A DNA stretch of 44,137 bases from Candidatus Nomurabacteria bacterium (GTDB lineage: Bacteria; Patescibacteriota; Minisyncoccia; Phycocordibacterales; UBA9973), in the NCBI GenBank assembly GCA_026396065.1, contig JAPLXO010000001.1, forward strand, positions 1 through 44,137. Direction: 5' to 3'. Positions 1 to 44,137 of the stretch are shown here, piece by piece (positions within the stretch are counted from its first letter, which is position 1; every line of letters begins with the position of its first letter). The notes under the pieces are model-generated. The model had not been told where the DNA came from. It made no database searches and saw only the letters and a program-made list of their open reading frames with translations. A program made the position numbers and the translations under genes.

Positions 1-45
1 GAGGTAAAAACTAAAAAAGTACATATCGAAAATAGTGCCGACAAA

Positions 46-369
46 ATGACAAAGTGGATCGGCTCTGCTTCTTCACTCATCGTCCATACAATAATTTTTG
101 CCAGCTGTTTTATTTCTATTTTACTCGGTGCACCTTTCGATAGAGTAATGCTCGTACTCACTACTATTGTATCGCTCGAAGCTATTTATCTTTCTATTTT
201 TATTCAAATGACTATAAATAGACACAGTAAGGAACTCGAGGAAATTTCTGAAGATGTGGACGAAATTCAGGAGGACATAGATGAGATTCAAGAAGACGTG
301 GAAAATATTGAAAAAGATGTGGATGAGATTCAAGAAGACGTGGAAGGTATCGAAGTAAAAGTAAAATAA
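46..369 (+). CDS. Small membrane protein with two hydrophobic segments and a C-terminal acidic coiled-coil repeat (DEIQEDV)
   Basis: ORF track; hydrophobic N-terminal half followed by repeated EIQEDV/NIEKDV units. Confidence 0.6.
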   Translation: MTKWIGSASSLIVHTIIFASCFISILLGAPFDRVMLVLTTIVSLEAIYLSIFIQMTINRHSKELEEISEDVDEIQEDIDEIQEDVENIEKDVDEIQEDVEGIEVKVK

Positions 370-373
370 AAAA

Positions 374-1249
374 TTAATTCTCCCAAATAGCTACATTCGA
401 AAGAGGTATAACTCTGCCTTTTGATTTTTCTAAAATACAAAGTTCTCCAGCTGAAGTTTGACCTTTGAAATTCTTCATAGTATCTGCGAGAGCATGAGCA
501 AGAGAAAGTGAAGAAGAATCTATCGCGTAAGAATTTAAAATTATAAAAAGAGGTTCTTTGGATAAAACTTTTTTTACTTTTTCTAGAAGTTCTGGGAGCA
601 TCTCTTCTATTTTCCAAGTTTCACCTTTTGGACCACGGCCAAACTTAGGCGGATCCATAATTATCGCATCATATTTCTCTCCCCTTTTTATTTCTTTTTC
701 TAAAAATTTTAAAACATCGTCAGGAATAATTCGTAGTCCTGTGATGCCTGAAGCTTTTTCATTTTCTTTCGCCCAAGACAGTGATTGCTTTGAAGCATCT
801 ACGTGCGTCACGTCTGCACCCGCGCGAAGTGCAAATAAAGATGCAATTCCTGTGTATCCAAAAAGATTTAAAAATTTAATAGGTCGCTTTGTATTCTTTA
901 TTTTTTCTTCAATAAAATCCCAATGACTCGCCTGCTCTGGGAAAAATCCTAAATGCCTGAAAGGTGTAGGTAATGCTAAAAATTTTATTCCTTTATATGA
1001 AAGCTCAAATTTGTCTTTTATTTCTTCCTTCATTTTCCAGCCACTTTTCGCACCCTGCTTCGAACTCCAAAATTTTCCATCAATATTATTCCATTCTTTT
1101 ATAGAATTATCTTTTGGCCATACAGCGCCTTCATAAGGTCTGACAAAAACATATTTACCAAAGCGTTCTAGTTTTTCCCCTTCACCAGTATCAATCAGCT
1201 CGTAATCAACCCAGTCTTTTGAATATAGTATTTTTATGTTATTTTCCAT
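374..1249 (-). CDS. Class I SAM-dependent methyltransferase (RlmI/RlmK-like)
   Basis: Motifs FLNLFGYTGIASLFALRAGADVTHVDAS and IIMDPPKFGRG. Confidence 0.8.
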   Translation of the reverse strand: MENNIKILYSKDWVDYELIDTGEGEKLERFGKYVFVRPYEGAVWPKDNSIKEWNNIDGKFWSSKQGAKSGWKMKEEIKDKFELSYKGIKFLALPTPFRHLGFFPEQASHWDFIEEKIKNTKRPIKFLNLFGYTGIASLFALRAGADVTHVDASKQSLSWAKENEKASGITGLRIIPDDVLKFLEKEIKRGEKYDAIIMDPPKFGRGPKGETWKIEEMLPELLEKVKKVLSKEPLFIILNSYAIDSSSLSLAHALADTMKNFKGQTSAGELCILEKSKGRVIPLSNVAIWEN

Positions 1250-1811
1250 TTGATTTTAGTTTACCACGAAGGACTTGTATTTCACCATCCTTATTTACTT
1301 TAATTAAAGTCGATGGTTCGTTTGATTTTATAGTTCCACCAGCTACATAAAAATCTACATTATCACCAAAATATTTTTTTGCTTCTTTTATATTACTAGC
1401 AGGAACTAACCCTGAAGGATTTGCACTAGGTGCTACGAGTGGGCCAGTCTTTTTTAGTAATTCAATTAAAGATTTTTTATTTGGTAACCTAAAAGCAATC
1501 GCATTTTTACCACGATGAATGTATTCAAATTTTTTAGCTAAATTTTTATTTTGATATTCTAAAATAACAGAGACTTTAGCAGGCCAAAATTTATTAAGAA
1601 TTTTATTATCAAAACTTACTCCAAATTTTTCTAAATCTTTAATACTAGAAATTAAAACTATCAAGGCACTTTCTTTTGGTCTATTTTTTACTTCAAATAT
1701 TCTCTCTACTGCTTTTTTAGAAAATGCACTACCGACAATACCATACAATGTATCTGTCGGTATTATTCCTATTCCATCATTTTTTAAAATTTTAATTATA
1801 TCTTGCTTCAT
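1239..1811 (-). CDS. tsaC: L-threonylcarbamoyladenylate synthase (Sua5/YciO/YrdC)
   Basis: GIGIIPTDTLYGIVG, KNRPKESALIVLI, APSANPSG motifs. Confidence 0.88.
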   Translation of the reverse strand: MKQDIIKILKNDGIGIIPTDTLYGIVGSAFSKKAVERIFEVKNRPKESALIVLISSIKDLEKFGVSFDNKILNKFWPAKVSVILEYQNKNLAKKFEYIHRGKNAIAFRLPNKKSLIELLKKTGPLVAPSANPSGLVPASNIKEAKKYFGDNVDFYVAGGTIKSNEPSTLIKVNKDGEIQVLRGKLKSNGK

Positions 1812-1817
1812 AAGAAA

Positions 1818-2819
1818 CTAGATTTTAAACTCTATAACGTCCCCATCTTTCACAATATATTCTTTTCCTTCTGTACGGACCTTGCCCTTTGAGCGAGCTT
1901 CGGAATAACTTCCAGCATCTAGTAAATCTTTCCAAAAAACGACCTCAGCACGGATGAATTTATCCTTAAAATCGGTATGAATAGCCATACCTGCCACTGG
2001 CGCAGTAGATCCTTTTTTTATAGTCCATGCACGAGTCTCATCTTCTCCTGTTGTAAAATAAGTTTCGAGTCCTAAAAGCTCATAACTTTTTTTAATAAGA
2101 TCCTCCAGTCCTTTTTCAAAAATAGCATCTATTTGTATATACATTCCTGGTATTTGTGATGCGACTTTATCTATAACATTCTCTGCAACTTCTGAAGCAT
2201 TGAGAGCGTATAGTATCGGCTTCATCGAAAGCAAATGCATGCTTTTTATTATTTCACTTTCTTTTTCATCTAAAATAGTTTCACTAGCTAAATGTGAATC
2301 AGATAAAACTTTTTCTACCTTTTCTAAAACAGAATTTTCAGCTATTGCAACCTTGTCTCCACGTTTCACATCTTTTTGTAAATTTGAAATTCTTTTTGAG
2401 ACAGTTTCCAAATCAGCTAAAATTAATTCTAAATTGATTATTGAAATATCTTGAAGTGGATCAACTTTATTTGCGACATGAATGATATCTTTATCTTCAA
2501 AGACACGCACTACTTCGAGTATTGCATCTACTTCACGAATATTTGAGAGGAATTTATTGCCGAGTCCTTCACCCTTACTCGCTCCAGCAACCAATCCTGC
2601 AATATCCACAAATTCTATAACAGCTGGAATAGTTTTCGCTGATTTTGAAAAATCTGAAAGCAATTTCACACGTTCATCTGGCACAGGCACAATACCTACA
2701 GATGGATCAATCGTACAAAATGGATAGTTTTCAGCTGGAACGCTTTTTTTTGTAAGCGCGTTGAATAGCGTGGACTTTCCCACGTTTGGCAGACCTACGA
2801 TTCCGATTGATAGTGACAT
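1818..2819 (-). CDS. ychF: Redox-regulated ATPase YchF (Obg-related GTPase family)
   Basis: GIVGLPNVGKSTLFNALT; NYPFCTIDPSVGIVPVPDERV; C-terminal TGS domain. Confidence 0.93.
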   Translation of the reverse strand: MSLSIGIVGLPNVGKSTLFNALTKKSVPAENYPFCTIDPSVGIVPVPDERVKLLSDFSKSAKTIPAVIEFVDIAGLVAGASKGEGLGNKFLSNIREVDAILEVVRVFEDKDIIHVANKVDPLQDISIINLELILADLETVSKRISNLQKDVKRGDKVAIAENSVLEKVEKVLSDSHLASETILDEKESEIIKSMHLLSMKPILYALNASEVAENVIDKVASQIPGMYIQIDAIFEKGLEDLIKKSYELLGLETYFTTGEDETRAWTIKKGSTAPVAGMAIHTDFKDKFIRAEVVFWKDLLDAGSYSEARSKGKVRTEGKEYIVKDGDVIEFKI

Positions 2820-2857
2820 GGATAAAATATAGCAAAATAAACGCGAAAAGTCATTTC

Positions 2858-3643
2858 TTATCTCAATAGATTTCCGCTTTCATAACGTTTTACTGCTATT
2901 TTATAAACAAAAATAGTAACAAAAATCCAAAAAGTAGTAACAAGGAAAGAAAATAATAAAATAGAAATTGAACTATTTTTTATAATATCTATTGGTAACG
3001 CACTTGTTAAAAGTGCTGGAACTACAGTCATAAAAAATATTTTCATCTTATTTGGAAAAATTCCACCAGGATAAAGACCAGGTCTTAAAAAGACTTCAAA
3101 TAATTGTTGCGAAATTATTTCTCCATCATAAATAAAAAAAGTTACTAATGAATAAAGGAATCTAATACAAATAAAAATAGTACAACCCGATAATATGGCT
3201 AAAATAAATATGATCCAGATATAAAAACTAAATTTCATATAAATACCATAAAAAATAACAACAAAAAGTCCCATAAATAAATCACCATAAGCAGTTATTG
3301 AAAAATAACTACTAGACAACTTTAAGAATGAATTTATAGGAGAAAGTAATACATTATCAAAAGTACCTTGCATCACTATTTCTGGTAACTCTACTAAACC
3401 ATAAAAAAAACTATGGCAAACTCCAAAACACAACATAGCTACTCCTAACATTCCAAATACATCCATACTGGTCCAACCATTTATAACACCAGTAGATCTC
3501 ATAAATAAAATCCAAATAATAAAAAAAGCTAAATTATTTAATATCATACTAAAAACTCCAATCCAAAAAGACCCAGCCAATGCATGAGCATTTCCAAAAT
3601 TTGCTTTTGTCTGTGCTATAAAATATTTTATATCTTTAATCAT
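2858..3643 (-). CDS. ABC-2 type transporter permease
   Basis: Six-TM-like protein next to a second permease and an ABC ATPase. Confidence 0.75.
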   Translation of the reverse strand: MIKDIKYFIAQTKANFGNAHALAGSFWIGVFSMILNNLAFFIIWILFMRSTGVINGWTSMDVFGMLGVAMLCFGVCHSFFYGLVELPEIVMQGTFDNVLLSPINSFLKLSSSYFSITAYGDLFMGLFVVIFYGIYMKFSFYIWIIFILAILSGCTIFICIRFLYSLVTFFIYDGEIISQQLFEVFLRPGLYPGGIFPNKMKIFFMTVVPALLTSALPIDIIKNSSISILLFSFLVTTFWIFVTIFVYKIAVKRYESGNLLR

Positions 3644-3646
3644 AAA

Positions 3647-4438
3647 TTATCCGTTAACTGCTAATTTTTTAAAAGCTCTTTTTGAAACTATAATAGTCAA
3701 AATATAAGAAAAAAGAATCCAGAAAATTAAATTTAAAATAATAAAAGGAAAACGTTCAGCAAAATCTGGATACATTATAAAAGATACAGACATAGATGCC
3801 CCAAATGGAGAATATTCTGCAAAAAGTTGAAATAATTTAGGAAAAAAAGCTATTGGTACCCATGCACCACCAAAAATCATAATTAACTTACTAACTACAA
3901 AATAAATCGGCTCACTATTTTCCAACCAAAAAGCAGAAAGACCACATAGAACAAAGATAAAACAAGTTAATATCTGACTTAAAATAAATACAACAAAAAT
4001 ACAAAAAACCCAATATAAGATGGAAGAGTTTAAAACAGGAAGACCAACTAGAAAATAATCAACCAATACTGATAGTATCGTAGCGGACAAAAAAGCTATC
4101 AAACCAGTACCAATTTGAACAAAAACTTTTTGCCAAATGTATCCTATAGGACGCAATAAATATATTTCTATATTCCCTGTTCGTATATCTTTTCTAAGAT
4201 TTCTTTCAATATTCCTCAATCCTAACCAAAAAATTATAAAATAAACAGACATACTCCATACAGTATTCGGAAATGGAAGTTTATCTTTCATACTAGGAAC
4301 AAGTTCATAAACATGTTTATATAAAAATAAACTTACTAAAAGAAAGATAATGTGATTCACCATTTGAAAAATAACTTTCTTTTTTTGTTCTACTGTATTT
4401 TTTGCAACAATATAAATGTAATAAAAACCTTTTTTCAT
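3647..4438 (-). CDS. ABC-2 type transporter permease
   Basis: Hydrophobic protein; ENxxxxLLRP-like segment (NIEIYLLRPIGYIWQ) typical of the ABC-2 permease group. Confidence 0.75.
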   Translation of the reverse strand: MKKGFYYIYIVAKNTVEQKKKVIFQMVNHIIFLLVSLFLYKHVYELVPSMKDKLPFPNTVWSMSVYFIIFWLGLRNIERNLRKDIRTGNIEIYLLRPIGYIWQKVFVQIGTGLIAFLSATILSVLVDYFLVGLPVLNSSILYWVFCIFVVFILSQILTCFIFVLCGLSAFWLENSEPIYFVVSKLIMIFGGAWVPIAFFPKLFQLFAEYSPFGASMSVSFIMYPDFAERFPFIILNLIFWILFSYILTIIVSKRAFKKLAVNG

Positions 4439-4441
4439 AAT

Positions 4442-5200
4442 TTATTGTTTGTAAATCTTAACTAACACATCTTCGAGCGATGGCCCACGAACTTCTACGT
4501 GTTTTTCTTTTTCAATTAATTTATGAAGTTCATTTGTAGGTTCATCTACTACTATTTTTCCATGATTTACAATAATTGTGCGATCACAAATAGCCTCAAT
4601 GTCACCGACATCGTGTGAGGTCAAAAATATTGTCATATTGTGTTCTGATCTTAGAGATAGAAGGGTTTCTCGTAATGTTTGCTTCGCAATAATGTCTAAT
4701 CCAATACTCGGTTCATCGAGAAAAAGAATTTTTGGATTGTGAATAATCGCACATGCAATCTCTACACGCATTCTTTGTCCTAGTGAAAGTGTGCGGATAG
4801 GTTGATCAGCAAAAGATTTCATATCTAGTGTATTCTCAAGAGTTTCAATTCTTTCTTTTATTTCTTTTTTAGAAAGTCCGTACATAATACCAAAAAGATT
4901 CAAAGTGTCTCTAGGCGGTAAATTTGGAAGTAAACTACTTCTTTGTCCAAACACTGCGCCTATTTGATTTACTACTTTTTTTCTATCATTCTGAGGAGAA
5001 AGACCAAGTACTGATACTTCACCCTTTGTCGGGTGTAAAATCCCTGTAAGCATCTTAATTGTCGTAGATTTTCCAGCTCCATTTGGACCAATAAGGGCGA
5101 CAGTTTCTCCTTGAGCAATAGAAAAACTAATATTATCAACAGCGACAATTTCTTTGCCTTTATGTATAAAGACCTTTTTCAAATTTTTGACTTCTATCAT
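4442..5200 (-). CDS. ABC transporter ATP-binding protein
   Basis: Walker A GPNGAGKST, LSLGQRMRVEIA signature, Walker B KILFLDEP. Confidence 0.93.
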   Translation of the reverse strand: MIEVKNLKKVFIHKGKEIVAVDNISFSIAQGETVALIGPNGAGKSTTIKMLTGILHPTKGEVSVLGLSPQNDRKKVVNQIGAVFGQRSSLLPNLPPRDTLNLFGIMYGLSKKEIKERIETLENTLDMKSFADQPIRTLSLGQRMRVEIACAIIHNPKILFLDEPSIGLDIIAKQTLRETLLSLRSEHNMTIFLTSHDVGDIEAICDRTIIVNHGKIVVDEPTNELHKLIEKEKHVEVRGPSLEDVLVKIYKQ

Positions 5201-5235
5201 ACACTAATAATATACAATTATTTGACGAAAGTCAT

Positions 5236-6135
5236 TTACTGTAAATTTAAAAATCTCTCAATGACATCTTGAGCCAATTTTACTGTTTCTATATTACCTT
5301 CTTTTTTAGGATTTACTTCTACTAAATCTAATGAGAATATTTTATTATTATTTTTTAAAATATCAATAATATTAAAAATCATTTCTTTATTAAAACCATC
5401 TTTATTCGGTGTACCAGTAGCAGTCACATATTTCGTGCTAAAAACATCTATATCAAATGACACATGAACAATGTCATGATTGTTACAAAAATCTAAAATT
5501 TGTTTGCATGAATTTTCTTTTATATTTTCTTCAAATTTGTCAGAAGGAAAAACTTTTACTTTATTTTTAGAAATAAAATTTATCTCTTCTTCTTCAAGCA
5601 ATAAATTACCAATAAATAAAAGCTGATCACATTCTAAGGATACATTTATAATTTTTTGTATTTCTGGATCATCATATTGATCCCAAAAAGGACGCAACCA
5701 CATACCATGATAATTGCCTGTAGGACTAGTTTTCTTTAAATGAATATCTCCATGAGAATCAAACATTATTACACCAACCTTTTTATCTTTATTTGAGCGA
5801 ATTACAGACAAGAGAGAGGCACTAGCTACACTATGATCTCCACCGACATTTACAATATAATTTATATTATTATCTTTTATTTCTTTTTCAATTTTTTTAG
5901 ACAAGTCATCTATTTCATTTGCCATAAAAGAATAATATTCTTCATCTGGCACTTTTTCTGGAAGCGAGAAATCAAAATCTATATTTGAAAAACTATTTAT
6001 TTTTTTTAAAAAATCTTCTGTCAAAACTTCATCTGGAGCATTCTCTACACCCAGGTTTAGCTTTGTTCCACCAATAGGAATATACTTCATTCCTAGCCTT
6101 GACCTCGATTTAATTATGAGTACTTTTTTGTCCAT
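5236..6135 (-). CDS. Arginase/agmatinase/formiminoglutamase family protein
   Basis: GGDHSVA, MFDSHGDIH, VSFDIDVFS metal-binding motifs. Confidence 0.85.
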   Translation of the reverse strand: MDKKVLIIKSRSRLGMKYIPIGGTKLNLGVENAPDEVLTEDFLKKINSFSNIDFDFSLPEKVPDEEYYSFMANEIDDLSKKIEKEIKDNNINYIVNVGGDHSVASASLLSVIRSNKDKKVGVIMFDSHGDIHLKKTSPTGNYHGMWLRPFWDQYDDPEIQKIINVSLECDQLLFIGNLLLEEEEINFISKNKVKVFPSDKFEENIKENSCKQILDFCNNHDIVHVSFDIDVFSTKYVTATGTPNKDGFNKEMIFNIIDILKNNNKIFSLDLVEVNPKKEGNIETVKLAQDVIERFLNLQ

Positions 6136-6275
6136 AAAAAATGATTAGCTATATTAATGTCTATATTATACCACAAAATACAAATATGCGGAAAATATAT
6201 TTATTCTATGTATTTAAACAATAAACTGACTATCTTGTGTATATTTTATAAAAAGGTATATAATATAGATTAATT

Positions 6276-7208
6276 ATGGTTTTAAAAGAAAAATTTACTT
6301 TATCTATAGGTGACAATATCACAGGTTCTCCACTGTCTGTTTTGGGGTATCGTTTTTCACAAGGAAATGGTTCTTCTATATATATACAAGGAGGTACACA
6401 CGGCGGAGAAATAACATTTCCTATATTTAAAATGCTTTCAAATTTTTTAGAAAAAAACACTGAATGGCAAGGAACAGTTACTTTAATACCTTTATCTCAT
6501 CCAATATCTTGGAACCAAAGACATTATTACTACACAGCTGGAAAATTTGATAATTATAATGGTAAAGATTGGAATAGATCATTCCCTGGAAACAAAGACG
6601 GTTCAACTACTGAAAGAATTTCAAAAATGATTTTTGATGAAGCTATAAAACATGACTTGATTTTAGATTTACACACTTCTCGTAGAAGTAAACCTTTTAC
6701 AATTGTCTCAAGAGAAGATCTGGTTGAATACGCGATCAATTCAGGAATTTTACCAATATATCTTGCACCAAAATCATCTTCAAACTTCCCTTTTACTGAT
6801 GCAATAGATAATGCTGGTAAAAAAGGAATTACTATTGAATGTGGGTCACATGATTCAATGAATCAAGATGATTTTTCTCTATCTTTTAATGCAGTACTTA
6901 ACGTATTTAGAAAAGAAAAATTACTTAATGATAATATAGAACTAAAAAAAGTAGATGGTGTTTTTGTGTTTGAAAAATATGAAACGTATTTCGCTCCAAT
7001 TAGCGGTTTTGTTGAATACTTGCAACCATTAGAAAAATTAGTTAAAAAAGGAGAAATACTTTATCGTATTCATGCATCTAATTCATTAAATGAAGCAATA
7101 GATGTATTAGCTATTGAAAATTCTATAATAATGAAATATCAATCTACCCACATAGCCACTATTGGTGATGAGGTAGTTACAGTTGTTACAAAATATAAAT
7201 ACATATAA
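6276..7208 (+). CDS. Succinylglutamate desuccinylase/aspartoacylase (AspA/AstE, M14-like) family protein
   Basis: GGTHGGE zinc motif, GKDWNRSFPG, LDLHTS, ITIECGSH. Confidence 0.82.
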   Translation: MVLKEKFTLSIGDNITGSPLSVLGYRFSQGNGSSIYIQGGTHGGEITFPIFKMLSNFLEKNTEWQGTVTLIPLSHPISWNQRHYYYTAGKFDNYNGKDWNRSFPGNKDGSTTERISKMIFDEAIKHDLILDLHTSRRSKPFTIVSREDLVEYAINSGILPIYLAPKSSSNFPFTDAIDNAGKKGITIECGSHDSMNQDDFSLSFNAVLNVFRKEKLLNDNIELKKVDGVFVFEKYETYFAPISGFVEYLQPLEKLVKKGEILYRIHASNSLNEAIDVLAIENSIIMKYQSTHIATIGDEVVTVVTKYKYI

Positions 7209-7242
7209 AAAAAACCACACTTTAAACCGGTGTGGCTTTTTT
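7207..7242. terminator. Bidirectional intrinsic terminator between convergent genes
   Basis: A-run, CCACAC...GTGTGG stem, T-run. Confidence 0.8.
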
Positions 7243-7254
7243 ATAAGATATTAA

Positions 7255-8733
7255 CTATATATTTTGATATATATAGTTTACTATTTCACGTGCAAAAGCA
7301 GTCAGCTTTGGTTTTTCTTCATGCGTGAAAATTTTTGCGTTTTCATCTAAAAATTTCACGTATAAAAAATTGTCAGGTGAACTTGTAACAATTTTTTGAC
7401 CAATGTAGGGTGCACCGATAATTTTAAACGATGCATTTAATGGACTAGTTTTGACAAGCTTCCCTTGCCAGTTATAATGGCCATTAAAGTTTTTCCTTAC
7501 AATTAAATCTTGTTTTGGAAAAAGTTTTAAGTAAGGTGGAATTTTTAGCCACCTAGTAACCAAGTTGTAATCGGCTACATTTGGAAAAATTTCTTTCGGA
7601 CATTTTAAATAAAATGCCAACTGAATTTCTTCCAATGAAGGAATACCGGCTTTTAATGCGGCATATGCTCTTTGTGGATCAGGACCTTGAGACCTAGCAT
7701 TTATCTCACTGTTAAATACTAAATCTTCTGATTTTTTAGGCATAATTGGATCTAATCCAAAAACTCCATGGTATCCAGTAGCAGCCATTTTTGTACCAAC
7801 CTTTTCAAGCTGATAATACTGAGAGTCAATGGAGGTTTCATGAAAAAAAGAATTGTCCCATTGATTTCCACCACTAGTACCATCCTTAGCACCAAGCTCT
7901 TTTAAACCGCAAGGCTTAATACTTGGGATTCCAGAAACAAAAGTACCAAAAGGCAATGAAAGTGCTGAGGTATTTGAAGGGATTCCATCAAACCTTTTCA
8001 TGACTCTCACGGGTCCCTCTCCTTTTAATCTATTTAACGCATTTTGAAACTCTTGTTCTGAATTAACAAAAAAAAGTGCTTGTATACTACTTGTAGTAGT
8101 AACACCACCTGATCCTATAGTTGCCTGAACAACAATATTCTCAGAGTTAAAATGTTCTCTATGAAATAAATAATCTTTGTTTACATCTTCTGCAGAACAA
8201 TAATTACATACGTCATATTTCATACCCAAAGACTGATAAAGATCAGCCATGTATCTTTTGTCATCACCAAATAGAACTGCTATTTCCGGTGTTGGTGAAG
8301 CAAAAAGCACATTTGGATATTCCACTAGTCTTTTATGTTCGTCACGTGGAGCAGACGAACTAATCAGAATTTGTTTATCCCTGTTGTTGTCCAACAGATC
8401 AAAAAAATTCTTCCACATTATAGGACTATCCCAAATATAAGGAGTATGAACTCCTGAATTATCTAGAACCTCCCTTTCAAACCATTTTTCAGCCATTCTT
8501 TCTGATCCAGTTTTAGACCCGGAAAAATAATAATTGAACTTTGGAATGATGTTTGCCTCGTGTAAATGAGTATGTATTCTATCCGGGCGATTGCCCTGAC
8601 CAATTACAATCTCAAATTCTTTCAAGGACTGTCTTGTTTTTGCTCTTAATTCTTCTGTTGTATTACTCACCCGTTCTAAAGCAGGTAAAACAATAGCTAA
8701 CGGAGCACCCGAAAAAAAATTTTGCGTTTTCAA
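7255..8733 (-). CDS. ATP-grasp-fold ligase-like protein
   Basis: IVVQATIGSGGVTT loop, RVMKRFDG, GVFGLDPIM...NSEINARSQGP resembling ATP-grasp catalytic motifs. Confidence 0.65.
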   Translation of the reverse strand: MKTQNFFSGAPLAIVLPALERVSNTTEELRAKTRQSLKEFEIVIGQGNRPDRIHTHLHEANIIPKFNYYFSGSKTGSERMAEKWFEREVLDNSGVHTPYIWDSPIMWKNFFDLLDNNRDKQILISSSAPRDEHKRLVEYPNVLFASPTPEIAVLFGDDKRYMADLYQSLGMKYDVCNYCSAEDVNKDYLFHREHFNSENIVVQATIGSGGVTTTSSIQALFFVNSEQEFQNALNRLKGEGPVRVMKRFDGIPSNTSALSLPFGTFVSGIPSIKPCGLKELGAKDGTSGGNQWDNSFFHETSIDSQYYQLEKVGTKMAATGYHGVFGLDPIMPKKSEDLVFNSEINARSQGPDPQRAYAALKAGIPSLEEIQLAFYLKCPKEIFPNVADYNLVTRWLKIPPYLKLFPKQDLIVRKNFNGHYNWQGKLVKTSPLNASFKIIGAPYIGQKIVTSSPDNFLYVKFLDENAKIFTHEEKPKLTAFAREIVNYIYQNI

Positions 8734-8820
8734 TTTTATTTATTCCAGACCCACGAAGTGGATTTCCCGTCCTGAGGCGGTTGTTAAACTGGACAATTTT
8801 TGTAAAAAAACATTATCCAA

Positions 8821-8848
8821 ATTCTATCAAGAAATGAGTAAATGTCAA
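8821..8848 (-). promoter_or_regulatory. Sigma70-like promoter TTGACA-N16-TAGAAT for the ATP-grasp gene
   Basis: Read on the reverse complement. Confidence 0.65.
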
Positions 8849-8894
8849 TAGTATAAACTATTACAAATAAAAACTCTTGTATTCATATTATTGG

Positions 8895-9113
8895 CTAAGC
8901 TAACTCTTTTAATTTGTCTTGATACTTTTGCATTACTTGCATAGATGCAGTTTGCTGATCTTGACCTGCTTTTATTTTCTCTTGTACTTCTTCAGTAATT
9001 TTTTTAAAAAGTTCAGGATCTTTCTCCATCATTTTTAAAACCATATCTATTTGTTCTTCTGGTACACCTTGTGCTTTCAGCATTTTTTTAAGTAAAAAAT
9101 CTTTTATTGACAT
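8895..9113 (-). CDS. Small hypothetical protein (72 aa)
   Basis: ORF track; charged, amphipathic. Confidence 0.55.
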   Translation of the reverse strand: MSIKDFLLKKMLKAQGVPEEQIDMVLKMMEKDPELFKKITEEVQEKIKAGQDQQTASMQVMQKYQDKLKELA

Positions 9114-9274
9114 ATATTTTATAAATAATTAATAATTTTTTTCTATTCAAACAATAATAACACAAATCATCTTTAAATTAAAGATTTTTTAGAACTGTAA
9201 GATATTGACATTTCATGCGTCATATTATACAGATAGCACAAATTAATTAATATTAATCAAAAAAAACAAAAACT

Positions 9275-9403
9275 ATGGAATTTAGTCCCGAAACAACAAA
9301 AATGTTAGAAGTATTATCTGGTTTAGCCCTAATACTACTTGCCTTCTTTTCAATGATGGCCCAAACTAGCAATACTCCTCGTAAACGTAGGGGTGTAAAA
9401 TAA
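9275..9403 (+). CDS. Micro-protein, single TM, 42 aa (MEFSPETTKMLEVLSGLALILLAFFSMMAQTSNTPRKRRGVK)
   Basis: Translated by hand; below the ORF-track cutoff. Upstream TTGACA (~9207), downstream hairpin plus T-run (~9410-9442). Confidence 0.6.
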   Translation: MEFSPETTKMLEVLSGLALILLAFFSMMAQTSNTPRKRRGVK

Positions 9404-9499
9404 AAGTATAATCGCTGCTCTTTAGTGGCGATTTCTTTTTTTTAATTTTTAAAAAGAGTATAATTATGTAATAAAATATACAGTCATACGTCACAATAT

Positions 9500-10024
9500 A
9501 TGGAAGTAAAAAATGACAACTTAAAAGAAGTTTTTTCAAAAGCATATGATGACTTTGGTGATGCAATTTTTCGCTACTGTAAATTCCAAACTTCAAATCA
9601 TGAATTGGCACTCGACCTAACTGCTGATACTTTTACTAAAACCTGGGAATATCTATCGAGTGGAAAAGAGGTAGATAATCTACGTGCATTTCTTTATCGA
9701 GTTGCTAATAACTTAATTATTGATTATAGAAGAAAGAAAAAATCTGATTCTTTGGATGCAATAACTGAAGCAGGATTTGATATTAAAGACGAGAATGATG
9801 AAAAAATCATGCATGAAAATGCCTTTGAAGGAAAAATGGCTATGGAAGCAGTGCAGAAATTGGATGAAAATTATCGTGATGTATTAATAATGCGTTTTGT
9901 AGAAGATATGTCAGTAAAAGAAATTTCAAAAATATTAAATGAGAAAGAAAATAATATTTCGGTACGAATTCATAGAGCTTTAGAAAAATTAAAGAATTTG
10001 CTTAGTGAAAACAAAGAAAATTAA
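9500..10024 (+). CDS. RNA polymerase sigma factor, sigma-70/ECF family
   Basis: FRYCKFQTSNHELALDLTADTF, FLYRVANNLIIDYRRKK, region 4 VLIMRFVEDMSVKEISKIL. Confidence 0.9.
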   Translation: MEVKNDNLKEVFSKAYDDFGDAIFRYCKFQTSNHELALDLTADTFTKTWEYLSSGKEVDNLRAFLYRVANNLIIDYRRKKKSDSLDAITEAGFDIKDENDEKIMHENAFEGKMAMEAVQKLDENYRDVLIMRFVEDMSVKEISKILNEKENNISVRIHRALEKLKNLLSENKEN

Positions 10025-10028
10025 TAAT

Positions 10029-10577
10029 ATGAATGAAGAAAAATTAAACAATTTAATAAATCAAATAAAAGATGAAAAGATGACATCGATTGAAAAAGCT
10101 TTGGTAAAAAACAAAGTGATGTCTTTTGTAAATAACAATCCAATACAAAAAACTACAAAAAAAATAAATTCTTCTAATTCATACTTTACACCTAAATATA
10201 TTTTAAAATTATTAGTTCTAACAATAGTGATATATAGTATTGTTTCTTTTATTTCAAATTTATTATTAAAAGAACAAACAACATCAGAAACAATAATTCA
10301 GACAGAACAAATAAAACCTGAAATACCTTTAGAAATACAAAATACAATAGTAACGGAAGACCCTATAAATACAATAAATATAGACACGACAAAACCAAAC
10401 GAAGAGATAATTATACCAATAGATACGAAAGCTATCCCAGACTATTCATCTAATAATTCAAATTCATCACCAACAGATTTAACACCGGAAGAACTGCTTC
10501 GTCTACGTAAAAACCAAACAGAAACAACACAAATAGATACTAATGCAATCCAAAAAATAACACCAAAAAATCCATAA
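10029..10577 (+). CDS. Single-pass membrane protein, putative anti-sigma factor partner
   Basis: Immediately downstream of the ECF sigma; one TM segment; start at MNEEKLNN (10029) preferred over 10005, which lies inside the sigma ORF. Confidence 0.55.
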   Translation: MNEEKLNNLINQIKDEKMTSIEKALVKNKVMSFVNNNPIQKTTKKINSSNSYFTPKYILKLLVLTIVIYSIVSFISNLLLKEQTTSETIIQTEQIKPEIPLEIQNTIVTEDPINTINIDTTKPNEEIIIPIDTKAIPDYSSNNSNSSPTDLTPEELLRLRKNQTETTQIDTNAIQKITPKNP

Positions 10578-11917
10578 GATTTAAGGGTACTATTGTTAGA
10601 ATTTATAGCAGAAGCAGAGAAATCCTCAGGATCAAGTGATGATATTTCTTTGTTCTCTAAAAAATCTGAGGGATTTATTTTACTTTCTAAAGTTTTTTTA
10701 ATTGCTATTTTCTGAGTAATTATTTTTGGAATTAAAGAATCTCCATAGTTAAAAACAACTTCATTTGTAGGAGATAATAATTTTAAATTATTTTTGTCAT
10801 TTACAGTAAAATTCGTAATTCTTGAAGATATTTTAACTGTCTTTTTTGTAGGAATAATAGTATTTTTAGAAAAATTAAAAGATTTATTATCAACAGAAAG
10901 AGACCATCCAGAAAGGTCAGCATCAAAATCAGAATTATTTGTAAGTTCAACAAAAAAATCTTTTTCATCACCAACAGATGAAATATAAATACTCGATGGT
11001 GCAATTTTTATATTTATTCTATCAGTAGCATCTGGAATATCAGAAAAATAATTTGGGTAATGTTCTAAAATAACATTGTAATCTCCTGGGTAAAAATAAG
11101 TATGAGTGAATTTTTCATTATTAGTTACCAGCACTTGCCTAGAATCTCCATCACCAAAATTCCATAAATACCTACCGTCAAAAATACTTTTTCCATTAGA
11201 ATAAAAAGTTTCTCCTTTAAAATTAATTGGAATATTCACAAAAGAATTATTTCGTACTGTGATTTTTGTTTTGACTATTGGTATTTCTAATACTTTTGGT
11301 TTTGTAATTACTGTTTGTTCTGTAGAAGATACAGCGTCATTATTGTCTCCATCAGTAGTGTCACCTCCAGAAGTATTATTTCCACCATTTGAATTATTTG
11401 GACAAGTAGAATTTACTGTTTTTGGAGTTTGAGATGATGAACACCAAGTAGTACCATCAAATTGTAAAGAATTTCCATCTGTTGGATTTGAAGAACAAGA
11501 ACCAACACAATCACTAGCATTTACACTACCCCATCCAATTTTACTTACTTCTTGATCATTTCCATTATATAAAACGATTGAATTATCATCAGCAAGACTA
11601 TACGAACTTGGCCATGAAATATCTGGCTGAACATTACCAGTATAACCGGGATCTTTTGCTAATAATAAATATCCATTAATAGATTTATCTTTAAAGTGAG
11701 TTGCTGATACAAGCGAATATTCTGCTCCAGAAGAAGTTTTACGTTTAATATACCAATCTGTTAAATCTTGATTTTGACTTGAATAAAGTTCTATAAATTC
11801 ATCATTTGTGTCTGACCCACCAATCTGCACTTCATTTATAATTACATTTGCAAAAGCAACCTGAAAAGACGATAGAAAGATAATACTAACCAAAACCAAA
11901 AGTATCTTTTTGTACAT
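10442..11917 (-). CDS. Surface protein with N-terminal lamin-tail-like (LTD) domain, PKD-like domain, and C-terminal TM anchor plus RRR
   Basis: Signal peptide; NVIINEVQIGGSDTNDEFIELYS (LTD); FNFGDGDS-type PKD motif (YLWNFGDGDSRQV); FFGVIFWIALVSICVVSVWFLRRR. Confidence 0.8.
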   Translation of the reverse strand: MYKKILLVLVSIIFLSSFQVAFANVIINEVQIGGSDTNDEFIELYSSQNQDLTDWYIKRKTSSGAEYSLVSATHFKDKSINGYLLLAKDPGYTGNVQPDISWPSSYSLADDNSIVLYNGNDQEVSKIGWGSVNASDCVGSCSSNPTDGNSLQFDGTTWCSSSQTPKTVNSTCPNNSNGGNNTSGGDTTDGDNNDAVSSTEQTVITKPKVLEIPIVKTKITVRNNSFVNIPINFKGETFYSNGKSIFDGRYLWNFGDGDSRQVLVTNNEKFTHTYFYPGDYNVILEHYPNYFSDIPDATDRINIKIAPSSIYISSVGDEKDFFVELTNNSDFDADLSGWSLSVDNKSFNFSKNTIIPTKKTVKISSRITNFTVNDKNNLKLLSPTNEVVFNYGDSLIPKIITQKIAIKKTLESKINPSDFLENKEISSLDPEDFSASAINSNNSTLKSYGFFGVIFWIALVSICVVSVWFLRRRSSSSGVKSVGDEFELLDE

Positions 11918-11964
11918 AATGATATTGTTTTAAAATATTAATGATATGTTATAATATTAACAAT

Positions 11965-12969
11965 ATGAATGAAAACATCAAGATAGATTTTTTAGGAATT
12001 GGGGATATTGTAATTGATGCTTTTATAAAGCTAAATGATGCCCATGAGCATAAGGGTTTAGACGGAGAACAAAGCGATGAATTATGTTTGCGTTTTGGAG
12101 ACAAAATACCTTATGAGTCTGTAGATGTACTCTATGCTGTAGGAAATAGCCCTAATGCAGCAGTATCTGCTTCAAGACTTGGTCTACGTACTGCATTATT
12201 ATCTACTATCGGTGATGATAGAAATGGTCAAGAATGCTTGGAAGTGCTTAAAAAAGAAAATATTATAACAGACTACATCAAGACTGATACTGCTAAAAAA
12301 ACAAATTACCATTATGTACTTTGGTATGGACCAGAAAGAACTATATTAATCAAGCATGAAGAATTTAATTATCATCTACCACCGATGCCAGAAATTGGAT
12401 GGATTTATCTTTCTTCTATGGCAGAAAATTCTCTTCCTTATCATTCTGAAATTATAGAATTTTTAAAAAATCACCCTGAAACAAAACTAGCTTTTCAACC
12501 AGGAACATTTCAAATTAAGCTCGGTACTGAAAAGTTAAAAGATATTTATTCTCGCACAGAAATATTTTTCTGTAATTTAGAAGAGGCTGAAAGAATTTTA
12601 AATATTCAAAATAAAGATATTAAAGTACTAGTAAAAGGTATCCACGACTTAGGACCAAAAATCGTAGCTATTAGTGATGGGCCAAATGGTGCTTATGCAT
12701 CAGATGGTACCGATATATATTTCATCCCAATGTATAATGATGGTAACGCTCCTTTTGAAAGAACAGGGGCTGGTGATGCATTTTCTTCTACATTTACTGT
12801 AGCTATTGCACATAATAAAAATATACAAGAAGCCTTGGCTTGGGGACCTATTAATTCAATGAATGTAGTAAAATATGTCGGCGCTCAAAAAGGATTACTT
12901 TCAAAGGATAAATTGGAAGAATATTTATCAAAAGCCACTGAAAATTATAAGGTACAAAAATTAGTTTAA
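11965..12969 (+). CDS. PfkB-family carbohydrate kinase
   Basis: DFLGIGDIVIDAFI; ERTGAGDAFSSTF; internal start 11965 (MNENIKIDF) preferred. Confidence 0.85.
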   Translation: MNENIKIDFLGIGDIVIDAFIKLNDAHEHKGLDGEQSDELCLRFGDKIPYESVDVLYAVGNSPNAAVSASRLGLRTALLSTIGDDRNGQECLEVLKKENIITDYIKTDTAKKTNYHYVLWYGPERTILIKHEEFNYHLPPMPEIGWIYLSSMAENSLPYHSEIIEFLKNHPETKLAFQPGTFQIKLGTEKLKDIYSRTEIFFCNLEEAERILNIQNKDIKVLVKGIHDLGPKIVAISDGPNGAYASDGTDIYFIPMYNDGNAPFERTGAGDAFSSTFTVAIAHNKNIQEALAWGPINSMNVVKYVGAQKGLLSKDKLEEYLSKATENYKVQKLV

Positions 12970-12986
12970 TAATAAAATAAAAATAT

Positions 12987-13238
12987 ATGGAAAATATAAA
13001 AATAGATGGAATGGAAGAAGGTTTACCACCAATACAAGGTGATGTAAATATCATACTGGAAAATATAATTAAAACAGTTGAGGGAGAAATTTTAGAAAAC
13101 AAGGCATTGGAAAATAAAAACGGAATAGAAAATTCTATACAAAAATTAAATAGATTAAAAAATGAATTAAACAAAATATATAAAAAACAAGGGATCGAAG
13201 AAAAAAGAGATGAAATAATAAAAAAAAAGATGAAATAA
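12987..13238 (+). CDS. Small hypothetical protein
   Basis: ORF track, follows the kinase. Confidence 0.45.
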   Translation: MENIKIDGMEEGLPPIQGDVNIILENIIKTVEGEILENKALENKNGIENSIQKLNRLKNELNKIYKKQGIEEKRDEIIKKKMK

Positions 13239-13257
13239 ATACTTTTATAGAATCAAA

Positions 13258-14268
13258 TTAAACTTTTCTTTTCAATACTTTCCTCACTGCTTCTTTTATA
13301 GATTCTTTACCCATACCATAATGCTCTGTGAGTTCATCTTGAGTTCCTGATTGACCAAAACTATCATGAACACCGATAAATTCTACTGGTGTTGGACAAT
13401 TTTGTGCGAGCACTTCTGCAACAGCAGATCCCATTCCTCCTGCTATTTGATGTTCTTCAACGGTGACTATTGCACGACACTCTTTTGCGAGAGTAATAAT
13501 TGCTTCAATATCTATCGGCTTGATAGTTGCTAAATTCATAACTTTTATTTTTATTCCTTCGCCATTATTCTCACTTGCAAGTTCTTTTGCAACCATTATC
13601 GCACGATATAAAAGTGCACCAGTTGCAATGATTCCGACTTGTGCGAGTCCCATATCAGGCATCCAATATATTTCTGACTTCCCTATTTTAAAAGGAGTTT
13701 CTTCTGTAGTAATTATCGGTGTTTTCTCACGAGCGAGGCGTAGATATGTAGGTGTTTTTGTTTTAGCAATTTGTATAGTCGCACGTTTTGCTTCAAGTGC
13801 ATCACAAGGAGAAATTACATCGAGGTTTGGAATAACGCGAGTAATAGCAATATCTTCTATCGCTTGGTGTGTACCTCCATCTGGACCGACAGAAATACCA
13901 GCATGACTACCGATGATTTTCACAGGACGATCGTTGTAACAAATACTTGTGCGAATTGGCTCCCAATTTCTCCCAGGTGAAAACATTGCATAGCTAGACA
14001 TAAAAGAAATTTTTCCCATTGCCGCCATACCACTAGATACGGTCGCTAGATTTTGTTCTGCTACGCCGACTTGCACAAAACGTTCAGGAAATTTTTCTTT
14101 AAATAAATGCATTTGTGTACTCTCAGTAAGATCAGCACAAAGAGCAACGACATTTTTATCCGCTTCTCCAGCAATCACTAAACCAAGACCGAATCCTTTT
14201 CTAATAGGAACTTGTTCAACATCTTCGTTAAAAATTTTTGTATTAAGTTTTAATTGTGGGTTTAACAT
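13258..14268 (-). CDS. Transketolase C-terminal subunit (split transketolase)
   Basis: GVAEQNLATVSSGMAAMGKI, PSGPDGGTHQAIEDIA-like segment, VTVEEHQIAGGMGSAV. Confidence 0.9.
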   Translation of the reverse strand: MLNPQLKLNTKIFNEDVEQVPIRKGFGLGLVIAGEADKNVVALCADLTESTQMHLFKEKFPERFVQVGVAEQNLATVSSGMAAMGKISFMSSYAMFSPGRNWEPIRTSICYNDRPVKIIGSHAGISVGPDGGTHQAIEDIAITRVIPNLDVISPCDALEAKRATIQIAKTKTPTYLRLAREKTPIITTEETPFKIGKSEIYWMPDMGLAQVGIIATGALLYRAIMVAKELASENNGEGIKIKVMNLATIKPIDIEAIITLAKECRAIVTVEEHQIAGGMGSAVAEVLAQNCPTPVEFIGVHDSFGQSGTQDELTEHYGMGKESIKEAVRKVLKRKV

Positions 14269-14281
14269 TTTTTTGTATTCT

Positions 14282-14315
14282 CCCTCTCCTTAATGAGGAG
14301 AGGGTTGGGGTGAGG
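14282..14315. repeat. Palindromic CCCTCTCCT-TAATG-AGGAGAGGG plus TTGGGGTGAGG tail, REP-like element
   Basis: Perfect 9-bp stem with the GGGTTGGGGTGAGG tail, between the transketolase subunit genes. Confidence 0.65.
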
Positions 14316-14326
14316 TTCTTTTAATT

Positions 14327-15220
14327 TTATTGATGTTCACTAACTATTTGCCCACCAAGAGTGCGAAGTTCTGCTAATACTACAGCACCTTGTTCGGCTT
14401 TTTTAATTTTGTCTTCTGGACCTGATCCAGGTGGATTTCCATGCCAACGATAATCTCTCTCAAATTCTTTTACTCCTTTTCCAGGAATTGTGTGTGCAAT
14501 TATTACAGTCGGCTTTTCATATATAGCCTGAGCTTGTTCTACGGCTTCATTTAAAGCTTGAAAGTCATGACCGGAAACTTCTATCACATGCCAATTAAAA
14601 GCTCGCCATTTGTCAGCGAGAGATTCCAAAGGCATCACGTCTTCTGTATATCCTTCGATTTGAATATTATTTCTATCTACAATAGCAATTAAATTCCTTA
14701 ATTTATTTTTTCCTGCGAGCATTACAGCCTCCCAGTTTGCTCCTTCATCGAGTTCTCCATCACCAAGGAAACAATAGATATACCTTTCAATATTTGCCCC
14801 ATTGTCCATCCTGTCAGCGAGAGCCATACCGACAGCCTGCCCGAGACCGAGGCCGAGTGGACCTGAAGAAGTTTCTACATATGGTAAATATTCACGGTGT
14901 GGATGACCTTGTAAACGTGTGCCAAATTTTCTTAAAGTTTTAAGTTCTTCAACTCCGAAATATCCTGCGTGAGCCATCGTCGCATAAAGTACCGGACAAA
15001 TGTGACCATTTGAAAGGACTAATCTGTCACGTTCTGGCCAAGATGGATTCTTTGAATCGTGACGCAAGATATGAAAATAAAAAAGTGTAAAAACATCTGC
15101 CATGCCGAGCGGGCCGGCAGTGTGTCCCGACTTCGCTTCGATCAATGATTCAATAATAGATATGCGAATATCATTCGCCTTTTTTTCTAAATCAAATATT
15201 TTAGATTGTGTAAGATACAT
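14327..15220 (-). CDS. Transketolase N-terminal subunit (thiamine-diphosphate binding)
   Basis: SGHTAGPLGMADVFTLFYFH; FLGDGELDEGANWEA. Confidence 0.92.
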   Translation of the reverse strand: MYLTQSKIFDLEKKANDIRISIIESLIEAKSGHTAGPLGMADVFTLFYFHILRHDSKNPSWPERDRLVLSNGHICPVLYATMAHAGYFGVEELKTLRKFGTRLQGHPHREYLPYVETSSGPLGLGLGQAVGMALADRMDNGANIERYIYCFLGDGELDEGANWEAVMLAGKNKLRNLIAIVDRNNIQIEGYTEDVMPLESLADKWRAFNWHVIEVSGHDFQALNEAVEQAQAIYEKPTVIIAHTIPGKGVKEFERDYRWHGNPPGSGPEDKIKKAEQGAVVLAELRTLGGQIVSEHQ

Positions 15221-15227
15221 ATTTTAA

Positions 15228-15941
15228 TTATATCAAATTCTCAAACATCTCAACAGTACCAATAATGTCACTGGTTTTAAAAATAGCGGAGCCGATCACT
15301 AGGCGATCAGCGCACGCGTTTACTAACGCGGGCGCTGTATCTGTATTCACAGATCCATCAACACTAATGACAAGTTCTGGAAACTTTTCTTTTAAATTTT
15401 TTATTTGTTCTAAAACTCTTTCATCAAAATCTTGTCCTTGAAAACCAACGTTTTCAATACCCATACATTGTACAAAATCAATATGTGGAACAATGGGGAA
15501 AATATTTTCTATTGGTGTGGTAGTTTTTATTGCGACACCTATTTGTATAGTCTCTCTTATATATAAATCTATTCCCTCTAAAAAATCTTGAAAAGCATTC
15601 AAATCTCTTTGTGCTTCAAGATGAAATATTACTCTTTTAGGTCCAAACCTAGTATAAAAATCAAAATTCTCAACCGCATCACAAACCATTAAATCAAATT
15701 CAAAATCAATGTCTTCCCAAAATGGCAAGCCTTCTTGTTCATTTAAAATTGCTTGAGCATGATAATCAAGTTCACTTATTTCTCTATCTGCTCCAGTCGA
15801 GCGGAATGGCCAAGTATAATTTTGTACATATACGCCATCAGCAATATCTATTTGCACAAGCGGAACAACTCCACGCACAAGTGCAATTTTATTTTTTAAA
15901 TCATCATAACTCTTTGTAAGTATTGTAGGTATTACTTCCAT
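15228..15941 (-). CDS. Ribulose-phosphate 3-epimerase-like protein
   Basis: VQIDIADGVYVQN; VISVDGSVNTDTAPALVNACADRLVIGSAIF. Confidence 0.8.
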   Translation of the reverse strand: MEVIPTILTKSYDDLKNKIALVRGVVPLVQIDIADGVYVQNYTWPFRSTGADREISELDYHAQAILNEQEGLPFWEDIDFEFDLMVCDAVENFDFYTRFGPKRVIFHLEAQRDLNAFQDFLEGIDLYIRETIQIGVAIKTTTPIENIFPIVPHIDFVQCMGIENVGFQGQDFDERVLEQIKNLKEKFPELVISVDGSVNTDTAPALVNACADRLVIGSAIFKTSDIIGTVEMFENLI

Positions 15942-15949
15942 AATTAAAA

Positions 15950-16402
15950 CTATTTATCAGTATCTAACTTTTCTATTCTCCTAATATGTCTTTCATCACC
16001 GGAAAATTTTGTATTTAGAAAAAGCTCTATTGCGAATTTTATTTCATCTTCAGTAGCAAAACGAACTCCAATAGAAATAATATTTGCATCATTATGTTCG
16101 CGACATACTTTTACAATATCTAGATTGCTTCCATAATATTCACAAGCTCTTACACCATCAATTCTATTTGCATCCATAGCTTCACCTTCTCCTGAACCAC
16201 CAAGAATAATCCCAAAACTCCCCTTTTCTTTAGCTACAGCTTCTGCTACTGGACGAATAAAATCTGGATAATCATCATCTTTATTAAGACTAAAAGCCCC
16301 TTTATCTATGACTTCATAATCCAAACCTAAACCACTTAAATATTCTTTAAGTTTTTCTTTTAATTCATATCCTGCATGATCTGAGCCAATGTAGATTTTC
16401 AT
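15950..16402 (-). CDS. rpiB: Ribose-5-phosphate isomerase B (RpiB/LacA/LacB)
   Basis: MKIYIGSDHAGYELKEKL; GSGEGEAMDANRIDGVRA. Confidence 0.92.
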   Translation of the reverse strand: MKIYIGSDHAGYELKEKLKEYLSGLGLDYEVIDKGAFSLNKDDDYPDFIRPVAEAVAKEKGSFGIILGGSGEGEAMDANRIDGVRACEYYGSNLDIVKVCREHNDANIISIGVRFATEDEIKFAIELFLNTKFSGDERHIRRIEKLDTDK

Positions 16403-16407
16403 AAATA

Positions 16408-16608
16408 TTATGCAGCTTCTTGTTCTTCAAATTCTACACCCATTGCTTTTAATTCACCTCTCAATTTATCTATTTCGTTTTGAACTTGATCTTTTTCTTC
16501 TCCAGATAAACCAAGAACTTCTAATTCTAATCTTCCTAATTTATCAAATTTCATTTCTTTGTCTGACAATCTTGTGACTGAGCCTCCTTCATAATGTTCT
16601 ATATTCAT
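16408..16608 (-). CDS. Small hypothetical protein between rpiB and gap
   Basis: ORF track, co-directional, 66 aa. Confidence 0.5.
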   Translation of the reverse strand: MNIEHYEGGSVTRLSDKEMKFDKLGRLELEVLGLSGEEKDQVQNEIDKLRGELKAMGVEFEEQEAA

Positions 16609-16622
16609 AAAATTATATTTAA

Positions 16623-17654
16623 TTAATTATTAATTTTTAAACCTGTTTTAATTACATGCTCGACCAATGTATGTGTATACCCCATTTCGTTATCATACCA
16701 ACCCATAACTTTTACGAGATTTCCACCTACGACACGAGTAAGGTCAAGCTGGGCAATAGATGCATGTGATTCTCCTAAAATATCTGATGACACAAGGGCT
16801 TCTTCTGTAACTGAAAAAATTCTGCTCCATTTTGGATCCATCGCTGCTTTTTTCAAAATATCATTTACTTCTTGTGCAGTAGTTGGTTTTTTAGAAATAA
16901 AAGTAATATCCACAATACTTCCTGCTGGTACTGGAACACGCATTGAAATACCATCAAAAAGATTTGTTAATTCTGGAAATGCTTTTGTCACAGCAATCGC
17001 GGCTCCCGTAGAAGCTGGTACAATGTTTTGTGCAGCAGCACGACCTTCACGGAAATCTTTTTTGTTTGGACCATCAACGATACTTTGTGAAGCAGTATAT
17101 CCATGTACAGTGTTCAAAACTGCTTTTTCGATACCGAGTACCTCGTGAAGAATTGCAATAAGTGGACTTGCTGCATTTGTAGTACAAGATGCATTTGAAG
17201 TCACAGCACAAGTTCCGAATTTATCTTCATTTACGCCGAGCAAAATAGTTTCTCCTTGAACACTTCCGTCGCCTTCCTTGGCTGGAGCAGAGATAACTAC
17301 TTTTTTCGCACCGGCTTTCACGTGAGCATTCGCTTTATCAAAAGTTACAAAGAGACCTGTTGATTCTACAACTACATCCACAGCCATCGCACCCCAAGGC
17401 AAGTTTGCTGGATCTTTTTCTGCGAGAACTTTTACTACTTTTCCATCGATAACGAGTTCTTGACCATTTGCTTTTACATCATGATTCCAAGTTCTGTATA
17501 CTGTGTCGTGTTTCAAAAGGTATGCGAGATTTGCAACATCTCCCAAGTCATTTACTGCTACTATTTCGATCTCTGGTCTCTCCCATGCAATCTTTAAAAA
17601 AGCTCTACCTATTCTCCCAAAACCGTTTATTCCTACTTTAATTGTATTTGCCAT
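16623..17654 (-). CDS. gap: Type I glyceraldehyde-3-phosphate dehydrogenase
   Basis: KVGINGFGRIGRAFLK; SNASCTTNAASPLI; WYDNEMGYTHTLVEHV. Confidence 0.96.
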   Translation of the reverse strand: MANTIKVGINGFGRIGRAFLKIAWERPEIEIVAVNDLGDVANLAYLLKHDTVYRTWNHDVKANGQELVIDGKVVKVLAEKDPANLPWGAMAVDVVVESTGLFVTFDKANAHVKAGAKKVVISAPAKEGDGSVQGETILLGVNEDKFGTCAVTSNASCTTNAASPLIAILHEVLGIEKAVLNTVHGYTASQSIVDGPNKKDFREGRAAAQNIVPASTGAAIAVTKAFPELTNLFDGISMRVPVPAGSIVDITFISKKPTTAQEVNDILKKAAMDPKWSRIFSVTEEALVSSDILGESHASIAQLDLTRVVGGNLVKVMGWYDNEMGYTHTLVEHVIKTGLKINN

Positions 17655-17711
17655 AAATATGATTATTCTTTATAAATTTTAATAATTCTATTATATCAAA
17701 TTTATGCTAAA

Positions 17712-18416
17712 ATGAAAAATATGAAAATCCATAGATTTATAGACAATTTTGACTTGAGTGGAAATGAAATTGAAATCACTGGCGAAATTGCGCATCAGAT
17801 GGCGAAGGTATTGAAACTTGAAATTGGCGAACAAGTGGAACTTTGTGATGGAAAAGGCACGAATGCACAAGGTAAAATTAAAACACTCAGTAAAAATTCA
17901 ACAATAGTTGAAATAGAAAAAATTTCAAAAGAACCCCACGCACAAAAAAGTGTCTCACTTTTTTGTGCAGTATTGAAAAAAGAAAACTTTGAGCTTGTAG
18001 TTCAAAAAGCAACAGAGTGCGGAGTAGACAAGATAATCCCTATCATCACCACTCGTACAATAAAAATGGGACTAAATATGGAGCGCTTACAAAAAATAGC
18101 TCGTGAAGCCTGTGAACAATCCCAACGAAGTATTTTGCCGGAAGTTCTAGAACCAATGAGTTTTGAAGAAAGTTTCGAAATAGCAAAGCTAAACAACATA
18201 AATATTATATTCGACGCTTCCGGTGAAGATTTGTTAGAAAAAATAACTAATAATAAAAACTCTTCAGGAATTTGGATCGGTCCTGAAGGTGGATGGACAC
18301 CTGAAGAAATAAAAAAAACCGAGGAAAATAATTTTAAAAAATTATCTCTCGGCAAAAATATTCTACGAGCTGAAACAGCTGCAATCATCGCAACATACTT
18401 AATTTCACAAAAATAA
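17712..18416 (+). CDS. rsmE: 16S rRNA (uracil(1498)-N(3))-methyltransferase
   Basis: HRFIDNFDLSGNEIEITGEIAHQMAKVLKL; IGPEGGWTPEEI; SLGKNILRAETAAI. Confidence 0.92.
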   Translation: MKNMKIHRFIDNFDLSGNEIEITGEIAHQMAKVLKLEIGEQVELCDGKGTNAQGKIKTLSKNSTIVEIEKISKEPHAQKSVSLFCAVLKKENFELVVQKATECGVDKIIPIITTRTIKMGLNMERLQKIAREACEQSQRSILPEVLEPMSFEESFEIAKLNNINIIFDASGEDLLEKITNNKNSSGIWIGPEGGWTPEEIKKTEENNFKKLSLGKNILRAETAAIIATYLISQK

Positions 18417-18421
18417 AAAAC

Positions 18422-18459
18422 AAAAACGTTAAAAGAAAATCAATTCTTTTAACGTTTTT
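18422..18459. terminator. Intrinsic terminator after rsmE
   Basis: Perfect 14-bp stem AAAAACGTTAAAAG/CTTTTAACGTTTTT. Confidence 0.8.
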
Positions 18460-18485
18460 AAATGTACGTATCTATCTTATCTAAT

Positions 18486-19166
18486 CTAATCTTTTTTATT
18501 TTGATTGATAAGAAATGTTAAGCTTGCTCTGCCTAACACAGTCATACCATCACTGGCAAAACCTTGGGCAGCAGATCCTAAATACAGATATGTTGCTGAG
18601 ACGGATATTATCGCTTTACCAGCAATATTATATCCACCATCAAGGGTGAGGCTTCCAACAAAACAGGTTTTTAAAACCCTTTCTTGGTTAGCTTTTGTCT
18701 GCTCTGTAAAAGCAGCACCTAAACCGATAGAAACTCCTCCACAAATACCTCCCGTTTTTTTTCCAGCGTAAACACCAAAATTTCCTGTTAATAATGACGT
18801 ATTGTAAAACGTCTTTTTGTAATAGCTATACCCAGGGTGGGTAGAGTCTACTGCGGAAACAGTAACAAGTGATGAATCTGTTGTAGCGGGACTAAACGGA
18901 ACACCAATCATCATTTCTATCCCAAGTGAAAGTGGAGGTTTTGCTGGTCTCCAACCAAACTGTAGATGTAAAGTGACATCATTTTTCTTCATCACTTCTT
19001 CTTTGTTCGCATTTAGTGCTTTTCCAATACCTGCAATTACAAAAAATTTATTTTTTCCTTCAGAATCTGATGCTGATGCTTCTTCATCCTCTTGTGCCAT
19101 AAGCCCTGGCGCGGTTGTTAGGAGTAGAATTGTAGCTAGTCCAAACATTGTAAAACTTTTTTTCAT
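18486..19166 (-). CDS. Secreted protein, possibly outer-membrane beta-barrel-like
   Basis: Signal peptide ending GLMAQ; alternating glycine/aromatic strands; polar C-terminus; no family recognised. Confidence 0.5.
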   Translation of the reverse strand: MKKSFTMFGLATILLLTTAPGLMAQEDEEASASDSEGKNKFFVIAGIGKALNANKEEVMKKNDVTLHLQFGWRPAKPPLSLGIEMMIGVPFSPATTDSSLVTVSAVDSTHPGYSYYKKTFYNTSLLTGNFGVYAGKKTGGICGGVSIGLGAAFTEQTKANQERVLKTCFVGSLTLDGGYNIAGKAIISVSATYLYLGSAAQGFASDGMTVLGRASLTFLINQNKKD

Positions 19167-19201
19167 TTTTCTTTTTTTATTTGTTGATTACTACTTTTTT
19201 A

Positions 19202-19314
19202 TTGTTATACCTTTCCAAAGGTCAAAAAACCGCTAGAAAGGTATAACAACTCAACAAAATCTATTTTCAAAGAGAACTTACTACTTATATTACATGTTTA
19301 AAATAAAAAGTCAA
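19202..19314 (-). promoter_or_regulatory. Leader: TTGACT-N16-TAATAT, boxA-like CTCTTTGAAAA, 14-bp hairpin
   Basis: agtcaa 19309-19314; atatta 19287-19292; ttttcaaagag 19264-19274; stem 19202-19215/19236-19249. Confidence 0.65.
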
Positions 19315-19388
19315 CTCTTTTCAATATAGAAATCTGTGTCATTTATATGAGTCGAAAAACTATAAATATGCTATTATAAAAATACAAA

Positions 19389-22300
19389 ATGGCTTCAAAA
19401 TTCATACATCTGCATACGCATTCGCACTATTCCCTATTAGATGGACTTTCAAAAGTCGAAGACATGGTGCGCATTGCAAAAGAGCATGATATGCCTGCAA
19501 TGGCTATTACTGATCACGGCAATATGTATGGTGCGATAGAATTTTATAAAGAATGTAAAAAAATAGGTATAAAACCAATCATTGGCTGTGAAGTTTATGT
19601 AGCTGAAAGAAAATTAACTGACAAGGAAGCTGGTATAGACAACAAACGCTATCACCTCATTCTCCTCGCAAAAAATCTAAAAGGTTATAAAAATTTAATG
19701 CGTATAGTAAGTATCGCAAACCTCGAAGGATATTATTACAAACCTCGTGTAGATGAAGAATTATTAAAAAAATATAGCGAAGGACTTATTGCTCTTTCAG
19801 GATGTATGGGCGGAAAACTTTCTCGTGCAATTCTCGCAGAAAATATTGAAAAAGCTGAAGCAATAATAAAAGAACATCAAGATATTTTCGGTAAAGAAAA
19901 TTATTTTATAGAAATACAAAGTCATCCACACATAGAAAAAGACAAAGAGTTACGAGATAAGCTTATTCTGCTAGCCAAAAAATTTGATATTCCTGTCGTG
20001 GCCACACAAGATTCACATTATCCTTGTAAGGATGATCATAAAGCTCACCACACGCTACTTCAAGTAAACACAGGAACAGATGGAAAAGATTCTAGTAAAT
20101 TTGAATTTTCTGATGATGATTTTTCTTTAATTGATGAAAAAACTGCAAAAGAATATTTCAAGGATGCACCTGGATCTGTAGAAAATACATCTTTAGTAGC
20201 TGATATGTGCGAAGATTACGAAATCGAACTCGGCAAAGCGTACTTCCCAGAATTCAAAATCGAAGGTGATCGTGATCCAAACGAAGTTTTAAAAGAACTC
20301 GCTTATGCCGGTTTTCCTTTTAGGAAATTACAAGAAAAAAATAAATATTATCTAGAAAGACTTGAATATGAGCTCGGCATTATTAAACAAAAAGGTTATG
20401 CTACATATTTCCTAGTTGTGGGTGATCTTTTACGTTTTGCTCGTGAAAATAATATTCTCACAAACATTCGAGGGTCGGTCGCTGGATCACTCACGACTTA
20501 CCTTTTAGGTATTACAAATGTAGACCCATTAGTTTACAAACTTCCTTTTGAAAGATTTTTGAATCCTGAACGTCCTTCGCTTCCTGATATCGATATGGAC
20601 TTTGCAGATAATAGACGTGATCAAATGATAGCCTACACAAAACAAAAATATGGGGCAGATCGCGTGGCACAAATCGGAACATTTGGTACTATGATGGCGA
20701 AAGGTTCTGTGCGTGATGTAGCTCGCGCTCTCGGACATGAATACAATGTTGGTGATAGAATTTCTACGATGATTCCAATGGGATCTCAAGGTTTCCCAAT
20801 GACTATTGAACATGCAATGGAAATCGTTCCTGAACTTCGCAAAGCTTATAAGACAGAACCTATCACAAAAGAAATTATTGACCTCGCAAAGAAAATGGAA
20901 GGTTGTGTGCGCCACGTTTCTGTGCACGCGGCCGGTATCGTGATTGCTCCAAAACCACTTTATGAATTTACTCCTATTCAATACGATCCAAAAGATGGAA
21001 ATAATATCATTACTCAATACGACATGTATCAGATTGAGGACGTCGGTCTTCCAAAATTCGACTTCCTCGGTATTAGAAATTTATCAATTCTAGCTGATGC
21101 TGTAAAAATTGTAAAAAAAGTTCATAACATTGATGTAGATATTGAAAATGTAGATATTGCTGATAAAAAAACTTTTGAAATGCTTGCGCGAGGAGAAACA
21201 ATGGGACTCTTTCAATTAAACGGAGGCGGAATGACTGCTTATTTAAAGCAATTAAAACCTACGACTATTCATGATATCAATGCCATGGTCGCCCTTTACC
21301 GTCCAGGACCTATTCAATTTATTCCACTTTATATCGAACGTAAACACAACAATCGCTTGGTAAAATATTTAGATCCCGCCCTCGAACCGATTTTAAAACA
21401 AACTTATGGTGTGCTCGTTTATCAAGACGATTTGCTTTTGATTTCGATTCATATCGCTGGATATTCTTGGGGAGAAGCCGATAAATTCCGAAAAGCTGTC
21501 GGTAAAAAAATTCCAGAAGAAATGGAAAAACAAAAAGAGCATTTCATCACTGGCTGTGTAGAACACAGTAAATGGCCATTACAAAAAGCACAAGAATTGT
21601 GGCATCAAATCGAGCCTTTCGCGGCTTATGGATTCAACAAAGCTCACTCTGCCTCTTATGGACGTGTGGCTTATCAGACTGCTTACATGAAAGCGAACTT
21701 CCCTGTCGAATACATGTGTGCGATTCTCACAGCTGAATCTGGCGACGTGGAAAAAATTGCAGAAATTACTCATGAGTGTGAGCAAATGAAAATAAAAGTT
21801 CTCCCACCAAATATAAACGAAAGTTATAAAGGATTTACTTGTATCGACGACCACACAATTCGCTTTGGACTTTATACTATCAAAAATTTTGGTTCTGATA
21901 TCGGTGACGCGATTATTGAAGAAAGAAAAAAGAATGGCAAATTTAAAAACATTACTGATTTCCTAGACCGTGTGAAGCATAAAAATGTAAATAAGAAATC
22001 TATGGAGGCGCTCATTAAAACTGGAGCAATGGATGAATTTGCTGAGCGTGGAACTTTGCTTTTCAATTTAGAAAATATGCTCGAATACAATAAAGAAAGT
22101 GGGAAACAATCTGCTGACCAAGTATCACTCTTTGGTGGAATGTCAGTAGAATCTTTGCCGACTTTCAAACTCAAACCTGCCGAAGATGTAGCACCTGCGA
22201 CAAAACTGATCTGGGAAAAAGAATTACTTGGACTTTATATTTCAGGTCATCCGCTCGACAGACTACGTGAAAAATTGGAAAAAAGAGAAATAAATATTAA

Positions 22301-22571
22301 AAAAATAAAAGAAGAACTTACAAATGGCTATCCGATAAAAATAGCCGGTATTGTTGAAACTGTACGAAATGTAACTACTAAAACAAATCATCCAATGGCA
22401 TTCATAAGAATTGCAGATCTTACTGGATCTATAGAAGCAGTAGTCTTTCCAAAACTTTATAAAGAAGTTTCTGAGCTTATAGTAGCTGAAAAATGCATCG
22501 CCCTTTCTGGTAAAGTATCAATACGTAATGATGAAAAAACAATAGCAATTGAAGCAATAAAAGAAATATAG
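19389..22571 (+). CDS. dnaE: DNA polymerase III subunit alpha
   Basis: PHP domain FIHLHTHSHYSLLDGLSKVEDM; DIDMDFADNRRDQMIAYTKQKYG; C-terminal OB fold. Confidence 0.96.
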   Translation: MASKFIHLHTHSHYSLLDGLSKVEDMVRIAKEHDMPAMAITDHGNMYGAIEFYKECKKIGIKPIIGCEVYVAERKLTDKEAGIDNKRYHLILLAKNLKGYKNLMRIVSIANLEGYYYKPRVDEELLKKYSEGLIALSGCMGGKLSRAILAENIEKAEAIIKEHQDIFGKENYFIEIQSHPHIEKDKELRDKLILLAKKFDIPVVATQDSHYPCKDDHKAHHTLLQVNTGTDGKDSSKFEFSDDDFSLIDEKTAKEYFKDAPGSVENTSLVADMCEDYEIELGKAYFPEFKIEGDRDPNEVLKELAYAGFPFRKLQEKNKYYLERLEYELGIIKQKGYATYFLVVGDLLRFARENNILTNIRGSVAGSLTTYLLGITNVDPLVYKLPFERFLNPERPSLPDIDMDFADNRRDQMIAYTKQKYGADRVAQIGTFGTMMAKGSVRDVARALGHEYNVGDRISTMIPMGSQGFPMTIEHAMEIVPELRKAYKTEPITKEIIDLAKKMEGCVRHVSVHAAGIVIAPKPLYEFTPIQYDPKDGNNIITQYDMYQIEDVGLPKFDFLGIRNLSILADAVKIVKKVHNIDVDIENVDIADKKTFEMLARGETMGLFQLNGGGMTAYLKQLKPTTIHDINAMVALYRPGPIQFIPLYIERKHNNRLVKYLDPALEPILKQTYGVLVYQDDLLLISIHIAGYSWGEADKFRKAVGKKIPEEMEKQKEHFITGCVEHSKWPLQKAQELWHQIEPFAAYGFNKAHSASYGRVAYQTAYMKANFPVEYMCAILTAESGDVEKIAEITHECEQMKIKVLPPNINESYKGFTCIDDHTIRFGLYTIKNFGSDIGDAIIEERKKNGKFKNITDFLDRVKHKNVNKKSMEALIKTGAMDEFAERGTLLFNLENMLEYNKESGKQSADQVSLFGGMSVESLPTFKLKPAEDVAPATKLIWEKELLGLYISGHPLDRLREKLEKREINIKKIKEELTNGYPIKIAGIVETVRNVTTKTNHPMAFIRIADLTGSIEAVVFPKLYKEVSELIVAEKCIALSGKVSIRNDEKTIAIEAIKEI

Positions 22572-22640
22572 AAATAAAAAAACTCACTGCATTTCTGCAG
22601 AGAGTTTTTGTTTTTAAATAAATTTAAATTACATTTGAAT

Positions 22641-23057
22641 TTATTTGTAAAATAAATCTTTTGATACAACAATTTCTTCATCTTCATCCCAATGACTATG
22701 GGTAAGATACTTCGTTGTCTCACCTGAGTTATCTTCAGGTACAACTATCGCAGCTTCGATAGACACATACTTAGGCCTTGCAGTAATAGTGCAACTTTCC
22801 TGATCTTCTTTAAATGAAATTTCTAAAGGAAAGCCAAACTTTTCGCAAAAAGACATTAAAAGATCTACGGCTTTTTCAGTTTCTTTGCTGAAGTTTTCTT
22901 TCTCCCCTTTTTTAGGGCATTTACAGATAACCGCTTTTGTAAAATCAGCGGTTTGGCATAATACGAAAAACAAAAGGGAGCTGTAACGCCCGCCCAAGTT
23001 TTGATGCAAGAATGATTCCAAATCTTGCAGTGATGTTAAAGGTTTTGATTCTTCCAT
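22641..23057 (-). CDS. Hypothetical protein
   Basis: ORF track, downstream of the asparaginase-like gene. Confidence 0.5.
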   Translation of the reverse strand: MEESKPLTSLQDLESFLHQNLGGRYSSLLFFVLCQTADFTKAVICKCPKKGEKENFSKETEKAVDLLMSFCEKFGFPLEISFKEDQESCTITARPKYVSIEAAIVVPEDNSGETTKYLTHSHWDEDEEIVVSKDLFYK

Positions 23058-23151
23058 TTTTTATGTACAGTTTAAATTGTTTAAAAATAATTTAATTATA
23101 TTGATACATTAACATATAAATCATTGAATTGCCAAAACAGACTTAAATAGT

Positions 23152-23182
23152 AAGAGCCACTTCTGAAAAAACAGAAGTGGCT
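23152..23182 (-). promoter_or_regulatory. 12-bp hairpin with T6 loop between the asparaginase-like gene and the downstream ORF
   Basis: GAGCCACTTCTG TTTTTT CAGAAGTGGCTC; weak U-tract after it on the minus strand, so terminator versus leader hairpin is unresolved. Confidence 0.5.
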
Positions 23183-23203
23183 CCACTCAAATAATTCTTA
23201 CTC

Positions 23204-24262
23204 TTACTCTTTGTCTTCATCCTCATAACCCGGAAGCAGTTCTCCAATAATATTGGTAGTAATAAACTCTTTAATTTTAGCCGGATCGGTTGGATGCATC
23301 GCGATTGCCATACGAAACTTTACATCGCCCATGTCGGGGGTTAAGCTTGCAAGTCCGATACCACCGGCCTCCATAACTTTTTTCCCTAATTCATAACGTT
23401 CAAGATTTACCCTGCCATCTTCAAATGGTGATATGATACCCACATGAATACCAGCATCTGTTGCCAGTTTAATAGCATCAATCCAGGAATACTTCTTTTC
23501 TCCATCTTGCCAAGAAATATCTGAAATTTGTCCGGCTCCTTTACATTGTAGGATAACACCATTCAAACGTTTCTTTTCAACAATGTCAGCAAGTATCCAC
23601 GGTGGTGTATCAACTGACACGCGTATTGTAGCAACAAGGCGCTCAAACTTTTTGTCGAGACGAAGTCCTTGTACATACAAAACTGGGTCTTTGTAACGTA
23701 CACCATCCAATAACATAATGTGAGGATAAGTTTTTGCTACTGAATGCATACCGGGTGTGTGGAAAGCGATATAGTCGGATTCGTTCTTTTTTGCAAGCCG
23801 TGCACCTGAAAGCACATCAGAAATGCATAAATTATAAACTCCAACAATATTCTTGTTAACAAATGTTTTTACCATTCTCAAGGTATTTTCAATTTGCATT
23901 TTTACTTCAGAACCACCTTCCTCTTTGGTCATTTGTGCTCCAATAACAAAAAGTGGTTTTTGCAGTGACTGTTTAAACATCATTGCAAGAAATGAAGTTG
24001 TTTCCGCTAAACTGTCTGTTCCGTGAAAAATAATAAACGCATCATGGGTTAAATAATTTTCTTCAATAAGTTCTCCCACAAGAACTCTATCAGAGTGAGA
24101 AACGTTTGTTGAGTCTTGTCTTTTTGGAAAATCAAAAAGCTGTAACTCAACATTTTTTGGTACTACGATGCCTTCCATCAACTGTGAAGCTGACTTGGCT
24201 GGAACTAAAGGATTGCCAATCATTCCTAATGTTCCTCCTGTGTTTAAAATGTAAAATTTCAT
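23204..24262 (-). CDS. Asparaginase/glutaminase family protein (L-asparaginase I-like)
   Basis: FYILNTGGTLGM; FIIFHGTDSLAETTSFLA; VILQCKGAGQIS. Confidence 0.85.
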   Translation of the reverse strand: MKFYILNTGGTLGMIGNPLVPAKSASQLMEGIVVPKNVELQLFDFPKRQDSTNVSHSDRVLVGELIEENYLTHDAFIIFHGTDSLAETTSFLAMMFKQSLQKPLFVIGAQMTKEEGGSEVKMQIENTLRMVKTFVNKNIVGVYNLCISDVLSGARLAKKNESDYIAFHTPGMHSVAKTYPHIMLLDGVRYKDPVLYVQGLRLDKKFERLVATIRVSVDTPPWILADIVEKKRLNGVILQCKGAGQISDISWQDGEKKYSWIDAIKLATDAGIHVGIISPFEDGRVNLERYELGKKVMEAGGIGLASLTPDMGDVKFRMAIAMHPTDPAKIKEFITTNIIGELLPGYEDEDKE

Positions 24263-24315
24263 ACGTTTTTTTGTTTTATAATTGTTTATACTGATTTATT
24301 TAGATTAGATTCACC

Positions 24316-24429
24316 GAACCTTCTTTACCACCAAAAAAGCAAAGAAGGTTCAACAAACCCCAATTAAAAAACATTTTTTCAAAAAACTTTTACTAACTAA
24401 ATTATAGCATATTTAAATACAGATGTCAA
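24316..24429 (-). promoter_or_regulatory. Leader: TTGACA-N17-TATAAT, TTTTTTGAAAAA (boxA-like), 11-bp hairpin
   Basis: tgtcaa 24424-24429; attata 24401-24406; stem 24316-24326/24341-24351. Confidence 0.7.
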
Positions 24430-24459
24430 CTAAAAAACACCTCTTTTACAAGGTGTTTT

Positions 24460-25107
24460 TTATACGACTGGGTCTTTGTTTATCATTGTTTTAGCTTGCC
24501 CATTTAAATTTGTTGTATCTAAAGTAGTGATATCTTCCGGACCTATTTGATCCATAACTTTCAAAACTTTTTCTGGATATGTCTTTATAACTGAGTTGTA
24601 CGTGCGAAGAATTTGTCTAGTAGTCTTTCCATCATAATAATGTGCTGTTTTAGGATTGTTACCTCCAAGACTCTCGGCAACTATTTGTATAGCCTTTTCT
24701 CGAGATTCAAAGTTAATATGACATGAACCATAGCCCAAGAAACTATTTGTTACTTTAACACAAGAATGTATACCCCCTGTCGATTCAATTACAGAGATAC
24801 CTGGAATAAGACGCCAGTCAATATCTTCATCATGTGCGGCTTGCGCCATCACTTGGCCTAGACCATATAGTGGCATATCATTTTTCTTATAGTATGCATC
24901 AATAGCATCGCCTTGAGCTTTTATAAGTAGAGCTGTAGGGTCTATTGGTTCGTTAAGGGCCAATGAGACTAAAGCTGTAGTATTAAGTTTTTGGACTAAG
25001 ACACTTTGTGGTACATCTACCTTTGGAGTTAAACCTGTGGGAGTAACTGCAGTCATAGGTAAGAGAACCAAACCGAAAGCAAAGCGTATTAGATTATTTT
25101 TTTTCAT
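24460..25107 (-). CDS. Secreted lysozyme/transglycosylase-like protein
   Basis: Signal peptide from MKKNNLIRF (25107); DWRLIPGISVIESTGG...SFLGYG SLT-like motif. Confidence 0.6.
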   Translation of the reverse strand: MKKNNLIRFAFGLVLLPMTAVTPTGLTPKVDVPQSVLVQKLNTTALVSLALNEPIDPTALLIKAQGDAIDAYYKKNDMPLYGLGQVMAQAAHDEDIDWRLIPGISVIESTGGIHSCVKVTNSFLGYGSCHINFESREKAIQIVAESLGGNNPKTAHYYDGKTTRQILRTYNSVIKTYPEKVLKVMDQIGPEDITTLDTTNLNGQAKTMINKDPVV

Positions 25108-25194
25108 ATAAAAGCGGTTTTGCTCCGCCAACACCGTATCAATCAAAAAGTCCTTATCAATTAGGCTTTCACCTTATATCAAGGACATATGTAT

Positions 25195-25223
25195 ATACTA
25201 GCATATTCATATTTAAAAGTCAA
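25195..25223 (-). promoter_or_regulatory. Promoter TTGACT-N17-TAGTAT with extended TGC
   Basis: agtcaa 25218-25223, atacta 25195-25200. Confidence 0.65.
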
Positions 25224-25274
25224 TAGTTAAACAACGATTTTTGGGTATGTCAAACTTAAAATACGTTGAAAAAT

Positions 25275-25315
25275 AAGGGTATTTTGTCTATATCTGTTTG
25301 ACAAAATACCCTAAA
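25275..25315 (-). terminator. Terminator after murC
   Basis: AGGGTATTTTGTC/GACAAAATACCCT 13-bp stem followed by TTATTTTT on the minus strand. Confidence 0.75.
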
Positions 25316-25346
25316 ATATGGGTAATATTGAAGTGTGGATAACAAT

Positions 25347-26594
25347 CTAGACAAGCTTGAGACACTTTTCGGCCACCTTATAGGCTTCCCCTGCTCCCAT
25401 AGTCACAAAGATGTCGTCTTTGGAGAAAGTATTGCCAGAAACATAGGCTTCAGCTAATTCAAAACTGTCAAAAGCGAGGACTGATTGTCCATTTTTGTTT
25501 ATCGCCTCAGCCAAGATACCACTTGAGACCTCTGGATCAGGAGCTTCACGAGCAAAGTATATCGGCAAGAGTAAAACCTCGTCAGCTAGGCCAAAGCTTT
25601 CAGAGAATTCTTTAAAAAGAGCTTTAGTGCGACTATAAAGGTGAGGCTGGAATAGGACGGTTATTTTTTTAGATCCCTTAGGGTAGATCTCTCGAAGTGC
25701 CTGAAGGCTGGCTCTGATCTCTGTCGGGTGGTGAGCATAATCATCATAAACTATCGTACCGGTTTCTGTCACCCCCTTCTTCTCGAGTCTACGCCAAGTG
25801 CCGGAAAAACTCGCCAGAGTTTTTCCGGCTTCTTCCAAATTAATCCCTAGCATATCTGCCACAGCCAAAGCTGATGCCGCATTCATACGATTGTGCTCAC
25901 CTAATACAGCAAGCTTTGGCACTTTTTCTAAATATTTAGAATAATCTTTTATATGATTTTGGCTTTGTGAGATAAATATATCAAATGCTTCCTGTATATC
26001 AGCCAAGTCCTTATAACAATCCAAATGGTCTGCTTCTATGTTTGTGATCACACTTATAAATGGGTGAAAGTTAAGCATATGGCGATTATACTCATCTGCT
26101 TCTACAACTAAATATTCACTTTCCCCTTTTCTAAAATTACTTCCGAATTTCTTCACAAAAGATCCGACTATCACAGTAGGATCTAGCCCAGCATCTACCA
26201 TAATATCTGCTACCATTGCAGTCGTAGTAGTTTTTCCATGAGTTCCAGAAATTGCTATCACTTTATATGCTTTTGCAAATTCACCAAGAGCTTCAAAATA
26301 TGATAGAACTGGTTTACCTGTCGCTTTCGCATTTTCTAAAATTTCTGGACCTCTATAAATCCATGCATCACTATAAATATATAAATCTGCTTCAGGTAAA
26401 ACGCTGAAATTTTTCTGCAGAAAAATTTCAGCACCTAGCTCGCGAAGTGGCTCCAAAGTCTTTGGGCTCTCTTCATCATTCACACCCGAAACTTCTATCC
26501 CTCGAGATATGACCATTTTGGCCAAAGCCGAAATACCAATACCGCCAATACCTACGAAGAATACCTTTTTAATTTTATTAAGATCTATTTCCAT
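25347..26594 (-). CDS. murC: UDP-N-acetylmuramate--L-alanine ligase
   Basis: FFVGIGGIGISALAKM; AISGTHGKTTTTAMV; DDYAHHPTEI. Confidence 0.94.
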   Translation of the reverse strand: MEIDLNKIKKVFFVGIGGIGISALAKMVISRGIEVSGVNDEESPKTLEPLRELGAEIFLQKNFSVLPEADLYIYSDAWIYRGPEILENAKATGKPVLSYFEALGEFAKAYKVIAISGTHGKTTTTAMVADIMVDAGLDPTVIVGSFVKKFGSNFRKGESEYLVVEADEYNRHMLNFHPFISVITNIEADHLDCYKDLADIQEAFDIFISQSQNHIKDYSKYLEKVPKLAVLGEHNRMNAASALAVADMLGINLEEAGKTLASFSGTWRRLEKKGVTETGTIVYDDYAHHPTEIRASLQALREIYPKGSKKITVLFQPHLYSRTKALFKEFSESFGLADEVLLLPIYFAREAPDPEVSSGILAEAINKNGQSVLAFDSFELAEAYVSGNTFSKDDIFVTMGAGEAYKVAEKCLKLV

Positions 26595-26598
26595 TATT

Positions 26599-27948
26599 TT
26601 ATTTCAAACCTTTAACTATTTTCATAAATAAATCATTGCGCTCGTATTCATTATTAAACATGCCAAAAGATGTAAAGGCTGGAGAAAATAGAATTATGTC
26701 ACCTTTTTTAGCAGAAGCTAGAGCTTTTTTTATTACATCTTTAAAATCTATACCGATTTGATTTGTTATTTTTAACTTGTAATTTTTCAACAAAACATCA
26801 GTCCCCGTTCCCGGTATCAAAACTATGGATTTACAATTCTTATTTACAACTTTCACAAAATTAGTTAAATCTAATTTTTTATCTGCCCCACCGCATATTA
26901 AGATAATGTTTTTCTTTGTACTCTTCAAAGCTTCAATACCTGCAATAGTGGCTTCTGGAGTAGTAGCATTATTATCGTTATATATTTTTATGCCTTTATA
27001 TGTTTTCAATAATTGTAAACGCCCTTCAAGGTCTTTGAAATTAGCTACGGCTTTTTTAATTTTATTTTCTGATATACCTAGATTTTTCGCCACCGCCACA
27101 GCACAAGTCAAGTTCTCCTTATGATGTTCTCCTGGAACATTGAATTTCCAATTTAAAACATCTTTTTTATTAATGACGATAAGCTTTGATTTAGTATCAG
27201 TTTTCTTTATAAACTTTTTCATATCAGGGCGAATTATTAAGAAATCACTCTTATTTTGGTATTTAAAAATATTTGCTTTATCAGCAAAATAATCATGCAT
27301 ACTATTTTTGTAATAATTCATATGATCAGGCATAAAAGAAGTGAAGACGGAAATATGAGGAGAAATTCCTGCATCGCCGAAGCCTTGTAATTGCCATGAA
27401 TCAAGCTCGCACACTAGTATACTTCCATCTTTAACTTTCTTCAAAAGTGGTAATGTCGCTACTCCACGCAAATTCCCTCCGACAAATACATTTCTCTTTA
27501 AAGCCTTTTCATTATTTTTCAAAATCTCATATATTAAAGTAGTGGTCATAGACTTACCACGAGTACCCGTCACACCGATAACAGTCACCTCTGGTGCACA
27601 TTTTGCAAAGAGTGACACATCCATCTCTATAGGGATATTATTCTTCCTTGCTTCATTTATATAAATAGAATCGAGAGGCACACCGGCAGACTTAATAATC
27701 ATATCTCGGTTTCGGAAATCTTCTAGTCTATGCTCTCCTAATACAAATTTTATTTTTTGAAACTTTTCCAAAGCTTTTACAGAAGTAGCCAATTGTTCTT
27801 TAGTCTTTAAATCAGTCACTATCAAATCAGCTCCACATTCTGCTAGAAATTTCGTAAGCCCTAGTCCACGCCCCAAAAGGCCAAGTCCCATCACTGTTAT
27901 CTTTTTATTTTGAAAATATTGTTTGTAATCTATATTTTTTTCTTGCAT
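26599..27948 (-). CDS. murD: UDP-N-acetylmuramoylalanine--D-glutamate ligase
   Basis: VTGTRGKSMTTTLI; LEGRLQLLKTYKGIKIYNDNNATTPEATIAGIEAL. Confidence 0.9.
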   Translation of the reverse strand: MQEKNIDYKQYFQNKKITVMGLGLLGRGLGLTKFLAECGADLIVTDLKTKEQLATSVKALEKFQKIKFVLGEHRLEDFRNRDMIIKSAGVPLDSIYINEARKNNIPIEMDVSLFAKCAPEVTVIGVTGTRGKSMTTTLIYEILKNNEKALKRNVFVGGNLRGVATLPLLKKVKDGSILVCELDSWQLQGFGDAGISPHISVFTSFMPDHMNYYKNSMHDYFADKANIFKYQNKSDFLIIRPDMKKFIKKTDTKSKLIVINKKDVLNWKFNVPGEHHKENLTCAVAVAKNLGISENKIKKAVANFKDLEGRLQLLKTYKGIKIYNDNNATTPEATIAGIEALKSTKKNIILICGGADKKLDLTNFVKVVNKNCKSIVLIPGTGTDVLLKNYKLKITNQIGIDFKDVIKKALASAKKGDIILFSPAFTSFGMFNNEYERNDLFMKIVKGLK

Positions 27949-27949
27949 C

Positions 27950-29176
27950 TTATTTTAAAGCTTGTTTTAATTTCTCCATATCATTCCAAGGATGTTTCAC
28001 TCCTTTAATTTCTAAATAACCTTCATGGCCTTTACCTAAAAGTAAAACAACATCTCCACTTCTTGCAATTTTACATGCTTCATTTATAGCATCAGTCCTA
28101 TCAATAATAATTTTTATTTTAGCGACTTCACTCATAGAAAGATCAGTGCGCATCATTTCAATTATTTTTTGTGGATTTTCACTTCTAGGATTGTCTGATG
28201 TAAATATTGAAATATCTGATAATTCAGCACTTATTTTACCCATAATTCGACGTTTTAATGGATCTCTATCACCACCACAACCAAAAACAGAAATTACCTT
28301 GCCTCCTTCTGGCAAAATATCCCTAGTGGTTAAGATTATTTTTTCTAATGCATCTGGTGTGTGAGCAAAATCTACTACACCTAGTACTTTATTTTCAGAA
28401 GTAAAATATTCAAATCTACCAACTGGTGGAAGAATGGTGGCAAGTTTTTTTATAACTTCCTCTTGATTAAAACCTAGAAGAATAGATGTAGAATAAACAG
28501 CTAAAATATTATATGCATTAAATTTTCCAATAAGTGAGGAATTTATTTCTTTTTCACTTACATATATTTGAATACCAGAAAAACCAAGCTTCACAATTTC
28601 TCCAGAAAAATCTTCTTTTCCAGAAAAACCATAAGTGATTTTTTTAGCTTTTGTATCTGTAATCATTGCAATACCATGCAAATCATCAGCATTAGATAAA
28701 GCAAAAGCACTTTTAGGTAAAGAATCGAAAAAAGTTTTTTTTGCTAAAAAATATCTTTCAAAAGTTTTATGATAGTCTAAGTGGTCATGAGTAAGATTTG
28801 TAAAAATCCCTCCTACAAAATGAATTCCTGCAATGCGTTTCTGGTCTATTGCATGAGAACTCACTTCCATAAATACATACTCGCATCCTTTTTCTGCCAT
28901 TTCTTTTAAAAGCTTATTTAGGGCTATTGGACCAGGTGTGGTATGTGTAGATGGCCTACTTTCATCCACTAAAATATTTTCAACCGTACCGATAAGACCT
29001 GCTTTGTAACCCAAAGCAGTCGTTAAACGATAAAGCATCGTAGCCGTCGTCGTCTTACCATTTGTACCAGTGACTCCAATAATTTTCAATTTACTAGATG
29101 GATTACCGTAAAAATGCGCACCAACCAAAGATGCTATCACTCGTCTCTTAATCTTCAAGTTTTTTAATAAATTCAC
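27950..29176 (-). CDS. murE: UDP-MurNAc-tripeptide synthetase (Mur ligase with DNPR motif)
   Basis: GVTGTNGKTTTATMLY; EVSSHAIDQKRIAGI; FTSDNPRSENPQ; GTG start. Confidence 0.92.
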   Translation of the reverse strand: MNLLKNLKIKRRVIASLVGAHFYGNPSSKLKIIGVTGTNGKTTTATMLYRLTTALGYKAGLIGTVENILVDESRPSTHTTPGPIALNKLLKEMAEKGCEYVFMEVSSHAIDQKRIAGIHFVGGIFTNLTHDHLDYHKTFERYFLAKKTFFDSLPKSAFALSNADDLHGIAMITDTKAKKITYGFSGKEDFSGEIVKLGFSGIQIYVSEKEINSSLIGKFNAYNILAVYSTSILLGFNQEEVIKKLATILPPVGRFEYFTSENKVLGVVDFAHTPDALEKIILTTRDILPEGGKVISVFGCGGDRDPLKRRIMGKISAELSDISIFTSDNPRSENPQKIIEMMRTDLSMSEVAKIKIIIDRTDAINEACKIARSGDVVLLLGKGHEGYLEIKGVKHPWNDMEKLKQALK

Positions 29177-29256
29177 CTTTTTATAATAGCAGAAAAAGAC
29201 AATAAAAAAAATGCCCCGTATCTCTACGAAGCATTTTATTATTAAAATTTATCTAC

Positions 29257-30501
29257 CTAACCACCAGCATGAAGTGCTGGGTTTAGTTCTGCTTTGTTGC
29301 CTTTATGAATTACCTCAAGCTGGCCAGAAGCATTTCTTCGAAAAGTAATATTATCTATTCCAGAAAAATCTATTGCTTTACGAAGCGTGTCTTTTGTTGC
29401 TGAAACTTCCATAAAGGGAGTATTTGCAGTAAAACATACTCCAGTTGATACAACACAATTGTTACCCAATGGAATTCCACATTCTGCGAGAGCACCAATA
29501 AGACAATCTTTTCCAGCAGATAATACTAATGTATTTCCTCCTGAAAGCGTTCCCAAGAAACCAGCACCCTTTCCAACATCAGTGCCATCACCAATAGTAA
29601 CTCCAGCAGTAATAGTACCTTCTACCATAGCCTTTCCTAAAGTTCCTGCATTAAAGTTTACAAAACCGTATGGCATTATCGTTGTACCAGGACTCAGGTA
29701 TGCTCCAAGTCTTGCAGAAAGCGGATTCATAATTCTTACTCCTTCAGGAATTGGAGCTCCAAAAAATAATGGTGGAAATTTATCTACCAAAATTTGTAAA
29801 GAATTAAATTCTCCAGACATCCATTTTGTTTTGTTATACTCTTCTGGAGTAAATACTCCGTTAGAAGTCCACACTAATGTAGGCAATGTGCTAAATACTT
29901 TTTCAAGATTCAGAACATTTGGTTTGTATTTCAGTCTGGAAATAAGTGCCAGTCTGAAATGTGCATCTGCGATATTTTGTATCGGTTGTGTAGTTAAAAA
30001 CTCTTCTTTGTGATAAAAAATCACGCTGAAAGAATTAATATTTTCAGAAGAACTCTTTGAAAAAGATTGCAGCGCTTCTACATTTTCATGACGTTTTGTG
30101 TCGTCTTCTACGAACATGTGAAAATAACTACTCAGTATGTCCATACTTATTTTAGTCGAAAATTCTTTATAACAGAATGGTGTTTTTTCACCCATTTCTA
30201 TATTAAAGAATTCCAATAATGCAGATGCAGTTCCGAAATTTCTATCTTTTTCGTTAATTGCCACATTCACACTAAGCCATCTTGTCGCCAAGGTATTCTT
30301 TTTAGAATCCTTGTAATTTACACCTATACCAAAAGCAAAAGGCATTTCGTGTTTTTCCTGATATTCTTTGGAAAAAATTCCGAATTCCTCTTTGTTATTG
30401 ATAAGGCGATCTGTATTTTCGTTTCCCACGTTATTTATTTTTATTATTTTTTTTAATAGAAAATATTTTCTAGTCTTTTTTTGACTCCAGAGTCTTTTCA
30501 T
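29257..30501 (-). CDS. dapD: 2,3,4,5-tetrahydropyridine-2,6-dicarboxylate N-succinyltransferase, actinobacterial DapD type
   Basis: ARLGAYLSPGTTIMPYGFVNFNAGTLGKAMVEGTITAGVTIGDGTDVGKGAGFLGTLSGG left-handed beta-helix resembling the mycobacterial DapD. Confidence 0.82.
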   Translation of the reverse strand: MKRLWSQKKTRKYFLLKKIIKINNVGNENTDRLINNKEEFGIFSKEYQEKHEMPFAFGIGVNYKDSKKNTLATRWLSVNVAINEKDRNFGTASALLEFFNIEMGEKTPFCYKEFSTKISMDILSSYFHMFVEDDTKRHENVEALQSFSKSSSENINSFSVIFYHKEEFLTTQPIQNIADAHFRLALISRLKYKPNVLNLEKVFSTLPTLVWTSNGVFTPEEYNKTKWMSGEFNSLQILVDKFPPLFFGAPIPEGVRIMNPLSARLGAYLSPGTTIMPYGFVNFNAGTLGKAMVEGTITAGVTIGDGTDVGKGAGFLGTLSGGNTLVLSAGKDCLIGALAECGIPLGNNCVVSTGVCFTANTPFMEVSATKDTLRKAIDFSGIDNITFRRNASGQLEVIHKGNKAELNPALHAGG

Positions 30502-30568
30502 CTGGTCCTTTCGTAACGGAATGGCTGATTGGTTACAGCAACGGTTGTTTCTAATTAAATATATTTAA

Positions 30569-30695
30569 AAGAGCAACATTTAAAGAACTTAGTGATATTA
30601 TTAAATTCACTAAATGTTGCTCTTATTAATAAATAATCTAAATGTCAAAGAGTGTAACTTTTCTTAAAAGTACTATAAAAAATAGTAAAAGTCAA
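30569..30695 (-). promoter_or_regulatory. Leader: TTGACT-N17-TACTTT, CTCTTTGACA (boxA-like), 14-bp hairpin
   Basis: agtcaa 30690-30695; aaagta 30667-30672; stem 30569-30582/30611-30624. Confidence 0.65.
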
Positions 30696-30707
30696 TAACT
30701 AGGATTT

Positions 30708-33164
30708 TTATTGCCCGTGGCACTTTTTATATTTTTTTCCACTTCCACAAGGACAAGGATCATTGCGACCAATTTCTTTTTCTGAAAATTCATTTGGTTC
30801 AGTATGATTTTCAATAAATTTTTGTTCTGGTTGATCAAGAGTCACCTCGAGGGTTGGATTTTGAGCAGTTTCGTTCATATTTTGAACTAGAGAAATTACT
30901 TGATCTTTAAATGATTCTTCCATTTCACGAAACATTTTAAGTCCTTCTTTTTTATATTCCACAATTGGTTCACGTTGACCATAAGCACGGAGATTTACGG
31001 AAGAACGAAGATAGTCCATGGATTCAATATGTTCCATCCAAAGTGTATCTGTAGTATATAGTGCAATTCGGCGAACATTTTCCAAAAATGCATCCTCGCC
31101 AATTTTTGACATTTTATCTTCAATAATTTTTTCAACTTCTGGTATACCTAAAGATATTTGTCCGAGTAAACTTTTAATTTCTTCTTTTCCTCCTTTCATC
31201 ATCTCTTGTCTTCTAGCATAGATAGTCTGACGCTGACGATTCATAACATCATCATATTCCAAAGTATTTTTTCTAGAATCAAAATGAAATCCTTCGATTT
31301 TTGCTTGTGCACCTTCCAAGGTTCGTGAAATAAATTTATTTTCAATTGGCTGATCTTCGGGAATTCCAAAACGTCCCATCATACTTTTAATTCTTTCTGC
31401 TCCGAAGACACGCATCAAATCATCTTCAAGAGAAACAAAAAATTGTGTTGCTCCTGGGTCACCTTGTCTTCCAGAACGTCCACGAAGCTGGTTGTCTATT
31501 CTACGTGCTTCATGACGCTCAGTTCCAAGAACAAAAAGACCACCTACGCTTTTTACTTTTTCATATTCTTCTTTAGATGCAGGATTACCACCTAGCTTGA
31601 TGTCGATTCCACGCCCCGCCATATTTGTAGCAATAGTGACTCCTCCCCACTTTCCTGCTTGAGCTATTATTTCTCCTTCTTTCTCATGATTTTTAGCATT
31701 AAGTATTGTATGTTGCACTCCTTCTTGTTTTAAATAAGCAGAAAGTAATTCATTTTTCTCAATTGAAATAGTACCAATCAATACTGGCTGACCTTTTACA
31801 TTCAATTCTTTTATTTTCTTTGCAATTGCTTGAAATTTTCCTTTCTCTGTTTGAAAAATAACATCGCCATTATCAATACGCATAACAGGGCGATGAGTTG
31901 GTATTACAATAACATCTAAACCATAAACTTTTAAAAATTCTTCAGATGAAGTCTCAGCTGTTCCTGTCATACCTGAAAGCTTTTCGTAAAATCTAAAATA
32001 ATTTTGGAATGTAATAGAACCGGATGAGCGAGTTTCTTTTTCAATCTTTACTCCTTCTTTAGCTTCTATTGCTTGGTGTATTCCTTCACTCCAACGACGT
32101 CCTGGCTGAAGTCTGCCAGTAAATGGATCTACTATAATAACTTCACCTTCTTTAACCACATAATCTTTATCTTTTTCAAAAACTGCTTGTGCTTTCACTG
32201 CAGTTTCTAAATGATGCACATATTTTATTCCCTTTTCTGTATAAATATTTGAAATTCCGAGCAAGTCTTCTGCTTTATTAATACCAACATCAGTCAAACT
32301 AATAGCTTTAAGCTTTTCATCTACAGTATAATCAAGATCTTTTTTTAATTTTTTTGCAATTTCTGAAAACTTAACATAAAAATCTTCTGAATCTCCAGAT
32401 GGAGAAGAAATAATGAGCGGTGTACGAGCCTCATCTATCAAAATAGAGTCTACCTCATCTACTACAGCAAAATAATGTCCACGTTGTGTGAGTTGTGAAA
32501 TATGTGTAGCTAAATTGTCACGCAAATAATCGAAACCATATTCATGGTTTGTACCATAAGTGATATCTGCATTATAAGCTTCTGCCCTAGAACATGGTTT
32601 TAAAAATTCATATAATATTTTAAATTCAGACTGAACTATTTCATCTTTATTTTCTTTGTGTGCAGGATCATACAAATAAGAAACATTTTGTGAATTTATC
32701 ACACCGACAGAAAGACCAAGAAAATTGTAAATTTGCCCCATGCGTACAGAGTCACGACGAGCGAGATAATCGTTCACAGTTACAACGTGTACACCCTTTC
32801 CAGCAAGTGCATTTAAATAAACAGGCAAAGTAGCGACATTTGTCTTACCTTCTCCTGTCTTCATCTCAGCTATTTTTCCTGAATGCAAAGCCAAACCTCC
32901 TATAAGCTGTACATCATATACACGTTCGTTTAGACATCTTTTACCAGCTTCGCGAACTAAAGCAAAAGCTTCTGGTAAAATAGAATCCGAATGCTCACCT
33001 TTAGCAATTCTTTCTTTAAATTCAAGGGTCTTTTTAGGAAAATCTTCATCTTTCAACACTGAAATACCAGCCTCTAGCTCATTTATACTATTTATTATAC
33101 CGCCAGCACTCTTTATAAATTTAGAGCTAGCGTCACCAAATATATTTTTAAATCCAAATGCCAT
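30708..33164 (-). CDS. secA: Preprotein translocase subunit SecA
   Basis: MKTGEGKTNVATLP; VDEVDSILIDEARTPLIIS; C-terminal SEC-C NDPCPCGSGKKYKKCHG. Confidence 0.97.
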   Translation of the reverse strand: MAFGFKNIFGDASSKFIKSAGGIINSINELEAGISVLKDEDFPKKTLEFKERIAKGEHSDSILPEAFALVREAGKRCLNERVYDVQLIGGLALHSGKIAEMKTGEGKTNVATLPVYLNALAGKGVHVVTVNDYLARRDSVRMGQIYNFLGLSVGVINSQNVSYLYDPAHKENKDEIVQSEFKILYEFLKPCSRAEAYNADITYGTNHEYGFDYLRDNLATHISQLTQRGHYFAVVDEVDSILIDEARTPLIISSPSGDSEDFYVKFSEIAKKLKKDLDYTVDEKLKAISLTDVGINKAEDLLGISNIYTEKGIKYVHHLETAVKAQAVFEKDKDYVVKEGEVIIVDPFTGRLQPGRRWSEGIHQAIEAKEGVKIEKETRSSGSITFQNYFRFYEKLSGMTGTAETSSEEFLKVYGLDVIVIPTHRPVMRIDNGDVIFQTEKGKFQAIAKKIKELNVKGQPVLIGTISIEKNELLSAYLKQEGVQHTILNAKNHEKEGEIIAQAGKWGGVTIATNMAGRGIDIKLGGNPASKEEYEKVKSVGGLFVLGTERHEARRIDNQLRGRSGRQGDPGATQFFVSLEDDLMRVFGAERIKSMMGRFGIPEDQPIENKFISRTLEGAQAKIEGFHFDSRKNTLEYDDVMNRQRQTIYARRQEMMKGGKEEIKSLLGQISLGIPEVEKIIEDKMSKIGEDAFLENVRRIALYTTDTLWMEHIESMDYLRSSVNLRAYGQREPIVEYKKEGLKMFREMEESFKDQVISLVQNMNETAQNPTLEVTLDQPEQKFIENHTEPNEFSEKEIGRNDPCPCGSGKKYKKCHGQ

Positions 33165-33238
33165 AAATTATATATTACCATAAAAACGACAAAATCCCTC
33201 TTGTCGAAACTAAAGGGATTTTGTGTAAAGAGAAAAGA

Positions 33239-33313
33239 TTATTTCTTTCCTTTCTTTGCTGTTTTCTTTGTAGCTTTCTTTGCTACTTTCTTTGCCTTCT
33301 TTTTTGCTGCCAT
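33239..33313 (-). CDS. Micro-protein, 24 aa, Lys/Ala-rich (MAAKKKAKKVAKKATKKTAKKGKK)
   Basis: Translated by hand; own promoter TTGTCA-N17-GATAAT (33422-33450), 5'UTR hairpin 33369-33394, terminator-like stem ~33188-33221. Confidence 0.65.
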   Translation of the reverse strand: MAAKKKAKKVAKKATKKTAKKGKK

Positions 33314-33611
33314 AAAATTTTTTTTAATTAAATTAAATTTTTAAATAAGTTTTATAATAATAGCGACCTAAGAAAATTAAAAATAATTTTCTTAAAATAT
33401 TTATTATAAAGAACTACTTTAATTATCCCGCATAAAAAATATAATGACAATACTTTTTTCACAAAACTGTGGATAACTTTTAAAAAAATAAAAATTTATT
33501 TTTTTAAACCCAGCACTAAATTTTTCTAAACATTAATAAGTTCATAAAAATAAATTTAAATAATTAAAAATAAAAATTATTTTAAAATTTTAGTGCTGGG
33601 GTAAAATTAGA

Positions 33612-33733
33612 AATAAAAAAATCGCTTTCACTTGAAGCGAGTCATGGCTAACCTCCAACATATGTGCCTATGTGAGTGCGATGACCCGCTACAGATAAAA
33701 ACGATTCTGTATATAAATATACTTATTTATTTG
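33612..33733 (-). ncRNA. Candidate structured RNA with attenuator-like alternative stems
   Basis: Extended -10 TATGCTATAAT (33741-33746 plus TGC); terminator TCGCTT/AAGCGA plus T7; competing stem agcgagtcat 33636-33645 / atgacccgct 33681-33690. Confidence 0.5.
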
Positions 33734-33810
33734 TATTTAAATTATAGCATAAGACTAACATTAGCCCCAACCTAAAGATAGCAAAATAGTTGAAACTAAA
33801 AAACGCCCCT

Positions 33811-33838
33811 TAGAATATAAGGGGCGTTTTATTTGTTA
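33811..33838. terminator. Intrinsic terminator of the 33853-34281 gene
   Basis: ACGCCCCTT/AAGGGGCGT stem with flanking A/T runs. Confidence 0.8.
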
Positions 33839-33852
33839 ATACCTACAGAACT

Positions 33853-34281
33853 TTATATTTGTTCTGCTTTTGCTTTTTTTGCTGCCAATTTTGCAGCATA
33901 GTTTTTCCAACCATTAAAATCATAAGGGCTGGTTGGAGAACCATTCATACCGCAAGCGATATAGTGAAATACCAGACTATAGGTATTTTCTAAATCTACT
34001 CGCAACATGCTGGGCAATGTTGTTTTTAATCTTGATTCTTTTTCCAAGAAATCAAGGATTGTGGGAATTCCATCCACTCCTTTTTTTACCAAGTATTTTA
34101 ATTCATAGGAACCTCCTATGATACTTGATAAATCAATTTTGTGGGTCCGGAACTTCCCATCAATCTCAACAACTTTTCGTTCAAGAGAATCGATGAATAA
34201 TTTTGTTGTTGTTTCTTCTTTTTTCAAAGCTTCTGCTTCTGCATTAGCTTTTTTTGTTTTTTGATCTACTTTTTTTGCCAT
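33853..34281 (-). CDS. Hypothetical protein, 142 aa
   Basis: ORF track; own promoter, leader and terminator. Confidence 0.6.
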   Translation of the reverse strand: MAKKVDQKTKKANAEAEALKKEETTTKLFIDSLERKVVEIDGKFRTHKIDLSSIIGGSYELKYLVKKGVDGIPTILDFLEKESRLKTTLPSMLRVDLENTYSLVFHYIACGMNGSPTSPYDFNGWKNYAAKLAAKKAKAEQI

Positions 34282-34367
34282 GATTTTGTTTAATTAGAAA
34301 ATTAATTTATGAATTTACTTTTATTTACCGATACGATCCGGCAGATCTTCATAACATACAAAAGTTA

Positions 34368-34488
34368 TAGAGAACACTTTGAAAAAAAATCATTCCGTCC
34401 AAAGTGTTCTCTACACTCCTCTAATTAAACAAATATTTCAAAGATCTTTTATTAGGTCGAGTGTAGCATGAATAACTATAAAAGTCAA
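34368..34488 (-). promoter_or_regulatory. Leader: TTGACT-N17-TACACT, AGATCTTTGAAAT (boxA-like), 14-bp hairpin
   Basis: agtcaa 34483-34488; agtgta 34460-34465; stem 34368-34381/34400-34413. Confidence 0.7.
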
Positions 34489-34511
34489 GTATTATAAGCT
34501 ATTTTGGGAAA

Positions 34512-34590
34512 CAAAAAATCCCCTTGCGGGGACTTTTTGGGCACTTATGTTGTTTCATAAATAATGTAAGGAAACATCCTCACACTCACA
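34512..34590 (-). ncRNA. Candidate ~80-nt sRNA divergent from rnpB
   Basis: Promoter TTGCTT-N17-TATACT (34596-34624), hairpin TGTTTC/GAAACA, terminator TCCCC-GCAA-GGGGATTTTTT. Confidence 0.45.
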
Positions 34591-34669
34591 AAGATAGTAT
34601 ATCATACTTCAAATAAAAAAGCAAGTTTTATCTCTTGTAAAAAGTGGAAATCTCTGGTATATTGTTTTT

Positions 34670-34957
34670 GCAGGTGTCGGGCAGTTGCTATGGCTTTCGA
34701 GCTATAGAGGAAAGTCCGAACACACAATGGTTTAATCCATACACGTAATGGGTAACGCCCATACACAGCGATGTGTAGTTGCGAACAGAAACGACCCGGT
34801 TAAGTCCGGCTGAAACGGCTAAATACTTACGCGTGTGCAAGATCGTGCCTATCGCAAGATGGGAGAATCGCTTGAGCCATAGAGTAATTTATGGCCTAGA
34901 CAGATAACTGTCGATCCCCTTTTGGGGTGAACAAAATTCGGCTTATAGACACCTGCA
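34670..34957 (+). ncRNA. rnpB: RNase P RNA
   Basis: GAGGAAAGTCCGAAC; ACAGAAACGACCC; ACAAAATTCGGCTTATAG; terminal pairing gcaggtgtc/gacacctgc. Confidence 0.95.
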
Positions 34958-34968
34958 AAAAAAACGAG

Positions 34969-35002
34969 AGTCCCGCCCTTTAAAAGGCGGGACTTTCTTT
35001 TT
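34969..35002 (+). terminator. rnpB terminator
   Basis: AGTCCCGCC/GGCGGGACT plus TTTCTTTTTT. Confidence 0.85.
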
Positions 35003-35074
35003 TCTAAATATAAAAATTGGCAAAATAAAACCCCCGTACATTGCTGTCCGAGGGTTTGATTCAATCAGTATTTT

Positions 35075-38000
35075 TTAATTCACGGAAACTTTCCGCGTGT
35101 ACGATCCCCGTTTATCATTTTGAATATGAATAAAGTAAATACCAGGGGTCAAATTATCTTTGTCAATTTGAAAAGTTCCATCTGCTTTAAAATCGCGAAC
35201 TGTGCGACCTGTAATATCAGATACTGAAACTTTATAATTACCATTTTTTATTTCTACGGTAAGTACATTTGAAAAAGGATTCGGGTACATGTTAATTAAT
35301 TCTTCGCCTACTTCTTCGATTCCAATACTTAACATACTGCTTAGCGAACCGCTACAACCGTTTGCATCGGTTGCAGTTACAGTATAGCTGGTTGCTGTTG
35401 TGAAGGTCATTGACTGACCGGCACCACCAGGATTCCAAATATAGTTGTAAGGGGCACTTCCTCCAATTGCTGTTGCCACAAGAACACTTCCGGCTCCATT
35501 AACTATTACAGTTGGATTCGGATGAATGACAATAGGAAGACTGTTTGCAGTAGCACTACAACCAAAAGAATTTGTAACTATTACACTATAAATTCCGGCT
35601 GTATTTGCATTTGTAGTCTGCCCGATTGTTCCATCGGACCAAGAATAATTCCCAGTCGTAGGATGAGCAGTCAACAATACACTATTACCATCACAAACTG
35701 CTAAGTTTCCACCATAGGTGATACTAGCATTTGGTAATGGATTCACAGTTACAACAGTAGGTGTAGACGTCTTTGAACATCCATTTGCACCAGTTACTGT
35801 TACAAAATAACTTCCACTTGCCGACACAATATTCGTCTGTGTCGTTACTGAGTTGTTCCATAAATATGAAGCGCCACCAGTTGCAGTTAGTTGAACTGAA
35901 TTTCCGAAACAAAGTGTTGTCGGACCACCAGCAAAAATATTTGCTGTAGGTAATGGTTTTACTAAAACTGGTACCGAAGTACCTGTAGAAGAACAACCAT
36001 TAAGATCAGTACCTGTTACATTGTAATTTCCAGTAGTAGTAACTACTGTCGACTGTGCATTTGTTCCATCGGTCCATAAATAAGAAACGAAACCGACAGA
36101 TGCTGTCAAAATTACATTATCACCATCACAAAAAGTGGTCGAACCACTTGTGCTTATTGTTGGTGGTGCTGGTAATTGATTCACTGTTACAGTCACCGGT
36201 GGTGACGTAACACTACATCCTCCTACAGAAAGCTGAACAGTGTATGTTCCACTTGAGTTCACAGTTATACCATTCGTATGATAAGGCCCATTACTCCATG
36301 TGATGTACCCCGATGAAGAGGAACTCATTAAAAGCACAGAACCTCCCTGACAAAAAGTTGTAGGACCTTGCGGGTTTATCACCACGCTTGATACTCCATT
36401 CACTGTGATAGTGAAAACATATGTTGAGTTTGCAGTGCAACCAAGAGTAGTACCAGTTACGGTATACGTAGTAGTCACACTTGGTCTTGCTCCTACAACT
36501 GCTCCGGAAAGATTTCCCGGCATCCAGCTGTAAGTAGTTGAACCAGATCCAGTTGCTACAAAAGTAACTGAATCGCCAACACAAATCGAAGTAGCAGTTG
36601 CACTCACTGAAATTGGTGGTGTTGGAGTTACTGTCACTGTCACTGTTGAAGTGGCAGAACAGTTTCCATTAGAACCAGTTACAGTATAAGTAGTTCCAGT
36701 TACTGGCATCACTGTCCAAGTTGGACCGATGTTAGCTCCTGAATTCCAGCTGTAAGTAGTAGCTCCACTTACTGTTAGCGTTGTAGATGATCCGTTGCAT
36801 ATAGATGCATTGGACGCAGACGCAGTAACAACTGGTGGTGAAACTACAGTCACAACTGCAGTAGTACTAACTGAACAATGATGTTCGATAGTGCCTGCTG
36901 TTTCTACCACTGTATAAGTCGTAGTACCACTCGGTGAAACAGAAAAAATGTTTGAATTCCAAAAGCTTCCTCCTGGACTCCATTCATAAGTTACATTTGC
37001 CTGGTTTGCTGTTAGTGTAGTTGTTTGCCCAAGGCAAATTGTAATACTGTCAGTTCCACTTGCAGTAGTTATTATTGGTGTAGGTGTTTGTATAACCGTC
37101 ACCTCTACCGTTTGTGGAGTTCCAGAACAATTTCCGTTGGAACCAGTTACTGTATAAGTAGTTGTTACATTTGGTGAAACTGTCACACTTGAACTGGAAA
37201 GATTTCCCGGCATCCAATTATAAGAGTTAGCACCATTTGCAGACAATGTAATAGATGTACCAAAACAAATTGTTGTTGGTAAATCTACACTTAGTATTGG
37301 TGTTTGATTTACAGTAACATTTACTGTAGCAGTGTTTGAACATCCACTTGTAGTACCAGTTACGGTATAAGTAGTGGTTCCAACACTTGGTGTAACACTC
37401 CAACTTTGACCAGAATGATTTCCTGGCATCCAGCTATAAGTAGTAGCACCACTTGCGTGTAAAGTTATTGATGAACCGGAACAGATGCTAGTATCGTTTG
37501 ATACAGTTACTGTCGGTACAGGATTTACTACGATTTGAATCGTAGCTGTTGATGTACCAGTACAACCACTTGTAGAACCTGTTACGGTATACGTTGTAGT
37601 CGCACTCGGTGAAACAACTGTACTGTTTCCATTAAATGGAACTCCATCTAATTCATAAATAGATACTCCAGTCATTGTTAAAGTGACAGAGCTTCCATTG
37701 CAAATTATTGCTGATGGAGATGGTGTAATTGTAATTGGTGGATTGGAAGTGATTGTAACTGTAACTGTTTGTGCAGTCGCAGAACAAATTCCATTCGAAC
37801 CAATCACAGTGTAAGTAGTAGTCGTTGCTGGTGTCGCTACAGGGTTAGCAATGTTTGGATCGCTTAAAGTTCCTGCAGGTAACCAAACATAACTTGTAGC
37901 ACCACTGGCTGATAACTGATTTGAGGAACCAGGACAGTTTGTCACTGTTCCACTCACAGCTACAGTCGGCACACTAGTCACAGTCACTGTTGTAGTAGCT

Positions 38001-38803
38001 GTGTTTGAACATCCACTTGTAGTACCAGTTACGGTATACGTAGTAGTTGTTACTGGACTAGCTACAGGATGTTGAACATTTGCATGATCAAGACCAGTAG
38101 CTGGTAACCAGCTGTACGTAGTAGCACCATTTGACCCAAGTGAAACTGAGTTTCCTGCACAAATTGCAGCATCCATACTTGCAGTTACATTCGGTAATGC
38201 ATTTACTGTTACTGTTTTTGTTGCAGTTCCAGTGCAACCACTTTCTGATGTACCTGTTACAGTAAACGTAGTAGTTGCACTTAAAGGAATTCTCACAATT
38301 GTTCCAGAAAGATTTCCTGGCATCCAATTGTAAGTACTTGCACCTGATGCGGTAAGTGTAATTGAATCTCCGGCACATACTGTTTGATTTCCTGTAACCG
38401 AAACCGGCACAGGTAAACAGTCTGTCCAAAAATTGATTGTGTCATCACGCATTACAAGTCCAGTAGAATCGTACGAATCAATATGAATTTTTGCTCTCAC
38501 TAAATTGTGAGGAGCTAAACCACTAATTTGATAAGTAGTTGTTCCACTGATTGCATTCGCACCATAGTACATAATTGTACTTGGTGGAGTTGATACACTT
38601 GTGTGAGCACTCCAGTTGTAAGCACTGTAAGTCACTTCAGATGAATCTGCAGGTATCAGATTACTCCAAGTCCCCACAACATACACTGTCGTTGTTCCTA
38701 CTGTGTTTACTACTGTGTCAATGTTTACGTTTTGACTTTCAGTTTTTCCTACGTTAGCTAGTAATCCAATTACCAGCATAACACTCGTTACGATTTTTTT
38801 CAT
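35075..38803 (-). CDS. Secreted Ig-like/PKD-like repeat protein with C-terminal type IX secretion (Por) sorting domain
   Basis: Signal peptide; about 14 Ig-like repeats (CxGxSxTLxAxGAxTYSWMPG...TTTYTVTGT); C-terminal MYPNPFSNVLTVEI...VSDITGRTVRDF...LTPGIYFIHIQNDKRGSYTRKVSVN. Confidence 0.85.
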   Translation of the reverse strand: MKKIVTSVMLVIGLLANVGKTESQNVNIDTVVNTVGTTTVYVVGTWSNLIPADSSEVTYSAYNWSAHTSVSTPPSTIMYYGANAISGTTTYQISGLAPHNLVRAKIHIDSYDSTGLVMRDDTINFWTDCLPVPVSVTGNQTVCAGDSITLTASGASTYNWMPGNLSGTIVRIPLSATTTFTVTGTSESGCTGTATKTVTVNALPNVTASMDAAICAGNSVSLGSNGATTYSWLPATGLDHANVQHPVASPVTTTTYTVTGTTSGCSNTATTTVTVTSVPTVAVSGTVTNCPGSSNQLSASGATSYVWLPAGTLSDPNIANPVATPATTTTYTVIGSNGICSATAQTVTVTITSNPPITITPSPSAIICNGSSVTLTMTGVSIYELDGVPFNGNSTVVSPSATTTYTVTGSTSGCTGTSTATIQIVVNPVPTVTVSNDTSICSGSSITLHASGATTYSWMPGNHSGQSWSVTPSVGTTTYTVTGTTSGCSNTATVNVTVNQTPILSVDLPTTICFGTSITLSANGANSYNWMPGNLSSSSVTVSPNVTTTYTVTGSNGNCSGTPQTVEVTVIQTPTPIITTASGTDSITICLGQTTTLTANQANVTYEWSPGGSFWNSNIFSVSPSGTTTYTVVETAGTIEHHCSVSTTAVVTVVSPPVVTASASNASICNGSSTTLTVSGATTYSWNSGANIGPTWTVMPVTGTTYTVTGSNGNCSATSTVTVTVTPTPPISVSATATSICVGDSVTFVATGSGSTTYSWMPGNLSGAVVGARPSVTTTYTVTGTTLGCTANSTYVFTITVNGVSSVVINPQGPTTFCQGGSVLLMSSSSSGYITWSNGPYHTNGITVNSSGTYTVQLSVGGCSVTSPPVTVTVNQLPAPPTISTSGSTTFCDGDNVILTASVGFVSYLWTDGTNAQSTVVTTTGNYNVTGTDLNGCSSTGTSVPVLVKPLPTANIFAGGPTTLCFGNSVQLTATGGASYLWNNSVTTQTNIVSASGSYFVTVTGANGCSKTSTPTVVTVNPLPNASITYGGNLAVCDGNSVLLTAHPTTGNYSWSDGTIGQTTNANTAGIYSVIVTNSFGCSATANSLPIVIHPNPTVIVNGAGSVLVATAIGGSAPYNYIWNPGGAGQSMTFTTATSYTVTATDANGCSGSLSSMLSIGIEEVGEELINMYPNPFSNVLTVEIKNGNYKVSVSDITGRTVRDFKADGTFQIDKDNLTPGIYFIHIQNDKRGSYTRKVSVN

Positions 38804-38908
38804 TCTTCTTTTTTTTTGATTGTTTTTGTTTAAAATTAAATTAAAAATTTGTTTTTTATTTTAATGTGTCAACATAATTCATGAAAAAATCGTAAAGATT
38901 TTACTTGA

Positions 38909-39054
38909 ATTAGGAATAGCATTTTCAGACATCCCTTATAAAAAAAGAGACGGCCAAAATGCTATTCCTAATGGCTATTAAGACTAAATTAGGCGAAGAA
39001 TGTCAAAGATCTTGCTCTAGCGGTATCATAGCATAATAGACACCCTATTGTCAA
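38909..39054 (-). promoter_or_regulatory. Leader: TTGACA-N18-TATGAT, AGATCTTTGACAT (boxA-like), 17-bp hairpin
   Basis: tgtcaa 39049-39054; atcata 39025-39030; stem 38909-38925/38956-38972. Confidence 0.7.
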
Positions 39055-39062
39055 GCTAGATA

Positions 39063-39091
39063 TTGACTTTTAAATCGCATTATGCTAAGAT
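39063..39091 (+). promoter_or_regulatory. Promoter TTGACT-N17-TAAGAT with extended TGC, divergent from the 38803 promoter
   Basis: ttgact 39063-39068; taagat 39086-39091. Confidence 0.7.
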
Positions 39092-39147
39092 ATACAGGTA
39101 AAATAAATTAGCAAAAAAACATTATAAATAAAGCTTTTTTAAAATAT

Positions 39148-41670
39148 ATGAAAAATATCATAAAAAAATCAATAGCATTTTTAGCGGTCGTAGTCCTTTT
39201 AGGGCTTAATATAAATACAGCTTCTGCTGCACCTGCAACTCAGGCTTCTACACTAGCGGCTATTAATGTCACAGGTACTTCTATGACTCTTCGTGGAAAT
39301 TACACTACTAACGCAATATCAACAGGTATTATTAATACTTGGTTTGAATATGGAAATAATTACAATACAGTATTGAATGGTGGTGGAACTACATTAAACT
39401 ATTCTTCCCCTGCTACTTCATTTGGAAGTTTTCAAGCAAACTTAACTGGATTAACTCCAGGAAATACTTATTACTTCCGTGCAGTAGTTTCTCAAAATGG
39501 TTCAATAGGATATGGAGACCCATTATCACAGATGACTACACCTAGTGTACAGATCACGGCTGCAGCTTCTACATTGGCTGCTACAAACGTGACAGGTACT
39601 TCTATGACTCTTCGTGGAAATTATACTACTACTGGAACAGGTATTATTAATACTTGGTTTGAATATGGAAATAATTACAATACAGTATTAAATGGTGGTG
39701 GAACTACACTTAATTATGCTTCACCTACTTCTTCATCTGGAAGTTTCCAAGCAAACTTTACTGGCCTAACAGCAGGAAATACTTATTACTTCCGCGCAGT
39801 AGTTTCTATTGGTGGACTTATTAGACACGGAGATACACTTTCACAAATGACTACAGCAGCCACTTCTACTGTACCTACTTTGACTGATATCTCACCTGCT
39901 AGTGGAATATCTGGAAATACATATCCTATCACTTTAACAGGAACAAATTTTGGAACTAATCCAAATGTTTCTTTTAGTTCAGGAATTACTGTAAGTGCAA
40001 TAACTGTAAACACTACTGGTACAAGTATCACTCTTACAATTGTGATTTCAAATACGACGGTAGGTGCACATGACGTAACGGTGACAAATGGTAGCCAAGT
40101 TTCAAATATAAAAACATTCACAGTGAATGCTCCAGCAAGTAATACTTGCGCTACTACAACACCTACTATTTCTTCTATCTCTCCTTCTTCTGTCACAGCT
40201 GGTGCAGGTACCACAAACCTTACAGTAAATGCAACAAACTTAACAAACGGAACATCTATTGTTTTATTTAATGGATCAAGTAGAACAACTACAACAAATG
40301 GTAACGTGGCTACAGCTACTTTAAATTCTTCTGATACAGCTTCTGCTGGAAGTTATACAATCACTGTAACAAATGGAACAAATTGTGTTTCAAACGGAAA
40401 AACTTTTACAGTTAACTCTTCTGGTGGAGGAGGAGGTGGAGGTGGTGGAGGAGCTTATTACACTTACCCATCAATTAGTACAGTATCTTCATCTGTAAAT
40501 GGATCAACTGTTACAATAAATGGATCAATGAATCCAAACTATAATACTGCTACTTCTTGGTTTGAATATAGTACAGACTCATCAACTGTCTCATCTGGAA
40601 ATGGAATTCAAACTACACACAATGCTCAAGGATCTGGAAGTGCAACAATAAACTTTAGTGCTTCTCTTTCACTTTCTTCAAACACTACTTATTATTTCCG
40701 TGCAGTTGCAAATAATTCTTATGGAACTGTATATGGTAATATTTTATCTTTCACTACTTCTGTAACATCTAATAATCAATTAGCAGTTACAACAGTGGCA
40801 GCAACAGATAAGACTAATAATTTTGCTAGATTAAATGGTGTAGCAACAACTCAAAATGGTTTATCTACAAAAGGATACTTTGAGTATGGTACAAGTGCTT
40901 CTTTGGGAAATACAACAACTCAGCAAAACCTAGGAAATACAGATGGAGTTGTGAATTTTTCTGACACAATCTCAGGATTAACTATAGATACAATATATTA
41001 TTTCCGAGCAGTTGCTTTAAATCAAAACAATACTGTACGTGGAGAAATATTTGTATTCCAAACTGGCGTTACCCCAACTTCTACTCCAGTAAATACTGGT
41101 CCAAAAGTTTCAACAGCTAAAAGTAGTATTCTTACTATAACCACAAAAACAGACAATGTTTCTATTGGTGATAAAGTAGAATATCTTGTAGTATTAAAAA
41201 ATACTACTACAAGTAATTTTGAAAATGTAATTGTAAACGTACAGTTACCGAAAGAAATAGCTTTTGATGAATCAAACTTTGGTAAAAAAGGATTAAACAA
41301 TGAAGTAGTGTTAAATGCAGATACTATGGTTCCAAATCAAACAAGCTCAATGACAATAAAAGGACACGTAGTTTCTAAAACAACTTCACAAGACGTAGTA
41401 ATTACAACAGCTACAATGACATACAATGTAGCTGGTTCTACTACACAAAAAGATGAAATTGCTTATGTTACAAATCATATTAGTGATAATAGTAATTTAA
41501 CAGCTGCTTCAATCTTTGGTGCAAATTTCTTACCAAAAACTTTGATTGGATGGTTATTACTTCTTCTAGTTGCATTCGGTTTAGTTGTCGTTGGAAAAAG
41601 ATTATTTGTTGGTTCTCTTTTTAAAAGAGCTACAAATCAATCAAGCCATGACGATCATATGCATGCATAA
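39148..41670 (+). CDS. Surface protein with Fn3-like and TIG/IPT repeats, poly-Gly linker and C-terminal TM anchor
   Basis: Signal peptide; repeated NTYYFRAVV motifs; PTLTDISPASGISGNTYPITLTGTNFG (TIG); GGGGGGGGGG; C-terminal TM. Confidence 0.8.
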   Translation: MKNIIKKSIAFLAVVVLLGLNINTASAAPATQASTLAAINVTGTSMTLRGNYTTNAISTGIINTWFEYGNNYNTVLNGGGTTLNYSSPATSFGSFQANLTGLTPGNTYYFRAVVSQNGSIGYGDPLSQMTTPSVQITAAASTLAATNVTGTSMTLRGNYTTTGTGIINTWFEYGNNYNTVLNGGGTTLNYASPTSSSGSFQANFTGLTAGNTYYFRAVVSIGGLIRHGDTLSQMTTAATSTVPTLTDISPASGISGNTYPITLTGTNFGTNPNVSFSSGITVSAITVNTTGTSITLTIVISNTTVGAHDVTVTNGSQVSNIKTFTVNAPASNTCATTTPTISSISPSSVTAGAGTTNLTVNATNLTNGTSIVLFNGSSRTTTTNGNVATATLNSSDTASAGSYTITVTNGTNCVSNGKTFTVNSSGGGGGGGGGGAYYTYPSISTVSSSVNGSTVTINGSMNPNYNTATSWFEYSTDSSTVSSGNGIQTTHNAQGSGSATINFSASLSLSSNTTYYFRAVANNSYGTVYGNILSFTTSVTSNNQLAVTTVAATDKTNNFARLNGVATTQNGLSTKGYFEYGTSASLGNTTTQQNLGNTDGVVNFSDTISGLTIDTIYYFRAVALNQNNTVRGEIFVFQTGVTPTSTPVNTGPKVSTAKSSILTITTKTDNVSIGDKVEYLVVLKNTTTSNFENVIVNVQLPKEIAFDESNFGKKGLNNEVVLNADTMVPNQTSSMTIKGHVVSKTTSQDVVITTATMTYNVAGSTTQKDEIAYVTNHISDNSNLTAASIFGANFLPKTLIGWLLLLLVAFGLVVVGKRLFVGSLFKRATNQSSHDDHMHA
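39244..39852 (+). repeat. Two tandem near-identical ~290-bp coding repeats (39244-39540 and 39565-39852)
   Basis: Shared VTGTSMTLRGNYTT...GIINTWFEYGNNYNTVLNGGGTTLNY with high nucleotide identity. Confidence 0.85.
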
Positions 41671-41687
41671 TAAAACAAGATAAATAA

Positions 41688-41714
41688 AAAAACCGCCGTT
41701 ATGGCGGTTTTTTT
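41688..41714. terminator. Bidirectional terminator
   Basis: AAAAAACCGCC GTTAT GGCGGTTTTTTT. Confidence 0.85.
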
Positions 41715-42180
41715 ATTTATAAGAAAGAATATCTCCAATTTGTAAATTATTTTTATCTGAAAATCCAGCATTTAATTCTAATACATATAATGCGTCTTCA
41801 TTGGAAGAAAAAAGTTTTGGGTAAGAATTTGGTTCTAAATTTTTTTCTATATAAACAACTTTCATATCACTATTAATCCAAATAATATCTAGTGGAAAAA
41901 GCATGTCTTTCATCCAAAAAGCATATTTGTCAGGAACATCAAATACAAAAAACATCCCTTGATTATTTAGTAAAGGAGCATGTCCAGAAAGACCAAGCTC
42001 TCTTTTAGCTGAAGTATCAGATATTTCAACATCGATAGTCTGCCCAGAAATTATAACTTTATCCATCACGGCTATTTGATCAGATGTTGGTTTAGAATGA
42101 ATAGAACTTATATTATAATAAAAAAATAATATAAAAAATAATATAACTAAACTAATTATTATGAAAATACTCTTTTTCAT
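41713..42180 (-). CDS. DUF192 family protein
   Basis: RELGLSGHAPLLNNQGMFFVFDVPDKYAFWMKDMLFPLDIIWI. Confidence 0.85.
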   Translation of the reverse strand: MKKSIFIIISLVILFFILFFYYNISSIHSKPTSDQIAVMDKVIISGQTIDVEISDTSAKRELGLSGHAPLLNNQGMFFVFDVPDKYAFWMKDMLFPLDIIWINSDMKVVYIEKNLEPNSYPKLFSSNEDALYVLELNAGFSDKNNLQIGDILSYK

Positions 42181-42257
42181 AATTAATATTATATCAGAAA
42201 ATTAATAAAACCTGTTACATACAATACGCAACAGGTTTTATACAATTAATGATATGT

Positions 42258-42848
42258 CTACTTACTATTTCCCAATAAAAAAGGGAAAGTCATAGTTTTC
42301 ATAGCACCTTTGCAAAAGAAATTGCAATTGTGATAAAAACCTTTCTCTGAGGGTAAAATATGATCATCAGCATCAACTAATATATCTATTTCTTTTAGAG
42401 TTTTCATATACAAGTCAATTTCTTGAAAATCAGACTCACCCTCCATGTTGTCCAAAAAATTAAGAATGGATTCTGGTTTTGATAAATTAACTTTGAAATA
42501 TCGCTCAAGTGATTCTTTAAATTTGGTTTCTGCATTCTGATACTCTTCTGTTTCTTTTTCTTCAGAAATATATTTTCTGATTCTTTTGTTTGTTACAAAA
42601 TAAATACGAAAAATTATTATAATGCATGCAATAATTATGCCAACAAAAAAATAAATCATATTTATATGTGGTGGAGTTTCATTAGCAAAATAAATGGCCA
42701 ATGAAAGAAAAAATAATGCGATTAGAATAAACAAAAATTGAGACTTCCTTGCCTCTTTTTTTTGAGATTTTCTAATCGGCCGTACGCTCTTATCTAATAC
42801 TGAATTAAATTCATTAAAGATGTGATTAAATGTAAGTAAATTTTTCAT
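42258..42848 (-). CDS. Hypothetical two-TM membrane protein
   Basis: ORF track; two TM segments; cytosolic acidic C-terminal half. Confidence 0.55.
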   Translation of the reverse strand: MKNLLTFNHIFNEFNSVLDKSVRPIRKSQKKEARKSQFLFILIALFFLSLAIYFANETPPHINMIYFFVGIIIACIIIIFRIYFVTNKRIRKYISEEKETEEYQNAETKFKESLERYFKVNLSKPESILNFLDNMEGESDFQEIDLYMKTLKEIDILVDADDHILPSEKGFYHNCNFFCKGAMKTMTFPFLLGNSK

Positions 42849-42882
42849 TTTTATATCTATTATTAGTTAGTATTTAGTTTAA

Positions 42883-43002
42883 TTATCAAAGCAACAAAGA
42901 CCATAAATGACCTACGTGGCTTTGATAAAAACCTTATAAAAACTAATTTTTTCAAAGGACAAACTATTACTTAAACAATACTCTATATAAACAAAAAGTC
43001 AA
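42883..43002 (-). promoter_or_regulatory. Leader: TTGACT-N16-TATTGT, GTCCTTTGAAAAA (boxA-like), 13-bp hairpin with one mismatch
   Basis: agtcaa 42997-43002; acaata 42975-42980; stem 42883-42895/42916-42928. Confidence 0.65.
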
Positions 43003-43021
43003 TTTTAATTGAGAGACACAC

Positions 43022-43049
43022 AAAAACCGCCAATTTCTTGGCGGTTTTT
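43022..43049. terminator. Intrinsic terminator downstream of the 16S rRNA
   Basis: AAAAACCGCC/GGCGGTTTTT. Confidence 0.85.
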
Positions 43050-43269
43050 GTTTTGTGCTGTTCTTTGTTTTGTTTCGTTCTATTAACTCAGGTCTTTCCC
43101 TTGTTGTCATCATATATTTTTAAGTCCTTGATATGCATAGACTATTGTGTGCTCAATTGAGGCACACAACACCGACTCAATTAATCCAAGAATTTAATAA
43201 ATTAATTTCTCTTGACGAAACCAGTGGCCTCGTCACGTGCCCTCCGAAGAGGACACGGGACATTTTTTC

Positions 43270-44137
<868 letters not shown>

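Follow-up and report, generated by a model that had tools for sequence, protein, structure and literature searches.

How does a gene whose product ends in a sorting domain of the type IX secretion system (T9SS) known from Bacteroidota come to lie in a genome of candidate-phyla type, and what might such an ending do there? The question is raised by the stretch of 44,137 nucleotides analysed here (the window), which is contig C10 of an 800-kb genome (97% completeness). The gene, hereafter the tail gene, forms an uninterrupted frame from ATG through stop at the position given for it in a preliminary description of the window, and is composed as follows:

35075-38803, minus strand: tail gene, 1242 aa, with signal, an N-terminal domain that has no family assignment, Ig_7 repeats and T9SS type A sorting domain
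38732-38803, minus strand: putative N-terminal signal peptide (MKKIVTSVMLVIGLLANVGKTESQ), by inspection of the sequence
38414-38731, minus strand: N-terminal domain, residues ~25-130, by sequence comparison
35354-38413, minus strand: Ig_7 repeat region, from Pfam and relatives
35078-35290, minus strand: Por_Secre_tail, the T9SS type A C-terminal domain, a seven-stranded sandwich, from profiles and model

The C-terminus is a member of the T9SS type A sorting-domain family (TIGR04183). The NCBIfam model TIGR04183 matches residues 1172-1241 of 1242 (E 8.6e-12, 44.9 bits, cut-off 23) and Pfam PF18962 (Por_Secre_tail) gives E 9.9e-12 and 45.4 bits (gathering 27); both curated cut-offs are exceeded, and the tail recognized in the preliminary description is confirmed at the position stated there. 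The motifs YPNPF, GIY (GxY) and a near-C-terminal Lys (RKVSVN) are present. Type A sorting domains are seven-stranded C-terminal beta-sandwiches (PMC10994853), and the AlphaFold2 model of the last 171 residues, obtained with 29 relatives in the alignment, is likewise a seven-stranded beta-sandwich with a mean pLDDT of 88.1. Foldseek aligned it with 8glk_D, a sorting domain whose structure was determined within the T9SS translocon (TMt 0.77), and with the T9SS C-terminal domain 8qb1_A (TMt 0.67). The sorting domain of the window protein is thus predicted to fold. A profile built from ten tails of candidate-phyla (CPR) proteins found its best PDB matches in 8glk and 8glj, which are structures of T9SS sorting domains within the translocon. 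With its N-terminal signal, seven-stranded C-terminal sorting domain, motifs and fold the protein resembles T9SS type A cargo (TIGR04183 / PF18962) such as NucA, RemZ and mirolase.

The Ig-like repeats reported at first sight correspond to Ig_7 (Pfam PF19081, E 8.5e-29 in the 1242-aa protein). Ig_7 repeats are common. The best named relatives of the region belong to Bacteroidota, at 30-40% identity, and the best solved relative is GhpA, the grappling hook of Aureispira (PDB 9flp and others), whose homologous Ig-like repeats match in 17 stretches (E 3e-64). GhpA is secreted by the T9SS in Aureispira (PMC11205867). It is a heptameric protein of 5898 aa that hooks prey flagella, whereas the window protein has 1242 aa and is not a multi-thousand-residue hook of this type. 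The N-terminal domain (residues ~25-130) showed no significant relative among the loci fetched for comparison; its attribution to a native surface-protein domain was rejected, as the likeness covers only 20 residues and is non-significant.

The identity of the host genome was addressed via its ribosomal RNA:

43271-44137, minus strand: partial 16S rRNA, truncated where the contig ends; basis of the placement

This 16S rRNA shows ~68-71% identity whether it is compared with Bacteroidota, Firmicutes or Proteobacteria, and because it is equally far from all three the genome is not one of Bacteroidota. The order-mates have genomes of 0.4-1.2 Mb at high completeness. A small genome and a deep 16S rRNA are consistent with the candidate phyla (CPR / Patescibacteria), in agreement with the earlier label of an apparent CPR genome; identity is ~70% to every phylum seen, and Bacteroidota, the placement that would have spoken against that label, are not the closest.

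T9SS models were applied with Neolewinella and Flavobacterium as positive controls for SprA_N and PorV. Both models match the controls at E 1e-123 to 1e-138, but among the tail-bearing genomes of the order SprA_N matched none of the 11 searched and PorV none of the 16 searched, the window genome included in each case. GldM had no match in the genomes searched, with a model that lacks a working control, and the T9SS gene models found no match in 14 further control genomes either. Of the T9SS genes proposed for a search at the outset, sprA and porV were covered. The window cell thus appears to be without a T9SS of its own, and the view of the protein as a T9SS substrate does not hold for its own cell, where SprA and PorV were not found, nor was GldM (no control). 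In these respects, i.e. a cell outside Bacteroidota with neither SprA nor PorV found, the protein differs from known type A cargo. An intact tail with YPNPF, GxY and C-terminal Lys is what a true substrate of a divergent T9SS in the same cell could carry, yet the silence of the SprA_N and PorV models in the window and related genomes, with matching controls, and of GldM (no control) makes such a system very improbable. It follows that TIGR04183 matches alone are no proof of a T9SS in a genome.

Cells of the candidate phyla have a single membrane. As a separate observation, the ORF at 18486-19166 (minus strand) encodes a secreted, beta-strand-rich protein of 226 aa that looks like an outer-membrane barrel by eye, which would be odd if an outer membrane is absent. 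Pfam and NCBIfam give no match for this ORF, and a barrel structure from a single-sequence model was discarded as unusable (pLDDT 31).

The immediate neighbourhood of the tail gene bears on whether it belongs to this genome at all:

34669-34961, plus strand: RNase P RNA (rnpB), convergent neighbour of the tail gene, with the same layout in G010
39148-41670, plus strand: divergent neighbour, an 840-aa FN3-like surface protein with a C-terminal FLPKTLIGW-TM-basic anchor

In genome G010, another species of the same genus, rnpB, a tail gene and a divergent FN3 gene follow in identical order on a 274-kb contig; in G016 a tail gene adjoins rnpB and is flanked on the opposite side by divergent FN3 genes. 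Assembly chimeras and mis-binned Bacteroidota DNA classically show themselves as foreign-looking genes in draft genomes of several contigs. Still, because the gene order beside rnpB is kept in G010, with a similar neighbourhood in G016, the argument already made against a simple chimera is strengthened. Moreover, the window tail gene has host-like fourfold GC and a leader common to other window genes (see below), and in many species tail genes are embedded in long contigs and surrounded by housekeeping genes. We regard a chimeric or mis-binned origin as exceedingly improbable. It should also be noted that the FN3-like surface proteins near rnpB (window 39148-41670, and those of loci L137, L144 and L142) have a common anchor composed of F[LM]P.T, W, a TM segment and basic residues.

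The region upstream of the tail gene contains a composite leader, defined as TTGAC / TANNNT / boxA TCTTTGAMA followed by a hairpin of 14-17 bp:

39025-39054, minus strand: promoter-like TTGACA-18-TATGAT of the tail gene
39000-39012, minus strand: boxA-like AGATCTTTGACAT of the tail gene leader
38909-38972, minus strand: leader hairpin of the tail gene, 17-bp exact stem (ATTAGGAATAGCATTTT)
34435-34447, minus strand: boxA of the same leader type, upstream of ORF 33853-34281 (minus strand)
19314, 30695, 34488 and 39054, minus strand: starts of the leaders for the 226-aa secreted protein, a DapD-like protein, a 142-aa unknown protein and the tail gene, respectively

The tail gene leader folds at -36.4 kcal/mol. 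As originally proposed, it is common to other genes: the composite leader precedes four window genes, all on the minus strand (18486, 29257, 33853 and 35075), compared with an expectation of 0.03 promoter-plus-boxA matches in a shuffled window, where no match had a hairpin, the statistic having been chosen after the sites had been seen. Other loci of the genus (606 kb, of which 36 kb come from the window genome) contain six leader matches, four of them with a hairpin; three of these four precede tail genes, in G010, in G016 and at the C5 copy of the window genome. About 406 kb scanned of the window genome yielded only five composite leaders, two of them ahead of tail genes. Conversely, none was found in 629 kb of Bacteroidota loci, so that the leader type, seen in the genus, sets the tail gene apart from T9SS type A cargo as far as these loci show. 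It is possibly an antitermination-type leader serving four unrelated window genes.

The Bacteroidota ancestry suggested for the gene is upheld by its named relatives (51), which are Bacteroidota or subgroups thereof except for two loci of one "bacterium" MAG. Fourfold-site GC of the tail gene is 17.3% compared to 18.0% for the other window genes; since the value equals the genome's own, either the gene has adjusted or its donor was equally AT-rich, and host-like codon usage could mean the latter just as well. Direct evidence for gene-sized acquisition in the genus comes from the GC-rich genome G007, in which two tail genes have 28-35% fourfold-site GC against 61-66% for other genes of the same stretches. 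These AT-rich genes lie amid neighbours at or near host GC (long genes 60-74%, a giant surface gene 54%, a 112-aa ORF 47%). Two of 396 Bacteroidota genomes contain NGW-type cargo bodies. The bodies from the PPDK locus match weakly, over ~77 positions, in 2/396, and their donor is therefore unsampled or the bodies have diverged far.

A study on Patescibacteria reports that genes are received one at a time and that the donor phyla include Bacteroidota (PMC12455944). The present case is similar in that individual genes are concerned, and differs from the transfers described there in that cargo genes of a single class are met repeatedly at common loci. In that study, a term search for secretion, sorting and adhesion returns no mention.

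The acquisition is not an isolated one, as might have been supposed from the window by itself. The window genome has three tail genes (the window copy and those on contigs C5 and C3), and T9SS tails occur in 40/397 genomes and 26/179 genera of the order. Locus context was read for the tail genes of the window's genus and of G393, a member of another family; some of the remaining order-level matches lie on short contigs. The tail genes examined lie among housekeeping and surface genes, and different cargo bodies with tails recur at the same loci. A nusA-tpiA-pgk island contains tail genes in G003, G007, G012, G022, G028, G033 and G401 as well as in G393, although for G022, G028 and G401 some stretches stop before tpiA or show the nusA side only. 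The PPDK-valS interval is occupied in G003, G006, G007, G022 and G028, the rpsF-ssb locus in G012 and G401, and the murI locus in G022 and G029; rnpB is a further tail-gene locus in the genus. Outside the genus, a tail gene adjoins tpiA at six order-level loci. In summary, the presence of T9SS cargo genes in bacteria of candidate-phyla type that have no detectable T9SS is real and recurrent.

Two further observations were made in this survey. G071, of the same order and another family, gave ten tail matches, several in tandem, which point either to a genome rich in tail genes or to contamination. In the nusA-tpiA island, secreted proteins with lengths of up to 1911 aa have a common C-terminal motif of the form KxPxYxE, perhaps a sorting signal, with the endings KAPVYKEK, KQPIYKEQ, KKPGYKEN, KNPHYIEN and KNPHYQEN:

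L160, 10737-16472: KxPxYxE-type protein
L164, 12251-17026: KxPxYxE-type protein
L165, 5669-9742: KxPxYxE-type protein
L167, 10608-11720 and 12148-13449: KxPxYxE-type proteins

The other two tail genes of the window genome are decaying. The C5 copy (L158, 5989-8160, plus strand) is interrupted by an in-frame TAG, its tail is degraded and lacks YPNP, and it is probably a pseudogene by its sequence; the C3 tail has lost the PNP motif. The window copy might therefore be a passenger that has not yet decayed, i.e. an acquired gene without present function, caught between acquisition and decay. Patchy occurrence in the order, the pseudogene and degraded tails and the recent, unadjusted copies in G007 all fit such a fate. 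It is, however, at odds with 1242 intact codons of host-like fourfold GC, with a leader common to three other window genes and with an intact homologue at the same place in G010, and we consider it unlikely.

A different significance of the tail would be that of a host-docking tag, in which the sorting domain is kept for recognition by the PorV/PorU attachment machinery that a Bacteroidota host has on its surface, and fixes an epibiont adhesin there. The host would then be Bacteroidota or Ignavibacteria-like, and tail flavour would track host identity. At PPDK-valS the tails are 61-72% identical compared to 26-42% for the bodies, most synonymous sites being close to saturation, and the tails are predicted to remain folded. 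A near-invariant tail Lys contacts PorV (PMC10994853); with C-termini read by eye, it is kept in 33/48 CPR tails and 27/38 Bacteroidota tails (Fisher P = 1). An erosion of this Lys in CPR tails was considered and rejected, there being no difference between the two sets. Varied tail-bearing cargo returns to the same loci, and at murI two species encode proteins of ~120 aa with little beyond signal peptide and T9SS tail (L014 1481-1843, minus strand, in G029; L027 1489-1848, minus strand, in G022). Tail flavour, assigned by eye as a QNYPNPFNPxTxI form or a second form, tends to be uniform per genome, with three of 18 within-genome pairs discordant (P ~0.01, or 0.03 when shuffled within loci). 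We take the former flavour to be Ignavibacteria-like and the latter Bacteroidia-like; their uniformity may reflect host, donor or phylogeny.

Several points weigh against docking. The tail sits inside the SprA pore, SprA provides about half of the contact, and affinity for PorV outside the pore is probably reduced (PMC10994853). Because most synonymous sites are close to saturation and the G007 copies were recently acquired, selection inside CPR cannot be taken as the cause of tail conservation; the same tail/body pattern would arise at PPDK-valS if the genes had been acquired independently from tail-rich donors, and recurrent transfer from such donors explains most of the overall pattern. Moreover, two of the three tails in the window genome have degraded motifs. 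A docking function is thus judged quite unlikely.

The reading that we favour, and hold to be reasonably probable, is that of a horizontally acquired, Sec-exported adhesin under a native-type leader, with a tail that a T9SS of its own cell cannot use. It builds on the computed domains, modelled fold, synteny, common leader, host-like codon usage and absence of SprA and PorV matches, and we infer the steps beyond these. A Bacteroidota T9SS cargo gene would have entered a candidate-phyla-type bacterium by horizontal transfer, and would be transcribed from the type of promoter-boxA-hairpin leader that other genes of the genome have as well. Sec would export its product across the one membrane that such cells are expected to possess, and outside the cell the Ig_7 repeats would most likely serve as an adhesin for contact with neighbours or a host. 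Homology to GhpA makes adhesion the likeliest role of the Ig_7 region, a comparison tempered by how common such repeats are. The sorting domain would fold, yet the cell would have no T9SS able to use it, such a system being apparently absent.

A literature search of titles and abstracts found no earlier report of recurrent T9SS cargo in candidate phyla. To our knowledge, only a minority of candidate-phyla bacteria have a known host. Genes with a Bacteroidota address that recur at shared loci, and in this genus stand behind a leader common to other genes, name a candidate donor and host group, and the window protein is a concrete surface-protein candidate for work on the host.
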